Assembly: GCA_017442085.1 (NCBI GenBank)
Contig: JAFSAW010000054.1
Location: 1-32,041 of the forward strand
Direction: 5' to 3'
Source of the DNA: Oscillospiraceae bacterium
Lineage (GTDB): Bacteria; Bacillota; Clostridia; Oscillospirales; Ruminococcaceae
DNA length: 32,041 nt
The notes beneath the pieces are model-generated. The model was not told the DNA's origin. It worked only from the letters and a program-made list of their open reading frames with translations, and made no database searches. Numbering within the stretch: position 1 is the stretch's first letter; each line of letters starts with the position of its first letter. Made by a program: the position numbers and the translations under genes. Below, one piece after another: positions 1 through 32,041 of the stretch.

Positions 1-641
1 ACCAGAAAACCCGCCTTTTTGCAGGCAGCATCAAACACTTTTCTTGTTCCGCTGTCTGCTTCTCTCAGCACAAACCTGTTTTTCACAAACTCGTCAGCAG
101 TTATTGTCTGCCCATCGGTGTATCTGCCGTCATTGGCAGCAAAAACCATCAGCCTGTCATTCATATATTCACTGCTTGTTATCATCGGGTCGTTTATTAC
201 ACCTTCGCTGAATGCAAAATCCAGCTCGTTGTTAAGCAGCTTTTCCACAAGTACATATGCAGGGCCGCAAAAACCCTTTACATCGGTGTTTTTATACACC
301 TGCTGAAAAGCTTTTACATACCGTGGCAGAAACCTTGCACCTATTGTAAAGGTGGCACCGACACGTATGGTGCCGTGCTTGTCCCAGTTGCGCATTTCGG
401 TTTCCATATCCGCAAAAAGTCCTTCGATGGATTTTACATATTCTTCAAAACGCTTGCCCGCCTGGGTAATAACCAGTTTTCTGCCTATGCGGTCAAACAG
501 AGAAACATTATAATAGCCTTCCAGCTCTTTTACCGCAAGACTTACTGCAGGCTGTGTCATATTAAGTGCATGGGCAGCCCTTGTGGTGTTGTAATCATTC
601 TGACAAAGGGCATAGAATATTTCCATATGTCGCAGCGTCAT
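1..641 (-). CDS. LysR-family transcriptional regulator (3' end outside window)
   Basis: The translated product begins MTLRHMEIFYALCQ and carries the LysR winged helix-turn-helix: residues ~17-36 hold the recognition region TRAAHALNMTQPAVSLAV, followed by LEGYYNVSLFDRIGRK and TQAGKRFEEYV, the usual wing. From about residue 90 (IRVGATFTIGARFLPRYV) the substrate-binding-type effector domain starts; the gene runs off the window at about residue 213, so roughly 80-90 residues are missing. The start is supported by AAGGAG about 7 bases upstream. It follows yaaA by 122 bases and has its own promoter. Proximity to bcp and yaaA invites comparison with OxyR, but no redox-cysteine assignment can be made from this part; the regulated genes are unknown. 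Family assignment is firm. Confidence 0.93.
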   Translation of the reverse strand, partial: MTLRHMEIFYALCQNDYNTTRAAHALNMTQPAVSLAVKELEGYYNVSLFDRIGRKLVITQAGKRFEEYVKSIEGLFADMETEMRNWDKHGTIRVGATFTIGARFLPRYVKAFQQVYKNTDVKGFCGPAYVLVEKLLNNELDFAFSEGVINDPMITSSEYMNDRLMVFAANDGRYTDGQTITADEFVKNRFVLREADSGTRKVFDAACKKAGFL

Positions 642-686
642 TGATATTCTCCTTTATATAAGCAATTGTTTATATGTATGTTCATT

Positions 687-715
687 ATTATATCAGTCAC
701 AATATAGCAATTCAA
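687..715 (-). promoter_or_regulatory. Sigma-A promoter of the LysR regulator gene
   Basis: On the minus strand, TTGAAT (710-715) and TATAAT (687-692) are separated by exactly 17 bases and lie 46 bases before the start codon of the LysR gene. Five of six -35 bases or fewer match consensus and the -10 is perfect, so the regulator can be transcribed independently of yaaA. Confidence 0.6.
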
Positions 716-763
716 CTGTGTGTCTCAACAATATCCGCCTGTGACATTTTTACAGTTAATATA

Positions 764-1516
764 TTAAACCGTTTTTTCTTTGATAAATACAAAAGTATCC
801 TTTTCAGAGTGCTTTTCGCTGTACCTGTATCCCTGGCGGTCAAAGGCTTTTATCCCGTCCGGGTCTGTTATGGCATTTTCTGCCATAAACCGCACCATCT
901 CGCCCCTTGCCATCTTGCAGGCTGTGCCTTTTTCGATTATTCTGCCGTCCTTTTCTTCGCCGAATACGCAGGTGACAAACCGTACATTCTGCGGCAGATA
1001 TTTTGACACGCAGATGCTGTATTCCTTTGAAGCAAGGTTTATTATGCAGTCGGTTTCGGCAAAAAGCTGCTGTGCAAGGCTGTCGCCCCAATAGCCGTAT
1101 AAATCCGCTGCATTTTCGGTTTTCAGCTTCGCCTGCATCTCAAGGCGGTAGGGCACAACCCCGTCAAAGGGGCGCAGAATGCCGTAAAAGCCCGACAGTA
1201 TGCGCAGGTGAGCCTGTATATATTCCAACTCGCTGTCTGTGAACACGTTTGGTGCCATATACTGATACTGTATGCCCTCATAGCTTAACACCGCAGGGGT
1301 AAGGTTGCGGCGCAGATTTACACGCTGCAGCCTTTCCACATTCTGCTGCAGAATGCTGTCGTTGCATTTCCACAGCTTTTTAAGGCTGTCGCAGTCCATA
1401 CCTTTCAGCTTTTCAAACAGAATTTCAGTGCGGGGCAAAAACTGCGGCAGGCTGCTGCAGGGCAGGCTGTCACAGTCTTCGTTCATCTTTTTTGCAGGAG
1501 AAATTATAATTCTCAT
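764..1516 (-). CDS. yaaA: Peroxide stress protein YaaA (DUF328 family)
   Basis: The 250-residue product starts MRIIISPAKKM, the signature opening of the YaaA/DUF328 family, and contains the conserved stretches LSYEGIQYQYM and LSGFYGILRPFDGVVPYRLEM, with NLASKEYS in the C-terminal half. Length matches the family (about 245-260). In E. coli YaaA limits intracellular iron during hydrogen peroxide stress and binds DNA; its biochemical mode is not fully settled. The start codon overlaps the stop of the upstream rhodanese gene by one base (TGATG arrangement), which indicates translational coupling in the operon bcp - rhodanese - yaaA. That grouping with a peroxiredoxin supports the peroxide-defence role by context. 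Confidence 0.95.
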   Translation of the reverse strand: MRIIISPAKKMNEDCDSLPCSSLPQFLPRTEILFEKLKGMDCDSLKKLWKCNDSILQQNVERLQRVNLRRNLTPAVLSYEGIQYQYMAPNVFTDSELEYIQAHLRILSGFYGILRPFDGVVPYRLEMQAKLKTENAADLYGYWGDSLAQQLFAETDCIINLASKEYSICVSKYLPQNVRFVTCVFGEEKDGRIIEKGTACKMARGEMVRFMAENAITDPDGIKAFDRQGYRYSEKHSEKDTFVFIKEKTV

Positions 1517-1893
1517 CAGTATTCAACCCCGTATTTCCAGCTGTTTATGCCGCCCATTTCGTAAATGTTGGTATAACCCAGCTTTGCAAGGGCCGCAGAC
1601 GCTGTTCTGCTGCGGTTGCCGCTGCGGCAGTACACCAGCACAGTGCTGTCCTTTGACGGAATAACCGCCGCTGCTGTTGTTTCGCTTATTGTGCCCACAG
1701 GCAGCAGCACAGCACCCTTTATATGCCCTGCTGCAAACTCGCTTTGCTCCCTTACATCAAGTACAACAACGCCGCCATTGTCCATCATTGATTTTGCTTC
1801 GCTTTGAGAAATGCTTTTGTAGCCGCCTTTGCCCTTTAAGGAAAAAAGCACAGCCGCAAGGATAACCGCCAGTATAATATATGTACCTTTCAT
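1516..1893 (-). CDS. Membrane-anchored rhodanese-like protein
   Basis: This 125-residue product has an N-terminal hydrophobic segment (residues ~4-18, YIILAVILAAVLFSL) that could be a signal anchor, followed by one rhodanese domain. The domain shows VVVLDVREQSEFAAGHIKGA and the active-site loop YCRSGNRS with the catalytic cysteine, and ends with the typical NIYEMGGINSWKYG. Rhodanese domains of this type move sulfane sulfur or act in thiol redox; with an anchor the domain should sit on the outer face of the membrane. It lies one base after the bcp stop codon and overlaps the yaaA start, so all three are co-transcribed. The physiological sulfur donor and acceptor are unknown. Confidence 0.92.
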   Translation of the reverse strand: MKGTYIILAVILAAVLFSLKGKGGYKSISQSEAKSMMDNGGVVVLDVREQSEFAAGHIKGAVLLPVGTISETTAAAVIPSKDSTVLVYCRSGNRSRTASAALAKLGYTNIYEMGGINSWKYGVEY

Positions 1894-1894
1894 A

Positions 1895-2359
1895 CTATTC
1901 TCCTTTTGTCAGATATTCCAGAATTTCCGCCGCATTTGTGTCGGGCTTAACCTTTGGCATAACCATTTCGATAATGCCGTTTTCGTCAATTACATAGGTT
2001 GTGCGCACCACGCCCATGCTTGTTTTGCCGTACAGCTTCTTTTCTTTCCACACATCGTATTTCTGTATTGCATCAAGCTCTGTGTCGGAAAGCAGTATAA
2101 ACGGCAGGCTGTGTTTTTCGGCAAACTTTATATGGCTTGCAGCAGAGTCTTTGCTTATGCCGATAACCACCGCATCAAGCTGCCTGAACCTGTCATAAGC
2201 CGATGCAAAGGCACAGGCCTGACGGGTGCAGCCCGGGGTGTTGTCCTTTGGATAAAAATAAAGCACAACCTTTCTGCCTGAAAAATCAGACAGATTCACA
2301 ATGTTTCCGTCCTTGTCGGGCAGTGCAAAGCCGGGGGCTTTTGTTCCTTTTTCCAGCAT
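1895..2359 (-). CDS. bcp: Bcp/PrxQ-type thioredoxin-dependent peroxiredoxin
   Basis: The 154-residue product has the AhpC/TSA thioredoxin fold with the Bcp signature FYPKDNTPGCTRQACAF: the peroxidatic cysteine is in PGCT (about residue 44) and the second cysteine in QAC five residues later, the PrxQ arrangement for an intramolecular disulfide. It reduces hydrogen peroxide and alkyl hydroperoxides using thioredoxin, encoded in this window at 6.5 kb. AAAGGAG lies at a good distance before the ATG. It is the first gene of the operon with rhodanese and yaaA, driven by the promoter at 2409-2437, which has a putative redox box just upstream. Length fits the family. Confidence 0.96.
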   Translation of the reverse strand: MLEKGTKAPGFALPDKDGNIVNLSDFSGRKVVLYFYPKDNTPGCTRQACAFASAYDRFRQLDAVVIGISKDSAASHIKFAEKHSLPFILLSDTELDAIQKYDVWKEKKLYGKTSMGVVRTTYVIDENGIIEMVMPKVKPDTNAAEILEYLTKGE

Positions 2360-2408
2360 GGTATATATCTCCTTTAAAACTGTATTTATTATGTATTCTT
2401 TTACTTAT

Positions 2409-2437
2409 ATTATATTTTTACAGCACACAGCTGTCTA
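2409..2437 (-). promoter_or_regulatory. Sigma-A promoter of the bcp operon
   Basis: Minus-strand TAGACA (2432-2437), a 17-base spacer, and TATAAT (2409-2414), ending 50 bases before the bcp start. The -35 matches five of six consensus bases. Confidence 0.65.
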
Positions 2438-2442
2438 TACTT

Positions 2443-2455
2443 ATGTGACAAGGTC
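2443..2455 (-). promoter_or_regulatory. Putative redox-regulon box upstream of bcp
   Basis: Minus-strand GAGACCTTGTCAC lies 5-7 bases upstream of the bcp -35 hexamer. Eleven bases (GACCTTGTCAC) are identical to the element upstream of rubredoxin at 4779-4791, and a related 13-mer precedes trxA. Position just upstream of -35 suggests an activator site. The cognate regulator is not known. Confidence 0.45.
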
Positions 2456-2502
2456 TCCAAAACAGCCTGCGTTCTGCCACAGTTTTTGCCAATCTGCCGC
2501 TA

Positions 2503-2531
2503 TTGCCTTATTCTGCAGAATTGTGTATAAT
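2503..2531 (+). promoter_or_regulatory. Candidate promoter of the acyltransferase-like gene at 2582
   Basis: TTGCCT (2503-2508), 17 bases, TATAAT (2526-2531), placed 50 bases before the ATG at 2582. The -10 is perfect and the -35 matches four of six bases. Confidence 0.5.
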
Positions 2532-2581
2532 TTGTGTAATATTTGTGAAACACTGCACTTTACATTTTGGGGAGAATTTAT

Positions 2582-3442
2582 ATGTTTGGAAAAAGACCTG
2601 ACGGCAGACAGCTTAAAAGCCTTGAGCCTATGCAGATGATTATGCCGTATATTATGAAAGACCGCCACGACAGTATGAATATGTACGAAGATACATTTCA
2701 GTGCGAGCCGTGGGACAAATACATAAAGGAAAAGGAAGCCGAAGGCCTTAAAATAGGCTATATGCACATTCTTATTGCGGCAATCGTGCGCCTAATTGCA
2801 CTGCGCCCACAGCTTAACCGTTTTTGTATGAACGGAAAAATCTATGCACGCCCTAAAATCTGGGTGAGCTTTGTTGTGCACCCGACACTGCGCGACGAAA
2901 GCGTGGGCACCACCATAAAAATGTGCTTTGAGGGCACCGAAACCATAACCGAAATTGCACAGATGATAAACGAGCGCGTGGCAAAGGAAACTGTTAACCG
3001 CACCGGCGAAAACGACACCGACAAGCTGATGCGCACTTTGATGCACAAAATACCGGGTTTTCTTATCAAGTTTGTTATCAATACACTTATGTGGATGGAC
3101 AAACACAGCATTATGCCAAAGGCGGTTATAGAGCTGAGCCCATTTCACACCTCTTTCTTTATCACCAACCTTAAGTCTCTTGGCATAAACCACATCTACC
3201 ACCACACCTACAACTTTGGCACAACAGGGCTGTTTTTTGCCATGGGCAAGGAAAAGCGCATACCCGTTGTTAAAAACGGAGAAATTGTGCAGGAAAAACA
3301 CATGGGCTTTGGCCTTGTAAGTGACGAACGCTTCTGCGACGGATTGTACTTTGCAAACAGTCTGCGTATGCTGCGTAAATTTATGAAAAATCCTGCTGTG
3401 CTGGAAACACCGCTGGACAAAAAGGCGGAAGACTGTCTGTAA
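2582..3442 (+). CDS. CAT/E2-fold acyltransferase-like protein, catalytic His replaced
   Basis: The 286-residue protein resembles the catalytic domain of 2-oxoacid dehydrogenase E2 and chloramphenicol acetyltransferases, but has no lipoyl or E1/E3-binding domain. Supporting stretches are NGKIYARPKIWVSFVVHPT, VIELSPFHTSFFITNLKSLG, and the C-terminal block FGLVSDERFCDGLYFANSL, which aligns with the E2 DHRVxDG motif. In this alignment the catalytic histidine is a glutamate (DERFCDG), while the Asp-Gly that follows is kept, so ordinary acyl transfer chemistry is doubtful. I chose ATG 2582 because GGGGAG lies just upstream; an in-frame TTG at 2567 lies before that site. It is monocistronic with its own promoter and terminator. 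Substrate unknown. Confidence 0.75.
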   Translation: MFGKRPDGRQLKSLEPMQMIMPYIMKDRHDSMNMYEDTFQCEPWDKYIKEKEAEGLKIGYMHILIAAIVRLIALRPQLNRFCMNGKIYARPKIWVSFVVHPTLRDESVGTTIKMCFEGTETITEIAQMINERVAKETVNRTGENDTDKLMRTLMHKIPGFLIKFVINTLMWMDKHSIMPKAVIELSPFHTSFFITNLKSLGINHIYHHTYNFGTTGLFFAMGKEKRIPVVKNGEIVQEKHMGFGLVSDERFCDGLYFANSLRMLRKFMKNPAVLETPLDKKAEDCL

Positions 3443-3463
3443 GCAGTTGAGTTTAAACCCAAG

Positions 3464-3497
3464 AAAAATCCTCTTTTTTCGAAAAGGGGATTTTTTG
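3464..3497 (+). terminator. Intrinsic terminator after the acyltransferase-like gene
   Basis: AAAAATCC-TCTTTT (3464-3477) pairs with AAAAGGGGATTTTT (3482-3495) around a TTCG tetraloop, followed by a T run. It begins 21 bases after the stop codon. Confidence 0.85.
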
Positions 3498-3604
3498 TAT
3501 TTTTGCAACTGAATATATACTTATTTTCCAACCTTTTTAAACCGCTGGAAATTTTTTCTGTTTTAATATATAGTATATGTATAACAATAAAAGGAGTTTT
3601 AAAA

Positions 3605-4741
3605 GTGAACAATCCTTCCATGCACTGGGCTTCTGTGTGGGGCAACGCTGTTTCTGTTGCTGAAAACAGACCCGAAACCTACTCCAGAAACATTACCCTG
3701 CGCTATCCTATTTATTCTCATTTTGAAGGCGAAGCAGTGCGCCTGACCTTTGACAACTACTGCGGCACCGATGCAATAACTATTGCAAAAACCACAGTTA
3801 TGATAGACAACGATTTTTACACCGTCACCTTTAACGGCGGCGAAAGTGTGACCATACCTGCGGGAGAAAACGCCGTTAGTGACCCGCTGGAATGCCACAT
3901 AAAAGCGCAGCGCACCTTTAATGTAAGCTTTTATCTTAAAGATTTTACACAGATGCGCTCGGTAGTGTTTACAAAAGGGCCGCTGTCTGTGGGCAGCTAT
4001 GCCCTTGGCGACCAGAGTGAAACCATTCTGTTTGATATGAACAAAAGCCGCACCACCCATTATTTTTACTTTTTAAGCAACGTTTCGGTTTATACACAGC
4101 AGAAAAACCGCACAGTTATCTGCTATGGCGACAGCATAACCGCACAGGACTGGCCCGACTATCTTGCCATGCGCTGTATTGACGAGGGACACAAAAACAC
4201 CGCCATTATACGCCGTGCAACCAGCGGCAGCCGCATTCTGCGCCAGTATGACTGTATTGTTTACGAATCCTACGGGCTTAAGGGCGAAAACCGTTTTGGC
4301 CACGAAATCCCCGGCACCGACGGTGCAGACACAGTGCTTATACAGCAGGGCATAAACGACATTATTCACCCTGTAGGCACCGAGGTTAACCCCTACCGCC
4401 CTATGAGCGACCTGCCCACAGTGGAAGAGCTGATTGACGGAATGAAATATTATATAAACCTTGCCCGCAGCTATGGCATGAAGGTTTATGTGGGCACCCT
4501 GCTGCCAATTGAGGGCTGGCGCACCTATGCCCCTTTCCGTGAGGAGATGCGCACCGCTTTCAACAACTGGATACGCACCACCGACCTTATTGACGGCTAT
4601 GTGGATTTTGACAAGGCTTTGTGCGACCCCAATAACCCGACGGCTTTTCTGCCTTATTATGACAGCGGCGACCACCTGCACCCAAGCCCAATGGGCTACA
4701 AGGCAATGGCTGATGCGGTGCTTAAGGAGATAATTGAATAG
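3605..4741 (+). CDS. SGNH/GDSL-type hydrolase with N-terminal beta domain
   Basis: The 378-residue protein ends with a GDSL-like esterase domain: block I VICYGDSITAQDW (nucleophile Ser, about residue 180), block III GINDII (oxyanion Asn), and block V DHLHPSPMGY (catalytic Asp and His). The first ~170 residues look beta-rich and contain no recognised catalytic motif; they resemble the jelly-roll modules often found before GDSL domains of carbohydrate esterases. The GTG at 3605 is preferred over upstream in-frame starts because AAAGGAG sits 7-8 bases before it. No signal peptide is visible with this start, so the enzyme is probably cytosolic. Likely an acyl or acetyl esterase; substrate cannot be read from sequence. 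Confidence 0.88.
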   Translation: MNNPSMHWASVWGNAVSVAENRPETYSRNITLRYPIYSHFEGEAVRLTFDNYCGTDAITIAKTTVMIDNDFYTVTFNGGESVTIPAGENAVSDPLECHIKAQRTFNVSFYLKDFTQMRSVVFTKGPLSVGSYALGDQSETILFDMNKSRTTHYFYFLSNVSVYTQQKNRTVICYGDSITAQDWPDYLAMRCIDEGHKNTAIIRRATSGSRILRQYDCIVYESYGLKGENRFGHEIPGTDGADTVLIQQGINDIIHPVGTEVNPYRPMSDLPTVEELIDGMKYYINLARSYGMKVYVGTLLPIEGWRTYAPFREEMRTAFNNWIRTTDLIDGYVDFDKALCDPNNPTAFLPYYDSGDHLHPSPMGYKAMADAVLKEIIE

Positions 4742-4778
4742 ATAACATTTTATATGCAGTCCGGCATTATCATATTTT

Positions 4779-4791
4779 GTGACCTTGTCAC
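4779..4791 (+). promoter_or_regulatory. Palindromic redox-regulon box upstream of rubredoxin
   Basis: GTGACCTTGTCAC is an inverted repeat (GTGAC / GTCAC with a 3-base centre). Eleven bases recur upstream of bcp and a two-mismatch version precedes trxA. It lies upstream of the rubredoxin -10 candidates TATACT (4814-4819, with an extended TG) and TATAAT (4819-4824), where no good -35 hexamer exists, fitting an activator-dependent promoter. Confidence 0.5.
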
Positions 4792-4864
4792 TGAATAAAC
4801 CGGTTTTTACTGCTATACTATAATCATAAAAGATAAACAAAACAAATTAACGGAGGTTATAATT

Positions 4865-5020
4865 ATGAAATATAAATGTGATGTATGCGGTTGGGAATAT
4901 GACGAAGCTGTAGGTTATCCTGAAGGCGGTATTGCACCAGGCACAAAATGGGAAGATGTTCCTGAAGATTTTGAATGCCCGCTGTGCGGCGTTGGCAAGG
5001 ATATGTTCAGCGAAGAATAA
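4865..5020 (+). CDS. rub: Rubredoxin
   Basis: A 51-residue protein, [17 protein letters not shown] at the N-terminus, with the two rubredoxin knuckles CDVCG (Cys5, Cys8) and CPLCG (Cys38, Cys41) that hold one Fe(SCys)4 centre, plus the conserved [12 protein letters not shown] segment. Length equals that of canonical clostridial rubredoxins (52-54). It is a cytosolic one-electron carrier, in anaerobes usually donating to oxygen or peroxide reductases such as rubrerythrin or flavodiiron proteins; no such partner is in this window. GGAGG is placed 8-9 bases before the ATG. It is a single-gene unit with its own promoter region and terminator. Confidence 0.96.
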
Positions 5021-5075
5021 TATTCTGCATTAATATATAAGTCCACAAAATATAAAAATACATTCAAAACAAAGG

Positions 5076-5110
5076 GTGTGCGGATAAAAGGTGTTCCGCA
5101 CACTTTTTAT
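5076..5110 (+). terminator. Intrinsic terminator of rubredoxin
   Basis: GTGTGCGGA (5076-5084) pairs with TCCGCACAC (5095-5103 region), followed by TTTTTA. Confidence 0.85.
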
Positions 5111-5357
5111 TTTGTCAAATAAAATATTTCAATCAGCAATTACATACAAAAGCAACGGAAAACGGCATATTGTGTGCTGTTTTCCGCTGCTTTTGTATAT
5201 ATGAGGGTATATTCAACGGCCTCCAGACAAGAAAACACAAACCTGATTTTTAACACAAAAAGGTTGCTGCAGCGTCGAAAGCACTTGCATTACACAAAGT
5301 AGCGCTGCGTGTTTTCTCCTTCCAGCACCTCTTTTTCTGTAAAAACAGACAAAATGT

Positions 5358-5391
5358 ATCCGCCATACCATTGTTATATGATATGGCGGAT
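5358..5391 (-). terminator. Hairpin downstream of trxB, possible terminator
   Basis: ATCCGCCATA (5358-5367) pairs with TATGGCGGAT (5382-5391). The tail on the minus strand is only moderately T-rich. The right arm plus GGATATTTATGTTTT resembles the terminator at 16237-16283. Confidence 0.45.
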
Positions 5392-5435
5392 ATTTATGTT
5401 TTCTTATCTGTATGCCGTTTTTATGGAGTACCTTT

Positions 5436-6356
5436 TTAATTCTCTGCCAGATATTCTTCTGCCATATGGGCTGCCACTGCACCGTCAGCAACTGCTGTAA
5501 CCACCTGGCGCAGCTGCTTTGTGCGCACATCGCCCACTGCAAACACGCCGCCGATATTTGTCTTTGTGCTTTCATCGGCAACAATATAACCGCCCTTGTC
5601 AAGCTGCAGGCTGTCTTTAACCAGCTCTGTTGCAGGTTTTCTGCCTATGCTTATAAACACGCCGTCGCAGTCAATCTGTTTTTCCTGCCCGCTGTTTACA
5701 TCTTTAACCACAACACCTCTTACCTTGCCGCTGTGGAGAATTTCTTTAACTGTGCTGTTCCACACAAATTCCACGTTTTCGGCGTTCATCAGCGGCTGAT
5801 GATATATCTTTGTGGCACGCAGAGTGTCACGGCGATGGACAATGATAACCTTTTCTGCCACACGGCTTAACAGCAAAGCGTCTGCTGCTGCGCTGTTGCC
5901 GCCGCCAACCACCACAACGGTTTTGCCCTTGTAGAACATTCCGTCACAGGCTGCACAGTAGGCAACACCACGGCCAATAAGGCTGTTTTCTTCCGGCAGG
6001 CCAAGCTCTCTTGGGCTTGCACCTGTGGCAATAACCACTGTTCTGCCGTAAAGCTCACCTTCGCTGGTATCTGCTTTTTTAGGTCTTGCATCAAGGTCAA
6101 GGCTGTAAACTTCGGCATATTCGGTCTGTGCGCCAAAGCGCTGTGCCTGTGCCTGCATCTTTTCTGCAAGTTCAAAGCCGTCAACGCCGTCTTCAAAACC
6201 CGGGTAGTTGTCTATCTGGTGTGTCAGCGCCATCTGGCCCCCTGCGGAAAGTTTTTCCAGCACCAGCACGCTCAGGCCTGCCCTTGCGGCATAAAGGGCT
6301 GCTGTGTAGCCACCCGGGCCGCCGCCGATTATAAGCATATCGTAAACCTTTGTCAT
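5436..6356 (-). CDS. trxB: Thioredoxin reductase (NADPH, flavoprotein)
   Basis: The 306-residue protein has the FAD-binding GGGPGGYTAALYAARAGL at the N-terminus, the redox-active pair CAACDG (about residues 133-138), a second dinucleotide-binding motif VVVGGGNSAAADALLLS with the HRRD NADPH-type segment, and the C-terminal GVFAVGDVRTKQLRQVVTA that binds FAD. This is the low-molecular-weight bacterial TrxB type, which reduces thioredoxin. AGGAGG is located just upstream of the ATG. It lies 104 bases downstream of trxA on the same strand, making a trxA-trxB unit that would feed electrons to Bcp. Length is typical (305-320). Confidence 0.97.
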   Translation of the reverse strand: MTKVYDMLIIGGGPGGYTAALYAARAGLSVLVLEKLSAGGQMALTHQIDNYPGFEDGVDGFELAEKMQAQAQRFGAQTEYAEVYSLDLDARPKKADTSEGELYGRTVVIATGASPRELGLPEENSLIGRGVAYCAACDGMFYKGKTVVVVGGGNSAAADALLLSRVAEKVIIVHRRDTLRATKIYHQPLMNAENVEFVWNSTVKEILHSGKVRGVVVKDVNSGQEKQIDCDGVFISIGRKPATELVKDSLQLDKGGYIVADESTKTNIGGVFAVGDVRTKQLRQVVTAVADGAVAAHMAEEYLAEN

Positions 6357-6460
6357 ATTTTCCGCCTCCTGAATGCAGATTTAAAATAATTCCGCCACCT
6401 GTGTGGCTGTGTAACAGTGCGGGGCGTGCCCCCTTTTATGTTGAGTATGTGCAGATAATC

Positions 6461-6778
6461 CTACAGATTTTCTGCAATAAAGCTGTCGATTGCTGCCTTG
6501 GACGGCGGATTAACCACCGATGCAACCGCCTTGCCGTTTTTGTAAAGGATAAGGGACGGGATGATGTCGATACCCTGCTGGTCGGACAGTGCTTCTTCCT
6601 CGTCGATGTTGATTTTTACAACTTCAATTTCACCGGCGTACTGCTGTGCAATTTTGTCATATGCAGGGGATATTCTGCGGCAGTATCCGCACCACGGTGC
6701 CCAGAAATCCACCAGTACAGGTTTGTCCCCGTTTATAAGCTGTTCAAATTTATTTCTGTCTATATTCAAAGCTGCCAT
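6461..6778 (-). CDS. trxA: Thioredoxin with a WCGYC active site
   Basis: A 105-residue single-domain thioredoxin: VLVDFWAPWCGYCRRISP holds the active-site pair, DEEEALSDQQGIDIIPSLILYKNGK the cis-proline loop (IP in place of the common TP). The active site reads WCGYC instead of the canonical WCGPC; substitution of this proline usually raises the redox potential in studied thioredoxins, so this protein may be less reducing than standard TrxA. Neighbour trxB lies directly downstream, supporting a true thioredoxin role. The gene is preceded by a possible promoter and a box shared with bcp and rubredoxin. Confidence 0.95.
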   Translation of the reverse strand: MAALNIDRNKFEQLINGDKPVLVDFWAPWCGYCRRISPAYDKIAQQYAGEIEVVKINIDEEEALSDQQGIDIIPSLILYKNGKAVASVVNPPSKAAIDSFIAENL

Positions 6779-6810
6779 ATCTGTAGCCCCTTTCTGTTTT
6801 TTCTGATTAT

Positions 6811-6839
6811 ATTATACAATGGAAAAATTTTCTTTTAAG
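6811..6839 (-). promoter_or_regulatory. Candidate promoter of trxA-trxB
   Basis: Minus-strand CTTAAA (6834-6839), 17 bases, TATAAT (6811-6816). The -10 is perfect but the -35 is weak, as expected if an activator bound at the adjoining box is needed. Confidence 0.45.
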
Positions 6840-6851
6840 TGAGTTTGTCAC
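6839..6851 (+). promoter_or_regulatory. Redox-regulon box upstream of trxA
   Basis: GTGAGTTTGTCAC (plus-strand reading), an inverted repeat GTGA / TCAC, two mismatches from GTGACCTTGTCAC before rubredoxin. It abuts the weak -35 of trxA and lies immediately after the stop codon of the dehydrogenase at 6852. Confidence 0.4.
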
Positions 6852-7597
6852 CTAAGTTCTTGCCATGCCGTCAACGCTGAGCACCACACCTGTGATGTAG
6901 CTTGCTTCGTCACTGGCAAGGAACACAAAGGCATTTGCAATATCCTCCGGTTTGCCGATACGGCGCAGCGGAATCTGGTTTATCAAAGGTTCGATAACCT
7001 CTTTTGGCACCTGCTTCATCATATCTGTTTCGATAATGCCCGGTGCCACCGCATTTACACGGATACCCTTTGGCCCAAGCTCTCTGGCAAGGGAAACTGT
7101 AAGGCCGTTAACCGCAAATTTGCTGGCGGGATAGGCAAAGCCGCTTGGCTGGCCGCTGATGCTTACCATTGATGATGTGGACAGGATAACCCCGCCGCCC
7201 TTTGCCACCATACAGTCACCGCTGCCCTTGTGGTGTTGAAAACGCCCTTTACGTTAAGGTCCATAACCTTGTCAAAGGTTTCTTCGGTGTACTGTGTAAA
7301 AGGTGTGCTTTCGGACACACCTGCGTTGTTTACAAGAATGTCCACACAGCCGTACTTTATACTTGTAAGCATAAAGGCTTCCTTTACACTTTCAAGGCTT
7401 GCAAGATTTGGGCTGATGCCGTCAATTATACTGTCAGGATATTTTTCCTTAAGCTTTGCCACAGCCCTGTCTGCTGACTGCTGGCTTGAAGCTGTGATGA
7501 TAACCTTTGCGCCCTCGGCAAGAAATCTGTCTGCTGTTGCAAAACCTATGCCGCGGCTTCCGCCTGTGATGATAGCAACCTTGTCTTTAAGTCTCAT
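6852..7597 (-). pseudogene. Short-chain dehydrogenase/reductase (FabG-like), frameshifted
   Basis: Two minus-strand frames together make one complete SDR. The first (7597 to ~7212) has the cofactor loop TGGSRGIG and LVNNAGVSES; the second (from 7211) has LSTSSMVSISG with the catalytic serine, the YPASK catalytic Tyr/Lys, and NAVAPGIIETDM, ending TGVVLSVDGMART. The join falls at 7200-7215, where ...TRAAVTV in one frame should continue as MVAKGGGVI in the other; the offset equals a one-base deletion. Combined length (~249) is that of FabG-type oxidoreductases. It may be a true pseudogene or a sequencing/assembly error, since everything else is intact. Substrate cannot be assigned; the gene stands alone, not beside fab genes. 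Confidence 0.9.
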
Positions 7598-7755
7598 AAA
7601 ACTGCCCCCCGTTTATCTTTATATCTTATGGTTTTAATATATTACATTCTGTGTGAATTTTCTGTAATAAAATCACATTTATGCTCTTGTTGACAGCAAA
7701 AAAATGCCGCTTTATAATTTAAATATACATTACACCCTATCTGCGGAGGAAAACT

Positions 7756-8454
7756 ATGAGCCATATTGACGCAAGTTTTACATTTTTAAGCCGTATAGAA
7801 GAAATTGAACTTAATATTGCCGACAAGCGCTGGCAGTCTGCCCTTGCCCTTGCACTCACTTTGCCCGACATCTGCGGCGGCATTGCATTTCCCGAAATTG
7901 TAAAAAAATACCGTGACGGCCGCATTATGCTGGACAGGCAGAAACGCCCCACCCGCGATGTTGGCGGCCAGTATATCCGCTGGTTTGACAGCTTTGCCGC
8001 ACCTTATTTCAAGCTTGATGAAGCAGACGAAAAACCATATATCTGCGGCGAGCGCTGCTGGCAGCTGAGATGCGAATATCTGCATCAGAACAAAGGCTTC
8101 AACAACGAAGATGACATTGACAGCGTGCGCTTTCACCTGGGTGTAAACTGCGGCTGCTCGGTGTGTGACAGCGGCGGAGAAAAACCCGATGCCGACCTGC
8201 TGGATATCCGCATTGATATAGAACAGTTCTGCCTGCGTATGTGCAAAGCTGCAAAAAGCTATTACAACAGCAGCCACACTGAAAAGGATTTTGACATTTA
8301 CAACACGCCTGTGCTGGATTTTACCCTTGCAGTGCAGCCTGCCAGAAATACTGACGAAACCTCCATACCAGCTGCCGAAAACGCAGAGCAAAAGGGCGAA
8401 AATTCCGCCGGCACAGGCAAAACCCTGTGGCAGAAGATTTTTAAAAGAATGTAG
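7756..8454 (+). CDS. Protein of unknown function, possible HEPN-like fold
   Basis: I do not recognise this 232-residue protein with certainty. Its first half is helical, with RWQSALALALTLPDICGG (residues 25-42) and, at residues ~97-111, CGERCWQLRCEYLHQ. RCEYLH fits the R-x4-6-H signature of HEPN RNases and relatives, and a helix containing LRCxxLHQ is common in such proteins; this is an inference from a short motif. Four cysteines cluster in the middle (LGVNCGCSVCDSGGEK), and the last ~45 residues look disordered. GGAGG lies 8 bases before the ATG. It is followed at 59 bases by a MerR regulator gene. No toxin-antitoxin partner is visible. Confidence 0.75.
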   Translation: MSHIDASFTFLSRIEEIELNIADKRWQSALALALTLPDICGGIAFPEIVKKYRDGRIMLDRQKRPTRDVGGQYIRWFDSFAAPYFKLDEADEKPYICGERCWQLRCEYLHQNKGFNNEDDIDSVRFHLGVNCGCSVCDSGGEKPDADLLDIRIDIEQFCLRMCKAAKSYYNSSHTEKDFDIYNTPVLDFTLAVQPARNTDETSIPAAENAEQKGENSAGTGKTLWQKIFKRM

Positions 8455-8512
8455 AGCAAAAGCATTTTACCGCCACACCGTACATAAAATTTTATTTTAA
8501 GGTGAATAGCAG

Positions 8513-9292
8513 ATGAAAAAACACGGAAAAGAATTATTTCAGATAGGCGAAGTAACAAAGATACTGGGTGTAACCCGCAAAACACTGCTGGTTTATGAAA
8601 ATATGGGTCTGCTGACCCCTGCTGTAAAGGACGAAGAAAGCGGATACCGCTATTATTCGGCAGACAATATGACACAGATACGCTCCATACGTTCCCTGCA
8701 GGCACTTGGGCTGTCCCTTAAAGAAGTGGCCGAGTATTACTACGACACCGAAAATATAGATGCCCACCTGGCACGTCTTATAGAACTGCGTGCAGCACTG
8801 GATAAAAATATTCATCTGATGCAGATTCGCGCGGCAAAGCAGGGCGATATGACAGTGCACAAAACTGTGCTGCCCCGTCAGGTGTGCTTCTGCCGCCAGT
8901 ATCAGTGTGCCGATGTTGCCGATGCCGCAATAAAACTGCGTGACACTTACATTGCCGCAGCCCGCACCAATAAAATGTCTATGGCTTCGCGCATGTTCAC
9001 CATGCGTATGCCGCAGAATGCCGACAGTCTGGATTTGATGTGCTGCATCCCTGTGGAGGACAGCTTTGACGGACCTGAACGTATTGATTTTTCAGAAACC
9101 AAGGCACTTTGCATCTATTACCGCGGGTCTTATGAAGGCATAGGAGAAGCCATCAGTGCGCTGACGGAATATGTAAAGGCAAACAGTATCGAAACCACCG
9201 GGCCATTCCGTTCCATATATCTGGAAGGTCCGCCAAGCCGCGGCGAAAACAGTGCGGACTATATCACACAGGTGGCAGTGCCGGTTAAATAA
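8513..9292 (+). CDS. MerR-family regulator with GyrI-like effector domain
   Basis: The 259-residue protein opens with a MerR DNA-binding domain: FQIGEVTKILGVTRKTLLVYENMGLL (helix-turn-helix), then GYRYYSADNMTQIRSIRSLQALGLSLKEV (wing and second helix), a linker helix, and from about residue 115 a C-terminal domain (CIYYRGSYEGIGEAISALTEY, YLEGPPS) of the GyrI-like/SOUL type that binds small hydrophobic ligands in BmrR-class regulators. Such proteins activate multidrug transporter genes from promoters with long spacers. The target here is not evident; the nearest transporters are at 10.8-12.5 kb beyond ychF. AAGGTG is placed ~11 bases before the ATG. Confidence 0.92.
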   Translation: MKKHGKELFQIGEVTKILGVTRKTLLVYENMGLLTPAVKDEESGYRYYSADNMTQIRSIRSLQALGLSLKEVAEYYYDTENIDAHLARLIELRAALDKNIHLMQIRAAKQGDMTVHKTVLPRQVCFCRQYQCADVADAAIKLRDTYIAAARTNKMSMASRMFTMRMPQNADSLDLMCCIPVEDSFDGPERIDFSETKALCIYYRGSYEGIGEAISALTEYVKANSIETTGPFRSIYLEGPPSRGENSADYITQVAVPVK

Positions 9293-9514
9293 CAGTGCCG
9301 CAATACCGTCCGCTTTCACTGCTGATACTGTTATTCAAAACATATACACAGTAATAAGACAAAGTATATTTATGTGTGCTGTTTTCTGCTGCAATCAGTG
9401 GACTTTTCGCAAAAAATAGTGTATTATATCAAGATAGATAAGTATGTGTTCGGGATAATTACTTGCTTTTAGAGATGTTACCCGAATTGTTACCCCAAAA
9501 TTATAGAAAGGCGG

Positions 9515-9542
9515 AAAATCCCTGTAAACAGTGGGATTTTTC
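9515..9542 (+). terminator. Terminator-like hairpin directly before ychF
   Basis: AAAATCCC (9515-9522) pairs with GGGATTTT (9533-9540), followed by a short T run; it ends 18 bases before the ychF ATG. It sits inside the likely 5' untranslated region, where it could act as an attenuator, or it may end an upstream transcript. Further upstream, GTTACCC occurs twice, 12 bases apart (about 9477-9495). Confidence 0.5.
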
Positions 9543-9559
9543 GGTATGGACTTGAAAAT

Positions 9560-10657
9560 ATGAAATTAGGTATCGTAGGTTTGCCAAACGTTGGCAAAAG
9601 CACACTTTTCAACGCTATCACAAATGCAGGTGCAGCCAGTGCAAACTTCCCTTTCTGCACAATCGAGCCAAACGTTGGCGTGGTTGCCGTGCCTGACGAA
9701 AGACTGGATAAACTTGCAGAGATGTACAACCCTAAAAAATACACACCTGCCATCATCGAATTTGTTGATATTGCAGGTCTTGTAAAAGGCGCAAGCCACG
9801 GCGAAGGTCTGGGCAACAAATTCTTAAGCCACATCCGTGAAGTTGATGCAATCATCCATATGGTGCGCTGCTTTGACAGCACAGACATCATCCACGTTGA
9901 AGGCAGTGTTGACCCTATCCGTGATATTGAAACCATTGACCTTGAGCTTGTTCTGTCCGACCTTGAAATTGTTGAAAGACGTATCGACAGAACAAAAAAA
10001 GCAATGAAGGGCGATAAAAAACTGGGCGACTGCCTTGAAATGCTTGAACGTCTGGCTGAATGGCTGGGCGAAGGCAAAAATGCCCGCGGCTTTGAACTTA
10101 ACAGCGACAACGAAAAAGAATGGTTCTACGAAATGCCGCTGCTCAGTGCAAAACCTGTTATCTATGCCTGCAACCTTAGCGAAGAAGACGTTATGGACGG
10201 CATTGAAAACAACACATACTATCCGCTGGTTGTGGAAAAGGCAAAGGCAGACAAAAGCGGCTGTATGCCAATCTGCGCTAAAATCGAGGAAGACGTTGCA
10301 GATATGGAAAAGGAAGAAAAGAAAGAGTTTCTTGCAGAGTTTGGCCTTACAACAAGCGGTCTGGACAACCTTATCAAAGAAAGCTACACTCTCCTTGGCC
10401 TTATCAGCTATCTGACAGCAGGCCCTGAAGAAGTGCGCGCATGGACAATTACACGCGGCACAAAGGCACCACAGGCAGCAGGCAAAATCCACAGCGACTT
10501 TGAACGCGGCTTTATCCGTGCAGAAATTATTGCATTTGACGACCTTATGGCCTGCGGCACAATGGTTGCTGCAAAGGAAAAAGGCCTTGTGCGCAGCGAA
10601 GGCAAGGAATATGTGATGAAAGACGGCGACGTTACACTGTTCCGCTTCAACGTTTAA
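9560..10657 (+). CDS. ychF: Redox-regulated ATPase YchF (Obg-family OLA1/YchF)
   Basis: The 365-residue protein has the P-loop GLPNVGKSTLFNAI, switch region motif FVDIAGLVKGASHGEGLGN, and the YchF hallmark NLSEED (residues ~206-211) in place of the GTPase NKxD motif, which shifts preference from GTP to ATP. A coiled-coil insert lies around 125-180, and the C-terminal TGS domain is ITRGTKAPQAAGKIHSDFERGF. Length matches the family (363-367). YchF associates with ribosomes and is implicated in stress responses. No clear Shine-Dalgarno site precedes the ATG; family conservation of MKLGIVGLPNVGKS fixes the start. It appears monocistronic. Confidence 0.97.
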   Translation: MKLGIVGLPNVGKSTLFNAITNAGAASANFPFCTIEPNVGVVAVPDERLDKLAEMYNPKKYTPAIIEFVDIAGLVKGASHGEGLGNKFLSHIREVDAIIHMVRCFDSTDIIHVEGSVDPIRDIETIDLELVLSDLEIVERRIDRTKKAMKGDKKLGDCLEMLERLAEWLGEGKNARGFELNSDNEKEWFYEMPLLSAKPVIYACNLSEEDVMDGIENNTYYPLVVEKAKADKSGCMPICAKIEEDVADMEKEEKKEFLAEFGLTTSGLDNLIKESYTLLGLISYLTAGPEEVRAWTITRGTKAPQAAGKIHSDFERGFIRAEIIAFDDLMACGTMVAAKEKGLVRSEGKEYVMKDGDVTLFRFNV

Positions 10658-10691
10658 TTTTACATTATTAATATAACCCCTGAATTTCTGT

Positions 10692-10754
10692 AGGGGCGGA
10701 CTGTGTTCGCCTGTCCGGCCGGCAATCAGCTGACGGGCAAACACAGTTCGCCCA
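10692..10754. repeat. REP-like inverted repeat between ychF and the transporter pair
   Basis: Arms GGGGCGGACTGTGTTCGCC and GGCAAACACAGTTCGCCC are near-complementary (core ACTGTGTT / AACACAGT), enclosing a GC-rich centre with a further CCGGCCGG palindrome. There is no T tract, so it looks like a palindromic intergenic repeat and not a terminator. Confidence 0.65.
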
Positions 10755-10787
10755 TACTTTTTAATTATAATATAAACGGAGTTTTAT

Positions 10788-11627
10788 ATGCTTTTTCTGA
10801 TAATAGCGATACTGTTCAGCAGCACATTGAGCATACTTATGCGCATAAGCGAAAAATACACAAACAACAACGTAGCTATTCTCGTTGTAAACTATATTGT
10901 ATGCGCTGTAATCACCGCTTTTTCCATTGGTCCCGGCGGATTTGCTGTAAACACCGCGGGACTGGGCAAAACCTTGCTTTATGGTTTTATGGGTGGTGCA
11001 TTTTACCTTGCAGGGTTTGTAATGCTGCAGTTCAACATCACCAAAAACGGTGTTGTACTGCCGTCCACTTTTAACAAGCTCAGCCTGCTTGTTTCCACAG
11101 GATGCTCAATTGTATTTTTTGGCGAAAGACCCAACATAATACAGCTTGCAGGTTTTGCTGTCGCCATCACCGCGATTATCCTTATCAACAGTGAAAAAGC
11201 TTCCGGTACAAAGGCAAACTTTATACTTGGGCTGATACTTCTTATGGTTTCCACAGGGCTTGGAGATACCATGAGCAAACTTTACGAAGAAACCTGCCCG
11301 CCTCAGCTTAGCAATCATTATCTGATCACCACATTTATGACAGCAGGCTTGCTGTGTTGGTTTGTAATGCTTTATTACAAACAGCATATCGGCAAAAAAG
11401 AAATTTTGCTTGGCATCATTATGGGCGTGCCAAACTATTTTTCCTCCAGCCTTGTTCTGCGTGCGCTTTCGCATATGGATGCAATGATTGTATTTCCAAC
11501 ATTCAGCGTAGGCTGCATTTTTGTTGTTGCCATTGCAGGAATTTTCTTTTTTGGAGAAAAACTTTCCAGCCGTCAGTTTCTGTCCCTTGCCATGATAATG
11601 TCTGCCATTGTAATGCTCAATATATAA
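10788..11627 (+). CDS. EamA/DMT-type transporter, first of a tandem pair
   Basis: This 279-residue protein is hydrophobic throughout, with about ten predicted membrane segments and the two-fold internal layout of EamA transporters. Characteristic stretches are LILMRISEKY near the N-terminus, FNITKNGVVLPSTFNKLSLL at the start of segment 4, FFGERPNIIQLAGFAVAITAIILI closing the first half, and FPTFSVGCIFVVAIAGIFFFGEKLSSRQ closing the second. Each half ends with a GE(R/K) motif typical of the superfamily. The ligand is unknown. A close paralogue follows 21 bases later, so the two are co-transcribed and may form a heteromer or serve related substrates. Confidence 0.85.
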   Translation: MLFLIIAILFSSTLSILMRISEKYTNNNVAILVVNYIVCAVITAFSIGPGGFAVNTAGLGKTLLYGFMGGAFYLAGFVMLQFNITKNGVVLPSTFNKLSLLVSTGCSIVFFGERPNIIQLAGFAVAITAIILINSEKASGTKANFILGLILLMVSTGLGDTMSKLYEETCPPQLSNHYLITTFMTAGLLCWFVMLYYKQHIGKKEILLGIIMGVPNYFSSSLVLRALSHMDAMIVFPTFSVGCIFVVAIAGIFFFGEKLSSRQFLSLAMIMSAIVMLNI

Positions 11628-11648
11628 ATATTATTACGGGAGTAAAAT

Positions 11649-12491
11649 ATGATTTATCTTTTAATCGGTATTCTTTTCAGCAGTATGCTTTCCATTCTGC
11701 TTCGCATAAGCGAAAAATATGTAAAGGGCGACACCGCCACCCTTGCAATGAACTATGTGTGCTGCACAGTTGTTGCTTTTTTTGACGCGGGTGCATTAAA
11801 GGTGTTTGCACCTCATGCAGACCTTGATATTGCAGTTATCCTTGGTATTATCGGCGGCTTTGCCTACCTTGGCAGCTTTCTGCTGCTGCAGTACAACATC
11901 AAGGAAAATGGCGTTGTGCTGCCTGCCACATTTATGAAGCTGGGTCTGCTGGTGCCGACAATATCTTCGGTTATTATATTCCGTGAAAGACCGGGCATTG
12001 TGCAGATTGCAGGTTTTGTGCTTGCCATTGCCGCAATTATACTTATCAACAGCGGCAAAAAGGACGACAACCGCAAAGAGCTGAAAATCGGTCTGCTGGT
12101 GCTGCTGCTTATCCTTGCAGGCCTTGGCGATGTTATGAGCAAGTTCCACGAAGAATGGGGCAGCCACGACCTGACCGAAGGATTTTTGTTCTTCATCTTC
12201 CTGACAGCCTGCACCCTGTGCCTTGGTGTAACAGCATACAAAAAACAGAAGATTGGCCTGTGGGAAATTTTCTTTGGTCTGATTATCGGCATACCAAACT
12301 ACTACTCCAGCAAGTTTGTGCTGATAGCTTTAAAAAGCCTGCCCGCCGTTGTTGTGTTTCCAACCTTCAGTGTGGGCTGCATTGTTGTGGTTACACTTGT
12401 GGGTGTGCTGGCATTTAAAGAAAAACTTTCAAAGCGTCAGGGCACCGCTTTGGGTATGATTATGGTTGCACTTGCCATGCTGAATATGTAA
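11649..12491 (+). CDS. EamA/DMT-type transporter, second of a tandem pair
   Basis: The 280-residue protein is collinear with its upstream neighbour: ILFSSMLSILLRISEKY, YNIKENGVVLPATFMKLGLL, FRERPGIVQIAGFVLAIAAIILI, GIPNYYSSKFVLIALKSLP and FPTFSVGCIVVVTLVGVLAFKEKLSKRQ recur at matching places, so the pair arose by tandem duplication. About ten membrane helices are expected. Differences concentrate in the first two loops and in the cytosolic linker after residue 140 (GKKDDNRKELKIG). GGGAG lies before the ATG. The transported compound cannot be named. A strong terminator follows. Confidence 0.85.
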   Translation: MIYLLIGILFSSMLSILLRISEKYVKGDTATLAMNYVCCTVVAFFDAGALKVFAPHADLDIAVILGIIGGFAYLGSFLLLQYNIKENGVVLPATFMKLGLLVPTISSVIIFRERPGIVQIAGFVLAIAAIILINSGKKDDNRKELKIGLLVLLLILAGLGDVMSKFHEEWGSHDLTEGFLFFIFLTACTLCLGVTAYKKQKIGLWEIFFGLIIGIPNYYSSKFVLIALKSLPAVVVFPTFSVGCIVVVTLVGVLAFKEKLSKRQGTALGMIMVALAMLNM

Positions 12492-12520
12492 GATTTAAAG
12501 ATATTGATATTTAAAGTAAC

Positions 12521-12569
12521 ACGACCGTTTAAATAAACTGCAGCTTATTTAAACGGTCGTCTATTTTTT
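12521..12569 (+). terminator. Strong terminator after the transporter pair
   Basis: A perfect 16-bp stem, ACGACCGTTTAAATAA (12521-12536) with its complement at 12545-12560, then CTATTTTTT. Confidence 0.92.
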
Positions 12570-12584
12570 GCAAAAAACATTTTA

Positions 12585-12598
12585 TTAGTTATAACTAA
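12585..12598. promoter_or_regulatory. Palindromic operator candidate, copy 1
   Basis: TTAGTTATAACTAA is a perfect 14-bp palindrome, in the size range of MarR-type operators. The same sequence with one change recurs at 12685-12700. Confidence 0.5.
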
Positions 12599-12684
12599 CA
12601 CAAGCAAACCCACTGTTTATGCGGTTTTTTGGCTTTTTATATTTTCTGTTTCAACTGTTTTTTGCATACGGTTTCGCTCAATTT

Positions 12685-12700
12685 ATTAGTTATGACTAAT
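12685..12700. promoter_or_regulatory. Palindromic operator candidate, copy 2
   Basis: ATTAGTTATGACTAAT is an inverted repeat ending 5 bases upstream of the -35 hexamer of the deacetylase promoter. It shares TTAGTTATRACTAA with copy 1. Confidence 0.55.
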
Positions 12701-12705
12701 ATAAT

Positions 12706-12734
12706 TTGACAAACTGTACATTTATATATATAAT
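12706..12734 (+). promoter_or_regulatory. Consensus sigma-A promoter of the deacetylase gene
   Basis: TTGACA (12706-12711), exactly 17 bases, TATAAT (12729-12734). Both hexamers are perfect, so the promoter should be strong unless repressed; the palindrome beside it is a plausible repressor site. Confidence 0.85.
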
Positions 12735-12833
12735 ATAAATACAATTTTTAAGGCGATATTTTACGCGGAACACACCCTGGCACAACCGCACACGCCGGAT
12801 TTAAAATGCTGAAAGAGAAACGAGGACAAGGTT

Positions 12834-13757
12834 TTGTATTGGGGCAGTGTAAGATTTTTTAAACACCTGATATTGTCCACTGTTGCGCTTATGATTATTG
12901 TGCCTACAGTGCTGGCAATTGTTTTTGGTGTGCAGAATCACAGAAACAAAGCTCTTGTGCAGGAGTATGAAAATCATCTTGCCACCGACGTTTTGCCGCA
13001 GATGGAGTATCTTACGGGTGTTGATTACAGCGAGGTTATAACTGTGCCGACCTACAGCTATCAGGAAGATTATCCCGACCTGTACGTTGAAAAGCCCGAT
13101 GGTTTTGTTGCTGTGGAAAGTGAAAAGCCTGTGGTGTATCTGACCTTTGACGACGGGCCTTCTGCCAACACAGCGACAGTGCTGGACATACTTAAAGCCA
13201 ACAACATCAAGGCAACCTTTTTTGTTGTAAACAACGACATTGAAGAACATCAGCATCTTTACAAAAGAATTGTGGACGAAGGGCACACCCTTGGCATACA
13301 CACCTATACACATCAGTACAACACCATATACAGCTCGGTGGACGCATACCTTGCCGACTTTAACGAACTGTACGAAAAGGTGTACAGCCTTACCGGTGTC
13401 AGACCAACCATATTCCGTTTCCCCGGCGGCAGTATAAACACCTATAACCAGCATATGTATGTTGAACTTATTGCAGAGATGCTGCGCCGTGGGTTTGTTT
13501 ATTACGACTGGAATGTTTCCAGCGGTGACGCAGGTGTGACCTACAGCAGCAGTGCAATAGAAAACGCCGTTTTAAGCGGCATCGGCAGCAAAAGCAAAAG
13601 CATTGTGCTGATGCACGATTCTTCCACCAAGCAGGCAACCGTGGGCGCACTGCAGAATATTATAGATGCCCTTAAAGACACCCACGAATTCCGCGCCCTT
13701 GACAACACCGTGCAGCCTGCAGTGTTCACCTATAAGGACAACGGCGTTGCACAGTAA
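12834..13757 (+). CDS. Membrane-anchored polysaccharide deacetylase (NodB, CE4)
   Basis: The 307-residue protein has one N-terminal membrane segment (residues ~10-33, HLILSTVALMIIVPTVLAIV), a short stalk, and an extracellular NodB domain from about residue 95. CE4 motifs are in order: TFDDGPS (catalytic base and metal Asp), HTYTHQ (metal His pair), FRFPGGSIN (groove), YDWNVSSGD, and LMHDSS (C-terminal His). This is the peptidoglycan N-acetylglucosamine deacetylase class, which confers lysozyme resistance, though substrate is not proven. I take the TTG at 12834: GAGG precedes it by 8 bases and no ATG fits the frame. It sits immediately upstream of a bactofilin, matching a cell-envelope role. 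Confidence 0.92.
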   Translation: MYWGSVRFFKHLILSTVALMIIVPTVLAIVFGVQNHRNKALVQEYENHLATDVLPQMEYLTGVDYSEVITVPTYSYQEDYPDLYVEKPDGFVAVESEKPVVYLTFDDGPSANTATVLDILKANNIKATFFVVNNDIEEHQHLYKRIVDEGHTLGIHTYTHQYNTIYSSVDAYLADFNELYEKVYSLTGVRPTIFRFPGGSINTYNQHMYVELIAEMLRRGFVYYDWNVSSGDAGVTYSSSAIENAVLSGIGSKSKSIVLMHDSSTKQATVGALQNIIDALKDTHEFRALDNTVQPAVFTYKDNGVAQ

Positions 13758-13760
13758 ATT

Positions 13761-13789
13761 TTGAGCAAAAATCCATTTACATATATTTT
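13761..13789 (+). promoter_or_regulatory. Candidate promoter of the bactofilin gene
   Basis: TTGAGC (13761-13766), 17 bases, TATTTT (13784-13789). Four of six bases match in each hexamer. Confidence 0.4.
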
Positions 13790-13821
13790 ATCAAGAACTT
13801 TTTCACAGGAGGAAATCCCCC

Positions 13822-14472
13822 ATGGCAAATAGAGAAACAAGCAACTTTAAACAGGCGCTCAACGAGCTTCTTGCAGGCAAAATTACAACAGATGAACCTG
13901 TAAACGAAAAACCAAAAGCAGAAGAAGCAAAAACAGAAGCTCCAAAAGCAGAAGCACCAAAAACAGAACCTGTTACTTCCAGCATCTTCAAAGAAGAAAG
14001 CGCTCAGGATATTGTAAACCAGATTCAGTCCGACATTTTCAGCGAACCTGCTGCACCTGTTGACCCTACAGAAGAAACTGTTATCAGCAAAAGTGTTGTT
14101 ATCGAAGGTAACGTGCGCACAACAAGCAAGCTGACAATCAAAGGTGAAGTTACAGGCAACGTTATCTCCACAGCAGACCTGGTTATCACAGGCAAGGTTG
14201 GCGGCTCCATTCAGGGCAGCAAAATCAAGCTTAGCCAGTGCGAAATCAACGACACTGTTACAGCAACAAGCGAAATTCTTATCTCCCCTAACTCTGTTAT
14301 CAACGGCGATGTTAAAGCAGGCATGATTGTAAGCGAAGGCACAATCAACGGCAATATCGATGCAGACAGCGTTACACTTGCAAACAGCAGCAAAACTGTT
14401 GGCGATATTACCTGCAAAACAATCCGCATCAACGAAGGTGCTTCCCTTAAAGGTAAATTGGAAACAATATAA
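13822..14472 (+). CDS. Bactofilin (polymer-forming cytoskeletal protein)
   Basis: The 216-residue protein has a Lys/Glu/Ala/Pro-rich disordered N-terminus (residues ~30-55, imperfect repeats of EAPKAEAPKTEP type) and, from about residue 90, a bactofilin (DUF583) right-handed beta-helix: repeated short strands with glycine turns such as VVIEGNVRTTSKLTIKGEV, GNVISTADLVITGKVGGSIQ and GTINGNIDADSVTLANS. Bactofilins self-assemble without nucleotide into filaments that position cell-wall enzymes; the upstream wall-deacetylase gene agrees with that. AGGAGG lies just before the ATG. Length is slightly above the family mean because of the N-terminal tail. Confidence 0.93.
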   Translation: MANRETSNFKQALNELLAGKITTDEPVNEKPKAEEAKTEAPKAEAPKTEPVTSSIFKEESAQDIVNQIQSDIFSEPAAPVDPTEETVISKSVVIEGNVRTTSKLTIKGEVTGNVISTADLVITGKVGGSIQGSKIKLSQCEINDTVTATSEILISPNSVINGDVKAGMIVSEGTINGNIDADSVTLANSSKTVGDITCKTIRINEGASLKGKLETI

Positions 14473-14504
14473 GCGGCACTCAAATTACATAATTCAACTA
14501 AAAA

Positions 14505-14550
14505 GCACAGCAGTGTCCCATAATAACGGTACTGCTGTGTAATTTGTTTA
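14505..14550 (+). terminator. Hairpin after the bactofilin gene
   Basis: CACAGCAGT (14506-14514) pairs with ACTGCTGTG (14531-14539), followed by the modestly T-rich TAATTTGTTT. It may be a weak terminator before the YibE/F gene. Confidence 0.6.
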
Positions 14551-14563
14551 AAGAGGTTTTATT

Positions 14564-15724
14564 GTGAAAAGTAAAAAGCTTTTAAATATTCTCACCGTGG
14601 CACTTTGTGTTATGCTGCTGGTGTTCGGCAACAGAATTGCATCGCTGGGCACCCCGCTGCAGAACGCGGGGGCAACCACAGTTTCGGAAGAAATGAAGGT
14701 TGTCAGCATTATCGACCCTGCCTATGAAGATACTTTGTATGCCGAATATCCCGATGCCCGCAGCGAAAGCATTGTGCTTTTTGAGGGCGAATTTACAAAG
14801 GGCTACAAAAAAGGCACTGTGGAAACAGCCGTACAGCGCGTGGACAGCCTTTATGCCATAGAGATGCGTCAGGTGGAGGTTGGCGACAAGGTTGTGGTTT
14901 ACCGCAATCCTGACCCGCAGATAGATGTTGACTATATGTTTGCCGAGTTCAACCGCGTGCCGATACTGTTTGTTTTTGCAGGCCTGTTTGCGCTGTTTCT
15001 GCTTATTTTCGGCAGATGGCAGGGTTTTAAAACCCTTGTATCCCTTGTGCTTACCATAGCGTCAATTTTTCTGGTGTTTATCCCTGCGGTGCTGCGGCAC
15101 GGCAACGTGTATGTGTGGTCGATAATCACCTGCATATACATCATTTTTATGACTTTGCTGATTGTTATCGGCTGGACACGCAAAAGCGCAGCCGCCATAA
15201 TCGGCTGTATAAGCGGTGTGCTCACCTGTGGCATAATTGTGCTTATCTGCGATATTTCCCTGCATCTTACAGGCCTTGTGGACGAAGATGCGCTTTATCT
15301 GCTTATGCTTGACCCAGAGCACCCTATAAGCATAAAGGCGGTTGTTTTTGCCGCAATTATCATTGGTGCCGTGGGTGCGGTTATGGACGTGGCCATGGAC
15401 ATTGCTTCTGCGCTCAGCGAAATCAGGGCACAGGTGCCTGATATCTCCACAATGCAGATGGTTAAAAGCGGCTTTGCCATAGGCCGTGACATTATCGGCA
15501 CAATGGCAAACACCCTTATCCTTGCATATATCGGGTCTTCCCTTTCGGTAACTTTGCTGCTGGTGGCAGGCAATCCGTCGCTGCTGTATCTGTTTAACAC
15601 CGAGATGATTGTTGTGGAACTGCTGCAGGCAATTGCAGGCAGCTTTGGCATGATGATGACCATACCGCTGACCAGCTTTGTGTGCGGCGTGCTGTATACT
15701 GATAAAAAGGCAGACACAGAATAA
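14564..15724 (+). CDS. YibE/F family membrane protein
   Basis: The 386-residue protein has an N-terminal hydrophobic segment, an extracytoplasmic region of about 110 residues (VVSIIDPAYEDTLY ... VEVGDKVVVYRNPDP), and then about seven membrane helices. The family signature is in the second half: IGAVGAVMDVAMDIASALSE, SGFAIGRDIIGTMANTLILAYIGSSL. YibE/F proteins are found in many Bacillota; their function is not established. AAGAGGT is 6-7 bases before the GTG at 14564, which I take as start. The gene is downstream of the bactofilin hairpin and could be read through from it. Length fits family members (360-400). Confidence 0.9.
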   Translation: MKSKKLLNILTVALCVMLLVFGNRIASLGTPLQNAGATTVSEEMKVVSIIDPAYEDTLYAEYPDARSESIVLFEGEFTKGYKKGTVETAVQRVDSLYAIEMRQVEVGDKVVVYRNPDPQIDVDYMFAEFNRVPILFVFAGLFALFLLIFGRWQGFKTLVSLVLTIASIFLVFIPAVLRHGNVYVWSIITCIYIIFMTLLIVIGWTRKSAAAIIGCISGVLTCGIIVLICDISLHLTGLVDEDALYLLMLDPEHPISIKAVVFAAIIIGAVGAVMDVAMDIASALSEIRAQVPDISTMQMVKSGFAIGRDIIGTMANTLILAYIGSSLSVTLLLVAGNPSLLYLFNTEMIVVELLQAIAGSFGMMMTIPLTSFVCGVLYTDKKADTE

Positions 15725-15758
15725 ACGCCGGGCAAATTATTGAACACAAAATTCAGCA

Positions 15759-15813
15759 AAGCCTCCCTTGTGTAAAGGGAGGTGCCGCGGCATATGCCGT
15801 GGCGGAGGGATTG
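15759..15813 (+). repeat. Left terminal inverted repeat of the DUF559 cassette
   Basis: Nested palindromes: CTCCCTTGTGTAAAGGGAG, then GCCGCGGCATATGCCGTGGC, ending GGAGGGATTG. Confidence 0.8.
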
Positions 15814-15815
15814 AC

Positions 15816-16184
15816 ATGCAGTCAAAACATAATAAGCAATTGGTTCCTTTAGCAAAGCAGCTTCGCAAGGGAATGACAAAGGAAGAACGGCACCTTTGGT
15901 ATGATTTTCTGCGCAGTTATCCTGTCCGGTTTTCGAGACAAAAAGTATTGGGGAAATATATTGCCGACTTTTATTGTGCGCAGGCCAGACTTATAATTGA
16001 ACTTGATGGTTCACAGCATTTTAAAACTGAAAATATCAAAAAAGACGATGAACGCACGGCTTTTCTGCAAAGTTATGGTTTAAAAATCATTCGCATTCCC
16101 AACAATGAAATCAATCGCAATTTTACCGGAGTTTGTCAGTTTATAGACCTTGAAGTAAAACAATCCCTCAGTCAGCTTTGCTGA
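15816..16184 (+). CDS. DUF559 / Vsr-like endonuclease-domain protein
   Basis: The 122-residue protein is a compact DUF559 domain: AKQLRKGMTKEERHLWYDFLR, then VRFSRQKVLGKYIADFYC and ARLIIELDGSQHF, and finally LKIIRIPNNEI. These give the PD-(D/E)xK-type residues of the Vsr fold: D in ADF, E-x-D in IELDG, and the following H. Nuclease activity is plausible but not proven for such short proteins. The ATG at 15816 follows GGAGGGA, which belongs to the flanking repeat; in-frame codons before it also lie in the repeat. Base composition is more AT-rich than in neighbouring housekeeping genes, consistent with transfer together with the repeats. Confidence 0.88.
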   Translation: MQSKHNKQLVPLAKQLRKGMTKEERHLWYDFLRSYPVRFSRQKVLGKYIADFYCAQARLIIELDGSQHFKTENIKKDDERTAFLQSYGLKIIRIPNNEINRNFTGVCQFIDLEVKQSLSQLC

Positions 16185-16210
16185 CAGCTCCCTTTACACA
16201 AGGGAGCCTT
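16161..16210 (-). repeat. Right terminal inverted repeat of the DUF559 cassette
   Basis: Reads CAATCCCTC, hairpin GTCAGCTTTGCTGAC, then AGCTCCCTTTACACAAGGGAG and CCTT; inverted relative to the left arm. The DUF559 stop codon (16182-16184) lies inside it. Confidence 0.8.
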
Positions 16211-16236
16211 CATTTATACATTTTCCGTGTAAATAA

Positions 16237-16283
16237 AAAACATCCGTCACATCGGTCTGATGTGGCGGATGTTTATGTTTTTT
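16237..16283. terminator. Bidirectional terminator between DUF559 and XRE genes
   Basis: ACATCCGTCACATC (16240-16253) pairs with GATGTGGCGGATGT (16259-16272), one mismatch, with T-rich tails in both directions. It serves the convergent DUF559 (plus) and XRE (minus) genes. Confidence 0.85.
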
Positions 16284-16305
16284 ACAGTGCAGGGTTCAAA
16301 TACAA

Positions 16306-16509
16306 TTATTTTTCATCTGTTCTCTCCAGAATATAATCTGTACTTGTATTATAAATGTCAGCAAGTTTTATCAAAATTTCCACAGGTAAACCAGCCATAC
16401 CTGTTTCATAAGATGAATAAGTACGGCGATTTATATATAGCATATCTGCTATTTGCTGCTGAGTATAATCATTGTCTTCCCGCAAATCCTTTAATCTTTT
16501 AAAAATCAA
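16306..16509 (-). CDS. Small XRE-family (Cro/C1-type) regulator
   Basis: A 67-residue single helix-turn-helix domain: IFKRLKDLREDNDYTQQQIADML, then NRRTYSSYETGMAGLP and LIKLADIYNTSTDYIL, the complete five-helix Cro/C1 layout without an effector domain. I place the start at the TTG at 16509, since AGGTGA lies 5 bases before it; a GTG at 16518 would add three residues and leave no ribosome site. It is divergent from the 53-residue gene at 16602, and the intervening 92 bases hold the TGGCAA inverted repeat, its probable autoregulatory operator. Confidence 0.9.
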   Translation of the reverse strand: MIFKRLKDLREDNDYTQQQIADMLYINRRTYSSYETGMAGLPVEILIKLADIYNTSTDYILERTDEK

Positions 16510-16534
16510 ATATATCACCTAATAAAATTATACT

Positions 16535-16565
16535 TGGCAAAATTCTTGCCATTGATTTTTGGCAA
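16535..16565. promoter_or_regulatory. TGGCAA operator between divergent XRE and small gene
   Basis: TGGCAA-AATTC-TTGCCA (16535-16551) is a perfect inverted repeat with a 5-base spacer; a third half-site TGGCAA follows at 16560-16565 and a TGGCA at 16572-16576 region. The first copy lies next to the TATAAT-like element of the XRE gene, the others beside the CATAAT element of the small gene, so one dimer plus a half-site could control both. Confidence 0.6.
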
Positions 16566-16601
16566 GAATCGTGGCATAATTCATTACAGAGGTGATTAAT
16601 T

Positions 16602-16763
16602 ATGGCAGATTATAAAAAAATGTACTGCGAATTGTTCAACAAAGTTACCGATGTAATAAATGAGTTGCAGGAAATACAGCAGAGATGTGAAGAGCTTTAT
16701 GTAAAAAGCGAAGAAGAAAACATTAAAAATTTTGAAGTATATAAAAACGAAAATAACAGATAA
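16602..16763 (+). CDS. Small charged helical protein, 53 residues
   Basis: MADYKKMYCELFNKVTDVIN starts a 53-residue product that is almost entirely charged or polar helix, with heptad-like spacing (ELQEIQQRCEELYVKSEEEN) suggesting a short coiled coil. AGAGGTGAT precedes the ATG by about 6 bases, and a terminator follows 20 bases after the stop. It is divergent from the XRE gene with a shared operator. I recall similar short proteins next to XRE regulators in gut Clostridia but know no function. Possibilities include a partner or anti-repressor of the XRE protein; there is no direct evidence. Confidence 0.75.
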   Translation: MADYKKMYCELFNKVTDVINELQEIQQRCEELYVKSEEENIKNFEVYKNENNR

Positions 16764-16783
16764 ATTTTGCAAAAACGCAATAA

Positions 16784-16816
16784 AAAGCCACCGCTAATGC
16801 GGTGGCTTTAAGTTTT
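16784..16816. terminator. Bidirectional terminator, small gene and pyr operon
   Basis: AAAGCCACCGC (16784-16794), loop TAAT, GCGGTGGCTTT (16799-16809). T tracts in both directions; it ends the small gene on plus and the pyr operon on minus. Confidence 0.9.
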
Positions 16817-16830
16817 TAAATAACTATATG

Positions 16831-17511
16831 TTATTTAACGCCGTACTGTTCGTAGTATGCATCGATTGCAGCTTTGATTGTGTCATCGATAACAACTTCG
16901 CCGTTAACTTCTTTGTTCCAGAGAGCTTCAACAACATCGTTCATATCAACGATAGCTGCTGTGTCAAAGCCGTAAAGGTCTTTAACTTCGTCAAGAGCAA
17001 CCTTTTCGCCGCCTTTGCCAACTTCCATACGGTTGAGGGAAACCATAAGGCCAACGATTGTAACATCTGCTGCGCCTCTTACCTTTGGCACTGTTTCTTC
17101 CATGGATTTGCCGGAAGTTGTAACGTCTTCAATCATAATAACTCTGTCGCCGTCCTGAAGTTTGCTGCCAAGGAAGCTGCCTTTGTCTGCGCCGTGGTCT
17201 TTTTCTTCTTTGCGGTCAGAGCAGTAACGCACTTCTTTGCCGTAAAGTTCGCTGTAAGCCATAGCTGTTACAACTGCAAGAGGAATACCTTTGTAAGCCG
17301 GTCCAAACAATACATCAAAATCGTCGCCGTATGTATTGTGGATTGCTTTTGCATAGTATTCGCCAAGTTTTTTAAGCTGGCTGCCTGTTACGTAGCCGCC
17401 TGCATTCATAAAGAATGGAGACTGACGGCCGCTTTTAAGTGTAAAGCTGCCAAATTTAAGCACTTTGCTTTCTACCATAAAGTCGATAAACTCTTTTTTA
17501 TACTGTTCCAT
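16831..17511 (-). CDS. pyrE: Orotate phosphoribosyltransferase
   Basis: The 226-residue enzyme joins orotate to PRPP to give orotidine monophosphate. The PRPP-binding motif is VIMIEDVTTSGKS; other family stretches are FTLKSGRQSPFFMNAGG (orotate loop), FGPAYKGIPLA, and YCSDRKEEKDHGADKGSFLG, the flexible catalytic loop with its Lys and His. Length and layout match the clostridial form, which is longer than E. coli PyrE at the C-terminus. AGGAGG-like ACGGAGGAA is just upstream of the ATG. It is the last gene of the pyr operon, 42 bases after pyrF. Confidence 0.96.
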   Translation of the reverse strand: MEQYKKEFIDFMVESKVLKFGSFTLKSGRQSPFFMNAGGYVTGSQLKKLGEYYAKAIHNTYGDDFDVLFGPAYKGIPLAVVTAMAYSELYGKEVRYCSDRKEEKDHGADKGSFLGSKLQDGDRVIMIEDVTTSGKSMEETVPKVRGAADVTIVGLMVSLNRMEVGKGGEKVALDEVKDLYGFDTAAIVDMNDVVEALWNKEVNGEVVIDDTIKAAIDAYYEQYGVK

Positions 17512-17553
17512 TGTTAGATTCCTCCGTGGACTATATATCTGTAATTATTTCGA

Positions 17554-18252
17554 TTAATCTGCAAAATCTGCCATACATCTTCTGTATGCTGCAACAGGGT
17601 CTTCTGCTTTTGTGATTGGACGGCCAACAACAATGTAGTCTGTGCCGATTTCTTTTGCTTTTGCAGGTGTTGTTACACGCACCTGGTCGCCAACATCGCC
17701 GTCAGCAAAACGAACACCAGGTGTAACTGTAAGGAAGTCCTGGCCAACAGCTTCTTTTACCATGCCTGCTTCCAGTGGGGAACAAACAATGCCGTCGAGA
17801 CCTGCTGCTTTTGTGTTTTTAGCATAGTGAATGATTGTATCGTTGATGGAAGCGTTGATGAGAAGTTCGTTCTGCATTCTTTCTTCGCTTGTGGATGTAA
17901 GCTGTGTTACAGCGATAACCAGCGGACGTGTGCCGTCTTCGCGTACAACGCCTTCGAGGGCCGCTTTCATCATATCGATTGTGCCTGCTGCGTGTACATT
18001 AACGATATCTGCACCAAGGCCGCTGAGGCTTCTCATACCGCCTTTAACTGTGTTTGGAATGTCGTGGAGTTTAAGGTCGAGGAACACTTTGTGGCCTCTT
18101 GCCTTGATTTCTTTAACGATGGATGGACCTGCTGCATAGAAAAGTTCCATACCGATTTTTACAAATGGCTTTTCGTCTGTAAATTTATCCAGGAAAGCAA
18201 GTGCTGTTTCTGCATCTTTAAAGTCAAGTGCAATAATTACATCTCTTTTCAT
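17554..18252 (-). CDS. pyrF: Orotidine 5'-phosphate decarboxylase
   Basis: The 232-residue enzyme produces UMP from orotidine monophosphate. It opens [20 protein letters not shown], contains the catalytic cluster [12 protein letters not shown] (Asp-Lys-His-Asp), and ends with VTPGVRF and the phosphate-binding [16 protein letters not shown]. This is the compact group-1 form. An open frame continues upstream to 18312 but ATG 18252 is right: AAGGAGAA lies before it and it matches the family N-terminus. A palindromic repeat (18298-18393) and a structured segment separate it from pyrD, so its translation depends on its own ribosome site. Confidence 0.96.
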
Positions 18253-18297
18253 TGGTAGAGTTCTCCTTATATTTAATACTTTAATATAATGTTTCTC

Positions 18298-18393
18298 TGT
18301 CATTCTGAACACCGCAAGGTGTGAAGAATCTCTCTGTTTGCACGCATATAATATGTTCTGCCCGGGAGACTCTTCGTTTCACTCAGAGTGACA
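18298..18393. repeat. TCATTCTGA-type palindromic repeat, copy A (in pyr operon)
   Basis: Outer ends TGTCATTCTGA and TCAGAGTGACA, inner arms GAAGAATCTC and GGGAGACTCTTC, are inverted. It lies between pyrD and pyrF, inside the operon, and would fold into a long RNA hairpin. Confidence 0.8.
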
Positions 18394-18438
18394 TTTTTTA
18401 CTATAACCGCACGGAAAGTTTTATTGTTACTCTCCTTT

Positions 18439-18527
18439 TAACCTGCGGTTTCAACGTTCTGGCTGCGGAAATCTTCGATTTTCGTTAGTGCGTCAGCACG
18501 TCACAGCGCAAGCTGTGAAGCCAGGTT
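18439..18527 (-). other. Structured intercistronic segment after pyrD
   Basis: Starting two bases after the pyrD stop, the minus strand can fold as an outer stem AACCTG / CAGGTT enclosing three small hairpins: TCACAGC-TTGC-GCTGTGA, GTGC-TGAC-GCAC and GAAAATC-GAA-GATTTC. No T tract follows. Together with repeat A it fills the 276-base pyrD-pyrF gap. It could be an RNA stabiliser or processing site, or a repeat remnant. An AAAGGAGAG ribosome-like site after it precedes no gene. Confidence 0.5.
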
Positions 18528-18528
18528 G

Positions 18529-19443
18529 TTATTTAAATGAAGCACCGATAATATCGTTAAGGTCTTTGATGCCGTATTTTTCCATTGTTGCAGGCAGTGC
18601 TTCGATGATTTCCTTGCAGGCATATGGGTTTTTAAGGTTTGCTGCGCCAACCTGAACAGCTGTTGCACCTGCCATCATCATTTCGATAACGTCTTCTGCG
18701 CTGGAAACGCCGCCCTGACCCATAATTGGGATGTTAACAGCCTTTGCCACCTGATGCACCATGCGCAGTGCTACAGGGAAGATTGCAGGGCCGCTGAAAC
18801 CGCCCATTGTGTTTGCAATGATTGGCTTGCCTGTTTTAAGGTTAATGCGCATACCCAGCAGAGTGTTAATCATACTGATGCCGTCTGCGCCTGCATCTTC
18901 GGCAGCTTTTGCAATGGAAACGATGTCTGTTACGTTTGGAGAAAGCTTGATGTAAACAGGTTTTGTTGTAACCTCTTTAACTCGCTTTGTAACTTCGTAA
19001 ACGTTTTTAGGGTCTGTGCCGAAAGCCATACCGCCGCCATGTACGTTAGGGCAGGATACGTTTACTTCGATAATGCCAACCTGGTCTTCTTTGTCGATAA
19101 GGTTGCAGCAGTATACATAGTCGTCAATTGCATAGCCGCTGATATTTGCAATAACCTTTTTGTTGAAAATCTTTTTAAGGTCAGGCAATTCCTTGTTGAT
19201 AACTGCATCGATGCCAGGGTTCTGCAGACCAACAGAGTTAATCATACCCATTGGTGTTTCGGCAATACGTGGTGTAGGGTTGCCAAACTGGCCAACACGT
19301 GTTGTGCCTTTAAAGCTGAATGTACCAAGAATGTTGATATCGTAGAATTCGGCAAATTCTTTACCGAAGTTGAATGTACCGCTGGCAGGAATTACAGGGT
19401 TGTCCAAAGTCCAGCCGGAAAGTGTAACCTTTGTGTTTACCAT
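18529..19443 (-). CDS. pyrD: Dihydroorotate dehydrogenase B, catalytic subunit
   Basis: The 304-residue FMN enzyme oxidises dihydroorotate to orotate. Key motifs are IPASGTFNFGKE, the active-site loop VNVSCPNVHGGG with its catalytic cysteine (class 1 enzymes), VYIKLSPNVTDI, and the FMN phosphate region MGQGGVSSAEDVIEMMMAGATAVQVG. Class 1B enzymes work as a heterotetramer with PyrK to pass electrons to NAD; pyrK lies directly upstream and overlaps by 7 bases, with the pyrD ribosome site GGAGGAAATT inside pyrK, so the two are translationally coupled. Length equals the B. subtilis type (about 305-311). Confidence 0.97.
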   Translation of the reverse strand: MVNTKVTLSGWTLDNPVIPASGTFNFGKEFAEFYDINILGTFSFKGTTRVGQFGNPTPRIAETPMGMINSVGLQNPGIDAVINKELPDLKKIFNKKVIANISGYAIDDYVYCCNLIDKEDQVGIIEVNVSCPNVHGGGMAFGTDPKNVYEVTKRVKEVTTKPVYIKLSPNVTDIVSIAKAAEDAGADGISMINTLLGMRINLKTGKPIIANTMGGFSGPAIFPVALRMVHQVAKAVNIPIMGQGGVSSAEDVIEMMMAGATAVQVGAANLKNPYACKEIIEALPATMEKYGIKDLNDIIGASFK

Positions 19444-20174
19444 ATAATTTCCTCCTTAAGCATAATAGGGCCTTCCTTGCAGATGCGTTTGTAGCCTGTG
19501 AGTGTTTTGCAGCTGCAGCCCATACAGCCGCCGAAACCGCAGCCCATTCTTTCTTCAAAAGAAAGCTGGCCGCTGCATTCTGTTGCATTGCTGATAGCCT
19601 TGAGCATTGGTTCAGGACCGCAGGTGTAGAAATAGTCATAACCGCTGAGGTTTTTGATAACGTCTGTTACAAAGCCTTTTGTGCCGTAGCTGCCGTCGTT
19701 TGTTGTTACATATACATCGCAGCCCAGTGCCTTGAATTCTTCTTCGTAGAAAACGTCGTCCTTGCTTGTGAAACCAAGGATAACTGTTGGTTTCTGACCC
19801 TGCTGGATAAGCTGTTTTGCAAGGTTGTACATTGGAGGTGTGCCAACACCGCCGCCGATAACCAGCGGAGCTTTTGTTTCGTTATTGATTGTAAAGCCGT
19901 TGCCCAGACCTGTAAGAATGTCAAGCTTTTCGCCTGCCTGCATAGCAGCCATTTTTTCTGTGCCTGCACCAACAACCTTGTAGATAATGTCAATTTTTTC
20001 CTTATCCCAGTCGCAGATGGAAATTGGGCGGCGGAGATAGAAGCCCTCCAGTTCAATGTTGATAAACTGGCCAGGAGCTGTGATAAAAGATGTGTCACCA
20101 AACAATGTCATATAGTAAACATCTTTTGCAATTTTTGTGTTTTCACCTATTGTATAAATATCTCTTTTGTACAT
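19437..20174 (-). CDS. pyrK: Dihydroorotate dehydrogenase electron-transfer subunit
   Basis: The 245-residue protein has an FAD domain (PGQFINIELEG, then RRPISICDWD), an NAD-binding domain (PLVIGGGVGTPPMYNLAKQL, YFYTCGPEPMLKAI), and near the C-terminus the four [2Fe-2S] cysteines in GCGFGGCMGCSCKT...RICKEGP. It transfers electrons from PyrD FMN to NAD. An open frame extends further upstream to 20294 but the ATG at 20174 with AAAGGAG 8 bases before it and the family-like MYKRDIYTIGEN marks the real start. The gene follows carB by 303 bases and overlaps pyrD. Confidence 0.96.
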   Translation of the reverse strand: MYKRDIYTIGENTKIAKDVYYMTLFGDTSFITAPGQFINIELEGFYLRRPISICDWDKEKIDIIYKVVGAGTEKMAAMQAGEKLDILTGLGNGFTINNETKAPLVIGGGVGTPPMYNLAKQLIQQGQKPTVILGFTSKDDVFYEEEFKALGCDVYVTTNDGSYGTKGFVTDVIKNLSGYDYFYTCGPEPMLKAISNATECSGQLSFEERMGCGFGGCMGCSCKTLTGYKRICKEGPIMLKEEIIW

Positions 20175-20477
20175 AGGAAAGCACTCCTTTCGCAGATTTG
20201 TTTTTGCCTGTATATGAAGCTGCAAAAGCATAAATTTGTTGTAAACAAATTGCAAAGCAGGTTGAGAGCGGGAAGACTGCCCTTGCAGCACCACGGTCGT
20301 TAATTTTTTATCAAATTCTTTTCACATTAAGGGACGGCGGTGTACCGTCCCTGTATTATGTGTATTCAATGCTCCGTCTGTCATCAGAGCTTCAGCATCG
20401 GCCGGGCGAAAGGCTGTTTCTCCCTCCGCCGGCTTTGCCGGCACCTCCTTCACCTGAAAGAGGCAATAAAAGACTTT
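20175..20477. other. 303-base carB-pyrK spacer with hairpins and repeat remnant
   Basis: No gene is supported. From pyrK outward it holds the hairpin AATTTGTT-GTA-AACAAATT (about 20232-20250), a GC-rich hairpin AGGGACGG / CCGTCCCT (about 20331-20353), and a degenerate arm of the DUF559-cassette repeat at 20420-20466. None has a clear T tract, so readthrough from carB to pyrK is expected. Confidence 0.7.
20420..20466 (-). repeat. Solo, degenerate arm of the DUF559-cassette repeat
   Basis: On minus it reads GCCTC-TTTCAGGTGAAGGAGG-TGCCGGC-AAA-GCCGGCGGAGGGAG, collinear with the cassette left arm (GCCTCCC...GTAAAGGGAGGTGCCG...GGCGGAGGGATTG). No second arm or gene is attached. Confidence 0.65.
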
Positions 20478-23400
20478 TTATTTTGCGTTGTCGTCGTCGA
20501 TTGTAGATACTTTCATTGTCATATCTTCAAGCACGTTGAGCAGAGCATTTACTGTGGAAAGGCTTGTAAACAGAGCAACGTTGTTTTCTGTTGCATAGCG
20601 GCGGATGATGGAGCCGTCGTGTGCTGTGTCTGCGCCTACGTCCTGTGTGTTGAGAACGTAAGTTACATAGCCTTTTGTAAGGCTTTCGATAACGTCGTTG
20701 CCGCCTTCGCTGATTTTCTGTTTCATTCTTGTTTTGATGCCGTGTGCCTTAAGGAATTTAGCTGTACCTTCTGTAGCTTCGATGTTGAAACCAAGGTTGT
20801 AGAAACGTCTAACCAGTGGAAGTGCACGTTCTTTGTCTTTGTCTGCAAGTGTTACAAATACTGTGCCGTAGTTCTGGATTTTGATGCCGCTTGCCTGCAG
20901 TGCTTTGTAAATTGCACGGTTGAGCTGTCTGTCGTAGCCGATTGCTTCCCCTGTGGATTTCATTTCAGGTGAGAGATAAGCATCAAGACCTTTGATTTTT
21001 GCAAAGGAGAATGTTGGTGCTTTTACATAGAAGCGTTTGCTTTCTTTCTGCAGCATTGTGCCGTAGCCAAGTTCTTTAAGTGTGTGACCAAGCATAACCT
21101 TTGTGGCGATGTTTGCCATTGGCACACCTGTGGATTTGGAGAGGAACGGTACTGTACGGGAAGAACGTGGGTTAACTTCGATTACGTATACGTTGTCAAA
21201 TTCGTCAACGATAAACTGAATGTTGAACAGGCCCTTGATGCCGATGCCAAGACCAAGACGAACTGTGTAGTCGATGATTGTGTCTTTAACCTTCTGGCTG
21301 ATTGTGTATGCAGGGTAAACGCTGATGGAGTCACCGCTGTGAACGCCTGTTTCTTCGATGTGTTCCATAATACCAGGGATAAATACATCTGTGCCGTCGC
21401 AGATTGCGTCTGTTTCAAGCTCTTTACCGATGATGTATTTGTCAACCAGAACAGGCTGGTCTTCGTCTACGAGAACTGCTGTCTGCAGGTATTTTTTAAG
21501 GTCTTCGTCGCTGTTTACAATCTGCATTGCACGGCCGCCGAGAACGTAGGACGGACGAACAAGCACAGGGTAACCGATGCGGTTTGCAACTGTGATGCCG
21601 TCAGGGATGTTTGTAACAGCCTGTCCTTCAGGTTCAGGAATGCCAAGTGTGTGCATGATTTTTTCAAAGCTGTCACGGTTTTCTGCACGTTCGATAGCAT
21701 CAACGTCTGTGCCAACAATGTTTACACCAAGTTCTTTAAGGTCGTTTGCAAGGTTGATAGCTGTCTGACCACCAAGGGAAACGATAACACCGTCAGGTTT
21801 TTCCATTTCGATTACGTTCATAACATCTTCCACTGTGAGAGGTTCAAAGTAGAGTTTGTCTGCAGTTGTGTAGTCTGTGGAAACTGTTTCAGGGTTGTTG
21901 TTGATGATGATAGCTTCGTAGCCTGCTTCCTTGATTGCCCATACAGCGTGTACTGTGGAGTAGTCAAATTCTACACCCTGGCCGATACGGATTGGGCCGG
22001 AACCGAGCACAAGGATTTTCTTTTTGTCTGTTACGATGCTTTCGTTTTCGCCGTGATAGCAGCTGTAGAAGTAAGGCACATAGTCCTGCTGATGTTCGAT
22101 GTTGTCAACAATGCGGTAGATTGGCAGAATGCCGTTTTCCTTGCGGAAGCGGAATACATCCAGCTTGTTCATACCCCAGAGTTTTGCAACGTAGCTGTCG
22201 GAGAAGCCCATATCTTTTGCTTTTCTGAGAACTTCTGCATCTTTTACATTTGCAGCGATAACTGCTTCGTATTCGATTGTTTCGCGGAGAATCTGGATAA
22301 ATGGTTCAACAATCTTTGTCTGTTCCCAGATTTCGTGGTTTGTTGCGCCTTTGCGGATAGCTTCGCAGAGTGCAAACAGTCTTTCGTCTGTAGGTGTTGC
22401 AATTTCTTTGAGGAGTGCTTCTTTGTCCCAGTCTTTGAATTTTTTCATTTCAAAGTGGTCAACGCCGATTTCAAGGCCGCGCACTGCCTTGAGCATAATT
22501 TCTTCAACAGTCTGGCCAAGGCTCATAACTTCGCCTGTAGCTTTCATCTGTGTGGAAAGCTCTTTGGAAGCAGATGTAAATTTGTCAAATGGGAAACGTG
22601 CAACCTTTGCAACCTTGTAGTCGATTGCAGGTTCGCAGCTTGCAGGGATACCGCTGATATCGATTTCGTCAAGTGTAAGACCAACTGCAATTTTTGCTGT
22701 TACGCGTGCAATTGGGTAAGCTGTTGCCTTGGAAGCCAGAGCAGAGGAGCGGGATACACGAGGGTTGATTTCGATAAGGTAGTATTCCATTGTGTCAGGC
22801 TTAAGTGCAAACTGAACGTTGCAGCCGCCTGCGATTTTAAGGTATTTGAGAATTTTAAGTGCAGATGCCTTGAGCATTGCTCTCTGTTCGTCGCTGATTG
22901 TCTGGCAAGGTGCAAAAACAATGGAGTCGCCTGTGTGGATACCAACAGGGTCAAAGTTTTCCATATCGCAGATTGCGATAGCCTTGTCTGTTGCATCGCG
23001 CATAACTTCAAATTCGATTTCCTGATAGCCTTTAACGGATTTTTCTACCAACACCTGATGTACAGGGGAAAGTGTAAGCGCATATTCGCATTTTGTAAGG
23101 AATTCTTCTTCGTTGTCAGCAAAGCCGCCGCCTGTGCCGCCAAGTGTGAATGCAGGGCGGAGAACTACAGGGAAGCCGATTTCTTTTGCTGCACGCAGAC
23201 CGTCTTCAACTGTATGCACGATGTCGGACGGAATGATAGGTTCGCCGATTTCTTCGCACATGTTTTTGAACATTTCGCGGTCTTCAGCTTTTTTGATGGA
23301 CTCGATGGATGTACCGAGAACTTCTACCTGACATTCATCAAGGATACCCTTTTCGCCAAGCTGTACACAGAGGTTAAGGCCTGTCTGGCCGCCAAGACCA

Positions 23401-23663
23401 GGAACGATAGCATCAGGTCTTTCGTAGCGGATAATTCTTGCAACATATTCAAGTGTAAGTGGTTCCATATACACTTTGTCAGCCATCTTTGTGTCTGTCA
23501 TGATTGTTGCAGGGTTTGAGTTGATAAGCACAACTTCGTAACCTTCTTCTTTCAAAGCAAGGCATGCCTGAGTGCCTGCGTAGTCAAATTCAGCTGCCTG
23601 GCCGATAACGATAGGGCCGGAGCCGATTACCAATACTTTTTTAATGTCTGTTCTCTTTGGCAT
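20478..23663 (-). CDS. carB: Carbamoyl-phosphate synthase, large subunit
   Basis: The 1061-residue protein is a full-length CarB. N-terminal half: [23 protein letters not shown] and [14 protein letters not shown] (carboxyphosphate ATP-grasp domain); second half: [21 protein letters not shown] and [17 protein letters not shown] (carbamate ATP-grasp); the end, after about residue 930, is the MGS-type allosteric domain ([19 protein letters not shown]). The small glutaminase subunit CarA, normally adjacent, is not in this window, so it must be encoded elsewhere or nitrogen comes from ammonia. A GGAGGAAGA site is about 27 bases before the ATG, unusually far, but no other in-frame start codon lies between; [14 protein letters not shown] agrees with homologues. 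Confidence 0.97.
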   Translation of the reverse strand: [1061 protein letters not shown]

Positions 23664-23697
23664 AATTTTTACAACGCTTTTGTCTGCGTCTTCCTCC

Positions 23698-24978
23698 TTA
23701 CTTTATATCCTCAATATTATTGTAAACCACTTTGCCGTTATACACGGTAAGCAGTACATCGCCATAAAGTGTTTTGTTTAAAAACGGTGTGTATCTGCCC
23801 TTTGTTGCAAAAGGCTTTTCGCCCACCACCCATTCTTTGTCAGGGTCTATCAGCACAAAGTCAGCCTTTTCGCCAACCTTGATGCCTGCAGGCATACCGA
23901 AAAGCTTTCTTGGATTGATGCTCATCAGTTCCACCAGTTTTTCCATTGTAATGTAGCCACGTTTAACCATATAGGTGTTCATTGCTGCAAAGCTTGTCTC
24001 CAGCCCGATAACGCCCATATTGCTTTTTTCAAGGCCTTTTTCCTTTTCTTCGTCGCTGTGTGGTGCGTGGTCGGTTGCAATCACTTCGATTGTGCCGTCC
24101 TGCACGCCTTTGATAAGTGCATCGCGGTCAGCGGCGGAACGGATTGGCGGGTTCATCTTCCACATACCGTGCTCCTGCAGTTCCATATCGCAGAATGCAA
24201 GGTAATGCGGTGCTGTTTCGCAGCTTACCGGTAAGCCGTCGGCCTTTGCTTTTCTCACTATGTCCACAGTTTCCTTTGTGGAGATGTGGCATACGTGATA
24301 CTGTGTGCCGGTTTCCCGCACCATTTCTACGTCACGCGCCACAGGGCCCCATTCGCTTTCGCTGCAGATGCCGCGGTGTCCGTGCAGACGGGCATATTCG
24401 CCGTCGTGGATATATCCGCCAAACAGCAGGCTTTCGTCTTCGCAGTGTGCCACAATAGGTTTGCCCACCGCCTTTGCACGCAGCATAGCTTCTTTCATCA
24501 TATCAGGGCTCTGCACGCCCTTGCCGTCATCGGAAAATGCAAAGCATTTATCGCCGATTTCTTCAAAATTCACCAGCTCTTTGCCCTTTTCCCCCACTGT
24601 GATTGCCGCGTAAGGCAGCACCTTTATCACAGCGTCTTTATCTATAATATCCTGCTGAGCTTTTAGATTTTCTGCACTGTCAGGTACAGGATTTAAGTTT
24701 GGCATGCTGCACACCAGCGTAAAGCCGCCCTTTGCAGCGGACTGTGTGCCTGTTTCGATGGTTTCTTTATAAAAAAAACCAGGCTCACGCAAATGTACAT
24801 GAACATCTGCGAAACCTGGAAATATAAACAAACCCTGTCCGTCAACAACAGGAGTATTTTCAGAAACAGCAATGCCAACGCCAACAGAAGCAACTGTACC
24901 GTCACAAACAAGCATATCAGCCTGCACGATTTCGTTTTCGTAGTACACTTTTGCATTCTTGATTAATACGTTCAGCAT
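23698..24978 (-). CDS. pyrC: Dihydroorotase
   Basis: The 426-residue amidohydrolase closes carbamoyl aspartate to dihydroorotate. Metal-binding motifs are PGFADVHVHLREPGF near residue 55, HCED and CHIST in the middle, and IATDHAPHSDEEKEKG. The C-terminal beta part has ISINPRKLFGMPAGIKVGEKADFVLID. This is the long type I form found with Gram-positive pyr operons. The open frame runs to 25041, but AAGGAGAA sits directly before the ATG at 24978, and MLNVLIKNAKVY matches the family start. It is the first gene of the operon; carB follows at 34 bases. pyrB is not next to it. Confidence 0.96.
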   Translation of the reverse strand: MLNVLIKNAKVYYENEIVQADMLVCDGTVASVGVGIAVSENTPVVDGQGLFIFPGFADVHVHLREPGFFYKETIETGTQSAAKGGFTLVCSMPNLNPVPDSAENLKAQQDIIDKDAVIKVLPYAAITVGEKGKELVNFEEIGDKCFAFSDDGKGVQSPDMMKEAMLRAKAVGKPIVAHCEDESLLFGGYIHDGEYARLHGHRGICSESEWGPVARDVEMVRETGTQYHVCHISTKETVDIVRKAKADGLPVSCETAPHYLAFCDMELQEHGMWKMNPPIRSAADRDALIKGVQDGTIEVIATDHAPHSDEEKEKGLEKSNMGVIGLETSFAAMNTYMVKRGYITMEKLVELMSINPRKLFGMPAGIKVGEKADFVLIDPDKEWVVGEKPFATKGRYTPFLNKTLYGDVLLTVYNGKVVYNNIEDIK

Positions 24979-25051
24979 AATTTTCTCCTTTTTAAATTTT
25001 AAAAATCCTTGCTTTTGCCGCCAAAACGGCACAGTATACATATCATATTTT

Positions 25052-25081
25052 ATTATACTATATACACTTGAAAAATGCCAT
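25052..25081 (-). promoter_or_regulatory. Candidate promoter P2 of the pyr operon
   Basis: Minus-strand ATGGCA (25076-25081), 18 bases, TATAAT (25052-25057), 74 bases before the pyrC start. The -10 is perfect; the -35 matches four of six. Confidence 0.5.
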
Positions 25082-25134
25082 ATCCTTTTAGGGCAAAAAA
25101 CATATAAATTTCAGAATAATTTTTATGCTTTTTC

Positions 25135-25167
25135 TCAAAAATAACGCACCGTCTGTACGACAGTGCG
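25135..25167 (-). terminator. Terminator in the pyrC leader, possible attenuator
   Basis: On minus, CGCACTGTC (25159-25167) pairs with GACGGTGCG (25145-25153) around a short loop, followed by TTATTTTT. It lies between the two candidate promoters, so P1 transcripts would stop here unless an alternative fold forms. Confidence 0.75.
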
Positions 25168-25201
25168 CTATATTATTTCTGCCGTTTTGGCATTTCAATT
25201 T

Positions 25202-25229
25202 ATTATATCACAAAAACGTGCATAGTCAA
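25202..25229 (-). promoter_or_regulatory. Candidate promoter P1 upstream of the pyr leader terminator
   Basis: Minus-strand TTGACT (25224-25229), 16 bases, TATAAT (25202-25207). Near-consensus. The expected transcript would reach the terminator after about 60 bases. Confidence 0.6.
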
Positions 25230-25301
25230 GTGGAAATTGCAGTTGTCGGGTTAATTTATCAGACCGGTTTTAACCGCTGTGCTGTGCGGACAAAGAGATT
25301 A

Positions 25302-25446
25302 TGTCATGCTGAACGTATGTGAAACATCTCTTGTTTAATCAGTCTGCCGTCACCTGCTATTATGTAAAAACAGAGAGATTCTTCGCTGCGCTCAGAATGA
25401 CAGTAAAGGGCGCTCAGAATGACAGTAAAGGGCATTCAGAACGACA
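25302..25446. repeat. TCATTCTGA-type repeat, copy B, with 22-base tandem units
   Basis: Left end TGTCATGCTGA at 25302, right end TCAGAATGACA to 25402 with AGAGATTCTTCGC before it. The right end is then repeated: GCGCTCAGAATGACAGTAAAGG occurs at 25388-25409 and 25410-25431, and a diverged third copy, GCATTCAGAACGACA, at 25432-25446. Confidence 0.8.
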
Positions 25447-25464
25447 AAACATATTTTCTGCATC

Positions 25465-25490
25465 AAAAAAGGGGGCATATGCCCCCTTTT
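25465..25490 (-). terminator. Terminator of the glycosidase-like gene
   Basis: A perfect palindrome GGGGGCATATGCCCCC (25471-25486) with a TTTTTT tail on the minus strand, 7 bases after the stop codon. Confidence 0.88.
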
Positions 25491-25496
25491 GCTGTT

Positions 25497-26600
25497 TTAT
25501 TTTACAAAATATCCGTTTGGTGCCTGTGGGTCGGTTTCGGTTTTGCCGTCTGTGTTCCACACCACAATGCGCTCTACGTTTTCGTCCTTTGTCAGTGATG
25601 CAACCGCTGTTTCGCCGTGCAGTGCAAATTCTTCCGCTGTGCCTGCCGCAACTATGTTGGCTGTGCCGTAGCGCTGCGGTGCAACAATGTATTTTGCCAC
25701 ATCGCTGCCGCTGATTGCCGCAACATCAAAAGCAAAGTATGCTTCGCCGCCAACTGCATCCACCTTGCTGGTGAGAGTATTGATAAAGCCCTGCATCTGT
25801 GCCTGAAGCTGTGCATCGTTCACGCCGAAGTCACGCATTTCAAGGCTGTAGCCTGTAGGCAGCTGCACGCCGCTGAAGATAAAGTGCTCAACGCCCATAT
25901 CGCCCAGCTCTTTTGCAAGGTCATAAATATACTGCTGCATAACACTGCTTGCAGGGTTTGCCCAGGGCTTGCCCCCAAGCTCTTTGGAGGTATCCAGCCA
26001 GTTCATATCTGTGCCTTTATATTTTACCGCTGTCTCACGGTTGATTGTCGGTGCAATGCGGTCGTGGAAAGCATACAGCTGTGCTGTAAATTCAACGCCG
26101 TTTTCTTCGCAGATTTTTACAAGGCGTTCAACATCTGCCAATGTGGAAGCCTTTGCCCCGCTGCCGATTTCGGTTTTTGTGTCAAACCACACAAGGCCCT
26201 GTGGGTCTTTAAGGGTTGCCACCACATTGTCCACACCCTTTGCCTTAAGGGCAGCAACTGCTGTTTTAAAGGTTTCTTCGCTGTAAAGTGCGCTTTGTTC
26301 CAGAGCACCGTAGACAAATTTTTCCTTTGTTATGTCAACCTGCACATCGGATGGATTGGCTGTTGGCTGGTTTTCCACCGGTGCGGTAACCGCAGGGGTT
26401 GGGCTTGGTGTGTTCTGCGGCTTTGGCTTTGACATATTGTCTGCCATTTCCATAACTGCAGGGGCACCAAAAAACCCGATAGCCAGCAGTGCACCCAGCG
26501 CAAACACAAGGCTGAGCACCTTTTTGATAACGGTGTTGCGCTGACGGCGCTTGCCCGATATGCTGTTGTTTCGTTTTATTTTGATTGGTCTGTTGGCCAT
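25497..26600 (-). CDS. Exported putative glycoside hydrolase (DUF4015-like)
   Basis: The 367-residue protein has a basic N-terminus (RPIKIKRNNSISGKRRQR), one membrane segment (residues ~28-47, LSLVFALGALLAIGFFGAPA), a Pro/Thr-rich linker (PQNTPSPTPAVTAP), and an extracytoplasmic domain that looks like the TIM-barrel DUF4015 putative glycosidases: VDNVVATLKDPQGLVWFDT, LVKICEENGVEFTAQLYAFHDRIAP, YKGTDMNWLDTSKELGGKPWANPAS and YIYDLAKELGDMGVEHFIFSGVQLP. The catalytic residues are not certain and some homologues may lack activity. It follows the rnfA-like gene by 53 bases on the same strand, so it is probably the last gene of the rpe-rnfDEA operon. Function unproven. Confidence 0.75.
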   Translation of the reverse strand: MANRPIKIKRNNSISGKRRQRNTVIKKVLSLVFALGALLAIGFFGAPAVMEMADNMSKPKPQNTPSPTPAVTAPVENQPTANPSDVQVDITKEKFVYGALEQSALYSEETFKTAVAALKAKGVDNVVATLKDPQGLVWFDTKTEIGSGAKASTLADVERLVKICEENGVEFTAQLYAFHDRIAPTINRETAVKYKGTDMNWLDTSKELGGKPWANPASSVMQQYIYDLAKELGDMGVEHFIFSGVQLPTGYSLEMRDFGVNDAQLQAQMQGFINTLTSKVDAVGGEAYFAFDVAAISGSDVAKYIVAPQRYGTANIVAAGTAEEFALHGETAVASLTKDENVERIVVWNTDGKTETDPQAPNGYFVK

Positions 26601-26653
26601 ACAAATCCTCTTTTCAGATTTTTATGCTGTTTTTGTAAAGTTGTAAACAGCGT

Positions 26654-27274
26654 TTAAAGTGCCACTGCGTGGCCTGTAAGCCCGTACACTGCCAGTGCAA
26701 GCACGGAGATGTAGATAAGTGTTATAGGCAGGCCTTTGAATGCCTGTGGTACACGTTCGTGACAGATTTTTTTGTCTGCTTCGCTGATAAGCAGCATTGC
26801 AATAAGATAGCCTATACTGCTGCCAAGGCCGAAAACAATGCTTTCGGCAAGGTTGAGGCCGTAGTTCTGTGTAAGGATAACTGTGCCCACGATGGCACTG
26901 TTGATGCTTGCGCCTGTTACCGACTGCACAATCTCGCGGAATTTGCCGCCGCTGAGAATGATGCTGAGCAGCAGAATAACAATAACATAGCTGACTGCAC
27001 AGGCCACAACAATGATTGTAGGCAGTACAAAACGGCGGTATGCACCAAAGCCAAGTGTGTCAACCAGCGGTGCAGCAAAGTATACAATAACGCTGGTCAT
27101 AAGCTGAAACACTGTCAGGGCACTGCAGAAATAAAATGTGTTTTTACGGGGGTCACGCAGCATTTTGATGCCGGGGCTGATGCCCAGACTGCGTGTGAAG
27201 ATGGCGTTCTGTGCGCCAACCGCAAGAATTGCAAGGTTGAAATAACTAATTATCGTTGTCAGCAAATCGTTCAT
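26654..27274 (-). CDS. RnfA-like membrane protein lacking the cluster cysteines
   Basis: The 206-residue, six-helix protein aligns with RnfA/RsxA/NqrE along its length (same length, same opening, AQNAIFTRSLGIS; ASINSAIVG; SAIVFGL-type segments). In known RnfA the motifs LGxCPFxGV and TNCAVLG each supply a cysteine to the [2Fe-2S] cluster shared with RnfE. Here they read LGISPGI (Ser33) and INSAIVG (Ser126): both cysteines are serines. The start lies inside the rnfE-like gene (29-base overlap). Gene order D-E-A differs from the common C-D-G-E-A-B, and B, C, G are absent nearby. Electron transfer through this subunit by the classical route seems unlikely. Confidence 0.88.
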   Translation of the reverse strand: MNDLLTTIISYFNLAILAVGAQNAIFTRSLGISPGIKMLRDPRKNTFYFCSALTVFQLMTSVIVYFAAPLVDTLGFGAYRRFVLPTIIVVACAVSYVIVILLLSIILSGGKFREIVQSVTGASINSAIVGTVILTQNYGLNLAESIVFGLGSSIGYLIAMLLISEADKKICHERVPQAFKGLPITLIYISVLALAVYGLTGHAVAL

Positions 27275-27917
27275 TATGCATTGCCTCCACTTCTACCTTG
27301 TATTTGTAGTTGTTTACAAACTGTGTCCACACTGCACACAGAATGCCGATGATGAGAAAGCCGCCAAAACTGTTCTGTGCCATTGGAAGCAGCCCCACCT
27401 TTGTGATTGTGATGCCTGCAACTGTGCCGAATGCCAGAAATTCTCTTACCGCACTGATGATAAGGCAGGCAACGACAAAACCTGCGGTGTTTCGCAGACC
27501 ATTGATGATAGAATAAAGAGCCTCTTCTTTTCTTGTCTTTTCAAAGTTCTTTACAACCAGCGGGTCAACGATGAGTATTGGCAGGTATACACCCAGCATA
27601 AGCACCTGGGTGCCAAGATATCTGTACATAAAGTAATATACAAACGCAAATACGATTGCCGACACAAAAGGATAGAAAAATGTTTTGAGCGGCATACTCA
27701 TACGGCGTGTGATGATGCCTGTGACCAGACGTGTTGGTGTAAGCAGGCAAAGCACTGCAATCGACAGCAGCAGGCCGTTTTTTACGGTTGTTGCCGCAAC
27801 CACCAGCGGTGCAAGGGCAAGGCCCTTGATAAAAACAGGGTTGGAGAGAAACACTTTGCGGCGACGCACGGTTTCGTCCCAGTTTTTATAAAGGAGAGAA
27901 TAATTTTTCTGTTTCAT
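27246..27917 (-). CDS. RnfE-like membrane protein lacking the cluster cysteines
   Basis: The 223-residue protein aligns with RnfE/RsxE/NqrD: VFLSNPVFIKGLALAPLVVAATT corresponds to [20 protein letters not shown] of E. coli RsxE, LGVYLPILIVDPLVV to LGIFIPLIVTNCIVV, and VVACLIISAVREFLAFGT to the ...LREIIGNGT segment. At the two ligand positions the cysteines are replaced by Ala36 and Pro119. About six membrane helices are expected, with an extra basic N-terminal stretch (MKQKNYSLLYKNWDETVRRRK). The gene starts 3 bases after the rnfD-like gene and overlaps rnfA-like, so the three are translated together and their products very likely form one complex. Confidence 0.87.
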   Translation of the reverse strand: MKQKNYSLLYKNWDETVRRRKVFLSNPVFIKGLALAPLVVAATTVKNGLLLSIAVLCLLTPTRLVTGIITRRMSMPLKTFFYPFVSAIVFAFVYYFMYRYLGTQVLMLGVYLPILIVDPLVVKNFEKTRKEEALYSIINGLRNTAGFVVACLIISAVREFLAFGTVAGITITKVGLLPMAQNSFGGFLIIGILCAVWTQFVNNYKYKVEVEAMHNERFADNDN

Positions 27918-27920
27918 TTA

Positions 27921-29069
27921 TTATTTCCCGTCCTTTCCCTGATTTTTCATAGCTTCTTCAGCTTTGCGGATTTCTTCCAGACTGATTGTTCTTGTGGAAT
28001 ACAGCACTTCGTCGATATTGTCTTCCGCTTCTCTGATGATATCCATTGTATCCTTTTTAGCCTTGTGGTCGGCTGTGTAAACTTTCTTTTCTTCCTTTGG
28101 CCCGGCATGTTTTTCAGGCATTTTTCCGCGCTGTTTCTTTGCAGCCTTTTCTGCCTTTGCTTCGCCGTTTGCAAAACGTTCGATAGCGCCGTCCATTGTG
28201 TTTACCAGCAGCACTGCAAAGCAGCTGCCGTATTCAAAACCGCCGAAATAGCGGAAAGCCATGCCCAGCACACCCGCCATAATGCCGTAGATAATTTTTG
28301 CCTTTGGATTGCTTGGTGTTGTTGTAGGCTCGTTGAGCATAAACAATGCTGTAAACAGCACTATACCGTTGAGCAGCTCCATCTGCAGACTTTCAATGCG
28401 CGGAAAACCGTAAACCCTTGGGAATGCAAGGGCAATTGCCGCACAGGTTGCAAGGAAAGACACAGGAATGTGCCATGTTATCTTTTTGGTCAGTATAAGG
28501 TAAATACCTATTGCAGCAATAACCAGCACAAAGTCGCTGCCCATGCTGCCAGGGTGGTTGCCCAGCAGCAGATTGAGTGTATCGTGTACAGGTACACCGC
28601 CGCTTTTTACAACGCCCGAAGTTGTAACCGTTGCACCTGTGGTGTAGCCGCTCCAGAAATCAACTTTGCTGAAAGGTGTAACCGCCACAAAAACCTTGTC
28701 CTGCCAGTTTACAGCAGCACAGCACATTGCAAGGGCTGCAAGGTTGAAGGGATAAACGTCCTTGCCGCCAAAAAAGTGTTTGCCCACAAGGACAGTAAGC
28801 AGAACGCTGACCACCACAATATAAACAGGGATATTTACCGGCAGCATAAGGCAGAAGATAACCGCCCCAAGCTCGCTGGAATGGTCGGTGCTGTCAAACT
28901 GTTCGTGTCGCAGCATGGAAACCGCAACGTCCACAGCCTTTGCCGTTATCATTGCAACTGCACACAGCAAAAGCACCCTTGCGCTGTAAAGCACCGTGCC
29001 GCAGAGAATAAGCGGCAAAGTTGCAAAAAGCATATACTTATCGTGATTTTTTCTGTGAATATTTGTCAT
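27921..29069 (-). CDS. RnfD-like membrane protein with long charged C-terminal tail
   Basis: The 382-residue protein has the RnfD/NqrB layout: about eight to ten membrane helices, VGKHFFGGKDVYPFNLAALA (matching the family GKxxFGGLGxNxFNPAL), then a loop with SGYTTGATVTTSGV, where Thr147 of the TGAT core corresponds to the site of covalent FMN attachment, and LLLGNHPGSMGSD (family GxxGSxGE; the Glu is Ser). The acidic residue usually preceding (S/T)GAT is not in the standard place, so flavinylation is uncertain; no ApbE transferase is in the window. After about residue 285 a ~95-residue charged cytosolic tail follows, with probable helices, longer than in ordinary RnfD. It is 20 bases downstream of rpe. 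Confidence 0.87.
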   Translation of the reverse strand: MTNIHRKNHDKYMLFATLPLILCGTVLYSARVLLLCAVAMITAKAVDVAVSMLRHEQFDSTDHSSELGAVIFCLMLPVNIPVYIVVVSVLLTVLVGKHFFGGKDVYPFNLAALAMCCAAVNWQDKVFVAVTPFSKVDFWSGYTTGATVTTSGVVKSGGVPVHDTLNLLLGNHPGSMGSDFVLVIAAIGIYLILTKKITWHIPVSFLATCAAIALAFPRVYGFPRIESLQMELLNGIVLFTALFMLNEPTTTPSNPKAKIIYGIMAGVLGMAFRYFGGFEYGSCFAVLLVNTMDGAIERFANGEAKAEKAAKKQRGKMPEKHAGPKEEKKVYTADHKAKKDTMDIIREAEDNIDEVLYSTRTISLEEIRKAEEAMKNQGKDGK

Positions 29070-29089
29070 AAGTTAACTCTCGTTCCCTT

Positions 29090-29737
29090 TTAGATTTTAA
29101 GGCTTTCAATTGCTGCAGCAACATCCTGTGCACCAAACACATAGCTGCCTGCAACCAGCAGGTTTGCGCCTGCCTGTGCACAAAGGCTGCCTGTTGTTTC
29201 GTTGATGCCGCCGTCAACCTCGATGTAAAGGTCATTGAGGCCGCGTTTTGCAGCTTCTTCGCTGATAGCTTTAAGTTTTGGCAGTGCGCTTTCCATAAAG
29301 CTCTGGCCGCCAAAGCCAGGTTCAACACTCATAACAAGCACAAGGTCCAGCTGGTCAAGATATGGGAACACTGCTTCGGCAGGAGTTGCAGGCTTGATAA
29401 CAATGCCTGCCTTTTTGCCGCATTTTTTAATAATATCAATTGTTTCCTGCACATCGCTTTCGCTTTCGATGTGGAAAGAAACCAGGTCTGCACCTGCCTT
29501 GCAGAACTGTTCTGCATAAAGGTGCGGTTTTATTATCATAAGATGCACGTCAAAAAATGCATCGGATTTTTTGCGCAGGGATTTAACCACAGGGATGCCG
29601 ATGGAGATATTTGGCACAAAAACGCCGTCCATAACGTCGATGTGCAGCATATCTGCACCTTTGTCCATAACCATTTTGCAGTCGCGTTCAAGATTTGCAA
29701 AATCTGCAGAAAGAATTGAAGGTGAAACTTTTGTCAT
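29090..29737 (-). CDS. rpe: Ribulose-phosphate 3-epimerase
   Basis: The 215-residue TIM-barrel enzyme interconverts ribulose 5-phosphate and xylulose 5-phosphate in the pentose phosphate pathway. Motifs: SPSILSADFANLE, LHIDVMDGVFVPNISIG (catalytic Asp and metal ligands), DVHLMI, VMSVEPGFGGQSF, and IEVDGGINETTG. Length is typical. AGAGGTAAG precedes the ATG. It is first in a run with rnfD-, rnfE- and rnfA-like genes (20-base gap), an unusual association for which no metabolic link is obvious, and is driven by the promoter at 29865-29893. Confidence 0.97.
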   Translation of the reverse strand: MTKVSPSILSADFANLERDCKMVMDKGADMLHIDVMDGVFVPNISIGIPVVKSLRKKSDAFFDVHLMIIKPHLYAEQFCKAGADLVSFHIESESDVQETIDIIKKCGKKAGIVIKPATPAEAVFPYLDQLDLVLVMSVEPGFGGQSFMESALPKLKAISEEAAKRGLNDLYIEVDGGINETTGSLCAQAGANLLVAGSYVFGAQDVAAAIESLKI

Positions 29738-29864
29738 TTTTCTTACCTCTCGTATGTAAAAACTGATGTTAAAACTGACTTTTCAAAGGTTTTTTGGCCC
29801 ATATTTTTGCATAATAAAGCCATTCTGATACCTTTGGGCGCAAATGCCCATAATATAATATTTT

Positions 29865-29893
29865 ATTATACATATAATCCTGCAAAAAATCAA
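29865..29893 (-). promoter_or_regulatory. Sigma-A promoter of the rpe-rnfDEA operon
   Basis: Minus-strand TTGATT (29888-29893), 17 bases, TATAAT (29865-29870), 128 bases before the rpe start. The leader includes a small hairpin TGGGC / GCCCA (about 29834-29850). Confidence 0.6.
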
Positions 29894-30013
29894 TTAAATA
29901 GGCAGATGTTTACAAAATAGGCGAAAATTTTTCACAAAAAACGGTGGGTTACCCCACCAATGTAATTTAGTTAAACGAAACTAAAAATATCAACTTAATA
30001 TGACAAAGCAAAA

Positions 30014-30094
30014 TGCCATTCTGAGGGCAGCGAAGAATCTCTTTGTCTGATTAAACCGGGAGATTTTTCGTCACTTGCGTTCCTCAGAATGACA
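30014..30094. repeat. TCATTCTGA-type palindromic repeat, copy C
   Basis: Left end TGCCATTCTGAG with CGAAGAATCTC, right end GGGAGATTTTTCG and CTCAGAATGACA. Confidence 0.8.
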
Positions 30095-30137
30095 TATTTT
30101 TGTTTACTTAATGACATTGTTTACACAAGGGAGACTT

Positions 30138-30244
30138 TGTCATGCTGTACGTATGTGAAGCATCTCTCGGTTCATTCGGTCTGCCGACAGCCATCACACT
30201 GTGCTTACCGGGAGATTCTTCGGCATAAATGCCTCAAAATGACA
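30138..30244. repeat. TCATTCTGA-type palindromic repeat, copy D
   Basis: Left end TGTCATGCTG with GAAGCATCTC, right end GGGAGATTCTTCGG and CTCAAAATGACA. The left half (TGTCATGCTGNACGTATGTGAA) is like that of copy B, so B and D form a subtype. Confidence 0.78.
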
Positions 30245-30272
30245 TTGTTGACTGCACTTTTAAAACTGCTGA

Positions 30273-31088
30273 TTATTCCTTAAAATTTTCTTCGTATATT
30301 TCCAGATTTCTCTGCAGCACCTTCAAACCGCGGAAGCCAAAGGCGCGCTGCTTGTAAACCGCCTCAACGTTCTCTTTTGTAACAACGGCAAAGACATCGT
30401 CGCAGAACAGGGTATTGCCCTTTTGTGCCTCGCTGTCCCCTGCCAGCACCTTACGGTTGTGGGGGCACACCTTCTGGCAGATGTCACAGCCAAACACGGT
30501 TTTTGCACGTTTTAAAATATCGTGCTGCTCACCGGTGAGTTCCTGCTTTTTCTGGCTGATAAATGAGGCGCATTTTTCCTTGTCGACAATACCGCCGCAG
30601 ACCGCACCGCCCGGGCATTTGTTTTCGCACAGGCCGCAGTTTAAACAGCCTTTGTCTGTATGCAGCTGTGACGGAATTTCCATATCCGTGACAATTTCGC
30701 CGATAAACACAAAGCTGCCCCATTTTTCTGTGATAAGCAGGCTGTTTCTGCCCTTTGCCCCAAGGCCCGCCTTTACCGCCGCATCAACCTCGTCTATTGG
30801 CGAAGAATCCACAAAAGGCACAAAGCTGTGCTGCGGGTATCTTTCCGCAAGGTCTGCACATATGGATTTTAGTTGCTCCATAACCACTGTGTGATAGTCG
30901 GTGACCGCACAGTATGCACTGATGTTTCCCACAGATGTACTTTTGTTATAATATGGAAAAATCATAACTATTACACTGGCTGCATTTGGGGGAATTCTCT
31001 GCTTTGAACGCACATCAAAAGTGTTTAAATGTTGAAAACTTACCACCGAAAAATCGGCGGTTTTGTACTTTGCAAGCAGATTTTTCAA
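30273..31088 (-). CDS. QueG-like [4Fe-4S] protein (epoxyqueuosine reductase family)
   Basis: The 271-residue protein has the QueG arrangement: VIVMIFPYYN near the N-terminus, FVDSSPIDEVDAAVKAGLGAKGRNSLLI (family D-x-x-P...AGLGxxGKN, with the catalytic-type Asp), and two ferredoxin-type cysteine groups CLNCGLCENKCPGG and CDICQKVCPHN for two [4Fe-4S] clusters. QueG reduces epoxyqueuosine in tRNA with cobalamin. The protein is shorter than E. coli QueG because the C-terminal HEAT region is missing, so it could be a short QueG or a related reductase. The TTG start at 31088 is supported by GGGGGAG 6 bases before it; no ATG fits. Confidence 0.82.
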   Translation of the reverse strand: MKNLLAKYKTADFSVVSFQHLNTFDVRSKQRIPPNAASVIVMIFPYYNKSTSVGNISAYCAVTDYHTVVMEQLKSICADLAERYPQHSFVPFVDSSPIDEVDAAVKAGLGAKGRNSLLITEKWGSFVFIGEIVTDMEIPSQLHTDKGCLNCGLCENKCPGGAVCGGIVDKEKCASFISQKKQELTGEQHDILKRAKTVFGCDICQKVCPHNRKVLAGDSEAQKGNTLFCDDVFAVVTKENVEAVYKQRAFGFRGLKVLQRNLEIYEENFKE

Positions 31089-31490
31089 CCTGTACTCCCC
31101 CTTTATTTAGTAAAGTTTGTTTATATAATACACAATTTATCTGTAAAAAGATATACTTTTTTGCGGAAAATTTTGGCAAAACAGCTGAAATTGCAATTTT
31201 TTCTTGACAGAATTGCAAGTTTTCCACGGTTTCAACAGAGTTTTCAACATTTCAGGGTTAAAACCCGTTTAAAATGTTAACAACTAACGGTTTTGTTGAA
31301 AACTCTGTTGAAAATGTTGAAAAGTGCTTTTTGAAAGGCATTATTACTCTCTGTAAAAAGCGCTTTACCGCTTTTCCACAGCCTTTATGTGAACTTTGTG
31401 TGAAAAACCTTTATTTTGGGGCATTTCGGGCATTTTTGAGTTTTCAACAGACTGTTGAAAACTGTGTTTAAAACTTTACAGCGTGTAAAT

Positions 31491-31515
31491 GCAGCCGCAA
31501 AAAGCGGCATTTTTT
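31491..31515 (+). terminator. Terminator-like hairpin in the nonamer region
   Basis: GCCGC (31494-31498), loop AAAAA, GCGGC (31504-31508), then ATTTTTT. Short stem but good T run; it would end a transcript entering from the left, where no gene is known. Confidence 0.5.
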
Positions 31516-31569
31516 GCGGTTTTTATCCCCCGAAAATATGCACAAATAAATCATTCAACCACAAGGCTG

Positions 31570-31597
31570 TTGAAAATTATTTTAAAAGGTATATAAT
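31570..31597 (+). promoter_or_regulatory. Promoter of the Mrp/NBP35 ATPase gene
   Basis: TTGAAA (31570-31575), 16 bases, TATAAT (31592-31597), 51 bases before the ATG. The -35 lies within the last TGTTGAAAA nonamer (31568-31576), so a protein bound there would compete with RNA polymerase. Confidence 0.6.
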
Positions 31598-31647
31598 AAA
31601 TAAAGATGGCTACATCATTTTGATTATTAATTTAAGGAGTTATATAT

Positions 31648-32041
31648 ATGAGTGAATGTACACATGACTGCAGCAGCTGCAGTGCAGACTGTTCTTCCAG
31701 AACAGAAATTCAGAAAGACCCGCTCAACCAGCTTTCCAGCGTTAAAAAGGTTATCGGTGTTATCAGCGGCAAAGGCGGCGTTGGCAAAAGCCTTGTAACA
31801 AGCATGCTTGCTGTGCTCAGCCAGAGAAACGGCTACAACACAGCTGTGCTGGACGCTGACGTTACTGGTCCATCCATCGGCCAGACATTCGGCGTGCACA
31901 AAAAAGTGCTTGGCAACGAAGTTGGCATTCTGCCAAACGTAAGCAAAACAGGCATTCAGCTTATGAGTGCAAACTTTATGCTTAAAGAAGAAACAGACCC
32001 TGTTGTATGGCGCGGTCCTGTTATTGCAGGCGTTATCAAAC
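31648..32041 (+). CDS. Mrp/NBP35-family iron-sulfur carrier ATPase (3' end outside window)
   Basis: The visible 131 residues begin with a cysteine-rich leader, SECTHDCSSCSADCSSR, like the N-terminal cluster site of NBP35-type proteins, followed by VIGVISGKGGVGKSLVTSML with the deviant Walker A (KGGVGKS) of the MinD/Mrp class, and VLDADVTGPSIGQTFG with the conserved Asp-Xaa-Asp and GPS segment. FMLKEETDPVVWRGPV also fits the family. These ATPases assemble or carry Fe-S clusters in the cytosol, using paired C-terminal CxxC motifs that would lie beyond the window. AAGGAG is 8-9 bases before the ATG. The nearby QueG-like protein is an Fe-S protein, but divergent. Confidence 0.94.
   Translation, partial: MSECTHDCSSCSADCSSRTEIQKDPLNQLSSVKKVIGVISGKGGVGKSLVTSMLAVLSQRNGYNTAVLDADVTGPSIGQTFGVHKKVLGNEVGILPNVSKTGIQLMSANFMLKEETDPVVWRGPVIAGVIK

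Follow-up and report, generated by a model that had tools for sequence, protein, structure and literature searches.

An Rnf-type membrane core without its [2Fe-2S] ligands is maintained by selection in one lineage of Clostridia

The membrane subunits of Rnf have homologues in Na+-NQR, whose proposed origin, according to excerpts of one study, is a duplicated rnf operon minus rnfB (PMC4014512) and which, in the consulted part of another, retains the [2Fe-2S] cluster (PMC10643135). Partial Rnf and NQR gene sets are also known from the NQR/RNF-like flavinylated clusters of Meheust et al. (2021), for which the excerpted text describes an NqrB/RnfD-NqrF fusion with a flavinylated partner and one-way electron flow (PMC8238504). 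Which subunits carry the ion is disputed, with passages of the two relevant papers placing this role in RnfA/E (PMC11889175) or in NqrB (PMC10643135). Among the matches listed in open-access PMC papers on second, partial, incomplete, cysteine-less or family-specific Rnf sets, we found no description of the divergent D-E-A family reported here. This family resembles Rnf in its homologous D, E and A subunits, their D-E-A order, the match of its E and A models to Rnf folds and its position nested within the Rnf tree, but the trio that we analysed stands without RnfB, RnfC, RnfG and the [2Fe-2S] ligands, and neither the flavinylation threonine nor the GxxGE glutamate is conserved among its divergent relatives. 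Whereas NQR kept the cluster and recruited a reductase, the cysteines are missing from this trio, and the 47 thinned loci of our neighbour survey showed no reductase or NqrA-, NqrC- or NqrF-type gene recurring beside them on the same strand. Unlike the clusters of Meheust et al., it has no RnfG, and its genome's own apbE lies on another contig.

The window, by which we mean the whole 32,041-nucleotide stretch analysed and also the whole contig, comes from an Oscillospiraceae bacterium. The initial annotation had placed an RnfD-, RnfE- and RnfA-like trio at 29069-26654 on the minus strand with no rnfB, rnfC or rnfG nearby; the open reading frames and Pfam matches bear out the trio, with PF03116 and PF02508 above their cut-offs and homologous RnfD, RnfE and RnfA membrane subunits thus present, and no rnfB, rnfC or rnfG was found anywhere on the window. 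The features used below are as follows.

29090..29737, minus strand: rpe, ribulose-phosphate 3-epimerase, upstream flank (TIGR01163 above cut-off)
27921..29069, minus strand: RnfD/NqrB-like membrane protein, 382 aa (PF03116, E 1.4e-59)
27924..28178, minus strand: residues 298-382 of the RnfD-like protein, a charged C-terminal tail largely particular to the genus
27246..27917, minus strand: RnfE/NqrD-like membrane protein, 223 aa (PF02508, E 9.4e-23)
27729..27731, minus strand: codon of RnfE-like Arg63 (family alignment column)
27564..27566, minus strand: codon of RnfE-like Asp118 (family alignment column)
26654..27274, minus strand: RnfA/NqrE-like membrane protein, 206 aa (PF02508, E 9.7e-14)
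25497..26600, minus strand: DUF4015 protein, putative glycoside-hydrolase fold, downstream flank (PF13200, E 5.4e-15)

The D and E genes are 3 nt apart, E and A overlap by 29 nt, and 20 nt separate rpe from the RnfD-like gene. All three proteins score under the cut-offs of the NCBIfam rnf models (rnfA 57.7 bits against 229.3, rnfE 55.7 against 213.4, rnfD 135.6 against 207). AlphaFold2 models nevertheless find their best Foldseek matches in the corresponding chains, RnfE/NqrD for the RnfE-like protein (pLDDT 67.6) and RnfA/NqrE, with no match below E 0.001, for the RnfA-like protein (pLDDT 73.4). The proposed search for a second rnf locus and for apbE in the same genome recovered both, a canonical rnf set on contigs C60 and C62 and a single apbE.

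Alignment to solved Rnf and NQR subunits and to the family confirms that all four cluster cysteines are gone, their columns being occupied by Ser33 and Ser126 in the RnfA-like protein and by Ala36 and Pro119 in the RnfE-like protein. The loss extends to the relatives: 0/55 divergent loci keep either RnfE cysteine or the first RnfA cysteine, and the second RnfA cysteine is absent from 34/55 and kept in 21/55. RnfA position 25 is Ser or Thr in all 37 DEA rows. We also considered and rejected a shifted cysteine set as a replacement, as no set of new Cys columns in the E and A alignment substitutes for the four; columns E 151, A 50 and A 92 are conserved in the window's genus only (15/15 each), and column A 91 holds Cys in 19 of the 27 rows of the window's branch and Ala in the window.

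We compared 55 divergent loci, comprising 37 with the genes DEA (27 in the window's branch and 10 in a sister branch) and 18 with CDEA, with 33 Rnf-type operons from one order of Clostridia. The gene-order search began from 99 sequences (97 loci, the window and the genome's own canonical contig pair), of which 88 rows were kept; L021, L071, L090, L100, L101, L122 and L127 were set aside as lacking the full complement of D, E and A, the duplicates L091-L093 were also set aside, L006 and L007 were merged as one row, and L132, cut by its contig end, was counted as canonical in the residue counts. RnfG and RnfB were found in 0/55 divergent loci (phmmer, E<=1e-3), the absence of RnfB being weak in L017 and L070, where just 216 and 711 bases of contig follow A. 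Of the divergent loci, 37/55 carry D, E and A without RnfC and 18/55 encode RnfC too, and absence of RnfC cannot be judged in L023 and L111, whose contigs start inside or just before D.

A tree of the joined D, E and A proteins, for which eight near-copies were thinned to leave 47 divergent rows, resolves the divergent loci as one clade (SH-aLRT 99.3) on long branches, nested inside the order's normal Rnf. By this phylogeny, the divergent loci have one origin, in a lineage of the order whose genomes often carry, in addition, a normal rnf operon from a different branch. One operon, L136, is partly altered. Surviving intermediates order the losses: the slot between rpe and DUF4015 is occupied by a full CDGEAB operon in f4 relatives, then by CDEA with an eroding RnfC, then by DEA. 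The RnfC 51K domain scores 155 bits in the genome's own canonical copy, 68 in f7, 51 in f15, 30 in f24 and 17-21 in three f1 copies, and is then absent; five DEA rows with rpe-D gaps of 600-763 bases (L069, L102, L104, L123 and L133) lay outside the search for RnfC remnants. The comparison thus traces a loss of the [2Fe-2S] ligands and of RnfB and RnfG, followed by that of RnfC.

The flavin sites of the RnfD-like protein have eroded as well. The initial annotation noted loss of the GxxGE glutamate, and Ser178 indeed stands in its place; the glutamate is kept in 2/54 readable divergent rows (lost in 52/54) compared with 33/33 canonical rows, and Thr occupies the flavinylation column in 9/54 compared with 32/33. 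The TGAT core described as kept is present but lies two residues upstream of the flavinylation column, which in the window holds a Thr within V-T-T, and no sequences other than the window and the two relatives closest to it have TGAT at this place. We therefore find no support for flavinylation through TGAT as a family trait, since neither the V-T-T threonine nor TGAT is conserved in the divergent family. Because 8 of the 27 rows in the window's branch have motifs of the form [STAG][SGA]A[ST] near the old site, single members carrying one may bear a covalent flavin; the same pattern matches 24/33 canonical rows. The long tail is charged as described (21 K+R, 18 D+E), though 85 rather than about 95 residues long. 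The median tail has 102 residues within the genus, 52 in the sister DEA branch, 23 in CDEA rows and 18 in canonical RnfD.

Residue roles at the ion sites and RnfB contacts were taken from excerpts of the work on A. woodii, in which T110 was needed, growth was restored in part with N107A, and E115A matched the wild type in growth (PMC11889175); given the latter two results, the ion sites are not all-or-none. RnfE-like Asp118, which adjoins the lost cysteine at Pro119, is Asn in 33/33 canonical rows and Asp or Glu in 27/27 rows of the window's DEA branch; RnfE N107 is Asp or Glu in 27/27 rows of that branch, and the position of Arg63 is Asn in 32/33 canonical rows and Arg in 27/27. The change from Asn to an acid arose once on the tree, and it cannot explain the whole family because Asn persists in all 10 rows of the sister DEA branch and an acid appears in 1/18 CDEA rows. 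The AlphaFold2 monomer of the RnfE-like protein is least sure at residues 113-131, the region of Asp118, so that the Asp118-Arg63 distance is not measurable. The window's RnfA-like protein keeps Asn125 of the Na+ site, and RnfA N112 is kept in 50/55 divergent rows, a retention that may be structural because several Gly, Pro and Ala columns are retained as well. Elsewhere, RnfE R67 is basic in 34/37 DEA rows and RnfE E115 acidic in 34/37 DEA and 6/18 CDEA rows, RnfA E88, which belongs to an ion-pair network together with R67-E115, is kept in 0/37 DEA rows, RnfA T110 is Ser or Thr in 26/37 DEA and 1/18 CDEA rows, and the RnfA inner gate Leu108 is hydrophobic in 9/27 rows of the window's branch and Gly in the window. 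Among RnfB contacts, RnfA R154 is kept in 0/37 DEA rows compared with 32/33 canonical rows, E158 is acidic in 1/37 compared with 30/33, and K32 is Lys in 5/55 divergent rows. Across the divergent rows, ion-site residues are thus retained more often than RnfB-contact residues.

Since the residues that hold the cofactors are lost yet selection maintains the core, the function of the trio is probably not electron transfer. We consider it plausible, if somewhat short of probable, that it is the membrane core of a former Rnf pump that now works as a redox-independent Na+ or H+ transporter. Under such a model, one lineage would have shed the redox machinery step by step from the D, E and A core, leaving the RnfA/E pair as an alternating-access cation gate that operates without electrons and is either powered solely by an ion gradient or coupled to the passage of a solute through the RnfD-like subunit. 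In the window's branch, RnfE-like Asp/Glu118 together with RnfA-like Ser33 and Asn125 would take over the cation-binding role of the reduced cluster, and Arg63 possibly tunes the Asp/Glu118 site. More tentatively, and with some doubt, we suggest that a fixed Asp/Glu and its Arg partner at the pseudo-symmetric RnfA/E Na+ site took the place of the switchable charge of the reduced [2Fe-2S] cluster, turning a redox pump into a redox-free ion transporter through intermediates that survive; Arg63 could instead merely pair with Asp118 as glue.

The losses of cofactors and subunits, together with the long branches, resemble erosion, but we give almost no credence to a decaying remnant without function. 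Purifying selection maintains the stripped core: dN/dS is 0.05-0.20 for the trio across six congeneric pairs, similar to the 0.05-0.22 of the genome's own canonical rnf genes, and D, E and A have open frames in 14 of 15 further genomes from the genus; in the remaining one (L021, cut by a contig end) E and A are kept and no D was found. The initial judgement against decay is thus sustained, and isolated local decay is ruled out. Of the two functions then envisaged, another redox route or an Rnf-fold scaffold for transport or export, the latter is favoured because, along with the [2Fe-2S] ligands, the losses take in the flavinylation column and GxxGE glutamate of RnfD, the subunits RnfG and RnfB and, within the window's branch, also RnfC. 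A derived redox complex served by other carriers, or by the RnfB, RnfC and RnfG of the canonical copy, would be consistent with the normal rnf operon also read in at least 19 of 54 genomes with a divergent locus, with both [4Fe-4S] motifs retained in 16/16 divergent RnfC copies listed at the CDEA stage, with the single apbE of the window's genome and with a Lys or Arg at RnfA K32 in 22/55 divergent rows; we nonetheless think it improbable, as every RnfE cluster ligand is gone, RnfA R154 and E158 are lost in DEA rows, and the cysteine-less pair occurs without a canonical pair in two f7 genomes, whose completeness is 98% and 95%.

It is unlikely, though less so, that the trio is a membrane scaffold or an assembly or regulatory partner without transport, with the charged RnfD-like tail as a docking arm. 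Complete loss of the known cofactor sites and a long charged tail whose end is conserved within the genus fit this idea, but outside the genus the trio persists with short tails (14-18 aa in 11/12 rows of the window's branch), and ion-site residues are retained more than those that contact RnfB. A solute permease or channel, in which a small solute, neutral or charged, moves through a flavin-free RnfD-like subunit, E and A are structural or gating, and DUF4015 acts on a related extracytoplasmic substrate, is a rival that we hold to be unlikely. It draws on the statement, in the excerpted text of PMC10643135, that NqrB, the RnfD homologue, closely resembles urea and ammonium transporters, and on a DUF4015 homologue in 44/55 divergent loci (30/37 DEA, 14/18 CDEA). 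However, DUF4015 also flanks canonical rnf in L083 and is unseen in 11/55 divergent loci, some of them cut by contig ends, so this link may be mere synteny, and no other same-strand neighbour recurs in more than 16 of the 47 thinned loci. rpe, seen in 51/55 divergent loci, flanks canonical rnf in L083 too, which weakens any strong functional link to either gene.

A natural, selected core without known redox ligands separates the ion path from the electron path, making the question of the ion carrier directly testable, and the ladder of intermediates illustrates how a pump of this kind can be pared down to serve a different function. Labelling such genes in gut genomes as Rnf electron transport subunits would overstate energy conservation by Rnf. 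A divergent RnfA profile matched in 282/391 genomes of the class, a figure that provides no clean count of the family's spread because the score mixes divergent and canonical copies. On the same strand upstream, one neighbour cluster occurs in 16/47 thinned loci and appears, by eye, histidine kinase-like in some of them.

The stripped Rnf loci are a real variant within the Rnf/NQR kind, new and under selection, and there is good support that their core has lost its known redox sites. In the window, the RnfD-, RnfE- and RnfA-like genes overlap or almost touch on the minus strand, beginning 20 nt 3' of rpe and ending 53 nt before a downstream DUF4015 gene. Because a promoter-like site precedes rpe and a terminator-like stem follows DUF4015, both as consensus matches, rpe-D-E-A-DUF4015 may form a single transcript, with the following features:

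29069..27921, minus strand, RnfD-like gene (ORF and Pfam)
27917..27246, minus strand, RnfE-like gene (ORF and Pfam)
27274..26654, minus strand, RnfA-like gene (ORF and Pfam)
29893-29865, promoter-like site upstream of rpe (consensus match)
25467-25490, terminator-like palindromic stem immediately beyond DUF4015 (consensus match)

PF03116 and PF02508 cover the three proteins with scores above the Pfam cut-off, and none of the three reaches the NCBIfam rnfA, rnfE or rnfD cut-offs. AlphaFold2 monomers of the E-like (pLDDT 67.6) and A-like (pLDDT 73.4) proteins have Rnf/NQR chains as their top matches, led by 9eri_E (E 1.5e-4, TM 0.69) and 9eri_A (E 2.7e-3, TM 0.57), respectively. Within the genus, the tail of the RnfD-like protein (28178-27924, minus strand) closes with a conserved stretch around 'AEDxxDxVxxSTxT', a possible docking motif.

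Alignment to solved Rnf/NQR subunits and to the genome's own normal Rnf bore out the initial annotation that all four [2Fe-2S] cysteines are lost in the window: the ligand columns hold RnfA Ser33 and Ser126 and RnfE Ala36 and Pro119. Nor are the cysteines kept at shifted positions, as no replacement set was found in E and A among the 55 divergent (cysteine-stripped) loci; new cysteine columns at E 151, A 50 and A 92 are traits of the window's genus, and A 91 is Cys in 19 of the 27 rows of the window's branch, the window itself having Ala. All 55 divergent rows have lost the RnfE cysteine pair and the first cysteine of RnfA, and 34/55 have lost the second RnfA cysteine. In the RnfD-like protein, the reported loss of the GxxGE glutamate stood (retained in 2 of 54 readable divergent rows versus 33/33 canonical), but the supposedly intact TGAT core lies two residues off the flavinylation column, a placement that the window shares only with its two nearest relatives. 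That column holds Thr in 9/54 readable divergent rows versus 32/33 canonical ones; since a pattern that detects 24/33 canonical rows also picks out short flavinylation-like motifs nearby in 8/27 rows of the window's branch, some members may still be flavinylated.

Loci were gathered by homology and by position, with gene order read by phmmer. The RnfD-like query has matches in 93 of 100 relatives, normal RnfD included; of the 15 other genomes in the window's genus, 14 carry the close D homologue and the last one carries the E/A pair. Of 88 rows that carry D, E and A, 33 are Rnf-type (in 31 of these all six genes were found), 37 have the trio alone (DEA) and 18 also carry RnfC (CDEA). Cysteine-less homologues form a bare D-E-A trio in 37 rows, though not always; RnfC could not be judged in two DEA rows at contig ends, and phmmer found RnfG and RnfB in 0/55 divergent rows. 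The DEA rows come from the window's family (21), records named Oscillospiraceae (13), 'uncultured Clostridia' records (2) and the window (1), and the CDEA rows from the window's family (11) and families f24 (3), f7 (2), f5 (1) and f15 (1). The stripped complex occurs in at least five families, all within one order. In two CDEA loci an oppositely oriented 188-aa gene separates rpe from the CDEA genes (L065 4058-4624, minus strand; L072 8510-9076, plus strand), and five DEA loci have rpe-side gaps of similar size.

RnfC fades first and disappears later: the score of its 51K/FMN domain is 155 bits for the genome's own canonical copy, 68 in f7, 51 in f15, 30 in f24 and 17-21 in three copies from the window's family. 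Both [4Fe-4S] motifs are present in 16/16 listed divergent copies (L064, L065, L068, L070, L072-L077, L079, L080, L082, L084, L087, L090), persisting despite the erosion of the FMN/NADH domain and the loss of the redox partner in the membrane.

A second, cysteine-bearing rnf locus and apbE, sought in the same genome, were both found. In this draft (1.9 Mb, 123 contigs, 83% complete, 6% contaminated) the normal operon is split: rnfC-D-G lies towards the end of contig C62, while C60 carries rnfE-A-B. All four cysteines are present, and a single apbE lies elsewhere. Of 54 genomes with a handle, 19 showed both kinds of locus, and in 18 of these all six canonical genes were found. Six genomes chosen for a single D match have only a divergent E/A pair; four are 82-89% complete, but the other two, both from f7, reach 98% and 95%, indicating that the divergent complex need not depend on normal Rnf.

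When the D, E and A proteins of a thinned set, supplemented by eight loci from the class's other families, are joined for tree building, the 47 divergent rows fall into one clade (SH-aLRT 99.3) nested among the order's Rnf operons, with f7, then f15, then f5 and f24 branching before the window's family, and DEA as one branch inside that family (support 81); several divergent branches are long, and the root is approximate because the outgroup rows do not fall on one side of any branch. In quick trees of the single genes the divergent clade reappears with E (support 97) and with A (86), while D requires two changes. The closest non-divergent row (support 93) keeps all six rnf genes, has Gly for Cys108 in RnfE and has its first RnfA cysteine shifted by one residue, a possible early intermediate or first step of loss:

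G078:C9:69000-81000, L136 (family f19), six-gene rnf operon; E 3792-4406, A 3209-3865

In f4, the full rnf operon of L083 is flanked by rpe and, according to Pfam, a DUF4015 gene, the same flanks as in the divergent loci; L078 is arranged likewise, resting on a weak phmmer match. With the exception of L124, the normal operons of the window's family sit in a separate clade together with a locus of another family (support 99). The simplest story, we infer, is that a different Rnf already met the redox need, or came to do so in the same period, when the resident one gave up that role. Genome G055 (L123, L124, L125) holds two canonical rnf operons and one DEA trio, and its operon L124 clusters with outgroup rows.

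The D-E-A core is under constraint. Across six congeneric pairs, Nei-Gojobori dN/dS spans 0.05-0.20 in D, 0.07-0.13 in E and 0.06-0.15 in A, compared with 0.05-0.22 in the genome's own canonical rnf genes against one relative; these values and the trio's maintenance across the genus uphold the earlier view that it is not decaying.

Ion-site residues are given here in the numbering of Acetobacterium woodii. In A. woodii Rnf, the [2Fe-2S] cluster on reduction draws Na+ to a site between RnfA and RnfE, a pair that switches access, with the RnfA N112 side chain contributing to Na+ binding (PMC11889175). N112 is retained in 50/55 divergent rows and RnfA position 25 is Ser/Thr in 37/37 DEA rows; RnfE N107, adjoining a lost Cys, is Asp/Glu in 27/27 rows of the window's branch and Asn in 10/10 of the sister branch. 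RnfE R67 is basic in 34/37 DEA and 12/18 CDEA rows, and E115 acidic in 34/37 and 6/18. Most of the residues close to RnfB have disappeared from DEA rows: R154 is kept in 0/37 and E158 is acidic in 1/37, though K32 is still Lys/Arg in 14/37. Hydroxyl, amide and fixed carboxylate would together make a permanent cation site, with which the RnfA/RnfE-like pair might act as a redox-free gate.

Against such a gate, RnfA E88 is lost in 37/37 DEA rows, the RnfA gate Leu108 is hydrophobic in only 9/27 rows of the window's branch, the acid at N107 has a single origin, retention is just as high in Gly, Pro and Ala columns, and A. woodii partly or fully tolerates N107A and E115A (PMC11889175). Canonical RnfE N52 has become Arg in 27/27 rows of the window's branch, and this Arg63 might merely pair with Asp118; model confidence below 50 at RnfE 113-131 is too low to measure the proposed site. 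The NQR group assigns the Na+ path to NqrB, which resembles urea/ammonium transporters (PMC10643135), and this makes an RnfD-like transport route a fair competing reading. A transporter role for the stripped core is our best guess, at somewhat short of an even chance.

NQR itself has been proposed to descend from an rnf duplicate in which rnfB was lost (PMC4014512; PMC12174285), but NQR retains its [2Fe-2S] cluster, whereas the stripped trio is without the ligands. Partial, flavinylated NQR/RNF-like clusters have been described, but these retain an electron path (PMC8238504). Among the matches listed, the open-access literature yielded no report of a cysteine-stripped Rnf family. Strain BL-6, for which only four Rnf subunit genes are reported besides Ech (PMC7764203), may be a CDEA bearer.

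Several frames elsewhere also drew attention. RnfE frames at L087 6852-8363, L130 6857-8374 and L083 7875-9335 bear charged Ala/Glu/Pro-rich extensions of ~280-300 residues, placed at the N-terminus in f7, where RnfE is cysteine-less, and at the C-terminus in f4, where it is canonical. In the window, an SDR/FabG-like reductase, judged by eye, spans two overlapping frames of 144 and 119 aa (7597-6852, minus strand), which looks like an assembly frameshift or a broken gene; adjacent, mutually similar membrane proteins (10788-11627 and 11649-12491, plus strand) look by eye like tandem-duplicated EamA/DMT-type transporters. Polysaccharide-deacetylase-like proteins, also by eye, in the window (12834-13757, plus strand) and at L007 (120-1127, plus strand), where the copy adjoins a normal rnf operon, have closely similar N-terminal stretches. 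A 271-aa QueG-like protein (31088-30273, minus strand) scores 156 of 200 bits, below the QueG cut-off, and its homologues occupy the equivalent place in L008-L013.
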